A stretch of 56,879 bases of DNA, taken from assembly GCA_003223325.1 (NCBI GenBank), contig QHYS01000005.1, positions 1 to 56,879 of the forward strand, read 5' to 3'. The notes under the pieces were generated by a model. It ran no database searches, had not been told where the DNA came from, and worked only from the letters and a program-made list of their open reading frames with translations. The stretch comes from Acidobacteriota bacterium. Its GTDB lineage: Bacteria > Acidobacteriota > Terriglobia > Acidiferrales > UBA7541. Each line of letters starts with the position of its first letter. Position 1 is the first letter of the stretch. Shown piece after piece: positions 1 to 56,879 of this stretch. The translations under genes were made by a program, and so were the position numbers.

Positions 1-381
1 GGAGCGGAGGTGAGCCAAGTGGTCAAAGGCCTGCGCCAAATGGCGACCAACCGTAAGCTAAAAGGACCAAGACGAGCAACTGTGCTGACCGTCACAGCTC
101 ATTACTACCGAAACCGCGCCCGAATGCGCTACGACTCTTATCTCCTTAACGGCTACCCCATCGCTAGCGGCCCGGTCGAAGGAGCCTGCAAGAATCTGGT
201 CAAAGACAGGATGGAACGTTCCGGGATGCGCTGGACCCTGCCTATGGCCGAGGCGGTATTGCGGCTGCGGGCAGTTTACCTCTCAGAGCATTTCGAGGAG
301 TACTGGCCCTTCCATGTTGACCAAGACCAGAAGCGCCTCAACCAGTCCGTGAAGTGGAGGAAGCTCATTGCCAAAAAGTAG
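1..381 (+). mobile_element. ISKra4-family transposase, C-terminal part (5' end outside window)
   Basis: The reading frame is already open at base 1 and a GTG at 10 is only an internal codon, so the gene starts upstream of the window. The visible ~126 residues carry the ISKra4 C-terminal signature: GYPIASGPVEGACKNLVKDR, then MERSGMRWT and AEAVLRLRA. The family is known to encode a DDE transposase; only the last block, including the EGAC stretch, is seen here. The frame is undamaged to its TAG, so the element may be complete on the other side of the window edge. No terminal inverted repeat could be identified just after the stop. Confidence 0.85.
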
Positions 382-831
382 CCACACCCAAATGTTTTCG
401 CTCGACGCCGCGCGGGCCGCGTGGGTCCAGCGAGGCCTTTCTCAGGGTTGCCTTCCTGCCGATTTGTCTTGCTTTCCTGGCCGGCGCGATGAGTGGTCTG
501 ACGCAGCTCAGCAAACGCTGAAACATAGGACAAGAGCGACACGAAGGAGTAAGAACCTGGCAGCGAGCACTATTCCCGTATAAGCTTGAGGCCGTCGCTT
601 TCTTTCCACGTTTGTCCCCAAGGGTTGGGCGTAACGTGGGCTATTATAGGAAGCTCTAACCCATGGCAATTCGAGGAACTTGGAACAATCAGAAATACTC
701 CGTAAGAGGGCATTGAAAACAATGTACGGCCCTACGGCGGGCATCTGAACTTTCTAGCGGAGGAACTCTGGCGGCCCTGCGGTTGCCCCCTTCGGGCCGC
801 TCTCATTCCTTCTTCGAAAAAGAGGAAGCGC
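382..831. other. Intergenic stretch without a recognisable gene
   Basis: Short frames on both strands overlap each other, lack ribosome binding sites and resemble no family I know. The left part probably contains the right end of the ISKra4 element. Confidence 0.4.
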
Positions 832-1731
832 TTATTGGCCCGCTACGCGGCGAATTTCCCGCTCCGTGGCCACAAGTTGCATGCGCTGCAAGCCACCGAG
901 CCGGATTCCTCGCGCTGCGAGCTCGATCTGAATGCGCCTGCGTAGCTCGCGCGCCACGTCATCTTGGCGCGTCGGAGCGGTCCGAACCTGCAACCGTACG
1001 GTCGTTCCATTGGGGGCTAAAGACTCTACTCCGAGCACTCGGGGGCCGTCCAGCAACATGGGAGACCAAGATGGGTCAGCGCGAAAGTCGCCGGCGACGG
1101 CCTCCAGCGCGTTCAGCGCCTCATCGAGCGGCTGATCAGTGGCGACAATGGCGTCGAGAAAGAGCTGGCCCCAATCCCGGCTCAGATTGGCTACCTTGGT
1201 GATTTCCCCGTTGGGAATGGTGACCACTGCGCCTTGAGGGTCGCGCAGCACGGTGCGGCGAAGAGTCAGATGTTCCACCCGGCCCACGACGTCGCCGATG
1301 CGCACAGTATCGCCGACCACGTATTGGTCCTCCAAAACCGTGAAGAATCCATTGATGAAATCGCGCACGACATGTTGTGCTCCGAAACCGATGGAGAGGC
1401 TGACTAATCCCGCGGCCGCCGCTACGGGAGTTATATTAAAGCCGAATTCCGGCAAGGCTGTCAGAATGGCCACGATAACGATGATCGCGGTTCCGCCGCT
1501 ATAAAGTATTCCAACCAAAGTTCGAGTCTGCTGCTCGCGCATTCTAGCCACGCGTGCAGCGGATTCGCTTCCGGCAGGGGCGATTAGGCGTCGCGTCAGG
1601 ATGCGCAGCACGCGAATCAAGACAAAGGCGATCAACAGAATCGCGAGTAGGCGTGCGCCGTGCCCCAGCGTAAACCCCGTCCACTTGAATAGGTGGTCTG
1701 TCATAAACATCGTCACGCGGGCATCGCCCAC
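832..1731 (-). CDS. Small-conductance mechanosensitive channel (MscS family)
   Basis: A 299-residue inner-membrane protein of the MscS family, which opens on membrane tension and releases solutes during hypo-osmotic shock. An N-terminal hydrophobic segment (about residues 22-45) is followed by a second (75-95) and the pore-lining third helix, rich in Gly/Ala (about 100-125, with AAAAGL and SIGFGAQH). The beta domain follows with GDTVRIGDVVGRVE, LRRTVLRDPQGAVV and IPNG, the standard MscS_TM-to-beta transition. A C-terminal alpha/beta domain ends in Arg-rich helices. The length fits compact MscS proteins. The annotated start is a GTG at 1731 without a clear Shine-Dalgarno; ATG at 1710 or 1704 are reasonable alternatives that shorten the leader by 7-9 residues. 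It is monocistronic. Confidence 0.93.
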   Translation of the reverse strand: MGDARVTMFMTDHLFKWTGFTLGHGARLLAILLIAFVLIRVLRILTRRLIAPAGSESAARVARMREQQTRTLVGILYSGGTAIIVIVAILTALPEFGFNITPVAAAAGLVSLSIGFGAQHVVRDFINGFFTVLEDQYVVGDTVRIGDVVGRVEHLTLRRTVLRDPQGAVVTIPNGEITKVANLSRDWGQLFLDAIVATDQPLDEALNALEAVAGDFRADPSWSPMLLDGPRVLGVESLAPNGTTVRLQVRTAPTRQDDVARELRRRIQIELAARGIRLGGLQRMQLVATEREIRRVAGQ

Positions 1732-1896
1732 AGGATGAGCCTAACGCGATAAAATGGAAGCGCGCATTATATCATTGCGTCTTGGAGCGGCCATCCGGCC
1801 GCACAGGGCGTATCGCGAACGTCAACAAGAGGATGACCGCGCGCCTTAGACAGGTTAAATTAGGAGAGGCGTTTGTTGTACCCGGAAAGGATGGCC

Positions 1897-2244
1897 ATGT
1901 GTTCGTCGCGTAGAGTTTTCATCGGCGCCTCGCTCTGGTTCGCCGCATCCGCCGCCGCTGTTTGGGCCGCGCAACAGGGGCCGCCCCAGTCGCAGTTTCC
2001 GCCGCCGTTTCCACCGCCAGAACCTCCGGAACCCTCGCGAAACCAGAAACGGGATCGGGCCATACTCAAAGCGAATCGCGAGGCTATCGTCAAGGACGTT
2101 ACCCGAATGTCGGAACTCGTTGATGCATTGCAAAAACAGCTCAAGGAAAACGACACCGCGAGCATTCTATCGGTTGACTTGATTCGCAAATCCGAGGAGA
2201 TCGAAAAACTGGCTAAGCAGGTGCGAGACTTAGTCCGCGGCTAA
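1897..2244 (+). CDS. Small secreted protein, coiled-coil tail, unknown function
   Basis: I do not recognise this family. With the ATG at 1897 (GGAAAGG six bases upstream) the product is 115 residues. It begins with two Arg and a hydrophobic stretch ending in AAAVWAA, a plausible Sec signal peptide. A Pro-rich linker with repeated PPPFPPPEPPEP follows. The C-terminal ~70 residues are charged and helical (KANREAIVKDVTRM to EKLAKQVRDLV) with heptad-like spacing. A longer frame from TTG 1873 is open and also has AGGAGAGG upstream, but it would put seven extra residues ahead of the signal peptide. It is probably a periplasmic or exported protein. Confidence 0.65.
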   Translation: MCSSRRVFIGASLWFAASAAAVWAAQQGPPQSQFPPPFPPPEPPEPSRNQKRDRAILKANREAIVKDVTRMSELVDALQKQLKENDTASILSVDLIRKSEEIEKLAKQVRDLVRG

Positions 2245-2312
2245 AAAGTTCTTGCTCGTTCTCAAGTGTCAGTTTGACGGCGAGGGGAATCGATTGGAAA
2301 GCCGGGGCCGAA

Positions 2313-2342
2313 TTGATGGCGTTTCAAAACCGTTTTACGATG
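2313..2342 (+). promoter_or_regulatory. Putative sigma-70-like promoter of tRNA-Arg
   Basis: TTGATG (2313-2318) and TACGAT (2337-2342) are separated by 18 bases and end 27 bases before the tRNA 5' end, a normal leader length for a tRNA gene. The call rests on hexamer resemblance only. Confidence 0.4.
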
Positions 2343-2369
2343 AGTTGTCCTGTCAGCCCACCTATCTGC

Positions 2370-2445
2370 GCGCCCGTAGCTCAATGGATAGAGCACTAGC
2401 CTCCGGAGCTAGGGGTTAGGAGTTCGAGTCTCCTCGGGCGCGCCA
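2370..2445 (+). tRNA. tRNA-Arg (anticodon CCG)
   Basis: A complete cloverleaf can be folded by hand. The acceptor pairs GCGCCCG with CGGGCGC (7 bp), the D-stem pairs GCTC with GAGC, and the anticodon stem pairs CTAGC with GCTAG around the loop CTCCGGA, giving anticodon CCG at 2403-2405. The T-stem pairs AGGAG with CTCCT around TTCGAGT. The discriminator is G2442 and CCA is encoded at 2443-2445. Confidence 0.97.
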
Positions 2446-2491
2446 CCTCCCTTTTCTGGCTTGGATCCTACTTCCTTCGGCATCGGTTGAA

Positions 2492-2534
2492 GAAAAAAAA
2501 AGGAAGCAGCTTTGGTACGACCGCCGCTGCTTCC
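2492..2534 (-). terminator. Perfect 9-bp hairpin with A/T tract (rho-independent-like, minus strand)
   Basis: GGAAGCAGC (2502-2510) and GCTGCTTCC (2526-2534) are perfect inverted repeats around a 15-base loop. A run of nine A (2492-2500) sits on the left, so on the minus strand the hairpin is followed by a U tract. No minus-strand gene ends here. It could shield tRNA-Arg from antisense transcription or mark the end of an unrecognised RNA. Confidence 0.5.
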
Positions 2535-2710
2535 CGGGGTGTGTTCTATGAGTGCGGTAAGTCTATCACATTTCCGTTGCATGTGAATCGGTGAGAAGCC
2601 TTAGCCCCGGGCCAAACTCTTCCTCGGCCATCGTGTTATACTTCGACTCGCTCGTTAACCCATTCTGCTCAGTAGGGATAGGAAGGCAACGGCGGGTTAA
2701 AGGAGGCGAG

Positions 2711-3739
2711 ATGACCTATATTTCCAGGCGCCAATTTACGGCTCGTTTCCTGTTGACAAGCGCAACGACCTTGATTTACCGGGGCGTCCGAGCGGCGAAT
2801 TTCAAGCTAAGGCAATTTCACAATCAGCCCGCGGACAGTCCCTTGCACAAGCGGCTGGTTGAAATGTGGGCGGCCGTAAAGACCGAAACGGGCGGACGCG
2901 TCGATGTTGCGACATTTGCAGATAACGACCAGCTTCCCGGGAGCGACCCCGCGGCGCTGAAAATGCTGGTGCATGGCGAGCTGGATTTCTTCACTTTGAA
3001 CGGAGGGTTAATTGGCACAGTCGTACCGGCAGTGAACGTGCAAGGAATACCGTTCGCATTTCGCGATGAGGCTCAGGTCTATCACGCAATTGACGGCGAT
3101 CTCGGTGAGTATCTGGCAAGGGAGATGGCGGCCAAGGGTATTTATGCCCTTCCTCGAAGCTGCTTCGAAAATGGCTTTCGGCAAATTACCTGCTCGGTCC
3201 GGCCGGTCCGCACGGCAGAAGACCTCAACGGCATCAAGATGCGCACGCCCGACACGCCTATCTATATCGAATGCTGGCGCGCTCTGGGCGCCACTCCAGT
3301 AGTGTTCAATTTCAACAAGATATATGAAGCGCTCAAGACGGGCCAAGCCGATGCTCAGGACAACCCGCTGAATGTGGCGGAATTGCTCAAGCTTTATGAA
3401 GTGCAGAAGTACATCAGCCTGACGAATCACATATGGTCCGGCTTCAATCTGATCGCCAACCTGAAGATGTGGCAGGGATTGCCCAGCAACGTGCAGCGAA
3501 TCATCGAGCGCAACGCCGAGAAGTACGTGAAGTTGCAGCGGAATGACACTGACAAGATGAATCATGACTTGCCTGCGCGCCTTACGCAGCGCGGCATGAT
3601 CATAAATCAATCAGACGCGGCCAGCTTCCGCGCGCGGCTCGGCGGCTACTACGCGCGCTGGAAGGACACCCTAGGATCCAAGACTTGGGCTCTGCTCGAG
3701 TCCCACGTTGGCAAACTCGGGCCATCGGTGAAAGCCTAG
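2711..3739 (+). CDS. TRAP-type C4-dicarboxylate/sugar-acid transporter solute-binding protein (DctP family), Tat-exported
   Basis: The ATG at 2711 has a strong AAAGGAGG five bases upstream, which decides the start over the longer open frame from 2591. The 342-residue product opens with SRRQFTARFLL, a twin-arginine motif followed by a hydrophobic stretch, so Tat export to the periplasm is likely. The mature part follows the DctP fold: HKRLVEMW, the ALKMLVHGELDFF segment, IPFAFRDEAQVYHAIDG, then NGIKMRTPDTPIYIE. The last of these holds the conserved Arg that in this family binds the substrate carboxylate. Length is normal. TRAP transporters need DctQ and DctM membrane partners, but none is present nearby, so this is an orphan binding protein. 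Confidence 0.9.
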   Translation: MTYISRRQFTARFLLTSATTLIYRGVRAANFKLRQFHNQPADSPLHKRLVEMWAAVKTETGGRVDVATFADNDQLPGSDPAALKMLVHGELDFFTLNGGLIGTVVPAVNVQGIPFAFRDEAQVYHAIDGDLGEYLAREMAAKGIYALPRSCFENGFRQITCSVRPVRTAEDLNGIKMRTPDTPIYIECWRALGATPVVFNFNKIYEALKTGQADAQDNPLNVAELLKLYEVQKYISLTNHIWSGFNLIANLKMWQGLPSNVQRIIERNAEKYVKLQRNDTDKMNHDLPARLTQRGMIINQSDAASFRARLGGYYARWKDTLGSKTWALLESHVGKLGPSVKA

Positions 3740-4002
3740 AGCCCGCTCGCACCGCGGACGCAGACATAGGACGAAGCCAACAATCCTCTGTAAATCACCG
3801 CCCTCCCTTCCTAATCACCCCAGAATTACCGGCCAATATGACGCGTGCCTAGAAACGCGCCACCGTCGTCACGCCGAATGATTCTCGCTTTGAGCAACGG
3901 TCCGGGACGTCGACGCCCAGACTTACGCTCAGAGTGCGATAATTTATGGATGCAAGCGTTAGGGAATCAGCCCAGCCGAAGAGGGGCTTCTAGGAGAGTC
4001 CA

Positions 4003-5259
4003 GTGGCAAGCAGGAAACAGCTCCTTGTGCGCAGCTTCCTTACATTCTTGGTCCTGTTAAGCGCCGGGATCCTGGGATTCAACCGCCAATTTTATACTGA
4101 GGCCCTGGACGACGCGTTTTTTGCCCTGGCTCTTGCGAGCGTGGTGATCCTGCACCAGAGGATTCGGCCGAGTTGGCTGGACGCGGCATTGACCGGGGCA
4201 GGAACGGTCGCATTGGGCGTCGTGGATTTTCATTTTCTCCACTACCCGCCAAAGATCATGGCGTGGTTTTCATTCCTAGGATTGAGCAGCCTCGCAATCC
4301 TGGCTTTACGAAGCATTTGGAATCAGGACCGCAGGAGATTGTTTTACACGTGCATTCCGGCAGCGGCATTCGTGATATCCGACTATTTCGCCTCCAATAT
4401 GTTGGAATGGACTGCGAGAGCGCATCCAAAGACTCTCGATCTTTACTTGCTATCGTTTGACGGCAGCCTCCGCGCGCAGCTCGCCTTTGGCGCCGGTCAA
4501 CTCTACGCGCGCTTTCCAACGCTCCACATCAGTGCGCTGATTGCGTACATCGGCTTAGCGATTCCGATCACCACGATCCTTGCAGGGCGTCTAGTGCGTT
4601 TCAAGGAAGGCGCGTTCGCAGCAATGCTGGCCTTTCTTATCACCGGGCCCGCAGGCATTTTGTTTTACAACTTATTTCCAGCCTGTGGTCCGCACAACAT
4701 GTTCGGGCCAAATTTTCCGTTTCACCCATTTCCCATTGCGGATCTACAGCGGCTGCTCTTGGAGCCTGCAGCCTTTCAAGGCCCGCGGAATGCGATGCCT
4801 TCACTCCATCTGGCTTGGACGCTGCTCGCCTGGTGGTATTCGAGAGGACTAAGCTGGGCGGAGCGGTTCATCGCGTTCGGCTTTCTCGCTATGACCGCAT
4901 TCGCAACGCTGGGGACGGGTGAGCATTGGTTCGTGGATCTGGTGGTGGCTTTCCCATTCGCATTGCTGATGTATGCGCTTTGCGCGTATCAGCTCTCCTG
5001 GAGGGACCCCCGGCGCATGGCCGCCATCCTCGCTGGATTAGGGACTACGCTGGCATGGCTCGTGACGCTTCGTTACGGCGCGAAACTGTTCTGGGCATCA
5101 CCGATCGTGCCATGGGTCCTCTCCGCGGCGACGATCGCCTTCGCTTACATTGGGCAGGCAAAACTAGACCGCACCACCGATGCTCGGGAAATGACTAGCG
5201 CAGCTCGGGGCCGGGTATCCTGGTTCCGTTTCGATTCCGCAGTTGCTCGCCCGGAATAA
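4003..5259 (+). CDS. PAP2-superfamily integral membrane protein (Aur1/Ipt1-like phosphatase or phosphotransferase)
   Basis: A 418-residue polytopic protein with about ten hydrophobic segments. The start is GTG 4003 with AGGAGAG five bases upstream. PAP2-type catalytic signatures lie in the second half: NAMPSLHLAW, where the PSxH His is expected to bind phosphate, and GTGEHWFVDLV, where the HxxxD pair forms the nucleophile motif. The long N-terminal membrane region and the CGPHNMFGPNFPF loop are typical of the Aur1/inositolphosphotransferase-like branch, which acts on lipid-linked phosphates in the membrane. The substrate cannot be inferred. A shared transcript with the following MFS gene is possible (about 200 bases between them). 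Confidence 0.82.
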   Translation: MASRKQLLVRSFLTFLVLLSAGILGFNRQFYTEALDDAFFALALASVVILHQRIRPSWLDAALTGAGTVALGVVDFHFLHYPPKIMAWFSFLGLSSLAILALRSIWNQDRRRLFYTCIPAAAFVISDYFASNMLEWTARAHPKTLDLYLLSFDGSLRAQLAFGAGQLYARFPTLHISALIAYIGLAIPITTILAGRLVRFKEGAFAAMLAFLITGPAGILFYNLFPACGPHNMFGPNFPFHPFPIADLQRLLLEPAAFQGPRNAMPSLHLAWTLLAWWYSRGLSWAERFIAFGFLAMTAFATLGTGEHWFVDLVVAFPFALLMYALCAYQLSWRDPRRMAAILAGLGTTLAWLVTLRYGAKLFWASPIVPWVLSAATIAFAYIGQAKLDRTTDAREMTSAARGRVSWFRFDSAVARPE

Positions 5260-5475
5260 TCCGCTTTTCAGCTCCCACTGCCCCAGTCTGCCCCAGCCAA
5301 CATCTTCACAGATACGAAAGGCTCAAGTAAACTTGACTGAAAACGAGTCTTCAGGCTGAATGGTTCTGCCCTCGTAACTCGTTCGAGGAGAAGGGCTCTG
5401 CAAACCCAAGGAGAACTCTCCATTCCCACGCCGCGCCGGCATTGGCCAAGCTGGCTCAACCGCAATGTCTTTGCA

Positions 5476-6645
5476 ATGGGACTCACGAGTTTTTTTGGCG
5501 ACGCCGGCTATGAGATGGCCACAGCAATACTTCCAGGCTTTTTTGCCGTCCTCGGATTGCCGGCTGCCGCATTGGGAACAATCGAAGGCGTCGCGGATGC
5601 GACCTCCAGTTTTGTAAAGCTCGGGGCCGGTTGGTGGTCCGACCGTTTGGGGCACCGCAAGACGATCGCAGTAGCCGGATATTTCTTAAGTGGCACGGCG
5701 AAGGCCTTGTTTGCCTTCGCCTACAACTGGCCCTTGATCTTGGCCGGCCGGGTCATCGCCTGGCTTGGCCGGGGCATTCGCAGTCCATTGCGCGACGCCC
5801 TGCTCGCGGAATCGGTTCCCGCTCAAATGCGCGGAAAGGCGTTCGGCTTTCACCGCGCCGGCGACACTGCCGGTGCGATCGTCGGTCCTCTGATCGGCGT
5901 CGGCTTGTTGTCTTACTTAGGCCCGCACTCGAGCGATCCCTCACGTCCCTTTCGTATCGCTTTTTTATTGACCCTTATTCCGGGGCTGGCATCCGCACTC
6001 ACATTCGCGATTCTGGTCCGCGAGAATCGAAGGCAGGGATCGCGCACTAGCCTCTGGGCTTCTGTGGAAACGCTTCCGCGTCCGTTCTTTCGATTCCAAG
6101 TAGGCGTCGGAATCTTTGGCGCAGGCGATTACTCTCATACCCTGATGATCCTTGCGGCTGCGCAATTGCTCGCGCCACGGCATGGCGTCGCCCGTGCTGC
6201 GGCAATCGCAGGATTGCTTTACGTCCTGCACAATGTTCTGTACGCGCTCAGTGCATACCCAGCGGGCGCTTTGTCAGACAAGCGGGGGCGCAGAGGATTG
6301 CTTGCACTTGGTTATGTCCTAGGCGCAATTGTGGCACTGGGTTTCGCGGCCGCTTTCTGGTCGAAACTCGAGAACGTCGTTTTGATCGCGCTCCTGTTCA
6401 TGTTCGGGGGCGCCTTCATTGCCATCCAAGACGCGCTGGAAGGAGCAATGACGGCGGATCTTGTTCCTGAAATCACCAAACGTGGAGTAGCCTACGGCGT
6501 GACAGGAAGCGTGAATGGAGTCGGCGACTTTATTTCCAGCGCGATCGTGGGTATCGTCTGGAGCTTTTACTCGCCGGTAGCTGCGTTCGCATACGCTGCC
6601 GTGATGATGGCGGGTGGCGCCGTTGCGATTCAGTGGGTACGCTAA
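5476..6645 (+). CDS. Major facilitator superfamily transporter
   Basis: A twelve-helix MFS permease of 389 residues from the first ATG. It has the MFS loop 2-3 motif GWWSDRLGHRK and a second copy, GALSDKRGRRG, between helices 8 and 9. RVIAWLGRGIRSP matches a bacterial MFS branch annotated as general permeases. The frame stays open upstream to 5341, and the residues before the ATG (WLNRNVFAM) resemble the usual first helix of this branch, so the ATG is probably internal. No ATG, GTG or TTG lies in frame upstream; an ATT at 5422 follows AAGGAG (5408-5413) by eight bases. Substrate unknown. Confidence 0.88.
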   Translation: MGLTSFFGDAGYEMATAILPGFFAVLGLPAAALGTIEGVADATSSFVKLGAGWWSDRLGHRKTIAVAGYFLSGTAKALFAFAYNWPLILAGRVIAWLGRGIRSPLRDALLAESVPAQMRGKAFGFHRAGDTAGAIVGPLIGVGLLSYLGPHSSDPSRPFRIAFLLTLIPGLASALTFAILVRENRRQGSRTSLWASVETLPRPFFRFQVGVGIFGAGDYSHTLMILAAAQLLAPRHGVARAAAIAGLLYVLHNVLYALSAYPAGALSDKRGRRGLLALGYVLGAIVALGFAAAFWSKLENVVLIALLFMFGGAFIAIQDALEGAMTADLVPEITKRGVAYGVTGSVNGVGDFISSAIVGIVWSFYSPVAAFAYAAVMMAGGAVAIQWVR

Positions 6646-6682
6646 AAACACGCACCCGAAAGGCGCTGGCCCGTGTACGCTT

Positions 6683-8197
6683 CTAGGGAAGGCACAGCAT
6701 TCCGTTCAGGATTTGATCCAGGGCCACGAGGTCGACATGTTTTCGGATCAGCGCGGCCAGAGAATCTAACGGCTCGGAAGGATAGTCGGTCTTCTTGGGA
6801 TCGAGCGGCGGCCATCCGCGACGTTTTCGAAGAATGTTTAGAAACTCCCGCCGAAACAACGGCGCGTCGAAAACTCCATGCAAATAGGTGCCCCAGACCA
6901 AGCCATCTTCGGATTTCGCCCCGTCAAGTCGCTCGATTGGCCTCCCCATTTCCGTCAGGATTTGGAAAACGGGTCGCGCGGCGCTTGGACCATTTGTTCG
7001 TCCCATGTGAATCTCATAGCCGGCGACTTCGTGGCGGCTTTCGATATTGAGAGCTCGGACTTGAACCATTTTCTTTTCGCCCTCAAAACATGTCGTTAAT
7101 TGAAGAAGGCCAAGACCCTCTGCTCTTGAGGCTGCCGATTCGACACCTTCGGGATCCAGGAGCTCCTTGCCCAACATTTGGTAACCGCCACATATGCCGA
7201 CAATGGGGGTGCGTGCCTGATAGCACCGATCAATATATCTCTCAAAGCCTGACGATCGTACGTACGCGAGGTCCGACATCGTGCTTTTTGACCCTGGCAA
7301 AATTACAGCATCAGGCAGCCGCTCCGAATCGGGGACACGTGTGAGAAATCGGAGGGATACATCTGGCTCCTCTTCCAAGCTATCGAAATCGGTCGAGTTC
7401 GAAATGTGCGGGTAATGAATGACCTGAATGGCGAGCTTCCCTACCTCAGCCGGCCTTGATGATTTCCATTTCCACTCTGGAATCGAGTCTTCTTCTGCCA
7501 CAAGGAGATCATTAATGAATGGGAGTACTCCCAGGAGCTTCTTCCCGGTTCTGGTTTCCAGGAACTTGAGTCCTTCATGCAATAAAGAAATGTCTCCCCG
7601 GAATTTATTGATCAAAAGACCTTTGATGAACGATCGTTCTTCTGAGGTGAGAAGCTCCAGCGTACCTACTAATGAGGCGAAAACACCACCTAAGTTGATA
7701 TCTCCGACAAGCACGACAGGCGAGCCTGCCATTTTGGCCACAATCATATTAGCGATATCGAAGGGGCGCAAATTAATTTCTGCCGGACTACCCGCGCCTT
7801 CGATGACCAGGATGTCGTACTGGCTCGAGAGCTTCTCCAATGAGTCGCGGATTACATCGATTAGGCGAGGCTGAAATTCGTGATACTCGCGGGGTGTCAT
7901 GATACGTACGGGTTTTCCAAGTACGACCACCTGAGCGCCCATTTCGCCCGAAGGTTTCAACAGAATTGGATTCATCTCAATGGCAGGCTCTATCCCACAT
8001 GCCTGCGCCTGAAAAGCCTGCGCGCGGCCGATCTCTCCGCCAGACACGGTCGCGAACGAATTGTTGGAGATATTTTGAGATTTGAAAGGAGCGACACGAA
8101 AGCCCTCTTGTCGGAAATAGCTGCATAAGGCGGCCGTAACGACGCTCTTGCCAACGCTTGATCCAGTTCCCTGGATCATGATCTTCCGCGCGCTCAT
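6683..8197 (-). CDS. cobQ: Cobyric acid synthase (glutamine-hydrolysing), CobQ/CbiP
   Basis: This enzyme amidates side chains b, d, e and g of adenosylcobyrinic a,c-diamide to give cobyric acid, using glutamine and ATP. The 504-residue length is normal. The N-terminal synthetase domain has GTGSSVGKS (10-18), FKSQNISNNS and EGAGSPAEINL. The C-terminal class I amidotransferase domain has the nucleophile in GICGGYQMLG (Cys336) and the paired His in GTYLHGVFD (His440). It lies 61 bases downstream of the receptor gene on the same strand and is probably co-transcribed under the same B12 riboswitch. Confidence 0.96.
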   Translation of the reverse strand: MSARKIMIQGTGSSVGKSVVTAALCSYFRQEGFRVAPFKSQNISNNSFATVSGGEIGRAQAFQAQACGIEPAIEMNPILLKPSGEMGAQVVVLGKPVRIMTPREYHEFQPRLIDVIRDSLEKLSSQYDILVIEGAGSPAEINLRPFDIANMIVAKMAGSPVVLVGDINLGGVFASLVGTLELLTSEERSFIKGLLINKFRGDISLLHEGLKFLETRTGKKLLGVLPFINDLLVAEEDSIPEWKWKSSRPAEVGKLAIQVIHYPHISNSTDFDSLEEEPDVSLRFLTRVPDSERLPDAVILPGSKSTMSDLAYVRSSGFERYIDRCYQARTPIVGICGGYQMLGKELLDPEGVESAASRAEGLGLLQLTTCFEGEKKMVQVRALNIESRHEVAGYEIHMGRTNGPSAARPVFQILTEMGRPIERLDGAKSEDGLVWGTYLHGVFDAPLFRREFLNILRKRRGWPPLDPKKTDYPSEPLDSLAALIRKHVDLVALDQILNGMLCLP

Positions 8198-8258
8198 GAT
8201 TGGGCCGCGCAGGTGAGCCGGAGCTGACGTCCAACGTTACTCATTCGGATTTCTATCA

Positions 8259-10715
8259 TCACTTCCAAATATCCCGACCGATCCAGAACTTAATCCCGCT
8301 GCGAAATGCCAGAGGGAGAGAGGGGAAGCCGAACGCGGCCGTGTAGCGTTCGTTGAGAAGATTTTCGATGCTGGCAAAGAAAGTCACGGCAGGGTTGATG
8401 GTGTATCGCCCACTCAGATCGATTTTTTGATAGCTGGCATTTAGATTATGGTTCGGCAGAAGCATAGACGCGCCAAAAAACGCGTCGCTGAGAAATGTAC
8501 TGTCGTCCTGGCGAGTGACGAAGGAACCACTAAGTTGGGCGCCAAATCGCCGACGCCCATAATCGACGTACAAACTTCCAGAGTGCGGCGCGATGCCGAA
8601 AGGGCGCTCCCCCACTAAAGCTGACGCGAGGCCAATGGGAATTCCAGGAAATGCTGGATTCAAGAATGGAGTGCTCGAAAATGACTCGGTTACGACGGGG
8701 TCGAGATATGTGTAATCCCCGCCGACTCGCCATCCATGCCCGGGATCAACTTCGAGTTGCACCTCGACTCCAAGCGCCCGGTACGATGAGGAATTAACCA
8801 TCGCTCCGCCCGGGCCACTGGCGGCGACGGCGTTCACCACGTCTTGCGGAAAGCCCAAGAGCGGAAGGGCGCTGCTGGGTAAGAATTCGTTCAGGTCATA
8901 AAACTGATTGTGAAAGAAATGTATGTCCCAGCGAGCGCGGCGCCTCCAGAACGTTTGGCTCACCCCGAAATCGAAGGTCGTGCTGCGCTCCGGCCCCACT
9001 GGAGATATGCCGAACCGCGAAATTAGAGCCGGCCCTTGCGGTAGTTGGGACAGGACTGAATAGAGGGAGGAGCCTGCATCGAATATGGTGGGCTCCTTGA
9101 TTCCCTTTCCAAAATTGAAGCTTAATTTCGTGTCGCCGACGAGTGTGCCAGCAGTCGGCTGCCGAAGGTAATACGCCAAAGACACGCGAGGCGTGGCCGC
9201 AAAACCAAAGACGGCGTTGTCGTCGAGCCCCACCCCTGCCGTCGCGTAAAAGCGATGAGACAGGCTCCCGTGCCCTTCGGCAAAGGAACTCAAGTTGTTT
9301 CGGTTTGCCGCCGTTATCGATCCCTGCGAGTTAGTATATCCATTCTCATTCTCGTATCGAAACCCAAAGATGGCTGCCAAATTAGGACGGAAATCGTAAT
9401 CTAACTGCGCGTAAAGCGAGCGGCGGGTGGTGTTCGAACTAGACCTCTGCGGGTAAGCGCCGCCGAAATCCAAAATGGCTTGGCCGGTCACGGTGTACCC
9501 GTTTGCTCCGCGGATGGTGACTGTGTCGCCGAGAAAATTTCCGTCGAAAGCCGTTCCAGTGGGCGACGGAGTGACGAACTGAAAATTGAGCTGAGTGGAA
9601 GCAAAGCGCACAAGGCTATGCCAGCGTTCGGCCGTTTGGTTCTGTAGCGTCACGCCCCAATACGTATTCTGCTCTTTCTGTGATGAGCTATCCGGCACGC
9701 CGTAAAAATCCAGGGCATTGGGATCGCCTAGATCCACTGCGGTGTGGCGGAGCGTAAAGCGCAACTCAGTCGATCCGTTCACGGCCCAGCCAAAATTACC
9801 CGCGTACGTCCCGTTGTGGAAAGTGTTATTGGGAAGGCCGTTTTGCGTGTCGAATCGAGAGAACTCTGAAAAGTAGTCGAATTGATGGAATGCGCCGGCG
9901 AGCGATACGCGGTTTTGATAGGTTCCGAAGTTACCCCCGTCAACCGAGTACGTAACTTCGGGAGTTGTCGTCGTACCGTGCGGCGCCGTGATATTGATGA
10001 CACCCGCCAGCGCGTCCGTGCCATACAGCACGCCATTGCCGCCTCGGAAAACCTCGATGTGGTCCACACCCGTTGTCGAAATGTTGGCGAATTCAAGGGA
10101 CCCTCCGATGTCATTCATGGGAATGCCATCCATGAGCACCTTGTTGAAAGCCGTGCTGGTAATACTTCCGCCCCGGATAGAGACGGCGGTTGTACCACCG
10201 CGTCGACCACTCTGTAACACCTGGATTCCGGGCACGGTGCGAAGAGCTTCGAGTACGTCCAGCTTGTTCAGATCCTGCAGTTGGACGCGGTCGATTACGG
10301 AGACGGAGGCACCCACCTGAGCATCAGGCATTTCTAAGCCAGTGGCCGAAACCACGATTTTCTGGGAGATTGATCCGATTTGTAGCAAAACTTCCATGTT
10401 TACCGTTCCGCCGATCCGCACGAAGACGGGAGAGCTGTCTTTTTTCTCAAAACCTGAAGCTTCCACATGCACGGTGTAGCGGCCGGGATCGGGCACGGTA
10501 AACTCGAACCGGCCCTCTTGATTGCTGTGCGTCGCGCTTAGCGCTTTGGTGTCTCGTACGAGAGCGACATCGGCATTGGGGACGGCCGCACCGAGCGGGT
10601 CAATCACCCTACCACGCAGCGTCCCTTGTGAACCCGGAATTACGGAACTGCAAAACGGAAGACAAAGCAGCAGCAAAATAAAACTTCGAAGAATAACCTG
10701 ATGAACCAGGTGCAC
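8259..10715 (-). CDS. TonB-dependent outer-membrane receptor (BtuB-like), with carboxypeptidase-regulatory domain
   Basis: An outer-membrane active transporter that takes up its ligand with TonB energy. Because it follows a cobalamin riboswitch and precedes cobQ, the ligand is probably a corrinoid. The GTG at 10715 with AAGGAGG five bases upstream gives 818 residues. The longer open frame (to 10841) runs through the riboswitch and is rejected. In order: signal peptide (SFILLLLCLP); a carboxypeptidase-regulatory beta-sandwich (GTLRGRVIDPLGAAVP to VEASGF); a plug domain with VSVIDRVQLQDLNKLDVLEAL and IRGGSITST; then a 22-strand-type barrel ending in Trp-Lys after NLLNERY. The extra N-terminal sandwich is absent from E. 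coli BtuB but common in Acidobacteriota receptors. Confidence 0.9.
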   Translation of the reverse strand: MHLVHQVILRSFILLLLCLPFCSSVIPGSQGTLRGRVIDPLGAAVPNADVALVRDTKALSATHSNQEGRFEFTVPDPGRYTVHVEASGFEKKDSSPVFVRIGGTVNMEVLLQIGSISQKIVVSATGLEMPDAQVGASVSVIDRVQLQDLNKLDVLEALRTVPGIQVLQSGRRGGTTAVSIRGGSITSTAFNKVLMDGIPMNDIGGSLEFANISTTGVDHIEVFRGGNGVLYGTDALAGVINITAPHGTTTTPEVTYSVDGGNFGTYQNRVSLAGAFHQFDYFSEFSRFDTQNGLPNNTFHNGTYAGNFGWAVNGSTELRFTLRHTAVDLGDPNALDFYGVPDSSSQKEQNTYWGVTLQNQTAERWHSLVRFASTQLNFQFVTPSPTGTAFDGNFLGDTVTIRGANGYTVTGQAILDFGGAYPQRSSSNTTRRSLYAQLDYDFRPNLAAIFGFRYENENGYTNSQGSITAANRNNLSSFAEGHGSLSHRFYATAGVGLDDNAVFGFAATPRVSLAYYLRQPTAGTLVGDTKLSFNFGKGIKEPTIFDAGSSLYSVLSQLPQGPALISRFGISPVGPERSTTFDFGVSQTFWRRRARWDIHFFHNQFYDLNEFLPSSALPLLGFPQDVVNAVAASGPGGAMVNSSSYRALGVEVQLEVDPGHGWRVGGDYTYLDPVVTESFSSTPFLNPAFPGIPIGLASALVGERPFGIAPHSGSLYVDYGRRRFGAQLSGSFVTRQDDSTFLSDAFFGASMLLPNHNLNASYQKIDLSGRYTINPAVTFFASIENLLNERYTAAFGFPSLPLAFRSGIKFWIGRDIWK

Positions 10716-10759
10716 AGCGTCCTCCTTCGCCCTCGGAAGAGCGGACCGAACATATGCCG

Positions 10760-10903
10760 AAGGGACCGGTCTCCTGACTCGCGACGCACAGCTGGTCAGC
10801 ACCTTCCCACCCCGGATGGGCAGTGGTTTATCGCAGACCATAGCAGTCGCTTACAGTTGCGGGGCAGTGGCGGAGTTTCACCGCGCTTCCCGTTCGTCCC
10901 CTC
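10760..10903 (-). ncRNA. Cobalamin riboswitch upstream of the btuB-like receptor
   Basis: On the minus strand the element begins with a P1 arm (GGGGAC near 10900), then the conserved GGTGAAACTCCGCCACTG and CCCCGCAACTGTAAG core. It ends with the B12-box AGTCAGGAGACC (near 10770-10782) and the closing GGTCCC arm at 10761-10767. The order and spacing match the AdoCbl/cobalamin class. The GTG start of the receptor lies about 45 bases downstream and no U-tract terminator is apparent between, which favours control of translation initiation. Confidence 0.95.
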
Positions 10904-10969
10904 AGCGAATTGTGAATCCTTCCTTCTCCCTGTTGAAACTCAATTCCCGTCTGAACACAAATGCCCTGC

Positions 10970-12400
10970 TCAAAAGGATGTTTGACCTGCAAGAGCTTGG
11001 CAGCGTGCCCGTTCCACATTTTTTACGAATGCATCGGCCATTCCAGGGCTGGATAGGAAATGCAAGTGAATGTAGCTTGCCAGGACGTTCTTCATGTGCA
11101 GGCCCTCTGACTCTTCACGACCCGTCAGCGAATTGCGCGCTCTGTAGACGTTTTCGATAGGTCCCGCCTCAATGATCGCGGAACAATGAAAGCTGTGGCC
11201 CCGCGCTTTTTTGCCTGCGCGCCCCAGCAAGCAATCCGACGTAAACGAGACTTCGGTGTAGCCGAAATGGACAAGCCGGTCGGTCATCTGCACGCTCATG
11301 GGCAGGACGCCCGCCATTCGAAACCGGACTCCCTCTTTTGCCACGATCTCTTTAGCCAGATACATCAAGCCCCCGCACTCTGCATAAATCGACAGGCCCT
11401 CTAGGGCAGCTTTTTTTATCGAGGCGAGCAGCGCGCCATTTTCAGTTAGCTGTTTTGCATAAAGCTCCGGATAACCTCCTCCGAAGTAGACGGCGTCAAG
11501 AGCAGTTGGCAAAGAACGATCTTGCAGGGGGCTAAACTCCACGATTTCCGCACCGGCCTCTCGCAAAGCGTCCAAGTTATCGTCATAGTAAAAGCAGAAG
11601 GCTTTATCCCGCGCGACGCCAAGCCGTATCGAGTGGACCGCCCGCGGAGCATCCTGGCCCTCACTTGGCTCGGCGGAAATAGACGTCGTGCATTCCAGAA
11701 GCTTGTCCAGATCTATATTTGTTTCCCCTAATTCAGCCAGCAGCGAAAGCACCGAAGCTGGCAAGACGTTTTCTCCAGCCGTGAAGAGACCCAGGTAGCG
11801 CTCGGGAATGTGGATTCGCTCGTCGCGCGGTAAGTACCCCAAAGGCACAGCATTGGTGCTAGTTGCCAAAGCATCCTTCAACAACTGATAGTGAGCCGGT
11901 CCTCCAACCCCGTTGAAGATCACACCAACGAGTCTCAGCGATGCATCAAAGTTTTCGAACCCATGCACCAAGGCTGCTGCACTCCGACCGATTGAGGATG
12001 CATCGACCACAAGAATCACCGGCAGCCCTAGCCACTTTGCGATTTCAGCGGTGCTACCCGCTTCCGATTTGCTATCCACGCCGTCAAAGAGCCCCATCAT
12101 GCCCTCAACAACGCATATTTCGGCGCCCCTGGCCCCACGAGAAAAAATCTGGCGGTTTGCGTCGGCGGAAAGCATCCAGCCATCGAGGTTTCGCGAGGGG
12201 CGTCCGCAGACTTTGGCATGATGTCCGCCGTCGATGAAGTCTGGGCCGCATTTGAAAGGCTGAACGGTGAGTCCGCGCTTTCGCAGAGCGGCTATCACGG
12301 AAAGCGTGACCGTAGTCTTGCCGACGCCGCTCGCAGGTCCAGCAATAACGAAAGCCTTGTTCAGGACCGGTCCCAGTCGAATGGCGCGATCATTTGCCAT
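10970..12400 (-). CDS. cbiA: Cobyrinic acid a,c-diamide synthase (CbiA/CobB)
   Basis: The enzyme amidates the a and c side chains of the corrin ring with glutamine and ATP. ATG 12400 is preceded by GGGGAG at six bases and gives 476 residues; a TTG at 12421 would add seven. The synthetase domain has the P-loop GPASGVGKTT, the GPDFIDGGHH segment, NLDGWML and EGMMGLFDG. The amidotransferase domain has FGGGYPELYA and the nucleophile in YAECGGLMYL (Cys342 from this start). Its start lies inside the last codons of the upstream cobS::bluB gene (11-base overlap), so translation is likely coupled. It is the last gene of the cobU operon. Confidence 0.96.
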   Translation of the reverse strand: MANDRAIRLGPVLNKAFVIAGPASGVGKTTVTLSVIAALRKRGLTVQPFKCGPDFIDGGHHAKVCGRPSRNLDGWMLSADANRQIFSRGARGAEICVVEGMMGLFDGVDSKSEAGSTAEIAKWLGLPVILVVDASSIGRSAAALVHGFENFDASLRLVGVIFNGVGGPAHYQLLKDALATSTNAVPLGYLPRDERIHIPERYLGLFTAGENVLPASVLSLLAELGETNIDLDKLLECTTSISAEPSEGQDAPRAVHSIRLGVARDKAFCFYYDDNLDALREAGAEIVEFSPLQDRSLPTALDAVYFGGGYPELYAKQLTENGALLASIKKAALEGLSIYAECGGLMYLAKEIVAKEGVRFRMAGVLPMSVQMTDRLVHFGYTEVSFTSDCLLGRAGKKARGHSFHCSAIIEAGPIENVYRARNSLTGREESEGLHMKNVLASYIHLHFLSSPGMADAFVKNVERARCQALAGQTSF

Positions 12401-13808
12401 TCTTTTCTCCCCAGCGCTCAAAAAAGATCAAATCCTCAAGCGGGATCCTTGGCAGCCATCCGGTAATTTCCAGTTCCGGACGCGGAAGAAACTCGCGTAC
12501 ATAGCCCAGACACAAATAAGCGACCGGAATGACGTGCTCTGGAATTTGCAGAAACCGCTTAAGCTGGGCAGGCTCAAAGATACTCACCCATCCAACCCCG
12601 ATGCCTTCACCACGAGCCGCCAGCCAGAGATTCTGGACGGCACAGCAGGTGCTGTAGACATCTGTTTCGCGAATAGTGTTTCGTCCCAAGACGTGCGGTC
12701 CATTTCGTGACGGATCGCACGTGACGCAGAGAGTGATCGGCGCTTCTAGGATGCCTTCGAGCTTCAGCTTCGAGTACAGCTCGCTTTTTTTCCCTTCGAA
12801 AACCGCAGCGGCAGTTGCATTGGCCTGTTCGAATAAATCTTTGACCTGCCTCTTAATGTCTGGGTTGCGAATCACGATGAACGACCACGGCTGCATGAAT
12901 CCCACTGAGCCGGCATGGTGCGCGGAGTCAAGCAGCTTTCGCAGAAGCCGTTGTGATACAGGGTCAGGCAGGAAATGGCCGCGAACATCCCGCCGCTTGT
13001 ATATCGCTTTGTACAGTCCCCGCTTCTCCGTACGCGAAAACTCGCTCAACGCGGATTGTTTTCGTCCATGAATCGCCGTCATGATCGCGATTTCCGTAAT
13101 CTGGTTCGTAGCGCCCAGGCAGTCTCCCGTGATTCCGTCGATTCGACGCCAGTAGTAGAGACCGCTAACGGCCGCGATCATGACTGCAACCAGGGCTGCC
13201 CACAGAGCTTCAGCCTTCAAAGCGACGGCCACAATCGCGAGGGCTAGAATCGTTCCGGCCCCAAGCGATAGAGCCGTGATTCTATGGGCGATCAATTTGC
13301 CTTGCCCAGCCTCGTTGGCGCGAGCCGAGGGCAGAAAAAAGGCCAATGGCAATGTAGTCCAGCGTCCGAGCACCTGTGCTGCAACGAAAAACCCAATGAA
13401 CTTGCCGGGAGCAAGATTCGTCAGGAACACGAAACGCGCCAGCAGCCCCAGCGCGATTGCGATGGTTCCAAAACTTCCGATGTGGCTGTCGCGCATGATG
13501 GCGAGAATCCGTTCCTTCTCCCATCCTCCTCCGAGGCCGTCCGCAGCATCCCCCAGCGCGTCCTCATGAAGTCCTCCGGTTACCGTCACGAGGTACACGA
13601 GGATCAGGACGACGATGACGTCACGGCTTGCGTGGGGCGAAAGCAACCAATACAACGCTGAGCCACCCGCACCAACAAGCAGCCCGATTGCTGGAAAAAA
13701 GACTGCGGATTTTGCGAGCGCGTCCGGCGAATAGCGAACTCCTCGAGACACTGGCAATCTCGTCATGAATTGGACGGCCACGAGAAACGAGTTCGCTGCA
13801 CTTCTCAT
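12390..13808 (-). CDS. Fused cobalamin synthase (CobS) and 5,6-dimethylbenzimidazole synthase (BluB)
   Basis: One uninterrupted 472-residue frame joins two enzymes. Residues 1-247 are CobS, an inner-membrane protein that joins AdoCbi-GDP to alpha-ribazole(-phosphate). It shows PVSRGVRYSP, the Asp-rich GGLHEDALGDAADGLGG (78-94), DSHIGSFG and GDCLGATNQITEI, with several hydrophobic helices. Residues 255-472 are BluB, which cannibalises FMN to make the lower ligand DMB. It shows the RRDVRGHF motif, HHAGSVGFMQPWSFIVI, ITLCVTCDPSRNG and PVAYLCLGYV. The BluB part has its usual length and conserved blocks, so both halves look functional. It overlaps cobT by ATGA-type coupling at its start and cbiA at its end. 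The fusion would place DMB formation on the cytoplasmic face of the membrane beside the enzyme that consumes its activated form. Confidence 0.95.
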   Translation of the reverse strand: MRSAANSFLVAVQFMTRLPVSRGVRYSPDALAKSAVFFPAIGLLVGAGGSALYWLLSPHASRDVIVVLILVYLVTVTGGLHEDALGDAADGLGGGWEKERILAIMRDSHIGSFGTIAIALGLLARFVFLTNLAPGKFIGFFVAAQVLGRWTTLPLAFFLPSARANEAGQGKLIAHRITALSLGAGTILALAIVAVALKAEALWAALVAVMIAAVSGLYYWRRIDGITGDCLGATNQITEIAIMTAIHGRKQSALSEFSRTEKRGLYKAIYKRRDVRGHFLPDPVSQRLLRKLLDSAHHAGSVGFMQPWSFIVIRNPDIKRQVKDLFEQANATAAAVFEGKKSELYSKLKLEGILEAPITLCVTCDPSRNGPHVLGRNTIRETDVYSTCCAVQNLWLAARGEGIGVGWVSIFEPAQLKRFLQIPEHVIPVAYLCLGYVREFLPRPELEITGWLPRIPLEDLIFFERWGEKNGK

Positions 13809-14899
13809 CCGATGGCCTCGCTAACGCCCGCAGAGGAGAACGTCGCCATTTCATTCAGGAGCTTTGCGGCGCTCTCGATCAGTGCCATGCAAAGGGCGGC
13901 GCCAGTTCCTTCGCCAAGCCTCATATTCAAGTCCAGTAGCGGCGCCTGGCTAATAAATTGCAAGAGCGCATCGTGTCCTGGTTCGCTCGACCGATGCGCC
14001 GCAAACAAAAATTGTCTCACGCGCGGCTGAAGAGCGCAGGCAAGGGCTGCCGCAGCCGTCGAGATAAAGCCATCGATGACCGTAGGAATTCGCCGTGTCG
14101 CGGCACCCAGGATCAAGCCCGTCAGTCCCGCAATTTCCAGGCCGCCAACGGTCTGAAGCACTTGCAGTGGATCCGATGGGTCGGGACGATTGACAGCAAT
14201 CGCGCGTTCGATCACTTGAACCTTGTGCTTGAGCCCTGCGTCGTCCAAGCCTGTGCCACGCCCGGTCACATGCGCAACTGATCGGCCCGTCAATATTGCG
14301 GTGATAGCGCTGGCGGCCGTGGTATTTCCGATTCCCATTTCACCGGTTCCAATGAGTGCGCGCTCACCCTCCGCTACATCATTGGCCAACTCGATCCCCA
14401 CTTGAAGCGCGCCGTACATTTCCGCTGCGCTCATCGTCGGTCCACACGTCATATTTCTGGTGCCATGTGCGACTTTCTTCCTCACCAGACCAGGTAGTTC
14501 GCTGGTATCACCTTCGATGCCGATGTCGACGACCGCCACGTCAATCCCAAAGTGGCGGCACAGAACGTTAATCGCCGCCCCTCCGGAAAGGAAATTGAGC
14601 ACCATTTGCCGCGTCACGGCTTTGGGATAAGCGCTGACGCTCTCGTCAGTCACGCCATGGTCCGCCGCAAGCGTAAAAATCACCTTCTTGGAGCAGTCCG
14701 GCCGCAGCTCCTCGCGAATTGTGACGATCCTTGCTGCAACTTCTTCCAGCCGGCCAAGACTCCCCAAGGGCTTCGTCAGACTATTCAGCCGCTGCGTGGC
14801 TCTCCCGTACCAATCCTGCCGAAGCAAAGGCACTGCGGCGATAACTTCGCGCACAGCCGCTTCGACCAGCCCATCTTTCCTAGCTGCTAAGGTCTTCAT
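13805..14899 (-). CDS. cobT: Nicotinate-nucleotide-dimethylbenzimidazole phosphoribosyltransferase (CobT)
   Basis: CobT activates DMB by transferring ribose-phosphate from nicotinate mononucleotide, giving alpha-ribazole phosphate for CobS. ATG 14899 gives 364 residues, close to the family's ~350; a GTG at 14956 just after the cobU stop would add 19. Landmarks are LTKPLGSLGRLEE, FTLAADHGVTDE, GEMGIGNTTAASA, GLEIAGLTGL and the catalytic-Glu segment MRLGEGTGAA near the C-terminus. The stop overlaps the start of cobS::bluB by four bases, so DMB synthesis, activation and assembly are encoded in adjacent coupled frames. Confidence 0.96.
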   Translation of the reverse strand: MKTLAARKDGLVEAAVREVIAAVPLLRQDWYGRATQRLNSLTKPLGSLGRLEEVAARIVTIREELRPDCSKKVIFTLAADHGVTDESVSAYPKAVTRQMVLNFLSGGAAINVLCRHFGIDVAVVDIGIEGDTSELPGLVRKKVAHGTRNMTCGPTMSAAEMYGALQVGIELANDVAEGERALIGTGEMGIGNTTAASAITAILTGRSVAHVTGRGTGLDDAGLKHKVQVIERAIAVNRPDPSDPLQVLQTVGGLEIAGLTGLILGAATRRIPTVIDGFISTAAAALACALQPRVRQFLFAAHRSSEPGHDALLQFISQAPLLDLNMRLGEGTGAALCMALIESAAKLLNEMATFSSAGVSEAIG

Positions 14900-14960
14900 T
14901 TGTATATCTCTCGCGAAAAGCCCATTTGCGGATTCTGTCAATTCGTGCCCTTGCACTTCT

Positions 14961-15506
14961 CTAGCTCATCCTCGAGTCCTTCACGGTCACTGGCAGGCCG
15001 GCTACCATGAGCACAACCCTGTCCGCAATCTGAGCTAACTTCTGATTCATTTGACCCAAAAAGTCGCGATAGATCCGCCCGCTTCGGTAGGCAGGAACGA
15101 CTCCACTTCCCACCTCGTTGGATACTGCGACCACGCAAGCTCTTGACGCCCGAATTGCTTCGCAGACGGCGTCGATGTATCCTTTCGGATTGGTCTTCGA
15201 TTCCTTCCGAGCACCCATAACGTTGGCCACGTAAATCGTGAGGCAATCTATGAGAACTACGTCCGCCTGTTGCGATTCCGAACGAATTATTTTGTGAAGG
15301 GCAAGAGGAGCTTCGACCGTCCTCCACGCGTTCGGCCGCTCACGACGGTGCCGGGCGATTTTTCTTCGCATTTCCGCGTCCGTGCGGCGCCCCGTGGCGA
15401 TAAACGTTACCCGCTCGAAATGGGAAACAAGTTGCTGCGCGTAGTGACTTTTCCCGCTTTGTGCTCCGCCCAGCACAAGTGTTACCGTCTTCTTATCAGC
15501 CTCCAT
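14961..15506 (-). CDS. cobU: Adenosylcobinamide kinase / adenosylcobinamide-phosphate guanylyltransferase (CobU)
   Basis: A bifunctional enzyme that phosphorylates AdoCbi and transfers GMP to it, giving the AdoCbi-GDP used by CobS. The 181-residue length is standard. The P-loop is LVLGGAQSGKSHYA. IARHRRERP carries the His that is guanylated in characterised CobU. DCLTIYVANV and SNEVGSGVVPAYRSGRIYRD are the usual C-terminal signatures. It is the first gene after the second cobalamin riboswitch, with GAGG just upstream of the ATG. Confidence 0.96.
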   Translation of the reverse strand: MEADKKTVTLVLGGAQSGKSHYAQQLVSHFERVTFIATGRRTDAEMRRKIARHRRERPNAWRTVEAPLALHKIIRSESQQADVVLIDCLTIYVANVMGARKESKTNPKGYIDAVCEAIRASRACVVAVSNEVGSGVVPAYRSGRIYRDFLGQMNQKLAQIADRVVLMVAGLPVTVKDSRMS

Positions 15507-15649
15507 CCCTCTTGCTAGCCTCCATTTCCGGCGGCACAGGCGCTTCCATTCGGAAGGGGGAAATTGTAACGGTTAGTCCAACTTCAATTGCGTTGGTGCA
15601 GAGACATCACCGACCGGCTCTCCCTTAGAAGCCGATTCGATTGGCTGTG

Positions 15650-15798
15650 GGTGGTTGGCCGGTCTCCTGACTCGCGCATCGACGAGATCGAGCTGCCTTC
15701 CCGGAAATCCCAGTGGCCTATTTCGCTCGAGCTCTCCGCGCTCACAGTGGCGGGGCCGTGCCGGATTTTCACCGGCTTCCCAATCGCACCAACCGTTG
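15650..15798 (-). ncRNA. Cobalamin riboswitch upstream of the cobU operon
   Basis: On the minus strand: P1 arm GGTTGG (15789-15794), GAAGCCGGTGAAAATCCGGC, then CCCCGCCACTGTGAG, and finally the B12-box AGTCAGGAGACC followed by the closing CCAACC arm near 15652-15658. The order of conserved blocks matches the cobalamin class. About 145 bases separate it from the cobU start, room for an expression platform. A weak CGGCTT/AGCCGG hairpin occurs there, but I see no clear U tract. Confidence 0.95.
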
Positions 15799-15801
15799 CT
15801 C

Positions 15802-15831
15802 GTTATAAGTTATGGGAAACACGAAAGTCAA
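15802..15831 (-). promoter_or_regulatory. Sigma-70-like promoter of the cobU operon
   Basis: On the minus strand TTGACT (15831-15826) and TATAAC (15807-15802) are separated by 18 bases. The riboswitch P1 stem begins about eight bases further on, exactly where a transcript should start, so position and hexamers agree. Confidence 0.72.
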
Positions 15832-16010
15832 GGATTGATTGCGGTCCGCAGATAGACGGTTTGGCTGACGTTCCACGGTCGTCGGATCGGATTTGTTAGC
15901 ATAGGGTTGTTCTCGCTTCAGTGCTCCACGAAGCGTCCGCGACTGCCATTGTGGTAGGGGTTCGCCGGCCGACTCATGCTCGGAACCATCTGGCAGGGCC
16001 GCCGTCTGAT

Positions 16011-18300
16011 TTAAGCGATACCAGAGCGACCCACGGCTGGAGGCTTTGCTTCTCGTGCACCGGGAAAGATGTCGTATACATAGTCGTGCGCAGACAGAAC
16101 GACCTGGTTCAAAGTGCCAGCGCCAATCCGTTTCAGAAGTTCTTCGCGCGAGAGATCAAAGATCGCCTCTAAAATCTGCACGCGTTCCTCTCGACTCGCC
16201 TGGCCCACGACGAAGAGCACGCGGGCACTGTGCTGGATGTAGTGTGGGGAAAGCAGTTGCCGCTTCAAGAGGTCCATGATGATCGGTGCCTTGGTGCGAT
16301 CAAAGCGTCCTGGATCGCCACGGCGGTCCAGCTCTGTGAAAAACTGCGCAGTCCACTCATTGTGGAAGTCCCATACCTTCAGGAACAACTCCTTAGTGAA
16401 GGGGGTTCCGGCTTTGACCTCATCGGCGTTCACAGCCGGTACGACGCCGTCCTCGGTGAGTGCTGGCCGTTTTAGATAGCCGTCCTTGGTAATGGCGGCG
16501 TGATGGCGGATTAGAGTCCACAGCCAAGACACGTCGATGCGGTAGGTGGCGAGGTCATTCATGAAGCGAAGCGAAAGTTCATAATCATCTATCGTGGCTG
16601 CAAAGTTGCCGTTGAGGATCTGGAAACCATAATTCGCCGCTCGCGTCCCAAAGTTCTTGCGTAAGCAATTTCTCCGGCGTGTCAACTTTGTCCTTTGTGA
16701 TCACCCAAGGCGTGATCTTGCCATTCGAGTTGAGTAAGCCACGGGACTGCAGGAGCAGTCGTTCCGCTTCAACAAGCCCGCTGGCCACCGTGGGCACAGG
16801 CTTACCTTTCACATCCACGGTTTGTGGCTGCGCGTCGAGAATTGCTTGGAGCTCGTCCACGGACACTCTCAAGGGAGTATTGCCGGCAGCGACGTAGGAC
16901 GGCTCCGGGCTCGCGACCCAACTTTGCCGATAAGCGTCATAAAGTCGGCCCTGGATCCTGCCCGAAAGAATCTCTTCCAGGGTCGGCCGCTCCCCGGAGT
17001 GCACCCGAGCGTCGGGCACAAACATCAACCCCAGAAGGCGCTCGCGCAATTTATCAATGGCCATGGCTCGCAGCGCCAACGGATTGTACTTAGAACGGCC
17101 ATAAGGATCGGTAGGCTGATAAATCATTACTGCCGCCATCCCGCCGATCGGCGCGCCTTGAGTAAGTACACCGTTTTTCATTCCGGCCATCAGCATCACC
17201 AGCCCATTGTATTTCTGGTAGGCGATCATGTTTGGAGAGGCCATGGTGATCGACTGGGGATCGGGGAACACGCCTTGCGGTTCGTCTTTCCACATCTCAA
17301 TAAGGCTCGCCAAGTAGTCCCATCGGCCGACATTGGTTCCGAGAAGACGCCGTCGTAAGACCCAGGCGATGGCAGTCAAGAACCTACCGGCATTACCCTC
17401 CTCATAGAGGACCTTGATCTTGATGGTTCCAAGCTCCACGCCGATCAATTTTTCCAGAGACGCCAATAGCTTCTCTACAATTAGAGCTTCCTGAGGTGTC
17501 TGAATCTTGGGAATGTAGTAGTAGACACCTGTGCCGAGATGCATAAGGGCGTCGAAACTGTTCAGTGCCCAGACCACCGTGATGGGAACGAAAGCAGGGA
17601 CAGGCAGGCCGTCAACGGTTATGTGGTCATACTGAACATGAATACCAGGCGGCCGCGCGAACCTCGTCGGCCACTGCCCGGGGGACTTAGTAATCCGATA
17701 GCTGCGCCGTTTTCCTTTCTTGGAAACCTCATAAGCGCGCTCAGCCCAGCGGCCTTCAAAAATCTCCTTGGCATTCTGCATGGCCGCAAAAACACCTACA
17801 GGCTGACTTGCTGGCGTGCCATCGGGCTGAAAATGTGGAGGCGACGCGTCTTCGAAGTCGGGCATGTTCATCGGTGCCGGGCTATTCAACGCGTTGAAAG
17901 CCATATCGAGCGGATGCCATGGCCCCGTCAGCTCCAAACCCGGATTGCCCAACGGATGGGCATCCTTGGGGATGGGCGCTTCGTCATTCAGCCGCCAGCT
18001 CCACTCGCTCTCTCGTTTGAGGTAATTATCAATCGTGCCCTGGACGATCTGTCGGAAGGTCCAAAACTTCTCGGTCACAGGATCCTCAAACTTTTCCTCC
18101 CAGCTTGGCCAGGCATACTTTTTTCGAACTTGCACCGGGGACTGAAGGAGCGCGCGGCGGGCGGCCAATGCCTCCGAGATCAGCGGACGCAACTCTCGCG
18201 TCAGCGTGTTGATCGTCTGTTCGACGTCAATGGTGCGGCCATTGACTTTTTTGCTTCCGAAGATTTCGGGAAATCTTTGCAGGATGTCGTCACGGATCAC
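16011..18300 (-). pseudogene. Malate synthase, interrupted by a single frameshift
   Basis: Malate synthase condenses glyoxylate and acetyl-CoA in the glyoxylate shunt. From GTG 18300 the first frame runs 571 residues with family landmarks YYYIPKIQTPQEAL, IKIKVLYEEGNAGRF, LGTNVGRWDYLASLIE, ITMASPNMIAYQKY and GAPIGGMAAVMIY. Homologous sequence continues in a second frame from about 16640 (ANYGFQILNGNFAATIDD onward) to 16011. One extra base in the GCGGCG run near 16635-16642 would explain it: removing it gives a continuous ~760-residue protein. All else looks intact, so the change is either recent or a sequencing error. No isocitrate lyase gene is nearby. Confidence 0.82.
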
Positions 18301-18385
18301 GACTTACCCCCTAAATACGTCGTACGGGCATGCCTCGCCGCTCGAACTACGAAATAGATCACTATTGCCATCGAGCCGTCAAGCG

Positions 18386-18417
18386 TCTGCACTCGTCCAT
18401 GTCTGCACTCGTCCACA
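18386..18417. repeat. 16-bp tandem direct repeat beside the IS481 remnant
   Basis: TCTGCACTCGTCCATG (18386-18401) is followed at once by TCTGCACTCGTCCACA (18402-18417), differing at two of the last three bases. It abuts the end of the transposase fragment. Confidence 0.75.
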
Positions 18418-18420
18418 TGA

Positions 18421-18672
18421 TTAGCGACACTTTTGGATTTTGGATTGGGATTGTTGGTGACGCTGCAGGAACTCCAGCGGCGTGGAATAGTCCAGTGCTT
18501 GATGCAGACGAATGGTGTTATGGGTGTGCTCCCAAACCGGCGGCTGACGATTCACCTCCAGGAGGCTACAGTGATGCGGTGTGACCTCGTAGAATTCCTC
18601 GTTGTGGGTGCGGTGGGCACGCTCGACATGCCCATTGAGTTTGGGCGACCGCGGAGGGAGGACTGGATCAAG
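18421..18672 (-). mobile_element. IS481-type transposase remnant (C-terminal rve core only)
   Basis: Reading the minus strand in one frame gives about 83 codons ending at TAA 18423-18421, without a start codon. They contain PKLNGHVERAHRTHNEEFYE, HNTIRLHQALDYSTPLEFLQ and a Gln/Ser-rich tail. This is the C-terminal end of an IS481-like DDE transposase, including the region around the catalytic Glu (VERAHRTHNEEF). Everything upstream is missing, so the piece is dead. Its left end joins directly to broken SRPBCC sequence. Confidence 0.8.
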
Positions 18673-18835
18673 CTGACGGCCACCGGAGGCGTGATAGATC
18701 CGCGAACGAGGCGAAACGGTCTATTTTCGGTGGAAGATTATTCGGCGGACGTCTGGCCGGAATATTGATGGCATCGAAGGCTTCTTCTGGAGTTTTGTCG
18801 ACGGAAATGGCAGCGGTGAAATCTTGATTTTTCAT
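18668..18835 (-). pseudogene. Second SRPBCC/Aha1-like gene, start and first ~22 codons only
   Basis: ATG 18835 has GAGGAG seven bases upstream and starts MKNQDFTAAISVDKTPEEAF, a close paralogue of the N-terminus of the neighbouring gene. After DAIN (about 18770) homology stops and the frame runs through foreign sequence next to the IS481 remnant. It is probably truncated by the insertion or by later deletion. Confidence 0.7.
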
Positions 18836-19211
18836 GACTCGCTCCTCTATCGCTTCTTTCCCCCAAAAAGCGGGCGGCGGCATTATCGTGCTTGAAGCGG
18901 ACCTCGGTTTTGTCGTCTTTCTTAGCAATCTCTAAGACGATGTCCGTGCCTTTCCACTCGCTCTTGTCTTTCACAACAAAGCCAAGGTAGCCGTCTACCA
19001 CGTGCCAAACGACTTTCTTGCCGGGAATGAATTCTGTTATCTTTTGTTTGGAACGGTGCACGTCTTGGACACGGTATGTGAACTCGGCACCGAGTTTGTT
19101 GGTATCGCCCTGGATTTCTCCCCACCATGCCCGGACGTTGTTGATCGCATTGAAGACTTCTTCAGGCGTTTGGTCTACCGTAAAAGAAGTCGTGTAACCT
19201 TCAGTCTTCAT
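18738..19211 (-). pseudogene. SRPBCC (Aha1/START-like) domain protein, 3'-truncated
   Basis: From ATG 19211 the first ~108 residues are a normal small SRPBCC protein: TVDQTPEEVFNAINNVRAWW, the GAEFTYRVQDVHRSKQKITE block and VVWHVVDGYLGFV to TEVRFKH. These proteins form a hydrophobic-pocket fold; their cellular role is generally unknown. After KH, where the family continues for about 40 residues, the frame runs into unrelated sequence overlapping the start of a second, paralogous copy. The simplest reading is a tandem pair in which the end of copy one was deleted. Confidence 0.75.
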
Positions 19212-19868
19212 CGTCTCGTCTCGTCTCCATTCATTTGTGCCGCTGCATTCGTAACGTCCTGGTAAGCATCGGTTTCGTCGTTGTTCCGTGCCGCAAAAGC
19301 TTCTGCGGATTCATAAATTAACGAGGCAAATTGCATGCGCTTCCTCCTGTGGGCGCAATTGTCAGCACCTTTGTGCGCCTAAATATATGACGGATGAAAG
19401 GCGGCCCATTCGACAGATTTCAGGAAATCTGCCAACTCCAAGCAGCCATAAGCGAATTGATGGACGCCCTCGCAGGTTCCGGGCGTGTCACGGGCAAACC
19501 GGAACTCCATTGCGTCAATGCCGGTCGTGAGAGATAGGCAGGGGTCTTTAGACGCGACTCTAAAGAATCTCCATTGCGGCATACGAATTCGGTTGGTTGC
19601 AGGGTTTGCGGAACTGATTGATAGAGAATAAAGTTTGGTTCCGGAGGCTTGATTTGAACTGACGAGCTGTACCCACGTACCTATCAAGAATGGTCGAGGG
19701 CCGCCTACTTGGCACGCAGGCGGCCCGCTCGGCTCTCAATGTTTCTATTTGTTTAGGCGATATCTTCCCGCCGTTTTGGCTCACTAATTTTTCTTATTGT
19801 TCCCAAGTTGCACCACAATGCAGCAGTGTCAAAATTGGGCTTCTGTAACTCGCTGAATGGGAAAGGTT
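19212..19868. other. Intergenic region left of tRNA-Pro
   Basis: No frame here resembles a known protein or has a convincing ribosome binding site. I see no RNA element. Confidence 0.4.
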
Positions 19869-19945
19869 TGGTCGGGGCGTGGAGATTTGAACTCCAGACC
19901 TCCTGCGCCCAAGGCAGGCGCGCTACCAGGCTGCGCTACGCCCCG
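19869..19945 (-). tRNA. tRNA-Pro (anticodon TGG)
   Basis: The minus strand folds as a full cloverleaf. The acceptor pairs CGGGGCG (5') with CGCCCCG (3'). The D-arm contains AGCCTGGTAGCG, the anticodon stem CCTGC/GCAGG encloses CTTGGGC (anticodon TGG), and the T-arm contains GTTCAAAT. Discriminator A and encoded CCA occupy 19872-19869. The integrase-type remnant to the right, about 320 bases away, is not directly attached to the tRNA 3' end. Confidence 0.96.
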
Positions 19946-20267
19946 ACATTAGTGCACTACTCATTCTAAAGCACTTTCCGGTTTTCTGCCCGCTCCTACT
20001 CATGGTTTCTTGGCCTTAACCGTGCACTTACCGTGCATTTATTCCCGCAAATTGCTTATTGGACCATGACCGTGCACATTCGTTCTGCTGTCCCCACCAA
20101 CAATTCCGTCTGAGTCGTCAAAAGCTGCTGCGAGACGAAAGCGAAGAATTCAGATCGACCTTTGTGTGTGCGATGTTGTTTGACACAGGCGCGAGGAGTT
20201 CGGTGGCGGCGCCACCAAGCGGAGTTCTCCATAACTTTAGGTGTAGGAGAGCACAGATCCGGGCACG
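19946..20267. other. Intergenic region between tRNA-Pro and the transposase remnant
   Basis: Nothing recognisable is encoded. The sequence GTGCACTTACCGTGCATTT, with GTGCA repeats around 20023-20075, is slightly repetitive but fits no known element. Confidence 0.35.
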
Positions 20268-20772
20268 CTAGGCTGCCCGGCGTTCATATCGGTGATGCAG
20301 TCCGCCGACCTCGGGAAGCTCCACCACCCTTCCGAGCTCCGGAGGCTGTACCGTCCGAGGGATCGGAGCATCCTGGTCGAGAGACAAATGAGTGCGCGTC
20401 CGCTCGTAGTATTCGAAATACAACTTCAAGACACGACGCAGCCCAGTTTCATTCAGGACGATGACGTGGTCCAAGCACTCGCGGCGAATCGTCCCGTTTT
20501 GTTGCGATTCCCGTTTTGTTGTCCATAACAAAAGTCCCGATCAGGCGCTCGACATAGGGATTTTGCCAAGGCGATCGCCAGGCGCTCCAGAATCGTGCGA
20601 GCCATACCCATAGGAATCGATCCGCGCGACTCAAGGGCAGCCGATGGCCACGGCTGGAGCGCTGGAGCATCAAGAGCTGATGTCGGAGGGCCAGAATCTC
20701 AGCTTGCAGCGCTGCGCGAGTTTGAAAGGCTTGCCGAGCAGAAGAAAACAGCGAGAGAATGATCGTCACCAT
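20268..20772 (-). mobile_element. Integrase-core (rve) transposase remnant with internal deletion and a 43-bp insertion
   Basis: The N-terminal part starts at ATG 20772 and shows ALQAEILALRHQLLMLQRS and LSRADRFLWVWLARFWSAW. It then jumps directly into SPWQNPYVERLIGT, which in intact relatives lies about 200 residues later. The DDE catalytic core between is therefore deleted. A 43-bp insertion (20497-20539) then shifts the frame. Beyond it the normal end resumes in frame 20531-20268: RRECLDHVIVLNE, YYERTRTHLSLDQDAP, VGGLHHRYERRAA. This family is common as 'integrase core domain' transposases in Acidobacteriota. Not functional. Confidence 0.85.
20491..20539. repeat. 43-bp insertion flanked by a 6-bp duplication (GTCCCG)
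   Basis: GTCCCG occurs at 20491-20496 and 20534-20539. Removing one copy plus the intervening 37 bases restores the conserved LIGTIRREC reading frame exactly. The insert contains an inverted repeat (TTTTGTT gtccat AACAAAA, 20515-20534) and two CCGTTTTGTTG-like units. It resembles a tiny transposition footprint or MITE-like insertion. Confidence 0.75.
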
Positions 20773-20880
20773 GTCGCCGAAAAGCTACAGCGACGGATGC
20801 CTAAATTCAACCAGTTCAGTCAGAACGTCGTTTTTGGTAGGGACAGGCAGTTCAGGCTGTAAAACACAGGAGAAAAAGTC

Positions 20881-23800
20881 ATGAGCAGAGTGTTCGGAGG
20901 TGCTCGTTGGGGCTCTCGCATTGCGGTGTTCGCCTTGGGGCTGCTCGTGTCGGTGGTGGCAGTTCCGGTTTTCGCGCAGTTGCCAACCGCAACAATTCTG
21001 GGAACCGTGAAGGACTCTTCGGACGCCCTGGTCCCGGGTGCGAGCGTTACGGCCCAGAACTCGGAGACGGGCGCATCGCGCTCCATCTCGACCGATGAGA
21101 CCGGCGCGTATCGTTTGGCCGCACTGCCTGTGGGTCACTATGACATGAGAGTTGAGAGCTCCGGCTTCAAGCCAACCACGCAGAAAGGGCTGGTTCTCGA
21201 CGTTGGCGAGGAAGCGGTCTTGAACTTTACGCTCGAGGTGGGGAGCACTTTGCAGGAAGTGGTGGTCACCGGCGAAGCTCCGCTCGTAAACACGACCACA
21301 GCCTCGCTTGGCGGCCTAGTGAGCGAAAAGAAAATTGTTGACCTCCCGCTGAATGGCCGCAACTTCCTGGACTTGGTCCTGCTCCAGCCGGGCGTTTCCC
21401 AAGACGTGGTGGTGGTCCACCTTGGCGGGGGCGGCGAGGGCACCACCTATAGCAGCAACGGCGCGCCCATCATCTCCAACAACTTCCTGCTGGACGGGAC
21501 GCCCACGCAGAACGTTCTCGGCTACAACGGCGCCTCGGCCGTGGGCACCACGCTCGGGCTGGACGGTATCCGCGAATACAAGGTCATCACCAACGCTTTC
21601 AGCGCCGAGTACGGCATGAACATGGGCAGCCAAATGACCATTGTCAGCAAGGGCGGAACCAATCAGTTTCACGGCGATGTGTTCGAGTACCTGCGGAACC
21701 GCGTCCTGGACGCCAGGAACTTCTTCGATACCTCCTACGGGCAGTGCTTGGCCTCCAATTCGGGCAACTGCAAGCGAAACCCTCCCTATGAGCGCAATAA
21801 CTTTGGCGGCGCTTTCGGAGGACCGATCCGGAAAGACAAGACGTTTTTCTGGGGTGTTTACGAAGGTTTGCGGCAAGCACCAAGAGCATTCCCGCCGCGT
21901 GCGTGGCCAACGGGACGCGCACGATCGCTCAGGGCAACCCCAACGGTGTAGACTACACGGTGACGCCCGCCGATTGCGGGATTCCCGGTGGGATAAGCGC
22001 TAACATAAAAGTGGACCCAGCCATACGGCCCCTGCTCGCGCTCTACGACCCGGCGGACTCCAACTACACACAGAACTCACATGAGTCGGTGAACTACGGC
22101 CAGATGCGCGTGGACCAAAACTTCGGCAAGGATGACAGCGTCTTCGCGCGCTACACGATTGAGGACGCAATCGATTTTGTCCCAGGGCCAGGTTTCGGCG
22201 CCAGCGTGTACGGCTTCAAGGAGTTCCAGAACTCCGAGCCCAGCCGCAGCCAGTTCATCACCCTTTCCGAAAGCCACATCTTTTCGCCCGCGCTTCTGAA
22301 TACGGCGCGGATCTCCTTTAGCCGGACAAACATCCTGGCAAATCTCGTTGCCAATCCTTCTCAGACCGGGCAGGAAGTCGTTGGCCCGAATGTGTCGTTC
22401 CTCAATGGGGAACCCATCGGCTTGATCGTCATCGGAAGCAACGGCAGCGGGAGTTCGACATTCACAACGATGGGGCCGGACTTCGCCGCTCCCAACTATC
22501 ACTTGCAGAATTATTGGAGCCTGAGCGAGGACCTTTACTATACGAGGGGCAAGCACGCGCTGAAATTCGGCTTCCTGGGCAACCGCATTCAGTTGATTAC
22601 CGGTGAGACAGTGTGGGCCCGCGGCCGCGTGAATTTTCTGGGAGGACTTCCTGCCTTTCTACGAAATCAGCCCTCGCAGGAACTCGCCGCGATCCCCGAC
22701 GGAGTTCCGCGCCGCCATTTCCGGTACGAAACCTACGGGTTTTATGGGCAAGACGACTGGCGCGCGACTTCGCGCCTGACGCTGAACCTCGGTCTGCGGT
22801 ACGAATTCAACACGACCCCGCTTGAATCCCAGGGGCTTCAGACTACCTTGTTGAACCCCGGTGCTCAAGTTGACGTCGTTGGTGGCCCCGGTTGGACCAA
22901 TCCCCTCACGACGGAACCCTATCTGCGAAACCCGTCGCTCAAAAACTTCAGTCCTCGGGTCGGCTTCGCTTTTGACCCGACGGGAAGTGGGAAAACAGCA
23001 CTTCGTGGCGCCTACGGGATTTACTACGATATTGCTACCATCGGCTCGACCACGTTCGGATACGTTGTGGGCGATCCGCCATATCGCTCGATCAACGCCG
23101 TTTTTCCAGCGACGCCGCCGGCTCCACCGCTAGTGTGGGCGCCGGGATTCATCTCGGCCAGCCCCGGTCCCTATCAGCCTCCCTTCCCCTTCCCTGGGGC
23201 GACCAATACCTTTCAGGGATTTTCCCCTCCGGCCCCCCTCAATCTGACCCAGCATGACATTCGCCAGCCGTATCTGATGCAATGGAACTTCTCTGTCGAT
23301 CGGCAGTTGCCCGGCGATATTGGCCTGACGGTGTCGTATGTGGGCACGCGAGGCCTGCACCTCTGGGGGCAAGGGGACGCCAATCCCTGTATGCCGACAC
23401 ATATCGTCAACGGGGTTCCCGACTGGTCGAATACGCTGGGCCCGCGAAGTGCCCTGTTCCCGCGTGGTACGCCCGTGGCCTGCCCGTCGACGAACTTAGC
23501 CTTTCCGTCGGGGCATATTTGCACCGTCATCCTCAACAACGGGGTCACTCGGTTCATCCTGAGCGGACGGAACAATTGCAACTTTGGCAACGACAATGCG
23601 GTCCAAACCACGTCTGCGTCCTGGTACAACGGCCTCCAGCTAAGCCTGCAGAAAAGGCTGTCACACGGCCTGGAATTCCAGAGCGCATACACTTACTCGA
23701 AAAACCTCGACCTCCCACAGGGGCGACTTTTCATCGACGGCGAGGTTGCCACGCCCCAGGCGGATCGGTACGTCGACAGGGGCAGGTCCGTCTACAACGC

Positions 23801-24467
23801 CACTCACAACTGGCGGTTTAATACCCTTTACACCTTCCCCACTCGGAACTTCCAGGGTTTTGCATCCAAGCTGGTGAACGGCTGGTCGATGCAGAGTATC
23901 ATTGCCTTACAGAGCGGATTTGCGTTTTCCCCCGCCGCTCCCGGCGGAGTCGTTCTGGCCCCGGGTAGTGCCGCAGTTGACGTGTCGCTCAACACGAACA
24001 CCAATATCAACGGCGCCTACGAACGCCCTGAATATGTCACCTCCGCCAACATAGGCGATGTGACCACCTGCGTGGCCAACGGCCTTACTCCTTCGGGTCG
24101 GCTGTGCAACCCTAATGCCGTCGTCTACAATCCCGCCACGGTGATTACGGGTAATCCCAACCAATGGTACAACCCGAACATGTTCACCGCGCCCGTTCCG
24201 GGTTTCCTGGGCAATGTGGGAAGAGGGATTCTGACTGGGCCCGGCCTCTTCAATGTAGACTTCTCCGTGCACAAGGACACCAAGCTCGGGTTTCTGGGTG
24301 AAGCCAGGAATCTGCAATTCCGGGCGGAATTTTTCAACATCCTGAACCGCGCGAACTTCGTCAATAACCCACCCAACGGCAACGCGATCGTTGGCCCGGG
24401 TGCGGGCGCGCTTACGCTGGCCAGGGAGGGACGGGACGTTCAGTTAGCGCTGAAGATGAGCTTCTAA
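20881..24467 (+). pseudogene. Oar-like TonB-dependent receptor with carboxypeptidase-regulatory domain, one frameshift
   Basis: A large outer-membrane protein of a family much expanded in Acidobacteriota, thought to import polymers or peptides. ATG 20881 follows AGGAG by eight bases. A signal peptide ends VPVFAQ. The regulatory sandwich (ATILGTVKDSSDALVPGASV to VESSGF) is followed by a plug with VDLPLNGRNFLDLVLLQPGV and FSAEYGMNMGSQ, then EYLRNRVLDARNFF and NNFGGAFGGPI. The frame breaks near 21876-21882, just after GVYEGLRQ; the correct continuation (TKSIPAACVANGTRT) lies in the frame that runs to 24467. The barrel then continues undamaged to the usual end LALKMSF. Joined length is about 1,195 residues. 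A small deletion or a sequencing error would explain the break. Confidence 0.86.
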
Positions 24468-24554
24468 AACATCAAAGGCCAGGGGTTGTGGTTACCGAAA
24501 ATTCCGTGCGATCTGAAAACAAAGAGGTTCCGATCAATCGTGAGATCATGGTGG

Positions 24555-25661
24555 CTACCACGATGAGCTCTCTTTTCGTCGCCCTTCGTCTACCGTAAGG
24601 AAACCGGCAATCTCGGCGTGTTTCCCCTTCCACCTTTCAAGACCAGCGAGAGCGGCTCCTTTATCTGGAGAGTTGGCAACAACGATGAGCGGCATCTTGA
24701 CCCGCGGCTTCTCTACCGCTGATGTAGCGCGGGACGGAGCTACCCGAGGCGCTTCGGCTTCCATCTTGCGAAAGTGTGGCGGCCACGGCGCGTCCCCGAG
24801 ACCGGCAGCTTCGTCTTTTTCCGCGAGCTCCAGCAATTTTTCAAGCAAACCAGGCACGGCGTCCATGTCCGCGTGCGCATTGCCGATTTTCGCGAAGCTC
24901 TCTGGAATCGTGAATATTGTGAAGTCGGCTGGGTGACAGTAAGGGACTTCGTGCCAATGAAGTGGAGTCGAGACACGGGCGTCGGGAAGCGGACGTACCG
25001 AATACGCAGAGCATGTGGTTCGGTCCTTCGCATTCTGGTTGTAGTCGAGGAACACGCCATGCCGCTCTTCTTTCCACCATTTCGAGCTGGCCAGAGCGGG
25101 CACACGGCGCTCTACAGCGCGCGACAGCGCCACAGCTGCGCGCCGTACTTCAGCGAATGTCCAACGCGGTTCGATACGCACATTTACATGCATGCCGCGT
25201 GAACCGCTGGTCTTGGGCCAGCCGCGAAGCCCTAACCCTTCGAACACGTCGGCCCAATTAACACCAGGAATCGGATCGAGATCGATCCGCAATTCGTCGG
25301 GGTGCTCAAGATTGCCGGAGCGAACTGGGTGCGGGTGTAGTTCGATGCAACCCAGACTAACGATCCAGGCGAGCCCAGCCATGTCGTCGACCACGATCTC
25401 TTCAGCAGTTCGGCCCGAAGGGAATGACAGCGTAACGGTTCGCAGCCAAGGCGGCCGCTGGGCGGGCGCACGTTTTTGATAAAACGCCTCTCCTTCGGCG
25501 CCGTTGACGAAACGCTTGAGAAGAATAGGACGATCCTGAATTCCCGCGAGTGCACCAGGTGCAATGGACAGATAGTAGTGTACAAGATCGAGTTTAGAGA
25601 TTCGTGCCTGCGAAAAATACAGCTTGTCGGGATGCGTGACACGGACTTCACGTCCGTCGAT
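24555..25661 (-). pseudogene. LigD-type DNA polymerase/primase domain, no start codon and broken 3' end
   Basis: LigD Pol domains fill gaps during bacterial non-homologous end joining. Homology begins at IDGREVRVTHPDKLYF (about 25661) and runs in one frame through KRFVNGAEGEAFYQKRAP and VDDMAGLAWIVSLG. Catalytic blocks follow: ELRIDLDPIPG (metal-binding Asp pair), TSGSRGMHVNV and VFLDYNQNAKDRT, up to APWPPHFRKM. No ATG, GTG or TTG precedes the conserved N-terminus in this frame; the first usual start codons are at 25403 and 25394, inside the domain. The C-terminal extension ends early at SSSW followed by several stops. No ligase or Ku gene is nearby. Probably a decaying stand-alone Pol gene, though a rare start codon is not excluded. 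Confidence 0.75.
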
Positions 25662-25774
25662 TAGGCTAGCACCTTGATGCAGTACTGTGCGCGGATCGCT
25701 TAGTCCTGATCCCGGCGGTGATTGACTTGAATTAATTCGGCTCTATATTAACCAGTTGTTCAAAACAGGAAAGG

Positions 25775-27211
25775 TTATCGCGCAATCTCCTCCAGACGGC
25801 GCCGAGTCGTTCGTGGTCCTAGGCCGCCGACAAGCGCAAACACCGCTAGCATGCTGCAGGCTATCAACACGAATACGCCCGCGGTCCCGTAGTTCTGCAG
25901 AAAGGACGCAATCAGGAAACTACTGAAGACCGTGCTGAGACGGCTCCAGGAATAGACGAACCCTACCGCCCGGGCACGTATTCGCGTGGGATAAAGCTCC
26001 GACTGGTAAGTATGATAGGAGAAGGACATCCAGTTGCTGCTTAGAGTGAGGAGCACTCCAAAAAGTACGACTCCTGCAGCCTCCCGCTGCTGTGCAAATA
26101 ACAACCCACAAACCGCGATAACAAGGGCCGACCAGGCGATCTGCCACTTGCGCTCGAACACGTCTGCGAACGCCTTGCCTACGAGCGGTCCCAAAGGACT
26201 CGCAAGGGCCATCACAAAAGTGTATTGCAATGATCGCGTCACATTGACGCCCTCGGCGAGCAACAGCGTCGGAACCCAACTGGCGAAACCGTAATAGCCG
26301 ATGGGCTGCAGGAGATGGAAGAGGATCAGCAATACAGTCCGCCCACGATACTTCTTATTCCATATTTCTCTGAGCGACCCGCGTGCCGGGTAAACGTCGC
26401 CTTCGACCAACCTCGGTTCGGGTAACGCTGCTCCGCTTTCCGTACGCACGCGTTGTTCAATCTCCTGCATAATACGATCCGCCTCTTCGATGCGTCCACG
26501 TTGCTCGAGCCACCGGGGGGATTCAGGAATCGCTCGGCGAATGAACCAAACGAAAATTGCACCCGAGGCGCCAAGAATTACGACCCATCGCCAGCCATCG
26601 AAACCCAGCAACCGGCGCGGCGCGAGCACACTGGATACCAAGGCGGCAACCGGAACGGCCGAAAAGCTGACAAACTGATTGAAAGCGAAAGCCTCGCCAC
26701 GCGTCTCCTTAGGCGCCAATTCGGAAACGTACGCACCGATCGTAATCATCTCCACGCCCAGTCCGATTCCTGCCAGAAAGCGCCACAAATTGATGGCCGC
26801 GACTGTCGATTGCAAAGCCATGACGAACGTACAGACGGAATACCAAAGCAGCGAGAAACTAAAAATTGCCCTGCGTCCGAAACGATCTGAAACCGGGCTA
26901 AAGACGAGCGTGCCGACGAAAAGACCGGCGAAAAGGGCGGCTACGAAACTCGCGAAGCCTTCGATTCCGAAGAAGCCCTTCGTGGTCGGCGTGAAAATGC
27001 CGGTACTGTAGAACGCTGGAGCAATGTAGGCGGAAAAAAAGAGATCGTAGAACTCAAAGCAAGCGCCCAGCGACAACAGGACGATCAATTTGCGGATATA
27101 GCGCGATCTGGGTAGGCGATCCAGGCGCGCAGCGACGGTGATGCGTGTGCCTGCCCCTTGGGATATCGCTTCCTGCTGCGGCTCAAGTCCTTCGGTTCGG
27201 TCGGAGCGCAT
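25775..27211 (-). CDS. MFS transporter, metabolite:H+ symporter / sugar-porter type
   Basis: A 478-residue, twelve-helix permease. The first cytoplasmic loop carries FSPVSDRFGRRAIF, the classical MFS motif, and the central region carries IPESPRWLEQRGRIEEAD, the PESPRWL motif of sugar and aromatic-acid porters. GIGLGVEMITIGAYVSELAP and the matching KETRGEA loop support the same branch. The N-terminal ~30 residues are hydrophilic (LDRLPRSRYIRK), typical of this group. Substrate unknown. It lies just beyond nth on the same strand, and 57 bases separate the two. Confidence 0.9.
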   Translation of the reverse strand: MRSDRTEGLEPQQEAISQGAGTRITVAARLDRLPRSRYIRKLIVLLSLGACFEFYDLFFSAYIAPAFYSTGIFTPTTKGFFGIEGFASFVAALFAGLFVGTLVFSPVSDRFGRRAIFSFSLLWYSVCTFVMALQSTVAAINLWRFLAGIGLGVEMITIGAYVSELAPKETRGEAFAFNQFVSFSAVPVAALVSSVLAPRRLLGFDGWRWVVILGASGAIFVWFIRRAIPESPRWLEQRGRIEEADRIMQEIEQRVRTESGAALPEPRLVEGDVYPARGSLREIWNKKYRGRTVLLILFHLLQPIGYYGFASWVPTLLLAEGVNVTRSLQYTFVMALASPLGPLVGKAFADVFERKWQIAWSALVIAVCGLLFAQQREAAGVVLFGVLLTLSSNWMSFSYHTYQSELYPTRIRARAVGFVYSWSRLSTVFSSFLIASFLQNYGTAGVFVLIACSMLAVFALVGGLGPRTTRRRLEEIAR

Positions 27212-27267
27212 GAGGCGGTCAGAGAGGCTACGCTCCGCCGATGATCAGGACTGAGTACATCGGCGAG

Positions 27268-27999
27268 TTAAATGACCTTATCTTGCGAATAGCAAACTCT
27301 CTCCAAGTTACATTCCAGACAACGGGGCTTGCGCGCCTGGCAGACGCGCCGGCCATGCCAGATCAACTGATGCGCGAAAATAATCCACTTTTCTCGTGGA
27401 ATGATCTGCATGAGATCTTGCTCAATTTTCTTAGGGTCGGTATTGCGGGTCAGATCGAGGCGTCCGGCCACGCGCTGCACGTGAGTATCGACGACAATCC
27501 CCGATGGAATGCCGAAGGCTGTGCCCAGGACAACGTTGGCCGTCTTGCGTGCCACTCCGGGAAGAGTCAATAATTGCTCCATGGTTCGCGGCACTTCGCC
27601 AGAGAATTCTTCAACGATTCTCTTGCTCGCGCCCTGGATGGATTTCGTTTTGGAGCGGAAAAAGCCGGTCGGGCGAATGTCAGCCTCGAGATCCTGCGTG
27701 TTCGCGTAAGCAAAATCCTCGGGTCTTGGATATTTCTGAAACAGCGAGCGGGTGACCTGATTCACCCGCACGTCGGTGCACTGCGCGGAAAGAATCGTGG
27801 CGATCAACAGTTGGAATGTATTTTGATGCTCGAGAGCGCAAGTTGCCGAAGGGTAAGCATCGTCGAGCTTCGCCAGGATGGTTCGGACGCGCCTCGGATC
27901 TGTTCCGGCTAGCCTGCGCGGGCCGGCACCGCCGTTCTTCGAAGCCGCGTGCGAAGGCTTCTTGGTTATCACACGACGAGGATTTGTTACCTTTTTCAT
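27268..27999 (-). CDS. nth: Endonuclease III (DNA glycosylase/AP lyase)
   Basis: A base-excision repair enzyme that removes oxidised pyrimidines and cleaves AP sites. The helix-hairpin-helix is LLTLPGVARKTANVVL, with the catalytic Lys of the family just downstream of LPGV. VVDTHVQRVAGRL carries the catalytic Asp. The C-terminal 4Fe-4S loop is complete: Cys-x6-Cys-x2-Cys-x5-Cys within CQARKPRCLECNLERVC. The product is 243 residues; the extra ~25 residues at the N-terminus are basic (KKVTNPRRVITKK) and may be a DNA-contact tail. It follows rdgB by 32 bases and probably ends the amidase-gerM-rph-rdgB transcript. Confidence 0.96.
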   Translation of the reverse strand: MKKVTNPRRVITKKPSHAASKNGGAGPRRLAGTDPRRVRTILAKLDDAYPSATCALEHQNTFQLLIATILSAQCTDVRVNQVTRSLFQKYPRPEDFAYANTQDLEADIRPTGFFRSKTKSIQGASKRIVEEFSGEVPRTMEQLLTLPGVARKTANVVLGTAFGIPSGIVVDTHVQRVAGRLDLTRNTDPKKIEQDLMQIIPREKWIIFAHQLIWHGRRVCQARKPRCLECNLERVCYSQDKVI

Positions 28000-28031
28000 G
28001 ACCGGCGATTTTCTTGGCCGAACGCGGCAAA

Positions 28032-28682
28032 CTATAGCATAGGTGAGGATACAAAAAAGTCGACCAGCTTGCGGAAGGCCTTAGCGCGATGGCTGAATTG
28101 GTTCTTTTCATCCGCAGACATCTCCGAAAAGGATTTCCCAGCTGGGCCGAAAAAGAAAATCGGGTCGTAACCGAAGCCTCCCGTGCCGCGAGGATTTTCC
28201 AGAATCTCTCCCTCAACTGCTTCCGAAAAAACGGCAACAACGCGCCCGAGCGCGGCCACGGCAATCACGCAGACGAAGCGCGCTCGCCGGTCCTTCGACC
28301 CCCGTGCACGCAGTTCGGCTTGCAATTTCTTCATTTGCTCCGCCGACGACGCGTTGGGCCCAGCATAGCGGGCCGAACGCACGCCTGGCGCACCACCGAG
28401 TGTGTCAACGACCAGGCCTGAGTCGTCCGCCATCACAGGGAGATCAGAGAAGCGACCGTAGTGCAGCGCCTTGCCCGCTGCGTTTTCGCCGAAGGTAGGC
28501 GCGGCTTCCTCAAACGCAGGCAACCCCGAAAAATTTGGAAGAAGTTGGAGGTCGATCGAAACCAGACCCGCTGCACTCGCAGCCAACGCACGGAATTCTT
28601 TCAGCTTGCTGCAATTCGAGGAGGCCAGGCACAAATGAACGGCCGCGCCCCGGCCAGACGCCTCTTCATGCTTAACGAGCAT
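28032..28682 (-). CDS. rdgB: dITP/XTP pyrophosphatase (RdgB/HAM1 family)
   Basis: The enzyme hydrolyses deaminated purine nucleoside triphosphates (ITP, dITP, XTP) to keep them out of DNA and RNA. Signatures: [12 protein letters not shown] near the N-terminus, [44 protein letters not shown] and [14 protein letters not shown] 28682 gives 216 residues and overlaps the end of rph by eleven bases; the longer frame to 28784 runs back through rph coding sequence and is unlikely. Overlap suggests translational coupling. Confidence 0.95.
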
Positions 28683-29409
28683 GAGTAATAAAGTTTGGGG
28701 ACACAAGCAAGCGTTGATGCTCAGTGAGATTCCGGATACCGACGGCGGCCAGATTGAGTAACCGATCGAGTTCGCCGGAGGCAAACGGTCTGCCTTCGGC
28801 CGTAGCCTGCACTTCGACGAAGCGGCCCCCGCCGGTCATGACCACGTTCATATCTACTTCGGCACGAGAATCTTCTTCATAACAAAGATCAAGCATGGGA
28901 TCGCCCAGAATTAGTCCGACGCTCGTGGCGGCAACGGAATCCAAAAGGGGCATCGATCTTAGGATGCCTGTGGCGACCATGCGCTCAAAAGCTATAGCGA
29001 TGGCCACATAGGCTCCAGTGATGGAAGCCGTGCGCGTACCGCCGTCGGCCTGAATGACGTCACAGTCAAGCCAGACTGTTCGCTCACCCAATTTCTGCTG
29101 ATCGGTTACGGCGCGAAGCGAGCGGCCAATGAGGCGCGAAATCTCGAGCGTGCGCCCGGATTGCCGCCCGCGCGTCGATTCGCGTGGTGTGCGCTGCTCT
29201 GTAGCGCGCGGCAACATGCCATACTCGGCCGTGACCCATCCCTTGCCGCTGCCCTTCAGAAACGAGGGCACGCCATCATCGATGGTTGCGGTGCAGATCA
29301 CGCGCGTCTGACCAATTTCGATCAAGACACTCCCATCCGCCACAGGAATAAAATCCGGCGTCAACTTTACGGGTCGCAGTTGGTCACAGGCGCGTCCATC
29401 AGATCGCAA
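28672..29409 (-). CDS. rph: Ribonuclease PH
   Basis: A phosphorolytic 3'-5' exoribonuclease that trims tRNA 3' ends. The 245-residue length is standard. Landmarks are [10 protein letters not shown] near the start, [28 protein letters not shown], REStrand-like [20 protein letters not shown] (phosphate-binding Arg residues), [20 protein letters not shown] and [15 protein letters not shown]. It is followed by an overlapping rdgB. The neighbouring gerM-like gene upstream repeats the order seen in Bacillus. Confidence 0.97.
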
Positions 29410-29500
29410 GCTACCTCCTCGGCTAAGACAGAAAGAGAATCCAGTGGGCAGTTTGCCGGGCAGGCCGAGTCATGTCAACCCGAGAGCCTGGTCCATCCGA

Positions 29501-30604
29501 CTAGACGCGATTGGCTCTCAGCAGCTTCAGCGGATAATGTGTACCGCGCCAATTGATTCCGCCGGTCCAAAGTGTCAGCGCCATCGATTTCCAAAGGATG
29601 TAGACGAAAAGAACGGCCGAGAGAGGATGGGACAAAGCATACCACCGCGGCAATCCGTAGAAACGGTTGGCATCTGAAATGAACACAAGCATAACGATTA
29701 CGGCCAATGTATATGAGGTCCACGCCACTCCTCTAACCGCGAAAATTGCCACAAAGGGCCACACGTTCAGCAATAAAACAGCAATGCCTGCGCCGATGGA
29801 GATGGGCACGTTATATTCGAGGCTAGCGAAGAAATTTTTCATCAGGCCTTCGATCAACTCGCGCATCGACGAATACCAAACGACAGTCAGCAGTCCCATC
29901 CCATAAAGCATCTCCTGCCGATAGCCCGCTTTCTTCAAGAGCTTTCCGAGCTTGATATCGTCGTCTGGGCGCATGGCAATCGCACGGTGAGTCCCCGATG
30001 CTTTATAGGCTTCCGTGGTCACGAGATTAAATGCGCCAACGCCAATGAAACTTTTGCTTGCGAGATCGTTTGCCTTCCAGTGTCGCATATAGCTCGAAAA
30101 GAAAACGCCAAAAGTAGAGCAGAAGAGGCGTAAAACCAGGCTAGGTAGGCGCACTGCCGGCATTACCGCAACATGGTGCAGATGGCTGGCCTTAAGATAG
30201 CTCACGGCTTTTGCCAGCGTGCTCGGGTCCATGACTACGTCTGCGTCCGTGAAGAGAAGCAGTTCGCCGCTGGCTTTTTCTGCGCCTTGGTACAGTGCAT
30301 AATTCTTCCCGAGCCAGCTAGCGGGAAGGTCTGCGATACTCACAACTCGGAGCCGCGCATCTGCTGTCATCTCTGCGAGAATAGCTCCGGTCTGATCGGT
30401 CGACCGGTCGTTTAGAACGATGATTTCGAGATTGGGATAATCCAGGCTCATGACAGACTGCAGCGCCTCCCTTATCTTTTTTTCTTCGTTTCTTGCTGGG
30501 ACGATGACGGAGACCCGCGGAAGGTACGCGCCTTGAAGGCAGGACGCATTTTTAAGGTACTTTGTGGAACGGTGGCCGCGCGCAAGATCGATTCCCCCAA
30601 GCAA
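29501..30604 (-). CDS. Family 2 glycosyltransferase, membrane-bound
   Basis: A GT-A fold inverting glycosyltransferase. PRVSVIVPARNEEKKIREAL opens the domain, EIIVLNDRSTDQTGAIL is the nucleotide-binding strand, and LLFTDADVVMDP holds the DxD-type metal site. MRPDDDIKLGKLLKKAGYR carries the likely catalytic Asp block. C-terminal hydrophobic helices anchor it in the membrane. It resembles HpnB/CrtQ-like enzymes of lipid glycosylation, but the acceptor cannot be told. The TTG at 30604 lies inside what looks like an N-terminal membrane helix; the frame is open from the stop of the preceding gene and holds no ATG or GTG. An ATT at 30643 follows AGGAG by nine bases and would include the whole helix. 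Confidence 0.86.
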   Translation of the reverse strand: MLGGIDLARGHRSTKYLKNASCLQGAYLPRVSVIVPARNEEKKIREALQSVMSLDYPNLEIIVLNDRSTDQTGAILAEMTADARLRVVSIADLPASWLGKNYALYQGAEKASGELLLFTDADVVMDPSTLAKAVSYLKASHLHHVAVMPAVRLPSLVLRLFCSTFGVFFSSYMRHWKANDLASKSFIGVGAFNLVTTEAYKASGTHRAIAMRPDDDIKLGKLLKKAGYRQEMLYGMGLLTVVWYSSMRELIEGLMKNFFASLEYNVPISIGAGIAVLLLNVWPFVAIFAVRGVAWTSYTLAVIVMLVFISDANRFYGLPRWYALSHPLSAVLFVYILWKSMALTLWTGGINWRGTHYPLKLLRANRV

Positions 30605-30655
30605 CAGAACGCAAAGCGTAACCGCCGCCAGAATGGAAAGAATCGTCTGTCGCTC

Positions 30656-31351
30656 CTAGTTCCCACTTGCTGGCAGGCTTGCGCGCGGCGAGCTGGAGGG
30701 CAAACGATTCGCCGTGGGCGCCTGGCCCTCTGAGGCGCCGCTAGCCGCAGGCGTTTGCGGAGGCAGTTGAGGCGAGACAGTAAAAAAATCGCTCAGGTCC
30801 AAATGGCCCGCCAGAGTGTCGGAATCTTGCCCACGAATGAGGAATTTAATCCGGTGCACGTTACTCAGATTTGCCCCTAGGGTGCGCACGATCGAGTCCA
30901 CGGCCATTTCTTCATTCAAAATTCCTGAGGGAGTTTCTGTCTCCAGGGTCTCGGAAAAATCCGCAACCGCCGTTCCATCAGACAAAAGATAAAACTGCAG
31001 CAACACTGTATCCGCGGGTACTGTTCGCTGGGTCTGGCTGGGAGGTCTCTCGATCAGCGCGCTGATCAGCTGTTTCGCTCGTTTTTCCGCGTCGGCAGAA
31101 AGGTCCAATTCCACGGTACTGGGTTCGAGCGTGTCCGGAGAGGCAGGAGACAACCAGAAAAGCTGAGCCTTCTCCCGGGTATCGGTGGGTGTGGATATCG
31201 GAGGCACGATAGCGCGGCGCGCCTGCTCCTCAGTACGGTTTGCACGCCGTAATCCGAAGACGCTCCGGAGCAGGGCTGGGAAGGTCAGGACGGCTGCGAA
31301 TGCGAGCAACGCCAGAATTCCTATACCGATCTTCCACAGGCGTGACATCAA
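30656..31351 (-). CDS. GerMN-domain lipoprotein-like/anchored protein
   Basis: A 231-residue protein with an N-terminal membrane anchor (IGIGILALLAFAAVLTF), a linker, one GerMN domain (about residues 60-195) and a Pro/Ser-rich tail. GerMN blocks are AQLFWLSPASP, AKQLISALIERPP, VLLQFYLLSDGTAVADFSE and DSIVRTLGANLSNVHRIKFL. GerM proteins were described in Bacillus spore germination, but the domain is widespread in non-sporulating bacteria. Here it overlaps the upstream amidase by four bases (ATGA), pointing to cell-wall work at the envelope. Confidence 0.88.
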   Translation of the reverse strand: MMSRLWKIGIGILALLAFAAVLTFPALLRSVFGLRRANRTEEQARRAIVPPISTPTDTREKAQLFWLSPASPDTLEPSTVELDLSADAEKRAKQLISALIERPPSQTQRTVPADTVLLQFYLLSDGTAVADFSETLETETPSGILNEEMAVDSIVRTLGANLSNVHRIKFLIRGQDSDTLAGHLDLSDFFTVSPQLPPQTPAASGASEGQAPTANRLPSSSPRASLPASGN

Positions 31352-32292
31352 CGTCCTGCGCTCGAAGCCGCAGGGTTCAAAGGACGGTGAAATTCGCCCA
31401 CGGCCCTGCCGATCGCCTCAGCCAGCGGCTGCGCCATCTGTTCGAGGCGTTTCGCGTCTGTCACATCAATACTGGAGAGTTCGATCGCGATCGCCGGTGC
31501 GGCGATCGTACGCAACTGGCGCACGGGCGCGGCGATGGGCATTTCGGGAGAGCCCCTGAAGCGAGGTAGAAGCTCGGCTTGCATCAAAGATGCCAATTGC
31601 CGGCTCAAATCAACCGAGGACCGTTGCGCATGATCCCATTCGATCAGCGTAGCACGCGCGGTTATCTGCGGGCCTGGTGTTTGCGGCGCGGGCGGAGTTT
31701 GTGGGGCTGTGGTCGTGGTTGCAGTCGGACTTATTGCCGGGGTTCGGTCAGATGGAAAAACGTAATAGTAAGTGCGCGCCGTGCCCACTGGACCGCTCGA
31801 GGAGACATGCAGGGAAACAAAAATCGCGTTGCGCAGTCCATTGATCATCGTCGAGCGATTATCAAAGCTGGGGCCCTGGTTGCCCTCGCGAGTCAGCAGC
31901 ACGCGCAGACGCTGGGCCTCCAGCGCGATTCGAGCAGCTCGAGCAAAATCCAGGACGACATCGCTCTCTGAAATCCCTGTAGGGCCACGCGCGCCGAAAT
32001 CTGTGCCGCCGTGAGCGGGATCGAGAACCACGGTTAGCCCGGGGGTCTCCTCGGAGGGCGCAGATGGCGGGGTCTGCGAGATATTGGTCCCAGGAGAGGG
32101 GCTTTGCTGAGGCGGGACGACGGAGGGTAGCTGCGCGTGGGAATCTGACGTGACCTGAATTCGCGGTTGCTGCGAGCGGATCGGCAACGTCAGAAGCGCC
32201 ACTTCTGCCACAACAAATGTTACTAACGAAAGGTATCGCCACATCATGTCCAGGATACCAGGAGCATACCAGAACTGCGCTGGCCAGTTCAT
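31348..32292 (-). CDS. N-acetylmuramoyl-L-alanine amidase (Amidase_3)
   Basis: A zinc peptidoglycan amidase. The catalytic domain has VVLDPAHGGTDFGARGPTG (first zinc His), the VVLDFARAARIALEAQRLRV stretch followed by LLTREGN, NAIFVSLHVSSS (second His) and AIAIELSSIDV with the late Glu. An N-terminal hydrophobic segment (WRYLSLVTFVVAEVALL) precedes a Pro/Gln-rich linker, so it is exported. The ATG at 32292 is the longest option; ATG 32247, immediately before the hydrophobic segment, is equally likely. It heads the gerM-GT2-rph-rdgB-nth run. The GTTATAATA sequence just upstream offers a -10-like element, but no good -35 was found. Confidence 0.9.
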   Translation of the reverse strand: MNWPAQFWYAPGILDMMWRYLSLVTFVVAEVALLTLPIRSQQPRIQVTSDSHAQLPSVVPPQQSPSPGTNISQTPPSAPSEETPGLTVVLDPAHGGTDFGARGPTGISESDVVLDFARAARIALEAQRLRVLLTREGNQGPSFDNRSTMINGLRNAIFVSLHVSSSGPVGTARTYYYVFPSDRTPAISPTATTTTAPQTPPAPQTPGPQITARATLIEWDHAQRSSVDLSRQLASLMQAELLPRFRGSPEMPIAAPVRQLRTIAAPAIAIELSSIDVTDAKRLEQMAQPLAEAIGRAVGEFHRPLNPAASSAGR

Positions 32293-33207
32293 CGGCTCGC
32301 CCCGGTTATAATAGTCGGACCTCCCATCGCTTGTGATCTGCTCGCACCAGCGTATGCCGAGTCGACCCTGGTCGATCGGGTTGACGAGTGTTCTCCTTGA
32401 TCAGCGGACTTCCCTCCTCACTCTCCGCAGACAGTTTCCGAGGTCTCCCGGTTCTCGTGCATGAGGTTCTAGGCGTGTCTGGGGTCTACGACTACGCAGG
32501 ACTGACCGTGCGCTCGCGTTATCGCTCAGGGTCATGTTGCCTTCCGCACACCCTATGGCGTCGGCGTCCTGATTGCAGGTTTTCGAAGCTCGATACCCGG
32601 CCCGCCTATACCCCTGTTTACGCTTCACTGTGCACCTCGCGGTGCCCAGCGCAAAACTCGGGGCCGAGTGGATTGCTGATCCTTTCTCGTAAACTCACAT
32701 TCTCTACTTCATGCCGGTTTATCCCGGCGCACGGGGTGCTCCTTTCCCTAAAGATTGAGGCCAACGCTGGAAACGTACTCCAAAAGGGGCGCCCTTTTAT
32801 ATTGCGTCGTGTCGACTGCGATTGCCCCGCAGAGACTCGATTCTCCCCCGGGAGACGTTGGACCCTGAATTCGCCAATGGCGTGTGTTTTAAGCGAAGTC
32901 AATGTAAAAATGGCGTGTCTTGTCTCGCTGGTGTGCCTATCCACGTGCACGTGAAATAACTAAGGCATGAGTCTTCAAGGCATTGGAGTAACTGCACGCA
33001 CGTTCCTATTTGGCAATCGATTTGCCAGGGACACCGTGTCTCACGATCAGAAGTTGTAACACGCAGCAAATTTCGATTTGCTTTTCAGTAGTTCTATCCT
33101 ACTGACCCAGCCCCGCCGCGCCACGTCAGAGTACGACGTGGTGCTGTTCATCGTCTCAAAGAATTTCGGGGTTGTGAGAAGGACTACAGCCCACAAGCGG
33201 AGCAAGG
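32293..33207. other. Long intergenic region with an open but unrecognised frame
   Basis: A 188-codon frame (32388-32954, plus) is open, but its composition is Ser/Arg/Cys-rich, no ribosome binding site precedes it and I know no protein like it. Its minus strand is also partly open. It could be the complement of a structured RNA or an old mobile element. The remaining bases hold nothing I can identify. Confidence 0.35.
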
Positions 33208-33853
33208 ATGATGGGAGTTCGGCTACTAGTCCGATCACGAGATCGTTCGGAAGGGCTTGCGCGCGCTATTGGAAGCAGAAGCTGGTTGGGAAGTCGCCGC
33301 GGAAGCCGTGGACGGCAGAGAAGCCGTAGAGAAAGCGCAACAAATAAACCCGACGTTGCAATTTTCGATATCAGCATGCCCTCCCTGGATGGCCTGGAAG
33401 CGGCCCGTCAGATTGTGAAAAGCGTTTCGCAAATGTGTTGGTACTAACCATGTACGACTCGGATCCGCTGGTCCAACAGATGCTTGAGGGAGACGCTCGC
33501 GGCTACATCTTGAAATCCGATGCTGTGCGTGATCTCGTCACTGCCGTCGACGCGCTGCGCCGCAACAAGACTTTCTTGACTCCAAAGGTTGCACAACTGG
33601 TTCTGAAAGGATACCTGGATAAGAATAAAAAAGAGACGTGCCGGAAGATGGCAGTTCCCGTCTGACGAGCAGACAATGCGAAATCGTCCAGCTATTGGTC
33701 GAAGGCAAGAGCAGCAAGGAAGTGGCTTGCGCGCTGGGCCTCAATGTGAAGACTGCCGAAACGCGCCGAGCCAACATCATGCGCCGACTTGATTGCCACT
33801 CCGTTACAGGCCTGGTTCGCTATGCCATTCGCAATCACACCATCGAAGCTTAG
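33208..33853 (+). pseudogene. NarL/FixJ response regulator wrecked by several frameshifts
   Basis: Three frames together spell a LuxR-type regulator. The receiver has DGREAVEKAQQ and NPDVAIFDISMPSLDGLEAARQIV (phospho-Asp strand), then VLTMYDSDPLVQQMLEGDARG and YILKSDAVRDL. The output domain follows: SRLTSRQCEIVQLLVEGKSS, NVKTAETRRANIMRRL and YAIRNHTIEA. Frame changes occur near 33230-33340, 33425 and 33640, more than sequencing error would explain. It is closely similar to the intact regulator at 42923-43579. Confidence 0.82.
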
Positions 33854-34084
33854 TCGCAAGGCGTTTGCAAAAATCGAGAATCAGCAATCGTTCCTCGCCG
33901 CGAACTGGTTGCCAAGAGCTTCGAACGGGTCCGCTTATTTTGCTCTTGCTCCAACCTTACTGTATAAGGATTACACGAACTCCTCCGGGAGGTTACAGCC
34001 TGCTCCCGATGGACGATCTCAGAACCCGCATCTAGATTGACACTGACACGGCGCAGTTTAGCGCCACGAGAATTGAGGTGCGAT

Positions 34085-34768
34085 GTGAGTTCCTCCGTTG
34101 CCGTAGGAAGGCACCTTTTGGATAGACCAGCTACGGCGGAGTGTGAGGGCCGTAGGCCACGGGCCAGCTTGGAAATTAAGAAGCGCGACGACGCCCTGTT
34201 CGCGGAATTGATTGGCCCCTCAAAGGGTAGGGTATATCGCCTGGCTTTGCGCATTACGCGCAATACTGAGGACGCTGAAGATGTGCAACAAGAGACGTTG
34301 CTCAAAGTGCATCGCAAGCTTGGCCAGTTCGAAGGTCGTTCTCGCTTGACCACCTGGATTTCGCGAATCGCCATTAATGAGGCGTTGATGTGTCTGCGCA
34401 AGCGGCGCAGCGCCTTCTATCTGCCGCTGGAAGAGACAATCCAGCCGGCCGAGGAAAACGCCGCTTCCGAGGACTTCCAATCTCCCATAGAAGGTCCAGA
34501 GGCAGCTTACTCCCGAAAAGAGTTGAGAGAACTGCTCAAGCGCGCGATGGAAAGACTGCGGCCCGCTTATCGCGTGGTTTTTTTGTTGAGGGCGGTTGAG
34601 CAACTCTCCACTGGCGAGACCGCCAAGGTTCTGCAAATCTCCGCCAGCGCGGTGAAGGCCCGTATGCGACGCGCGCGCAGCGAACTGAGGCAATGGCTGG
34701 ACGACGCCCGGAGCGTTCGCCTGTATGACGCCCACACCAGAGGTGCTGCGAAGCAGTGGCTCATTTAA
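34085..34768 (+). CDS. ECF-type RNA polymerase sigma factor (copy 1)
   Basis: A sigma-70 family factor of 227 residues from GTG 34085 (GAGG six bases upstream); a TTG at 34037 would add 16. Region 2 contains RVYRLALRITRNTEDAEDVQ, LLKVHRKLGQFEGRS and LTTWISRIAINEALMCLRKR, the -10 recognition helix. Region 4 contains LRPAYRVVFLLRAVEQLSTG and SASAVKARMRRARSELRQ, the -35 helix. The two regions are separated by an acidic linker (PAEENAASEDF). No anti-sigma factor gene is adjacent. It faces a close paralogue on the opposite strand 1.6 kb away. Confidence 0.92.
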   Translation: MSSSVAVGRHLLDRPATAECEGRRPRASLEIKKRDDALFAELIGPSKGRVYRLALRITRNTEDAEDVQQETLLKVHRKLGQFEGRSRLTTWISRIAINEALMCLRKRRSAFYLPLEETIQPAEENAASEDFQSPIEGPEAAYSRKELRELLKRAMERLRPAYRVVFLLRAVEQLSTGETAKVLQISASAVKARMRRARSELRQWLDDARSVRLYDAHTRGAAKQWLI

Positions 34769-35440
34769 GCCCGTGTTCGGAAGTACACATGGCCCCGAAA
34801 ACCAACAACAAAGACGCCAAACGCATGGTAGTTCCGGTGCGGCCCTCTCCGATACGACGGGTCGGCCTGTTTCCCCGCCGACGGTTATTCCGCATCCGCT
34901 TGCTGAACTGTATCCGGAGGCTGGGCACTTAATCGGCCGATTGTATTGACTTTTCGACGGCTCGTCATACATGCCGGAAACACGAACCCGCTGGCCGGTT
35001 TCCCGCGTGTCTTGTCACCGGTCTGTTGTGCCTTCCAAGGCGGCAGCCCCTGCGCAAAAGGATTTGACGCTTGTTCCCTTATCCGATTCGTTGCGTGCAT
35101 GATCCGCGCTCTTCTCGTGTATACAGGATGATGAGACGCGGCGCCATGAACCCATACGCGGAACCGTTTATATTGAGGAGTGGCTAAACTCTAACGATTC
35201 GCATTTGTCTGCGGAGCGAGAAGCCCCGAGTCCTTCATCAGAAATGCCTTAGAAAAAAATCAGGTGCGGAAGGCACATTTTTCCGCAAAGGAAGCGTGCT
35301 CACATATCGTCTTGAAAAAAATAGCTTCGGCGAAATGCCTCAACAGAAGGAAGTTACTCGTGTGCGCCGATCGCGCAAGGTTTGGCGCCGAAAGTGCCTT
35401 TGTGTTTCCAGGAGAATACATCGATAGAAAGGAGACCACC
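34769..35440. other. Intergenic region between ECF copy 1 and a small gene
   Basis: Only short frames without ribosome binding sites occur. An A-rich upstream frame joins the small gene at 35441 from TTG-less sequence (35264 onward) but is not supported as coding. Confidence 0.35.
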
Positions 35441-35674
35441 ATGCTAAGGGTCGGCGATTCCAGTGATGTGAATGACGTCAATACGTTCTTTTCGAACGAG
35501 ATTGGGATCTTCAGCGCGGTCGGGCCTGAAGGAGAGGACATGATCGTGATGTGCCCACCGGGACAGCCGTGGTTCGTGCGCAAATCGAATTACCGACCCG
35601 AAGTCGATCGCCCGGACCAGCCGTGGCACGTGACAAAGCTTGCCTCTTGGGCGGTCAGTAGAAAAAGCTGCTGA
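35441..35674 (+). CDS. Small protein of unknown function
   Basis: I do not recognise this 77-residue protein. The ATG at 35441 is well placed behind AAAGGAG (35428-35434, six-base gap), a much better start than the longer frame to 35264. It is acidic in the first half (VGDSSDVNDVN), has a central GIFSAVGPEGEDMIVMCPPG and a Trp-rich end (QPWFVRKSNYRP, QPWHVTKLASW). The two PG/DQPW segments look like a weak internal repeat. It lies among sigma-factor and response-regulator genes, so a regulatory role is possible but unproven. Confidence 0.55.
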   Translation: MLRVGDSSDVNDVNTFFSNEIGIFSAVGPEGEDMIVMCPPGQPWFVRKSNYRPEVDRPDQPWHVTKLASWAVSRKSC

Positions 35675-35880
35675 TACCGCGGCATCGGATCAATCGCGCC
35701 AAATCCTCTCCATCTTTTTTCGAGGGTGCCTCTCAAATTCGCCCTGCATGTTCGCGATCGTCAGGAGTTGACGCCCGCGTGTTGAGGAGCGGAAGACAGC
35801 AAGACCCTTACTCTTGCCCCTTGCCTTTAGGCGCTTCGCTCTCTATTGCCGGGCTAGCGTTGAGTTGTAAGGGTCTTGAC

Positions 35881-36090
35881 GTGGGGCACCTTCGGATATT
35901 GGTGGTTGACGATCACTAATTCGTGAGGAGCCTCTTGCGCCTCGGCGCAACGGCTTTGACGCAACGCGTGAAATCGTGCACCGTATTCCGAGGATTCCTG
36001 TGGTTATTACTACCCTCTATGAAGTACCCTGAAATTCTGCGCCAGGCGCAGAGCGCCGGTGCGCTCGGTTGCGTTGGCAAATCAAAAACC
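35881..36090 (+). pseudogene. Response-regulator receiver remnant
   Basis: GTG 35881 starts HLRILVVDDH, the acidic pocket of a receiver domain, but the next codon is TAA (35917-35919). FVRSLLRLG follows, then in shifted frames IPRIPVVITTLYE and LRQAQSAGALGCVGKS, the usual beta-4/beta-5 end with the conserved Lys. No output domain is left. It is a third decayed NarL-type receiver in the region. Confidence 0.7.
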
Positions 36091-36360
36091 ACTCGAATCC
36101 CCGCCGTCAAGAGTGCCATTGGACATCAGCCCTTCTTCCCGCCCCTTTCCTAGGCGATCCGCGAATACACCCCCTGGAGCGGCGAGCTTGAATTATTCGC
36201 CGAATGCCGACAGCCGTCGCTTCGCTATATCTCAAATTGAGTTAGGAGTTGCCCAGAGCCTATCGGATCTTGCGCCGGCGTCTTACCGGCGACTCTTTCT
36301 CGACAGCCACTCAAACTCCTACGAATGGGTTCTTAGGAGGCCCGCCGTAGACACGGCAAA

Positions 36361-37005
36361 CTAGGTCAGCCAGGTGTGTTGTAAGCGCCGCTCTATCGAT
36401 AGCGAACTGACGTCCTCATCCGAAGAGTGTGAAGCAGGCCTGGTCGCATTCTGAAGAATTTCCTTCAGCTCCCGCCGAGCGCGCCGCATGCGCGTTTTCA
36501 CCGTGCTTACGGAGACCAGGAGTGCCTTTGCCGTTTCCACTACTGACAGGCATTCGACGGCGCGAAGCAAAAATACCTCCCGATGTAATGGGCGGAGCTG
36601 TGAAATTGCCTGCGTGAGCATTTTCCGGAGTTCCCGTTGAGAATACGCCGTCTCGGGATCCTGGATATGGGAATGCAGGTCGAAGCTGACCGGTGCCGCT
36701 TCGTCTTCCCGTAGAGCGTCCTCCAGCGGCACATGTAGAGTGCTACGGCGCTTTCGCAGGCACATAAGGGCCTCGTTGATGGCTATGCGTGAAATCCAGG
36801 TTGTGAAGCGGGCCCGTCCCTGAAATTGATCGAGTTTACGGTGAGCTTTGAGTAAGGCCTCTTGCTGCGCGTCCTCCGCATCCTCTTGGTTACGCGTGAT
36901 CCGGAAGGCCAAGCGAAAGGCACGTTGTTGGCAATTCTGGACGGTCTGAGGGCACATTACAGCTTCGCGTTCCTTCCGAACGCGCAGGGAGCTTGGGCGA
37001 CTCAC
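36361..37005 (-). CDS. ECF-type RNA polymerase sigma factor (copy 2)
   Basis: A 214-residue paralogue of the factor at 34085. Region 2 holds RLAFRITRNQEDAEDAQQEA, FTTWISRIAINEALMCLRKR (almost identical to copy 1) and STLHVPLED. Region 4 holds LRPLHREVFLLRAVECLSVV and VSTVKTRMRRARRELKE. The linker differs (DALREDEAAPVSFDLHSH), so the two genes have diverged mainly outside the DNA- and polymerase-binding helices. No anti-sigma gene adjoins. It is convergent with copy 1, and the space between holds small and broken genes. Confidence 0.93.
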   Translation of the reverse strand: MSRPSSLRVRKEREAVMCPQTVQNCQQRAFRLAFRITRNQEDAEDAQQEALLKAHRKLDQFQGRARFTTWISRIAINEALMCLRKRRSTLHVPLEDALREDEAAPVSFDLHSHIQDPETAYSQRELRKMLTQAISQLRPLHREVFLLRAVECLSVVETAKALLVSVSTVKTRMRRARRELKEILQNATRPASHSSDEDVSSLSIERRLQHTWLT

Positions 37006-37546
37006 AATTCACCTCGTTTGCGAACAATTTCTAACAAGAACAGGAATCGATGAATTGTATAAGCTGCGATTCGTTCATCGTGGGCACGCCGCACTGTAAT
37101 CGCATGGCCGTAGGGGAGTCTATCGGTGGCTGTATGTAGCGCCTTAGATAATTAGATGTAGGAAAGGTTTAGCCGCGGCAATTTGCTACAGGAAGAGCCG
37201 AACAGATTTAATGGCTTACCTTTTTCAAATGAAGCCAACCGGACCGAAACATGACGATGAAGAAAACGAGAGACACCGTTGTGTCAATCCCAACTGCTGC
37301 AAATTGACGTCGTGAAGGAGTCACTGGACCCTGCTACCGTGCGCAATCCTCGCTGTGCATGCGGTCAGAACATGAAGCGAATGTATTGACCAAATTCCGC
37401 TTGCCTTCAACTTTCTCGCTCCGCGAAGATGTTGCTTACCTGAGTGGCGGTCCTCCTGCGCTCGACCGTCGATTTGCCGCTACATGGCTAAGACGCCCGC
37501 CCGGCGAGGGAGGGGACTTGAACGCCCAAACGATTCGAATACCCGC
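37006..37546. other. Intergenic region upstream of ECF copy 2
   Basis: No gene is supported. The stretch near 37490-37590 looks superficially tRNA-like on the minus strand but does not fold properly and overlaps the end of the small gene at 37547. Confidence 0.4.
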
Positions 37547-37765
37547 TTACGCGACTGCCTGGGCAACCCTCCGGATGCGCCACGCGATACTTTCAGGCCT
37601 CAGGGCTCGCTTGGGCTCACTGAGTTCCCGAACGCTCATCTTTGCTCCGCGGCGGCACGTCACCTGGTAGACGTGACCGTACGGAGAGGTCACCTCAAAG
37701 ATGCCGTCCTGGTTGCGAAGAGTTTCGGCAGGATTCAGAACTTCGACTGTGACGTTCTCAATCAT
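37547..37765 (-). CDS. Small protein of unknown function, strong ribosome binding site
   Basis: I do not recognise this 72-residue protein. ATG 37765 is preceded by AGGAGGGG at a good distance, which supports real translation. The N-terminal half (ENVTVEVLNPAETLRNQDG, FEVTSPYGHVYQV) reads like a small beta-rich domain; one Cys (TCRRG) follows; the C-terminal half is Arg-rich (ELSEPKRALRPESIAWRIRR). It lies upstream of ECF copy 2 on the same strand, about 540 bases away, so a shared transcript is possible. Confidence 0.55.
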   Translation of the reverse strand: MIENVTVEVLNPAETLRNQDGIFEVTSPYGHVYQVTCRRGAKMSVRELSEPKRALRPESIAWRIRRVAQAVA

Positions 37766-37929
37766 TGCCCCTCCTGCTGACAGGATTCATAGGGCTAGGA
37801 ACCGTCATTAACTGCGAATATCAAGTCGACCACAATACTGGCTTTCCTGTATTTCTGCTCATTGGCTATAAAAGAGTTAGCACGGAACTGGACGGCTCGG
37901 ATGCAGGCGTCGCAAACGTCTCCTGCCTC

Positions 37930-38965
37930 TCACCGACAACCCTGTAACTCATACAGGGACAGAGATGTTTGCCCGTACGTTTCGGGGCGAATGGGGAACC
38001 TCATCTGGTAGTAATGAACGAAAAATCCTTGATCATCGTGGTGGAGGCTGATTCCCTGGCTTTCCCGCACTCGGCCGTATGTATCCCCAAGGATCGGAGC
38101 AGAATGCGCGAGCGCTGGAGCGGCTCCGCAGCTCAGTCGATATCAAAATACGAGGCAAATTCGGATTGCTGCCCGTTCTCTAGCAAGTCCATCGAGGGAT
38201 TCTCCTCGCTTGCGGCCATGTGGTTGGGAACAATGTCCAGCAGCAGTCCCATCCCATAGTCGTGCAGCGGTCGACTAACTCATCTTCCGCGGCTTGGCCG
38301 TATGTAAAAATTTTTTGAGCACATTTGCCGCATCGCTCGAGTCTCAATATTTCCTAACTTTCGTATTTGCAGCGTGACCTGTTTTTTGTGGCCTTGTGCT
38401 CCGCTGAAACGTGCGTGTAGTGAAGACCAACCCTATTGCAAGCTACCTGGCGAATCGTAGCATCGAGGCATGTACCTGCGTCAACGTGCCGGCTTGGGTG
38501 ACGAACCGCGCAAAGTGTTTCAAGGACTGGCGGAGGTCACGCTGGTCGACGTGGTGCTGCCGACGCGAAGCGGGGTGACTCTCCGCAAGCGCTGTATTAG
38601 TCGCCCGACCGAGCACCAGGCCATTCTCCTGCACCGCCTCCGTTTGGAACTGCCCAGCTCGCTGGAAATGACTCAGGTGTAGTGAAGACTCGGGCATACG
38701 CACACTGAAAATACAGGACTTAGCCGTAAAACTGCGGAAGATGAGCTAAGCTCTGGAATTCCTCTTCTGTTCCCAATTCGAAATTCGCCCGCGCGGCATC
38801 CGCTACGTCATACCCATAGAGACTTCCTTTGCGGGCACGGAAGCGTGGCGAAGCGTAGAGATGATTGATGCCCAATGCGTGAAGATACGGCACCAGCTCT
38901 TCCGCATCTCTAAAGCGAAAGTTCAGGTTGAATTGAATGCGATAGGTAACGCAGGGAAAGGACAT
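37930..38965 (-). pseudogene. Malto-oligosyltrehalose synthase (TreY), split by an insertion and degraded
   Basis: TreY turns the reducing end of maltodextrins into a trehalose unit. ATG 38965 starts a correct N-terminus (PCVTYRIQFNLNFRFRDAEE, INHLYASPRFRARKGSLYGY, ELGTEEEFQSL) that stops at 38720. Homology resumes at about 38265 with HDYGMGLLLDIVPNHMAASE and ENGQQSEFASYFDID, followed by a TGA where a Trp is expected. A frame shift then leads to PILGDTYGRVRESQG and FVHYYQMRFPIRPETYG near 37990. About 450 bases between the two blocks hold a transposase fragment. The rest of the ~900-residue enzyme is missing. Confidence 0.82.
38470..38682 (+). mobile_element. Transposase C-terminal fragment inside treY
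   Basis: A 70-codon frame (VDVVLPTRSGVTLRKRCISR, ILLHRLRLELPSSLEMTQV) resembles the C-terminal end of IS4/IS1634-type transposases; I am not certain of the family. It sits between the two treY blocks in opposite orientation, the position expected for the remains of an insertion sequence. No terminal repeats are recognisable. Confidence 0.45.
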
Positions 38966-38968
38966 CGG

Positions 38969-41330
38969 TCAGGACATCAGCATTCCCAATTGCTCCCCCA
39001 GAGATCGAAAACTTTGATTCCACTCCGGCAGCTCACAGCCTGCTCCATGCGGTTTATTTCCATTCGCTGAACTCACGAGCACTGAGTGGTAGGCATTTTG
39101 AATTTCCCATAAGCGAACCTCAAACGGGAATGAGCGAGCTAACCGGACCGCCGCTTCCAGCGACACCACTTTCTCCAGATCCAAGGGCTGCGATCCCCAT
39201 TCTTCGGCCATAGTTTCCAGCTTTCGACGCAGTGCAAACTCCAGAGTCGGCGCATCGAGGTTGACGTGCACCGCTTTGGCCTCTTCCATCAGCGCTCGAA
39301 CCAAGTCCACGTTCAAGTTCTCCGCCTCGATGGCGCGCCGCAGCTCAGCATTGAGCGTGACTTCCGCCGCCACCTGAAAATGGCGGATGAGAGGAATGCC
39401 GTGAGCAGCGACGAACCGCATCAGCGGCGCCCGGCTGTCATAGAGCTGCCGATAAGACGACTCCGCTTCCTCCAGTGCCGAATTCAAAATGATCTGCAGG
39501 ATCTTTCTTTGCTCATCCCGGAAGAGAAGCTTCAGGCTGTAGCTGCCGGAACCGAAGGCGACATCGATTGCTCGGATCAAGTCTGTGAAATCGCCGCTTT
39601 CGAAAGCCTTGGTGATCCTAGCGGCAGAATCCTTGTAGATTTGCTCGTCCGTGAATTCTCGGACGCCTCCCGTGACATAGTGATCTCCAAGATGGACCGC
39701 TCCGAAAGTTACGCGCGTGGAGTCAAGAGTAATGTCGGAGGTGATCCGAATACGGCCAAAGGACACACGCGATTTCCCCGCGGACAGCATCGTGTGATCC
39801 TCCTGATGGATCTGGTAACAGTAGGTTTGACTTTGCGGCGGGTAGGACTCAAAAAGGGAGCTGATCGCGTAATGCGCTCCGACTTTGTCCAAATCAATGA
39901 TCGCAGGCCGGACAAAGTTCTCGTAGATTTTTCTCCCATCGCCGTGCTCGGCGATGTTGCTATGAGCCGAAGCGAGCTTATTCAAATATTCGTCTTCGAT
40001 TTTCGGCTCATAGAACAACGACTGCGCTAATTGGACAGCCCTCCCAGAATATTGAATTGACTGCACCGTTTCTAAACCGGACAGTTCATCGAAAAACCAC
40101 CCGCAGCTCGTGTACATCAGCATCGAGTGCCGTTGCAGCTCCATCAGTTTCAGGGCTTGCACTCGTTCGCGGTCTTTCAGCTCGTGGCGGGCCTGTTCGT
40201 GAAGAAACCGGGCGACGCTGTCGTGCGAGCGATCCAGAATCACGGAGATGTATTGATCTCGAGCGCGCCAGGGATCGGCGAAGACCGCGCCTGCGGCTTG
40301 TTCAAATTTTGGCGTGAGCGTGTCTCGAAGCCAATCGAATGCCTCGCGTAAGGGTGCGCGCCATTCCTGAACAGCTCCAAGAGGTGTTTTCGACGATTTC
40401 CACTTCGTGCGTCGGCGGGTGCTTCTCAAGGAACTCAGCATAAACACTGAGCTGAGCCAAGTTTTGCATTTCGATATGGCGCAACGCATAGCTTAGAGCC
40501 ATATCCCCATGGGCGCGATGATGCCCATAGGTTTCCCCGTCCGTGGCGATGTTCGTCAGCTGAGGCCACTTCCGCTCGTCGGAGAATCCTCCCGCGAGGC
40601 GTTGTGCGAAATCCTCGCCACGCATGAGGATATTCTCAAACGCCACGGCATGTGAGATAGGGCCATCGAAGAAGAACAAAACGATACTGCGCCCTGATGG
40701 CAGATTAGCTAAATAGGCTCGCGAGGGATCGATGCGGCCGCCGCTTATGTCTTTCCAGTCGTGCTTTCCGATGGCCCGCACTCGCGTGGCGGCATGCGGC
40801 GCAAGCACTGTGAAGCGGATCTTCTGCGCCGCCAGCGTTTCTAGAGTTTGAACGTCGACTGCGGCCTCTGGCAGCCACATCCCCTCAGGATAACGGCCAA
40901 ATCGGTGTTCAAAATCCCGGATGCCCCAAATGACTTGGGTGGATTTATCCCGGGCATTCGCCAGCGGCAAAATCATATGGTTGTAACCCTGCGCCATAGC
41001 TGCGCCATGACCGCCGAAACGCTCGCAGGTCTCCCGGTCAGCGACCTGGATGGCCTTGTAGAGGCGTGGAAGTTTTGTCTCGATCCAGGAGATCAGCGTG
41101 GGACCGAAATCGAAGCTAATCTTCGAGTAGTTATTCACGATGTCGATGATTTTCTGTTCCCCATCGAGAATGCGCGAGGCCGCATTGGGTGCATAGCATT
41201 CAGCGGTTACCCGCTCGTTCCAATCATGGTAAGGATAGGCGGAGTCCTGAATCTCGATGGCTTCAAGCCAGGGGTTCTCTCTGGGAGGTTGATAGAAGTG
41301 CGCGTGTATGCAAACGTAGCGATCGGTCAC
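38969..41330 (-). pseudogene. GH57-family glycoside hydrolase with DUF3536 domain, frameshift plus small deletion
   Basis: GH57 proteins act on alpha-glucans. GTG 41330 (GAGGA six bases upstream) starts YVCIHAHFYQPPRENPWLE, followed by YNHMILPLANARDKSTQ, RYPEGMWLPEAAVD and NIATDGETYGHHRAHGDMAL, the normal order of the catalytic domain. After ENTSWSC (about 40375) roughly twenty expected residues are absent. The protein resumes in another frame at QEWRAPLREAFDWLRD and then runs 450 residues to LGMLMS at 38969 without further damage. It is followed four bases later by treY and preceded by an overlapping treZ remnant, so all belonged to one operon. Confidence 0.85.
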
Positions 41331-41752
41331 ATTTTTCCTCGGTCATCAGAACGGTAAAGAGCAAATGACAACGGCTCGATACGAAACGACTGATTGGGAG
41401 CGGACGGCAGACACTCCGGGAGAGAGTTCCAATTGAATTCGGCGTGCGCGACGACCTCGGAAGGGCCGTGAACACCCTCCGCCAGCAAGCGTGAAACCGA
41501 ATCACCTCTCATCTTCTCTCCATTTTCTCCGAGATCATACAAATATCGACAGCAAACTTGCTCCCAAAGGAGTAGACGAAAGTACCCTTTCGGAAGGCGT
41601 TCCATGGGAATGGACCGGGCAGGCGAGTTCAGGATGCGAAGTTTGACGGAATCAACATAGGGGGAACAGACGAGGAAGAGACATTCCTCGGTGCTGAGTG
41701 AGGTCGCATCCAGAAACTCCCGTAGTCTTGCGTCCATTATTGATATCTGCAC
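41327..41752 (-). pseudogene. Malto-oligosyltrehalose trehalohydrolase (TreZ)-like remnant
   Basis: The 141 residues show only the edges of a TreZ-like protein. The N-terminal CBM48-type part includes SIPMERLPKGYFRLL, CCRYLYDL and LLAEGVHGPSEVV, the last a hallmark before the catalytic barrel. The frame then passes directly to RIEPLSFALYRSD, which looks like the last beta-strand of such enzymes. The entire catalytic barrel is missing. The stop overlaps the GH57 start, so the operon arrangement has survived the deletion. Confidence 0.65.
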
Positions 41753-41817
41753 ACATCATGCAACGATTTAGGACAAAAAATGAGGCAGATCGGATTGGGC
41801 AATGCAGCCTCGCAGTT

Positions 41818-41925
41818 TGTCTGGAGTTGAAGGAGAAAGCGTTGTCGCACACTGAGCCGCTGGGTGTCAAACCAGCGCGATACCGCCCTGATGACCGCCT
41901 CTTGGCCTTGCTGGAAAGCCTCTGA
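41818..41925 (+). mobile_element. Possible recombinase/integrase C-terminal fragment
   Basis: The last codons before 41925 (PARYRPDDRLLALLESL) resemble the end of tyrosine-recombinase-type integrases found in Acidobacteriota elements. The match is short, and the call leans on the inverted repeat that follows at once. Confidence 0.25.
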
Positions 41926-41993
41926 TTATGCCGACCCTAGACACCACCCGAGCCCCTCCCACCAGCTATCCTCGGCAATGAGCCGGCATAATC
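41924..41993. repeat. Perfect 10-bp inverted repeat, arms 50 bp apart
   Basis: GATTATGCCG (41924-41933) and CGGCATAATC (41984-41993) are perfect inverted copies; a further GTCGGCAT follows at 41999. The left arm overlaps the stop of the recombinase fragment, as expected for an end of a mobile element. Confidence 0.65.
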
Positions 41994-42072
41994 CGGGAGT
42001 CGGCATGTTGACGGAGATTTTGTCCCGGCGTCCTTGGCGATGACGCTGGAGGGGGGTGCAGCCTTGGGGCTC

Positions 42073-42600
42073 TCAAGTCTTGGCCACCAGCGGAGCCAGC
42101 AAAAAGCCCGATTCATCAGCAAAGACTAGGTGGACGCCCAGCCGCGCGGCGTTTTTTTTTACCCGCGACCAGTCCTTCCGCTTCCAGCGCTCGACGCCGC
42201 GAGTTTCGGGTTTCTGAGGGCTCCAGTTCAGGCTATGCATCAGCCGACCGACATGATCGCGATGGTAATCCACCCCGAATTCTCGACGGATCACTTCGGC
42301 GATTCGTGCTGTGGTCCACAACTGCGTCCGGTAGCCGTGTGTCTGCGGCCCCTTGACCAGCAGCTTCACCAAGCGGCACCGCTGACTCGCGCCCAATTTC
42401 AGCGGGCGTCCCGGCGAGAAGCGGACGCGCAAGGCCTCGGGGCCCCCGCGACGGCGTGCGCGGAGCCAGCGCAGAACCGAGCTGGCGGCGCAGTTGATGC
42501 GACGCCCCACTTCGTTCAGCGACAAGCCTGTGTCCCACAACGCCAAGGCTCGGCGGCGACGGTCCTCAAGCATATCGGCACTACCCTTCAGTCGGGGCAT
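42073..42600 (-). mobile_element. IS630-family transposase, N-terminal half
   Basis: ATG 42600 starts a 175-residue frame with a helix-turn-helix (ALWDTGLSLNEVGRRINC to LRWLRARRRGG), a winged-helix linker (RIAEVIRREFGVDYHRDHVG, LMHSLNWSPQKPETR) and the start of the DDE domain (HLVFADESGFLLAP) with its first Asp. The domain then ends at 42073. The second half with the remaining catalytic residues is gone, although two-frame IS630 elements exist and a frameshifted remainder would have been expected to the left; none is seen. Confidence 0.82.
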
Positions 42601-42922
42601 ATGCGTTCCCTCCTGAAGGGCATTCTATTGCATTATTTATGCAGATCTCAATAGGACACATCATCCAGTCAGCGGAGAAATTCGTGTTCTTGGAACCGAG
42701 GATTCGTCGGATTCGGGTCTGCTAAAGTCGCCATTTCGAGCGCAACGCCGTTTGTGCGTGTCGGCCGAATTTGCGGGGCGAGAAATCTCTCCCGAAATCA
42801 AACTTGTCATCTTGCGCGCGCCTCTCAAACGCGAGCGCTCGCGTGGTCAAAAAAGTCGTGTGCTCTCGGGTGGAGCAGCCGGGGTTCCCAGCGCGCCGCT
42901 TTTGCGTGCGTTACGGTGAAAG
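42601..42922. other. Intergenic region right of the IS630 remnant
   Basis: It holds the element's right flank and nothing else I can identify. Confidence 0.35.
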
Positions 42923-43579
42923 TCAGGGTTCGATGATCTGATTGCGCACGGCGTAACGCACTAGCTCACTGACCGAATGTAACTCTAATTTGCGCATGAT
43001 ATTAGCCCGGTGAGTCTCTGCCGTCTTGACGCTGATCCCGAGGGTCACTGCCACCTCTTTGCTGCTCCTGCCTTCCGCCAGCAGTTGTACGATCTCTCTT
43101 TCGCGGGAAGTAAGCCGACTGCGCATTAAAACTCGCGGTTCGGTGACCGTGGTCGGCCTGCAGAAGCCGTCGATCAACATTTCCGCGGCGCGGGAAGTGA
43201 AGAAAGAACGGTGATTCGCCAGCGCTTCGATGGCAATGAGCAGATCGCGATCTGCATCCGATTTCATAATATAAGCTCGCGCGCCAGCATCGACGACTTC
43301 TCGCACCAACTGATCGGAATAATGCAGGGAGAGGACCACGACTTCGGTTTTGGGCGATTGTTTCCGTATCTTCCGTGCCGCTTCAAGCCCGTTCAGATCA
43401 GGCATGCTGATATCCATCACCACGATGTCGGGCTTATGTTGTTCTGCGAGTGTAACGGCTTCGCGTCCAGTGGCAGCTTCGGCGCACACCACCCATCCCG
43501 GGCGCGAAGATAGGAGAGCTCTGAGTCCTCGCCTAATGATGTCGTGATCATCTGCGACGAGGATGCGAAGATTACTCAT
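42923..43579 (-). CDS. NarL/FixJ-family response regulator
   Basis: An intact two-component regulator of 218 residues from ATG 43579 (the longer frame adds nine residues ahead of the receiver). The receiver has LRILVADDHDIIRRGL (acidic pair), PDIVVMDISMPDLNG (phospho-acceptor Asp), EVVVLSLHYSDQLV and YIMKSDADRDLL (Lys). The LuxR-type helix-turn-helix has SRLTSREREIVQLLAEGRSS and ISVKTAETHRANIMRKL. No histidine kinase adjoins it. Two broken relatives lie at 33208-33853 and 35881-36090. Confidence 0.94.
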   Translation of the reverse strand: MSNLRILVADDHDIIRRGLRALLSSRPGWVVCAEAATGREAVTLAEQHKPDIVVMDISMPDLNGLEAARKIRKQSPKTEVVVLSLHYSDQLVREVVDAGARAYIMKSDADRDLLIAIEALANHRSFFTSRAAEMLIDGFCRPTTVTEPRVLMRSRLTSREREIVQLLAEGRSSKEVAVTLGISVKTAETHRANIMRKLELHSVSELVRYAVRNQIIEP

Positions 43580-44363
43580 TCCGGGCGGTCCTGTCCCGCA
43601 AGACACGGTGATTCATTGTAGTGCGAGTTCCAACTTCATCGATAATACACCGACGCCCTTTGATCCCATTCGTATTTCCCTGTATTTTCCCACATTCCTT
43701 ATACCTGAAGTGTCGATTTTGAGATGAGGAGAGGCTTTTCTTCCTCACCTAGCTGGACCGGCCTCAGCGGCCCTTTGATTGCCAAGCCTGAGCTTGTGAG
43801 CCCGGGAGCATGATGCAAACACTTGTATCCCGGAATGCATTGGTCCGGCCCCTCGCTGCTTTGGTTCTCACCGATAGAGACTATCGGGGCATACGAAGGG
43901 AAAGCATCCGTTTCTCGCCGATGAGATTGCCATCATCCGGAAACGGTTGAATTTTGCCCGTCCAGCGGTCCGGATTTGCCTGGGGCCCAGCTCTTTGGGC
44001 GCGCTCTGGATGCCCTTGTCTGCCGGAGGCCTGCGAAAGATACCGGATGGGCGCCAGCCACGCTTACTCCGGAAGGGAACAGAGCCCCATCAGGCATCTG
44101 GAGGGCGTGCCGGTCATTGGCATGGTCATACTTTTGATCTCCCGAAGGAGCCGAGCTTCTCCCCTCTACAGCGATTTGCCAAAACCGGGCCTTCCGTTAC
44201 GGAAAATCCGTGATCGCATTTCAGGTTCACCCAGAAGCGACTGGAGGAGAGCGGACAGCCACGTCAGAGAAACTGAAAAGTAATCGACTTGCAAGCTCGT
44301 CTTGACGATAATTCCAGTAGAATAAACGCGGGAAGAGGGCTTTTTCCGCCCAAAGGACGGGCC
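43580..44363. other. Intergenic region without a recognisable gene
   Basis: Several short overlapping plus-strand frames exist (around 43947-44283), none with a ribosome binding site or familiar sequence. GC skew and codon use look non-coding. Confidence 0.35.
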
Positions 44364-44963
44364 ATGGAACTTTTGGATTTAGTCACTGGCAGCAAAGGCT
44401 TGCGCAGCCCGAAGCAGATTCGGCACCAAGGCAGGACGCTTGGGGAGATTGTCGAAGCGCATAAGAATCATTTTCTCGGCAAAGCGGGAGGTAAGCGCGC
44501 CGATCTGAAAGGGGCGGATTTGAGGCAGGCAGATCTGCAACATGCAAATCTTACTGGCGCGATTCTGGAAGGGGCCAAGTTGGAAGGCGCGAATCTGCAG
44601 CAGGCCAAGCTCACCCATGCGAGCATGGCAGGCGCTCAATTGCACGGGGCTGATCTTCGCAATACAGATATGACTGAAGCCGATCTGCGCGGCGCCGATC
44701 TGAGCGAAGCGCAGGCCAGCGGCGTGGAGTTTTTCCGATGCGATCTGAGCAACGCCGACTTGCGCCGCGCGAATCTGCGCAATGCGAATTTTCGCTCCGC
44801 GAGCATCAAAGGTGCGCAATTTGCCGGCGCCGACATGGGCGTGACGATTCTGCGCGAGACGAACCTGGACGGAGTGGATCTCTCCGGGGTGGATCTCACG
44901 ACGACCCTTCTTCCGAAGGGATATATGCCTCCTACTGTGCCTACCACGACGCGCCAGCCCTGA
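44364..44963 (+). CDS. Pentapeptide-repeat protein
   Basis: ATG 44364 follows AAAGGA by six bases and gives 199 residues. After a short N-terminal helix (ELLDLVTGSKGL) and linker, residues ~45-185 consist of A(D/N)LxX pentapeptides: ADLKGADLRQADLQHANLTG and about 25 further units. These stack as a right-handed beta-helix. Some members mimic DNA and protect gyrase, others are scaffolds; the sequence does not tell which. One irregular unit (VEFFRCDLS) lies near the middle. A Pro/Thr tail ends the protein. Confidence 0.92.
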   Translation: MELLDLVTGSKGLRSPKQIRHQGRTLGEIVEAHKNHFLGKAGGKRADLKGADLRQADLQHANLTGAILEGAKLEGANLQQAKLTHASMAGAQLHGADLRNTDMTEADLRGADLSEAQASGVEFFRCDLSNADLRRANLRNANFRSASIKGAQFAGADMGVTILRETNLDGVDLSGVDLTTTLLPKGYMPPTVPTTTRQP

Positions 44964-45005
44964 GAAGGTGGCTTGCGGATTAAACCGCTGCTGTCTGCAG
45001 CTGAG

Positions 45006-46466
45006 TCAGAGAGTCCCCTGGACCGCGCCGACACTGCGGCGGCGAATCTCGATTCCCAGGCGCTTGATCTTCTGGTTCAAAGTTGACAAGGGGACGTGAA
45101 AGCGCTCGGCCGCTTCGGTCTGGTTCCAGCCAGTCTGCTCCAGCATATCCACGATCACTCGGCGTTCAATCTGCTCCATGATCTCAAAGAGCGAGGGGAC
45201 GGGCTGCCCGGCAGCTGTGCCCTGATTGCCTTGTTTGGCCAGAGAGTTCAGAAGCTCCGAGAGTTGCAACCGCGAATTGCCGAGCATTCCTCTGGTGAGG
45301 ATGGGGTCGGGTAGCAGATCGACGTCGATCTCCTCCTGCGCGGAGAGAACCACGGCGCGCTCGGCGACATTTTCCAGTTCGCGCACGTTTCCGGGCCAAG
45401 GATAGTCCATCAGCAGCTTCATGGCTTGCGGAGTGAATCGCGCCAATGGCCGGTTGTTTTCTTTTGAAAACTGGCGCAGGAAATGGTCGACGAGCAGAGG
45501 GATATCATCCCGGCGCTGACGAAGCGGCGGGAGGTTGAGGGCGATGACGTTGAGGCGGTGGTAGAGATCTTCGCGGAAGCGGCCATCACGCACGAGACCC
45601 AGCAGGTCGACATTCGACGCGGCCACGATGCGCACATCCACTTTGATATTTTCGGTGCCGCCCAGACGCATGAATTCGCGTTCCTGGATGACCCTCAGCA
45701 GCTTAGCCTGCGTTTCCAAGCCGACGGTGGAAATCTCGTCAAAGAAAATGGTGCCTTGATCGGCCACCTCGAAGAGCCCCTTCTTGGAGGCGACGGCGCT
45801 CGTGAACGCACCCTTTACATGGCCGAAGAGCTGCGATTCGAGAAGGTCAATGGGGATGGAGCCGCTATTGACGGCCACGAAAGGTTTGTCCGCGCGAGCA
45901 GAGCCGGAGTGGATGGCCTTAGCAATAAGTTCCTTCCCGGTTCCGCTTTCACCGACAATCAGAATGGTCGCTCGTGAAGGGGCCACCTGCGCGACCAAAT
46001 CGAGAAGGGAAACGATGCGTTCGCTCTTGCCGATTATGTTCGGGAAGTTGTAACGCTGCTTGAGCGCCCGCTTGAGCTGAACATTTTCTTCCCGCAAACG
46101 CCGCCCCTCGACCGCCGAGGCGACTTGCGCGAGCAGTTCGTCGTTTGACCAAGGTTTGGTGATGTAGTCCTGGGCGCCGCTCTTGAAGGCTTGGCGAGCC
46201 ATGTCAATGGAGCCATAGGCAGTTATGAGCACGATGGGAAGATCGGGATCGCGCTGACGGATATCGCGAAGCAGGTCGAGGCCACTGCGGCCAGGCAGGT
46301 TAACGTCCAGAAGCAGCAGGTCGTAGGGTTCCTGCTCCAAGTGGGCAAGACCAGATTCGCCGGTCTCGGCGGAAGCCACTGCATAGCCTTCGGAGGAAAG
46401 GAGGAGCTCAAGACCTTCGCGAATTTCTGCCTCGTCGTCTATGACCAGGATCGAGCCATTAGGCAT
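45006..46466 (-). CDS. Sigma-54-dependent response regulator (NtrC family)
   Basis: ATG 46466 lies eight bases inside the end of the kinase gene and gives 486 residues; the longer frame upstream is kinase coding sequence. Receiver: ILVIDDEAEIREG, phospho-acceptor Asp54 in LLLDVNLPG, Lys104 in ITKPW. AAA+ domain: Walker A GESGTGKE (172-179), sigma-54 contact loop GAFTSA (219-224, the usual form is GAFTGA), Walker B TIFFDEIS (Asp243, Glu244), then YPWPGNVRELENV. Fis-type helix-turn-helix: QTGWNQTEAAERFHVPLSTL. It is the output partner of the adjacent kinase and should drive sigma-54 promoters. Confidence 0.96.
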   Translation of the reverse strand: MPNGSILVIDDEAEIREGLELLLSSEGYAVASAETGESGLAHLEQEPYDLLLLDVNLPGRSGLDLLRDIRQRDPDLPIVLITAYGSIDMARQAFKSGAQDYITKPWSNDELLAQVASAVEGRRLREENVQLKRALKQRYNFPNIIGKSERIVSLLDLVAQVAPSRATILIVGESGTGKELIAKAIHSGSARADKPFVAVNSGSIPIDLLESQLFGHVKGAFTSAVASKKGLFEVADQGTIFFDEISTVGLETQAKLLRVIQEREFMRLGGTENIKVDVRIVAASNVDLLGLVRDGRFREDLYHRLNVIALNLPPLRQRRDDIPLLVDHFLRQFSKENNRPLARFTPQAMKLLMDYPWPGNVRELENVAERAVVLSAQEEIDVDLLPDPILTRGMLGNSRLQLSELLNSLAKQGNQGTAAGQPVPSLFEIMEQIERRVIVDMLEQTGWNQTEAAERFHVPLSTLNQKIKRLGIEIRRRSVGAVQGTL

Positions 46467-49347
46467 GAACCGCTTTCCTTGCGGCCGGAAACTCCAAGCG
46501 GAAAGAGGTGCCTTTGCCGGGAGTTGAGCGCACCTCGATTTTGCCGGCGTGCTCCTTGATGATGCCATAGCTGACCGAGAGTCCCAAGCCGGTGCCGCGC
46601 CCTGTAGCTTTCGTGGTGAAGAAGGGATCGAAGACGCGCGCGATATTTTCGCGCTGGATGCCGAGGCCCGTGTCTGTGACTTCGATTTCCACATTGCCGT
46701 TGTTAGCGGCGCTGCGTACTTCGAGCATGCCTCCGGAAGGCATGGCGTCTTTGGCATTCAGGAAGAGGTTCAGGAAGACCTGCTGCAAGCGATTGCTCGC
46801 TCCCAGGATGCTGGGCAGATCGTCTTCTAAATCTTTGATAACCTGAACGTTGGCGGCGCGGAAGGGATGAGCCACCAAAGTGAGCGTTTCCTCGATGACT
46901 TGATTCAGATCTACCTCTTTGAATCCCGCACCGCCAGTCCGCGAGAAACTGAGCAAATTATTGACAATTTCGCTGGCCCGGAAGGTTTGCTTGACGATTT
47001 TCTCGGTCAATTTGTGGCGTGGATCGTTCGCGGGCAGCTGTTTGGCGAGCATCTGGATGTAGTTTGAAATCACGGCCAGGGGCGTATTTACTTCGTGGGC
47101 GACGCCGGCGGCCAGCAAGCCAAGGGAAGTGAGTTTTTCGGTCTGGAGCAGCTGCTCTTCGAGCTGCATACGCTGGGTGATGTCGTCGACGAGGATGAGC
47201 CGGCCGTGCCGCTCCGCTGATTTGCCCGCCAACGGAGCAATGGAGACATTCACTACCAGAGTGCGACCGTCCCGATTTCGTAACGGGAACTTATACAGAT
47301 TCGTGACGCGTTCCTCGTCGGAACGTGCCACGATTTCCGCGGCCAGGCCGGCAGGGAGAATCTGCTCGATCGTGCGACCGACGGCATCGGAGCGCCGCAC
47401 GCCGATCAACTGCTCCAGTCGCGTGTTCCAGAACTCGATGCGGCCTTCGAAGTCCACTGCGAGCACTCCGACGCTCATCGATTCGACGATATTCTCCGAG
47501 AAGTCTTTCAGGCGTTCGATCTGCTGCGCCTTTTGCTCGAGCGAGGAATAAAGCTGGGCATTGTCGAGTGCCACGGCCATGTATCCGGCTATCGTAGCGA
47601 CCAACTCGAGGTCCTCGCCGGTTAGGAAATCACCATCAACGGTCTTGCCCAAACCGAGAACGGCGACCGTGCGGTCATGGATGCGGCACGGAACGAAGTA
47701 CGGAAGATCCAGTTGCTCGAGCGTGCTCCGCACTGACTCGTTCTCCTCGCGCGCGCCGCGAGAGGGATCGTAGAAGAGATATCCCCGGGCGAATTCGGGG
47801 CGCTCGGGGGTAAGGAAACTCAAGTCCAGCGCACCAGCCCCTGGTTCGGGAATGAACAAGTCGCGCGAACTGCCCAAGCGATAGAGGCCGGTCTGAGAAG
47901 AATCCTCGAGAAATACAGCTAGGCGATCCACCAACAGAGTTTGCGAGAGGCGATCCATCGCCGAAGCGAGCATGGGTTCGAGGCGCACTTCGTTTGTTAG
48001 GGTGCGCCCGAATTCGATCAGGGTACGCCGGTAGTTCAAGCGGTCACGATAGAAGAAGCGATCGAGGCGGGCTTGGGTCCAGTCACGGAAGGGCTGAAAG
48101 AGGAAAGCCGCAACTACAATGGCAATGATCCCGCCCAGGAACCCGCTCGGCCAAGCTATATGGAACAGCCCGCCGATGACAGCTACGAGGGCAATGTAGA
48201 CGGCCCCTACAGCTCCGGTCGCCGCGGTGTAAGCTAATCCGCGTTTGAAGATGATGTCCACGTCCATCAATCGATAACGCACGATGGCGTAAGCGAAGCA
48301 CAGTGGAATCAGCGCAAGAGAGAGGGCGGACAAATTCATCCACTGGCGCGGGATAGCTCCCAAGGAGAAAGGAAGAATGTAAAGGGCGGCGAAGGGCAAA
48401 ATGCCGGCCAGGGTGCCGCCAGTGACCCATTTCAACTGCTGCCGAAGGACTCCATTGGGCGCCCGCCAATAGCTGTCAAGAAAAATTGCTGCCGCTAACA
48501 GGAAGTAGGCTGCCAGATAGGCCAGTTCCAGTTGATCGAGCGCAATGCGCGCAGGAAAGGAAGGAGCGAAGCCAGCGGCGCCGATGGCTACGTAAATATG
48601 GACCACGAGCAGTAAGATTGCCGGCAAGTAACAACTCAAAACAAGGATGCGGTGAGGGATACGGCGCGCGATGCTTCTTTCCGGGAAGACCAAGGCGAAG
48701 TGGACCAAGAGCGCAGGCGCGACAAGTTGCGCCCCAAGCTTTGCCCAGTACACTTCCCAGTCGAATGAATTCAGCTTACCTGTGTAATGGAACGAGCAAA
48801 GCACAAAGGACGCTAGGCAAAAAATATAGAAGTGGATTGCGCGCGGAGCGTTCCAACGACGGACGAAAATGAACACGCCAATGACCAGATAAAGAACGCC
48901 CACCACGCGGAGATAGTTTTCAATAGACAGAGGCTTAGGAGCGGGCGCAGTTATTACGCTGGTATCGAAACTGCGGTTCTGCCGCCGGATCTGGTAGCGG
49001 GCCTGCGACCATATACCTGATGCCCAGAGCTTCTTGACAACGTCGACCGCGCGCGTCACCGGTTGGCCGTTGATCGAGACGAGCACATCGCCAGATTTCA
49101 TCCCTGCAGCTTCCCCCGGGGATCTGGGCGCCACGAAGATCGCCTGAACACCCTGGTCGCTATCCGACCAGGAAATCCCATCGTCAGGCACATCGAAGGA
49201 AAGGCGCTGCTGGAAGTTAATGATGGCGAAGACAATGGCTGCCATGGTGAGCAGCATGAGAAGAACAGCGCCCACTCGCGACCCGATGTTTTGGCCGTGG
49301 TGAATCATGATGATCGGTTCAGCGGTTCTGGTGGGAAACGGGAGCAC
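46459..49347 (-). CDS. Membrane histidine kinase with PDZ, GAF and PAS domains
   Basis: Up to 962 residues (ATG 49308 would give 949). In order: one membrane helix (~25-45); a PDZ-like domain (~50-125: SPGEAAGMKSGDVLVSINGQ); about eight membrane helices (~145-380); a GAF domain (~440-590: SAMDRLSQTLLVDRLAVFLE); a PAS domain (~610-720: VLAVDFEGRIEFWN); HisKA with His751 in GVAHEVNTPLAVISNY; and an ATPase domain (FLNLFLNAKDAMPSGG, DTGLGI, GRGTGLGLS). An extracytoplasmic PDZ in front of a polytopic sensor suggests detection of protein C-termini or proteolytic products. It sits 133 bases below the barrel gene and overlaps its regulator. Confidence 0.95.
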   Translation of the reverse strand: MLPFPTRTAEPIIMIHHGQNIGSRVGAVLLMLLTMAAIVFAIINFQQRLSFDVPDDGISWSDSDQGVQAIFVAPRSPGEAAGMKSGDVLVSINGQPVTRAVDVVKKLWASGIWSQARYQIRRQNRSFDTSVITAPAPKPLSIENYLRVVGVLYLVIGVFIFVRRWNAPRAIHFYIFCLASFVLCSFHYTGKLNSFDWEVYWAKLGAQLVAPALLVHFALVFPERSIARRIPHRILVLSCYLPAILLLVVHIYVAIGAAGFAPSFPARIALDQLELAYLAAYFLLAAAIFLDSYWRAPNGVLRQQLKWVTGGTLAGILPFAALYILPFSLGAIPRQWMNLSALSLALIPLCFAYAIVRYRLMDVDIIFKRGLAYTAATGAVGAVYIALVAVIGGLFHIAWPSGFLGGIIAIVVAAFLFQPFRDWTQARLDRFFYRDRLNYRRTLIEFGRTLTNEVRLEPMLASAMDRLSQTLLVDRLAVFLEDSSQTGLYRLGSSRDLFIPEPGAGALDLSFLTPERPEFARGYLFYDPSRGAREENESVRSTLEQLDLPYFVPCRIHDRTVAVLGLGKTVDGDFLTGEDLELVATIAGYMAVALDNAQLYSSLEQKAQQIERLKDFSENIVESMSVGVLAVDFEGRIEFWNTRLEQLIGVRRSDAVGRTIEQILPAGLAAEIVARSDEERVTNLYKFPLRNRDGRTLVVNVSIAPLAGKSAERHGRLILVDDITQRMQLEEQLLQTEKLTSLGLLAAGVAHEVNTPLAVISNYIQMLAKQLPANDPRHKLTEKIVKQTFRASEIVNNLLSFSRTGGAGFKEVDLNQVIEETLTLVAHPFRAANVQVIKDLEDDLPSILGASNRLQQVFLNLFLNAKDAMPSGGMLEVRSAANNGNVEIEVTDTGLGIQRENIARVFDPFFTTKATGRGTGLGLSVSYGIIKEHAGKIEVRSTPGKGTSFRLEFPAARKAVHA

Positions 49348-49479
49348 GTTCTATACCGCGGCATGTGGATTTGAGCAGTATTAAGTCCTTTATATCCAGA
49401 GCGATGGCCAAGATGCAAAACGCACTCATGACGCACATACAGTTTCTGGAAGGGAAGTACCTTATTTCGTAGTGCTGAT

Positions 49480-51195
49480 TTAGAACTGGAAACTTACGCC
49501 ACCACGAAACGACCGTTCGACCGGCATCACAAGCATGCGTCCGTCTGGGCTGGTAAGAGACACATAACCCTGTGACAGCATGTTACGGAAATCCGCCATA
49601 GCTTCCCAGCGCCCTGACCGACGGAATGAGGGCAGAGGCTGCCTGATAGAAAGGCTAAGGTTAGGGTCTATGGCCATCGCGGCCTCGTTGTACAGGTCCT
49701 GACGAGTGACAACCGTCCCGTCTATCCACTTATAGCTAGCGGCAAATTGGGTTTTCGATTTAGGAACCTTTCCGGCGACCCTAGCGGCGACGCTATGTCG
49801 GTAGGTGGTCTGCACCATATCTCGCAGGTCTAAAACGGGTAAAGATTGGCCATTGAGAGCCAAGGCGCCAGCCCAAGCATATACCCCGGCCACTTCGAGG
49901 TTATCGGCGAGCTTTTCGCGGTAAACCACGCGAGTGCCCCAGAAGCCGGCAGGTCCACCATCTTGAGCCAATGGCCCAAGCAGGCTCACGGGCGAATTGG
50001 CATCGGACGATCCCGTCACTGTTCCATATACGGCTTGGTGCCTGGAATCATCTCGAAATGCCGCGCTCTCGATCTGACCACGTGCTCCCACACTATGTCG
50101 GACTGCAAATTCCTCGTGCCAACCGCCGCTCAAGACAGGAATGCCATTGCCCCAGATGAGTCTCGGACCTGTCTGTAAAGCGTCGATGGCCGGTTGCTCC
50201 GCAGAAACCTGTGTGCGCAGGCCGTAACCATCCGGATCCGTCTCAACCAGGAAAGCTGCGTCCCAACGAGAAGACAGCCGCATGCCCAAGCGGGTGTGCG
50301 GTCGCAACGAGGAAGTCACCGCGCCAACGTAGCCGCCGGAGAGATATTCGCCTCCATATTCCAGAACAACCTGGTCAGTCAAGACCATTTGTTCGGAGTG
50401 CTCAAACCGCATCGCTCGGATGGATCGACCCGAGTCTCCGAGACGTACTTGACGAACAGTGAGAGTGGTTTCGGGTCCTTCTCCGAATTTGCCAGTGGGT
50501 AGCCAGATGCTTGCCACCGAGCCGCCGAACACTCCGGGAACCGCCTGGTCATAATCGACCTCGCCCGCCATCAGCAGCTCGCCGGCGCTCCCCAAGCTTT
50601 GATCGTAGGAGACGGCAGTGCCCAGTAACTCAGGCAATGCTGACGAAGAACCCGGCCGAACGGAGCCGTTGTTCAACTCCAAACTCATACGGCGCTGATC
50701 GTCCTTCTCATCCCTGGAGCTATTGGCAATGACGACGGTTCCGTCCCGCAGTTGCAGCACGGGACGCGAAGAAGTCGAGGTGCGTAAGACCCATTTCCAG
50801 TCATCCGGCTCAGCAGGCTTAGGTGATTTCCGGCGCAGTTGATCGAGAGAGGCAAAAATGGAGTCAAGTTCGACATGTATCGACGCATTCACACTTGCTC
50901 CGATGCTGATGTGATCTTGAACAGAGGGCATGAATCCCGCGAGAGTGACCTTGACCGAATACAGACCGGGACGAAGCCGCTGGCCAACAAAGATTCCGTT
51001 TTCGTCGGTAAGCAGCTCGATAGCCCGGCCGCCAGCAAATTCTGGCGTCAGCCACACGCTGGCGCCCATTTGGGGGTTACCGGCAGGGTCGGCGACAATC
51101 CCTGTTAGCTTGCCAAAATCGTGGGCGGCAAAGGACGAGCTAGCGGTGAGGAGAAGCCCGAAAATAACGAAAGCCGGAATCCCCAGCAACTTCAA
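49480..51195 (-). CDS. Outer-membrane barrel-like protein with carboxypeptidase-regulatory domain
   Basis: TTG 51195 with GAGG seven bases upstream gives 571 residues and starts right after the stop of the GWxTD gene; the longer frame to 51297 lies inside that gene. A signal peptide (VIFGLLLTASSSFAAHD) precedes a carboxypeptidase-regulatory sandwich (GKLTGIVADPAGNPQMGASV to GLYSVKVTLAGF). The remaining ~440 residues alternate in the manner of beta-strands and end with GGVSFQF, a typical outer-membrane C-terminus with final Phe. There is no plug with a TonB box, unlike the receptors at 8259 and 20881. Its role is unknown. Confidence 0.75.
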   Translation of the reverse strand: MKLLGIPAFVIFGLLLTASSSFAAHDFGKLTGIVADPAGNPQMGASVWLTPEFAGGRAIELLTDENGIFVGQRLRPGLYSVKVTLAGFMPSVQDHISIGASVNASIHVELDSIFASLDQLRRKSPKPAEPDDWKWVLRTSTSSRPVLQLRDGTVVIANSSRDEKDDQRRMSLELNNGSVRPGSSSALPELLGTAVSYDQSLGSAGELLMAGEVDYDQAVPGVFGGSVASIWLPTGKFGEGPETTLTVRQVRLGDSGRSIRAMRFEHSEQMVLTDQVVLEYGGEYLSGGYVGAVTSSLRPHTRLGMRLSSRWDAAFLVETDPDGYGLRTQVSAEQPAIDALQTGPRLIWGNGIPVLSGGWHEEFAVRHSVGARGQIESAAFRDDSRHQAVYGTVTGSSDANSPVSLLGPLAQDGGPAGFWGTRVVYREKLADNLEVAGVYAWAGALALNGQSLPVLDLRDMVQTTYRHSVAARVAGKVPKSKTQFAASYKWIDGTVVTRQDLYNEAAMAIDPNLSLSIRQPLPSFRRSGRWEAMADFRNMLSQGYVSLTSPDGRMLVMPVERSFRGGVSFQF

Positions 51196-51199
51196 CTGA

Positions 51200-52930
51200 T
51201 CACCTCGCGGAAGAGGTTTGCGCCGCAATCTTCTCGTTGGGTGGAGACGTAATCGTAAAGTCTGCCGAACGGGTAATGTTTTGATTGGCGACTGCATCCG
51301 TCGTCTTGATCTCGATGCGATATTTCCCCGGTGTTAGGGTCTGGGCAGGGAGCGATTCCTGCACCGTCATTTGCTCACCGGATTGGTGTAATTGTTCGGA
51401 ACTTTGCACCACGTGCTTGATCGATTGGTCACCCTGGCGGATCTGGATCTCGATGGAGGCACTGTTCTTGTGCGTCTTATCGTCAATCTTGAGATTGTAG
51501 ATCTGGAAGTAAACGCCAATCGGCTGACTGGTGGTGAAACTCTGGTCGAGTTTCGGCCTGACCTTCATCGAGCCGATCACGAACATACCCAGACCGATAT
51601 CCTTGGCAGCCACCGGGGAAATCTCGTCCGCCAAAATCAGTGTGCTGGCTTGCAGCTTGTCATCATCAAAGGGAGGCACGGCAAGGCGGGTGTTTACGAC
51701 GCCGATGTTGTTGCTGGTCGTATCTTTGAGCACGACGTCTAGGCGATACAGGCCGGGACGCAGTGGAACCGCCTTTTGGTAAATCGAGGCCGAGCGCAAC
51801 GAGGCTTGCAACAGCGAATCGGGGAAATCCCGGCGGATGGTATCCTCAAACGTTTGCACGGTCCGACCGCTTAGGGAACTCACGCGAGCAAAGAGGTTGA
51901 GCGTGGCCGAGTGGACTCCGTCCTTGCTCTGGAAGCTCAGCTGGTTATTCGGAATCTGTACCGTTATCGGGACCAGGACCGTGTCGCCGGTAACGCGCAA
52001 AAAATCGAAACGGTACTCGAATTTGATCTGCTCGCGAACAATGCGTGACGATACGACTTCCTCCAAGTCCTTGAATTTTACCGGAGGCGGCTGCCAAATC
52101 TTAGCCTCCAGTTCGAGCCGGCTAAATTCGTCGAGCTTGGAGCTCCGCGCCCCGTACGGCGACGGCGCCATATGTGTTCCATCAGTATTTGTGAAGCGGG
52201 CCGCTTTGGAGGACATTCCCTCCTGTTCGGCGAGAGTCAAGCCGGCGCCAGGCACGTAAAGCAGAGCATCTTTTTCTGATGGGTCAGTAGTCAGGCGGAA
52301 TTCGCCAGTGCCGGTGGGATCGACAAATTCCAACTCCACGTTCTCGCCAATGCCCTCAATATAGTGGTAGGTCCAATCTTCGAAGCCGTACGTCTTCGTT
52401 TGACCGCCTCCCTGATCGAGCGGACGCTCGTAATCCTCTCCCTGCGTGTGGCTTTCGAGCGTGTCGGGCTTGCCGTACATAATATAGATGCGACCGCGAT
52501 CAGTTCTCCAACCGGCAATGCCCGACGCAAAATGCTCGTTGGCATAAGCGATGCGACGATAGTGCTCTTCCTTCACGGGATTATCGACTGAATCCGGATC
52601 AGGATTGCGCCGCTGCCAGAACTCTTCGATGAACTGCTCTCGCTCCTCGTTGGTTTGCAATTCGAGAAAGGCTTTGCGCTCTGCGTCCGTAATAATGTAG
52701 ACGACGTCCTCGCTCAGCCATTTTTTGTAGGGGGTGGCTAATTCCTTAAGGACCTGCTTTTCGTTGGCCTTTCTCCTGTTGTTGTCTTGCTTTTGATCTG
52801 ATTGTTGGCTCGGAGAGGCTTTCTGGGTGACTGGCTGATCCTGCGCCACGGCAGAAATGGCCGAGGAGCCTCCTAGCAGATACAGAGTACTCAGCAAAAT
52901 GAAAAGCCGGAGGTAGTGCGACTTCTTCAT
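51200..52930 (-). CDS. GWxTD-domain secreted protein
   Basis: A 576-residue protein of the GWxTD family, common in Acidobacteriota and relatives and without assigned function. A signal peptide (LRLFILLSTLYLLGGSSAIS) and a Lys/Gln-rich linker precede the domain: YIITDAERKAFLELQTNEER, FIEEFWQRRNPDPDSV and the eponymous IAGWRTDRGRIYIMYGKPD. The C-terminal ~350 residues look like beta-sandwich modules (VLVPITVQIPNNQLSF, GLYRLDVVLKDTTSN, TPGKYRIEIKTTD). It is the first gene of the operon and its stop overlaps the ribosome binding region of the barrel gene. Confidence 0.9.
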   Translation of the reverse strand: MKKSHYLRLFILLSTLYLLGGSSAISAVAQDQPVTQKASPSQQSDQKQDNNRRKANEKQVLKELATPYKKWLSEDVVYIITDAERKAFLELQTNEEREQFIEEFWQRRNPDPDSVDNPVKEEHYRRIAYANEHFASGIAGWRTDRGRIYIMYGKPDTLESHTQGEDYERPLDQGGGQTKTYGFEDWTYHYIEGIGENVELEFVDPTGTGEFRLTTDPSEKDALLYVPGAGLTLAEQEGMSSKAARFTNTDGTHMAPSPYGARSSKLDEFSRLELEAKIWQPPPVKFKDLEEVVSSRIVREQIKFEYRFDFLRVTGDTVLVPITVQIPNNQLSFQSKDGVHSATLNLFARVSSLSGRTVQTFEDTIRRDFPDSLLQASLRSASIYQKAVPLRPGLYRLDVVLKDTTSNNIGVVNTRLAVPPFDDDKLQASTLILADEISPVAAKDIGLGMFVIGSMKVRPKLDQSFTTSQPIGVYFQIYNLKIDDKTHKNSASIEIQIRQGDQSIKHVVQSSEQLHQSGEQMTVQESLPAQTLTPGKYRIEIKTTDAVANQNITRSADFTITSPPNEKIAAQTSSAR

Positions 52931-52960
52931 CGAGTGTGCCTCTTCCTGCGTTGAATTGAA

Positions 52961-52989
52961 ATTCTAGTCCCAGAGTGGGACGGCGTCAA
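52961..52989 (-). promoter_or_regulatory. Strong promoter of the GWxTD operon with a palindrome in the spacer
   Basis: On the minus strand TTGACG (52989-52984) and TAGAAT (52966-52961) are exactly 17 bases apart. The spacer contains the perfect palindrome GTCCCA ctc TGGGAC (52981-52967), a likely operator. The predicted start of transcription lies some 25 bases before the ATG at 52930, which has AGGAAGAGG upstream. Confidence 0.7.
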
Positions 52990-53259
52990 CGAGAGAATCC
53001 CAACCCAACCTCTAGGCTATACTTTAGTCTCTCAGAACATTAACATGGCTATTAGGTTGCCTGATATCACATCGCGACCAAGCTCAGTCAACCTGTTGGC
53101 TAGGGGACGGAGGTCCGGTCCCGGCGTGAAGGACGAATGGGGCAGCCTTTAGTTGAGCTAATCCTGATAGAATAATCCATTCCTGAGGAGATCGAAGAGC
53201 TTTCTGGGTAGGAATTTCGAGGTAACGCCAGCGATGTTCGAATCGACTCCTTTGAGAGC
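52990..53259. other. Divergent intergenic region
   Basis: Together with the promoter to its left this separates the GWxTD operon from the ABC gene. I see no further gene or RNA. Confidence 0.4.
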
Positions 53260-54027
53260 ATGCTAATGGCCATTAGCTCAGCGATTCCCACGTCTCTTCG
53301 CGGCGGGTTCCTAGATCAAGGTCTGGCGATTAAAACCGAGGATCTGACAAAGATTTATGAAATGGGCGCCGAGACGGTCTATGCATTGCGCGGCGTCGAC
53401 GTATCAATCCATCGTGGCGAATACGTTGCTATTATGGGGCCTTCCGGTTCGGGTAAATCCACGCTGATGAACCTGATCGGTTGCCTGGACGCGCCCACCG
53501 CCGGCAAGTATTGGCTTGCGGGCAGGCTGGTAAGCGACCTCGACGAGGATCAATTAGCGCGTATTCGCAATCAAGAGATTGGGTTTATTTTCCAAACGTT
53601 CAATCTTTTGCCCCGGGCTACCGCTCTGCACAATGTGGAATTGCCTCTGATCTATAAGGGCATGCGGGCCGAAGAACGGCTGGAGAGGGCCAAGCGCGCG
53701 CTGGAAGCTGTGGAATTGGGCGATCGCATGGCGCACAAGCCGAGCGAGCTTTCCGGCGGTCAACGACAACGCGTGGCCATCGCACGAGCGCTGGTGAATT
53801 CTCCGTCGATCTTGCTCGCCGACGAGCCTACGGGAAATCTCGACACGCGCACCGGGGAAGAAATCATGGCTCTGTTTGAACGCCTGCACCGGCAGGAAAA
53901 CACCATTATTCTGGTGACGCACGAGCGCGAGATCGCAGAGCACGCCGACAGGATCATCCACCTGCGGGACGGCAAGATTGAATGCGACGAGGCGGTGACG
54001 CACGAGAAGGCGCATCAGCGACTTTAG
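53260..54027 (+). CDS. ABC transporter ATP-binding protein (MacB/LolD type)
   Basis: A 255-residue ATPase of the MacB/LolD/FtsE branch. Walker A is GPSGSGKST, the Q-loop [20 protein letters not shown] is typical of this branch, the signature is [15 protein letters not shown], Walker B plus D-loop is [16 protein letters not shown] and the switch His lies in LVTHERE. The N-terminal ~20 residues before [13 protein letters not shown] are unusual and a shorter start may be used. Such ATPases pair with a permease carrying a large periplasmic domain; none follows here, the next gene being an aminotransferase, so the partner must be elsewhere. Confidence 0.93.
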
Positions 54028-54110
54028 CTCTTCTGGTCTCTGTCCCGTACCGCTAGCCGCGGGCTCCGCGCGGCCATGATATAAATCCTCCGCACTCGCT
54101 TTGCCTATGC

Positions 54111-55295
54111 ATGTTTGCGTCGCGCACAGACTGGCATCTAGAACCGAATCGCTTCGCGGTAGCTCTCGAAGAGCACCGGCGCCGCGGGAAGCCTCTTTTC
54201 GAGCTGACGAACTCTAACCCTACAACTTGCGGCTTTAGGTATCCGGAAGACCAGCTTTTCGCCACGCTAAGTGATCGCCGCGCGCTCCGGTATGAGCCTG
54301 AAAGCCTAGGTTTGCGGCAGGCGCGCGAGGCAATAGCCGATTATTATCGCGGCCGGCCCGGATTTTTTGGCACGAAGACACCTGTTGGTTCGGGGCGAAT
54401 CGTCATTACTTCGGGCACCAGTGAAGCCTACAACTATATCTTTCGCTTGCTCTGCGAGGTGGGAGACGAAGTCCTCGTTCCGGCCCCGAGTTATCCACTA
54501 TTTGAATACCTAGCGGGCTTGGCCGACGTTCGCCCGGCGCCTTACCCGCTGCTTTACAACCAGGGCTGGCAAGTCGATTTTGCGGGGCTTTCTGCCGCGC
54601 TAACCGCGCGCTCGAAAGCCGTAGTGGTCGTGCATCCGAACAATCCCACGGGCTCTTTCATCAAGAGAGAAGAAGCGCAAAGGCTGGCCGAGATCTGCGC
54701 GCGCCGGGATCTGGCCATCATTGCCGATGAAGTTTTCCTGGACTATGCGGATGGCCCAGAGCTGCCCAGCAGCTTTGCATTCGAGTCTCCGTCGCTGACG
54801 GTTACCCTCAGTGGTGTTTCCAAAATTTCTCTGCTGCCGCAGATGAAGCTCGGCTGGATTGTCGTGAGCGGGCCAAGCGTTCTGGTTGACACAGCCATGC
54901 AGCGGCTGGAAGTGATCGGCGACACCTATCTTTCGCCGAGCACGCCAGGGCAGCTTGCGCTGGCCGAAATGTTGGTCCTGCGCGAGGATCTGCAGAGACA
55001 AATGCGGCAAAGGCTTTGCGCGAATCTGGTCTTTCTTGATACGCTACTGCAGAAAGGAGGTTCGGTCGATCGCCTGAAACGCGAAGGCGGGTGGTATGCC
55101 GTTCTGCGTGTACCCACCACCGGTCCGGATGAAGATCTTGCAATCGACATACTCGAGAGCTCCGGTGTGCTCGTCCACCCCGGCCATTTCTTCGATTTCC
55201 CGCGCGATGGCTTCCTGGTCCTGAGCCTGATTGCACGCGAGGCTGAGTTTCAGGAGGGCGCGCGGCGTCTGCTGCGTTTCTTTTACGGCACATGA
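54111..55295 (+). CDS. PLP-dependent aminotransferase, class I/II
   Basis: A 394-residue fold-type I aminotransferase. LTNSNPTTCGFRYPEDQL at the N-terminus, ITSGTSEAYNYIFRLLCE (cofactor phosphate contact), VHPNNPTGSFIKREE, IIADEVFLDYADG (Asp pairing with the pyridine N) and the Lys of TLSGVSKISLLPQMKLGWIV (Schiff base) are in the expected order. The C-terminal part holds an Arg in the substrate position (SLIAREAEF). The amino-acid substrate cannot be assigned; aspartate/alanine-like enzymes are the nearest group. Eighty-three bases separate it from the ABC gene on the same strand. Confidence 0.93.
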   Translation: MFASRTDWHLEPNRFAVALEEHRRRGKPLFELTNSNPTTCGFRYPEDQLFATLSDRRALRYEPESLGLRQAREAIADYYRGRPGFFGTKTPVGSGRIVITSGTSEAYNYIFRLLCEVGDEVLVPAPSYPLFEYLAGLADVRPAPYPLLYNQGWQVDFAGLSAALTARSKAVVVVHPNNPTGSFIKREEAQRLAEICARRDLAIIADEVFLDYADGPELPSSFAFESPSLTVTLSGVSKISLLPQMKLGWIVVSGPSVLVDTAMQRLEVIGDTYLSPSTPGQLALAEMLVLREDLQRQMRQRLCANLVFLDTLLQKGGSVDRLKREGGWYAVLRVPTTGPDEDLAIDILESSGVLVHPGHFFDFPRDGFLVLSLIAREAEFQEGARRLLRFFYGT

Positions 55296-55541
55296 TCGAT
55301 TTGGCTCGCGTCTCAGGAATTCGCGTGTAGTGCATACATGGGTTGAAGACCAGTGATGCTGATCATGATGGGCACGCCTCACGGGTCTCCACCGGCTCCC
55401 CAGAGCTGTGCCTATGAGGAGGCCGAGAAACCGCGTAAGGTGCTTCTTAACATCAATTTAACACACCCCTGACGGCGGCAGCGGTTGACAGACCTAGGGA
55501 CAAATGCGAGACTTCAAAGGCTTGCTGGAGGTGCAGCTAAC

Positions 55542-55931
55542 ATGCGGACGAAGTCGATCTTCTCTCTAATATCCCTCGGCATTTTGCTTACTCTGTCAGG
55601 AACTGCCTTCGCGCATCATGGATCCGCCGCGTACGATATGTCCAAAACCGTTACGGTTACTGGGACCGTTACAGACTTTCAGTTCGTTAATCCTCACGTA
55701 CTTATAGCCATGGACGTAAAGGACTCCTCAGGCAAGGTCGAGAAGTGGCAGGGCGAACTAACTAGCCCCAACCACCTCGCCCGCGTCGGGTGGACGAAGA
55801 GTACCCTCAAGCCTGGAGATGAAGTTACATTGACGGGCGGAGCGGCAAAGAGTGGCTCGCCGACAATGTGGATTCGCAAAATTACGAAAGACGGCCAGGA
55901 AGTCTCGCTCGGTGGCGGCGGCGACAATTAG
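55542..55931 (+). CDS. Small secreted protein, DUF6152 family
   Basis: ATG 55542 with GGAG ten bases upstream gives 129 residues. A signal peptide (IFSLISLGILLTLSGTAFA) is followed by the family's start HHGSAAYDMSKTVTVTG and then TVTDFQFVNPHVLIAMDVKD, a beta-barrel-like (OB-like) domain, and a Gly-rich end. DUF6152 proteins are small periplasmic proteins of unknown role, very common in Acidobacteriota and usually next to the type of gene that follows here. Confidence 0.88.
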   Translation: MRTKSIFSLISLGILLTLSGTAFAHHGSAAYDMSKTVTVTGTVTDFQFVNPHVLIAMDVKDSSGKVEKWQGELTSPNHLARVGWTKSTLKPGDEVTLTGGAAKSGSPTMWIRKITKDGQEVSLGGGGDN

Positions 55932-55984
55932 GGACCTGCTTTGACCCCGCATGTAGGTGCGTCAGCGATTCAAGGAGTTTAATA

Positions 55985-56803
55985 ATGCGCAGTCTTTTTC
56001 TGTGCGGCACGTTTGTGCTGGGCGGCGTAGTCGTCATTTGCTCCGCGGGACTGGCCCAGAATGCTCCGGCCGGCCAGCCTCCTGCGCAAGCGAATCCGCC
56101 GGCGGGCGCGCAAAGTAATCCGCCTCAACAAGGAATGGGAAGGGGACCAGCACCTCCGGTGCAAGGACCTCCGCACGATCCCCACGATCTGGCAGGCGTC
56201 TGGAACACGCGGCGGGGCTACGGCGGGAATAGTTACGACCGGCAGGGCCCGGAGTTTACTCCCTGGGGCCAGGAGCAATTCAAGTTGGCAAAGGCCTCTA
56301 ATGGTGGACAGTATACTTTACAGCAGACAAACGATCCGGTTACCACCAAGTGCTTTCCTCCGGGCGTGCCGCGAATCTATCTGCAGCCTTTCCCGTTGCA
56401 ATTCGTGCAAACTCCCAAAGAGGTCATCATCCTATACGAGTATGACCATACGGTTCGCCATGTTCTTACCGATGGGCGCAAGCATCCCGACGATCTCACC
56501 CCTACTTACATGGGCGATTCGATTGGTCGCTGGGATGGAGATACCTTCGTAGTGGACACGATTGGATTCAACGATAAAACTTGGCTCGATCGCGCCGGCC
56601 GTCCCCATAGCGATCAGTTGCACGTCGTCGAGCGGTTCCAGCGCATGAACCTGAATGATCTGGAACTCGATATCACGATGGAAGACCCCAAGGCTCTGGC
56701 TAAGCCCTGGAATGCGCATATAGGCTTCCAACTTCATCCCGATTGGAGCATCGCCGAACAGGTCTGCGCCGACAACGGCGATTTCGTCAGCTTCGAGAAA
56801 TAG
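55985..56803 (+). CDS. Secreted protein of unknown function paired with DUF6152
   Basis: ATG 55985 with AAGGAG nine bases upstream gives 272 residues; the longer frame to 55868 overlaps the preceding gene. A signal peptide (FVLGGVVVICSAGLAQNAP) is followed by a Pro/Gln-rich linker and a domain with DLAGVWNTRRGYGG, TKCFPPGVPRIYLQPFPLQF, VIILYEYDHTVRHVLTDGR, MGDSIGRWDGDTFVVDTIGF and WLDRAGRPHSDQLHVVERF. This architecture recurs in Acidobacteriota beside DUF6152 genes. It probably acts in the periplasm; its activity is unknown. Confidence 0.85.
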   Translation: MRSLFLCGTFVLGGVVVICSAGLAQNAPAGQPPAQANPPAGAQSNPPQQGMGRGPAPPVQGPPHDPHDLAGVWNTRRGYGGNSYDRQGPEFTPWGQEQFKLAKASNGGQYTLQQTNDPVTTKCFPPGVPRIYLQPFPLQFVQTPKEVIILYEYDHTVRHVLTDGRKHPDDLTPTYMGDSIGRWDGDTFVVDTIGFNDKTWLDRAGRPHSDQLHVVERFQRMNLNDLELDITMEDPKALAKPWNAHIGFQLHPDWSIAEQVCADNGDFVSFEK

Positions 56804-56879
56804 TCTTTTGGTGAATTGCCTAACTGAAAATCGAAAATCGACATAGGTGCGTTCACCCGCTGTCCCTGTCACATCACCG

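Follow-up and report, generated by a model that had tools for sequence, protein, structure and literature searches.

A 23-bp deletion at the cobS/bluB junction joins CobS and BluB in one open frame in an assembled Acidobacteriota genome

When CobS and BluB, two proteins of cobamide nucleotide-loop assembly, are read as one polypeptide in an assembled genome, is this an evolved bifunctional enzyme or the result of an accident at a gene boundary? Such a frame occurs in a 56,879-nucleotide Acidobacteriota sequence, analyzed here as a whole and called the window. The first-pass annotation of the window proposed that the fusion tethers the lower-ligand pathway at the membrane and favors 5,6-dimethylbenzimidazole (DMB) over other bases. 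We compared the fused gene with its relatives, its operon, and the published topology of CobS.

The fused frame and its operon

The frame runs from ATG to TGA through 472 codons without an internal stop in this assembly (Table 1), so the first-pass annotation was right to place CobS and then BluB in a single intact frame. The CobS half matches PF02654 over residues 11–243, covering profile positions 1–206 of 207, that is, the full-length profile (166.4 bits against a cutoff of 23.2, E = 1e-48), and it keeps both CobS motifs, HxDxxxDxxD and GxxGDxxG. It fails to reach any of the NCBIfam equivalog cutoffs for CobS (TIGR00317, 107.4 against 110; NF001277, 195.6 against 273), a shortfall that may be clade-wide. 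Residues 257–459 of the BluB half reach 256 bits with TIGR02476, above its equivalog cutoff of 150. Asp274 and Ser409 align with Asp32 and Ser167 of Sinorhizobium meliloti BluB, which we take to be active-site residues of that enzyme. Residues 253–468 align with the S. meliloti protein over its full length (PDB 2isj), although the latter is soluble and stands alone, with no CobS domain. A chance open frame was ruled out, as both domains are highly significant in one frame. A further copy elsewhere was also ruled out: the fused gene is the sole match for CobS and for BluB in the 6.1-Mb, 98%-complete assembly of 377 contigs.

Table 1. Features of the fused gene and its surroundings (positions in the window), with comparable loci in other genomes.
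Feature	Position	Strand	Basis
cobS::bluB single frame, 472 codons	12390..13808	−	ORF and domain matches
CobS part, residues 1–242	13083..13808	−	PF02654 (residues 11–243) and sister alignment
BluB part, residues 243–472 and stop, beginning at ancestral bluB ATG	12390..13082	−	TIGR02476 (residues 257–459) and alignment
BluB Asp274, aligned with S. meliloti BluB Asp32	12987..12989	−	alignment to 2isj
BluB Ser409, aligned with S. meliloti BluB Ser167	12582..12584	−	alignment to 2isj
CobS cytoplasmic loop 2 motif HxDxxxDxxD, residues 81–90, intact	13539..13568	−	alignment; motif per PMC8092220
CobS loop 6 motif GxxGDxxG, residues 225–232, intact	13113..13136	−	alignment
Codon 224, Asp, directly before GxxGDxxG	13137..13139	−	Gly in 27/27 other CobS sequences checked
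Junction at the 23-bp deletion seen against G003 and G001; ttacttgatgggggctgtcctgc absent	13082..13083	−	sister alignments
Original bluB ATG as in-frame codon 243; candidate internal start, G-rich SD-like stretch gone	13080..13082	−	alignment, anti-SD pairing
cobT (DMB phosphoribosyltransferase), ATGA overlap with cobS (13805–13808)	13805..14956	−	ORF and domain matches
cobU (cobinamide kinase/guanylyltransferase)	14961..15506	−	domain matches
Cobalamin riboswitch upstream of cobU	15640..15808	−	RF00174, 102.4 bits
cobB/cbiA (a,c-diamide synthase), overlaps bluB 3′ end	10970..12421	−	ORF and domain matches
Second cobalamin riboswitch, preceding TonB receptor gene	10747–10936	−	RNA family match
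Same-frame cobS-stop-bluB loci, one alphaproteobacterial family	L149, L150, L151, L165, L168, L173, L174		

On the minus strand, the order is riboswitch, cobU, cobT, the fused gene, cobB, the second riboswitch, a TonB receptor gene, and cobQ. The longest open frame of the receptor gene (start 10841) begins inside the second riboswitch, so its true start must lie further downstream. As previously annotated, cobT adjoins the fused gene and is translationally coupled to it, lying directly before it with an ATGA overlap. The same annotation took CobS for the last assembly step of B12; it is the penultimate one, with CobC coming after (PMC8092220). No CbiB (PF03186) was found in the four genomes of the genus (G000–G003), three of which have late B12 genes, and the source genome yielded no match to CbiC (PF02570). 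The missing CbiB suggests either precursor salvage in the genus or a CbiB that escapes recognition. The presence of cobU, cobT, cobS, and bluB without CbiB and CbiC fits the salvage of corrinoid precursors combined with home-made DMB, bearing in mind that there are also cobB and cobQ genes and that the genomes are incomplete.

Other features of the window include a malate-synthase-like gene (16011–18300, minus strand) that occupies two overlapping frames, with a frameshift near 16640 that is either an error or the mark of a pseudogene, and a gene for a large TonB/Oar-like outer-membrane protein (20881–24467, plus strand) that is split by an apparent one-base shift near 21875. At 18600–19211 (minus strand), two AHSA1-like gene remnants merge in what looks like a degraded tandem pair. 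A Group II intron RNA lies at 32482–32697 (minus strand; RF02005, 171.6 bits).

The junction in relatives and the distribution of the gene pair

In both congeneric genomes that carry them (G003 and G001), cobS and bluB are two genes, each in its own frame; CobS ends in ...TEIAIYL(M/I)G(A/V)VLP, and the TGA of cobS overlaps the ATG of bluB (ATGA). The sister pair (QHYQ01000180.1 and QHYR01000036.1) has the same genes, order, and operon and a BluB that is 87–94% identical to that of the window, but it encodes two proteins and retains the CobS C-terminus and the bluB start region. Between G003 and the window, identity reaches 94% for BluB and 90% for CobS. Two more distant Acidobacteriota, L033 (72%) and L034 (70%), also have separate genes, with stop/start overlaps of GTGA and ATGA. 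Since the genes are separate in all four, we take separate cobS and bluB to be the ancestral state.

Against both sisters, the window shows one 23-bp deletion, in the identical place and exactly at the cobS/bluB junction, across which it reads GAAATCGCGATCATGACGGCGATTC. The deletion takes out the codons for YLMGAVLP (the last eight of cobS, residues 243–250), the cobS stop, and the G-rich, ribosome-binding-like stretch of bluB. It also moves bluB into the frame of cobS, with the bluB ATG surviving as codon 243. After residue 242, where the last helix of CobS is cut, the fusion reads on as MTAIHGRKQSALSEF. The CobS part had been described as complete (residues 1–247) and followed by BluB from 255 to 472. 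The identity of BluB stands, but the junction lies at 242/243, at the original Met of BluB, and CobS has lost its last eight codons and stop relative to the sister genomes. The earlier observation was thus correct in outline and wrong on one important detail, the completeness of CobS.

The first-pass annotation had asked for CobS/BluB architectures to be listed across genomes. We ran a profile spanning CobS and BluB on 396 Acidobacteriota genomes, 398 genomes from the phylum of G453 (that of an Azoarcus locus), 301 from the phylum of G454 (that of a Chloroflexi locus), and 398 from the phylum of G455 (that of a Peribacillus locus), and a further survey covered 295 genomes from the family of G617. 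Adjacent pairs recurred in the approximately 1,800 genomes sampled from these groups, but no other uninterrupted CobS-BluB frame was found, and CobS-BluB as a conserved architecture was ruled out within this sample. In one alphaproteobacterial family, in-frame matches from seven genomes were rejected as fusions, as cobS and bluB share a frame there but are separated by one stop (TAG or TGA); none of the 295 genomes from the family of G617 has a fused CobS-BluB. The arrangement in the seven genomes resembles that of a Bradyrhizobium plasmid, and pairs of this type (NZ_CP136627.1; G617, G823, G569) have bluB directly after cobS, as in the window, but are unfused and belong to an independent, distant lineage. 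A single base change would fuse cobS and bluB at any of the seven loci (Table 1). The gene pair recurs; the fusion does not.

An open-access literature search found no described CobS-BluB protein, in keeping with the first-pass annotation, which knew of no characterized one. The closest parallel is the BluB/CobT2 fusion enzyme of Propionibacterium freudenreichii, characterized as active (PMC4657239), in which BluB is likewise in frame with another enzyme of lower-ligand assembly and replaces a stand-alone BluB. There, however, the partner CobT is the next enzyme of the pathway and is soluble, and the type is widespread in Actinobacteria; in the window, CobT is encoded by a separate gene. We also noted a BluB-CobT fusion in Chloroflexi (L067, 2707–4752) and the opposite order, CobT-BluB, in Bacillota (L072, 1792–3690).

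Our preferred explanation, held with moderate confidence, is that a recent, species-level deletion of 23 bp accidentally fused the coupled neighbors cobS and bluB in a riboswitch-controlled B12 operon, with an effect that is most likely near neutral or mildly harmful.

Alternative origins and the state of the two halves

We weighed the possibility that the organism has separate cobS and bluB genes and that the 23 bp dropped out when this metagenome-assembled genome was assembled or polished. The fusion is seen in only one genome, in 377 contigs, both congeners with the genes retain the 23 bp, and two more genes of the window, those broken near 16640 and 21875, are frameshifted. Nevertheless, those shifts look like one- or two-base changes, which are of a different kind, and a 23-bp gap with no microhomology or flanking repeat at its breakpoints is atypical for a sequencing error or a k-mer collapse. 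Moreover, when the operon was aligned with that of G003, the deletion was the only frame-changing indel clearly within coding sequence, and the remaining genes showed no clear frame break. We regard an artefact as unlikely.

A second alternative accepts the deletion and sees in it a decaying locus, in which cobamide synthase activity is reduced or lost through the deletion and Asp224 while the cell uses imported complete cobamides. The lost residues belong to the predicted terminal helix of the protein, position 224 is Gly rather than Asp in the 27 other CobS sequences checked, and the CobS half falls under the NCBIfam cutoffs. The operon includes a TonB receptor gene with its own riboswitch, and CbiB and CbiC went undetected. 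On the other hand, the catalytic motifs are intact, the reading frame is still open, and CbiB is likewise undetected in sisters with an intact cobS. Relative to G003, cobS has a dN/dS of 0.13 and bluB one of 0.10, rates that mostly reflect the time before the fusion. The branch leading to the window carries 28 nonsynonymous and 51 synonymous changes, against 10 and 34, a non-significant excess (p = 0.16). Judged by these substitutions, both halves are under purifying selection, an estimate that covers mostly pre-fusion time. Decay of the locus thus seems to us unlikely as well, although Asp224 and the lost end of the last helix suggest that the CobS half may be impaired.

If the deletion is real, BluB would be expected mainly as part of the fusion in this genome. 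The ancestral ATG is still in frame, so internal initiation at codon 243 could instead supply most BluB as a free protein, a possibility compatible with the other readings. However, the G-rich SD-like stretch is gone: predicted anti-SD pairing upstream of bluB is −8.4, −7.9, −9.9, and −6.5 kcal/mol in four relatives and −3.5 kcal/mol in the window, near the mean of −3.0 for random positions in the operon. The stop required for termination-coupled restart was also lost, and internal initiation as the main source of BluB appears distinctly unlikely.

Membrane topology and the proposed tether

CobS of Escherichia coli has been measured as N-in/C-out (PMC4604451), and in S. enterica CobS the catalytic loops 2, 4, and 6 are cytoplasmic, with the GxxGDxxG motif of loop 6 lying just before the C-terminal segment (PMC8092220). 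Our model of an intact sister CobS (mean pLDDT 78) agrees with the published topology and puts the last helix at residues 228–248, and a hydrophobic tail follows the last conserved acidic position in all the CobS sequences with a true C-terminus that we read. With residues 243–250 deleted, the fused protein lacks a complete last transmembrane helix, the one that ends outside in E. coli CobS. The AlphaFold model of the whole fusion has a pLDDT of 40, too low for interpretation, and a profile search found no solved CobS structure.

With the E. coli topology, a partner attached to an intact CobS C-terminus would lie out of the cytoplasm, away from FMNH2 and CobT. A shortened helix that still crosses the membrane would leave BluB misplaced, whereas one that no longer crosses would leave BluB cytosolic at the price of one CobS membrane segment. 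The tether idea requires the truncated end of the helix to stay inside. A working bifunctional CobS-BluB, in which the truncated last helix turns the C-terminus to the cytoplasm and DMB is made at the membrane near CobS, is in our judgment improbable; if true, it would be a CobS::BluB protein without precedent and an example of membrane topology altered in nature by a 23-bp deletion.

The stronger claim of the first-pass annotation, a bifunctional enzyme selected to tether the synthesis of DMB to membrane-bound CobS and to favor this base, can draw on the intact frame and active-site residues, on the channeling of DMB that a BluB fusion can achieve in Propionibacterium (PMC4657239), and on the proposal that nucleotide-loop assembly takes place in a membrane complex (PMC8092220), but we consider it very improbable, as the fusion is conserved in no relative, its partners are not consecutive in the pathway (CobT acts between BluB and CobS), CobS of E. 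coli has its C-terminus outside (PMC4604451), and the event cost part of the last CobS helix. Nothing shows selection for the fusion: neither congener with the two genes has it, nor does any other genome sampled. The earlier interpretation is unsupported beyond the domain names; there is no evidence for an evolved channeling device, and the fusion looks like a recent accident in one species.

Under our preferred explanation, an accidental deletion, the loss of the cobS stop would join two translationally coupled genes in one frame, and most BluB would now arise as the C-terminal domain of a joint CobS-BluB polypeptide. Shortened and now positively charged, the end of the last CobS helix (IAI-MTAIHGRK) would hold this domain in the cytoplasm, where it could make DMB from FMNH2. 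CobT would then turn DMB into alpha-ribazole phosphate, and the CobS half would join the latter to AdoCbi-GDP, probably in a corrinoid-salvaging genome. Any benefit from tethering would be incidental, and the fusion is most likely not a selected device.

The fused frame carries a warning for annotation: such a frame, seen in a single assembled genome, is no evidence for an evolved bifunctional enzyme. If real, it is a gene fusion caught near its origin, with the ancestral overlapping pair kept in the sisters and the exact deletion known. It would also allow two ideas to be tested cleanly, the need of CobS for its last helix and the membrane complex proposed for nucleotide-loop assembly.
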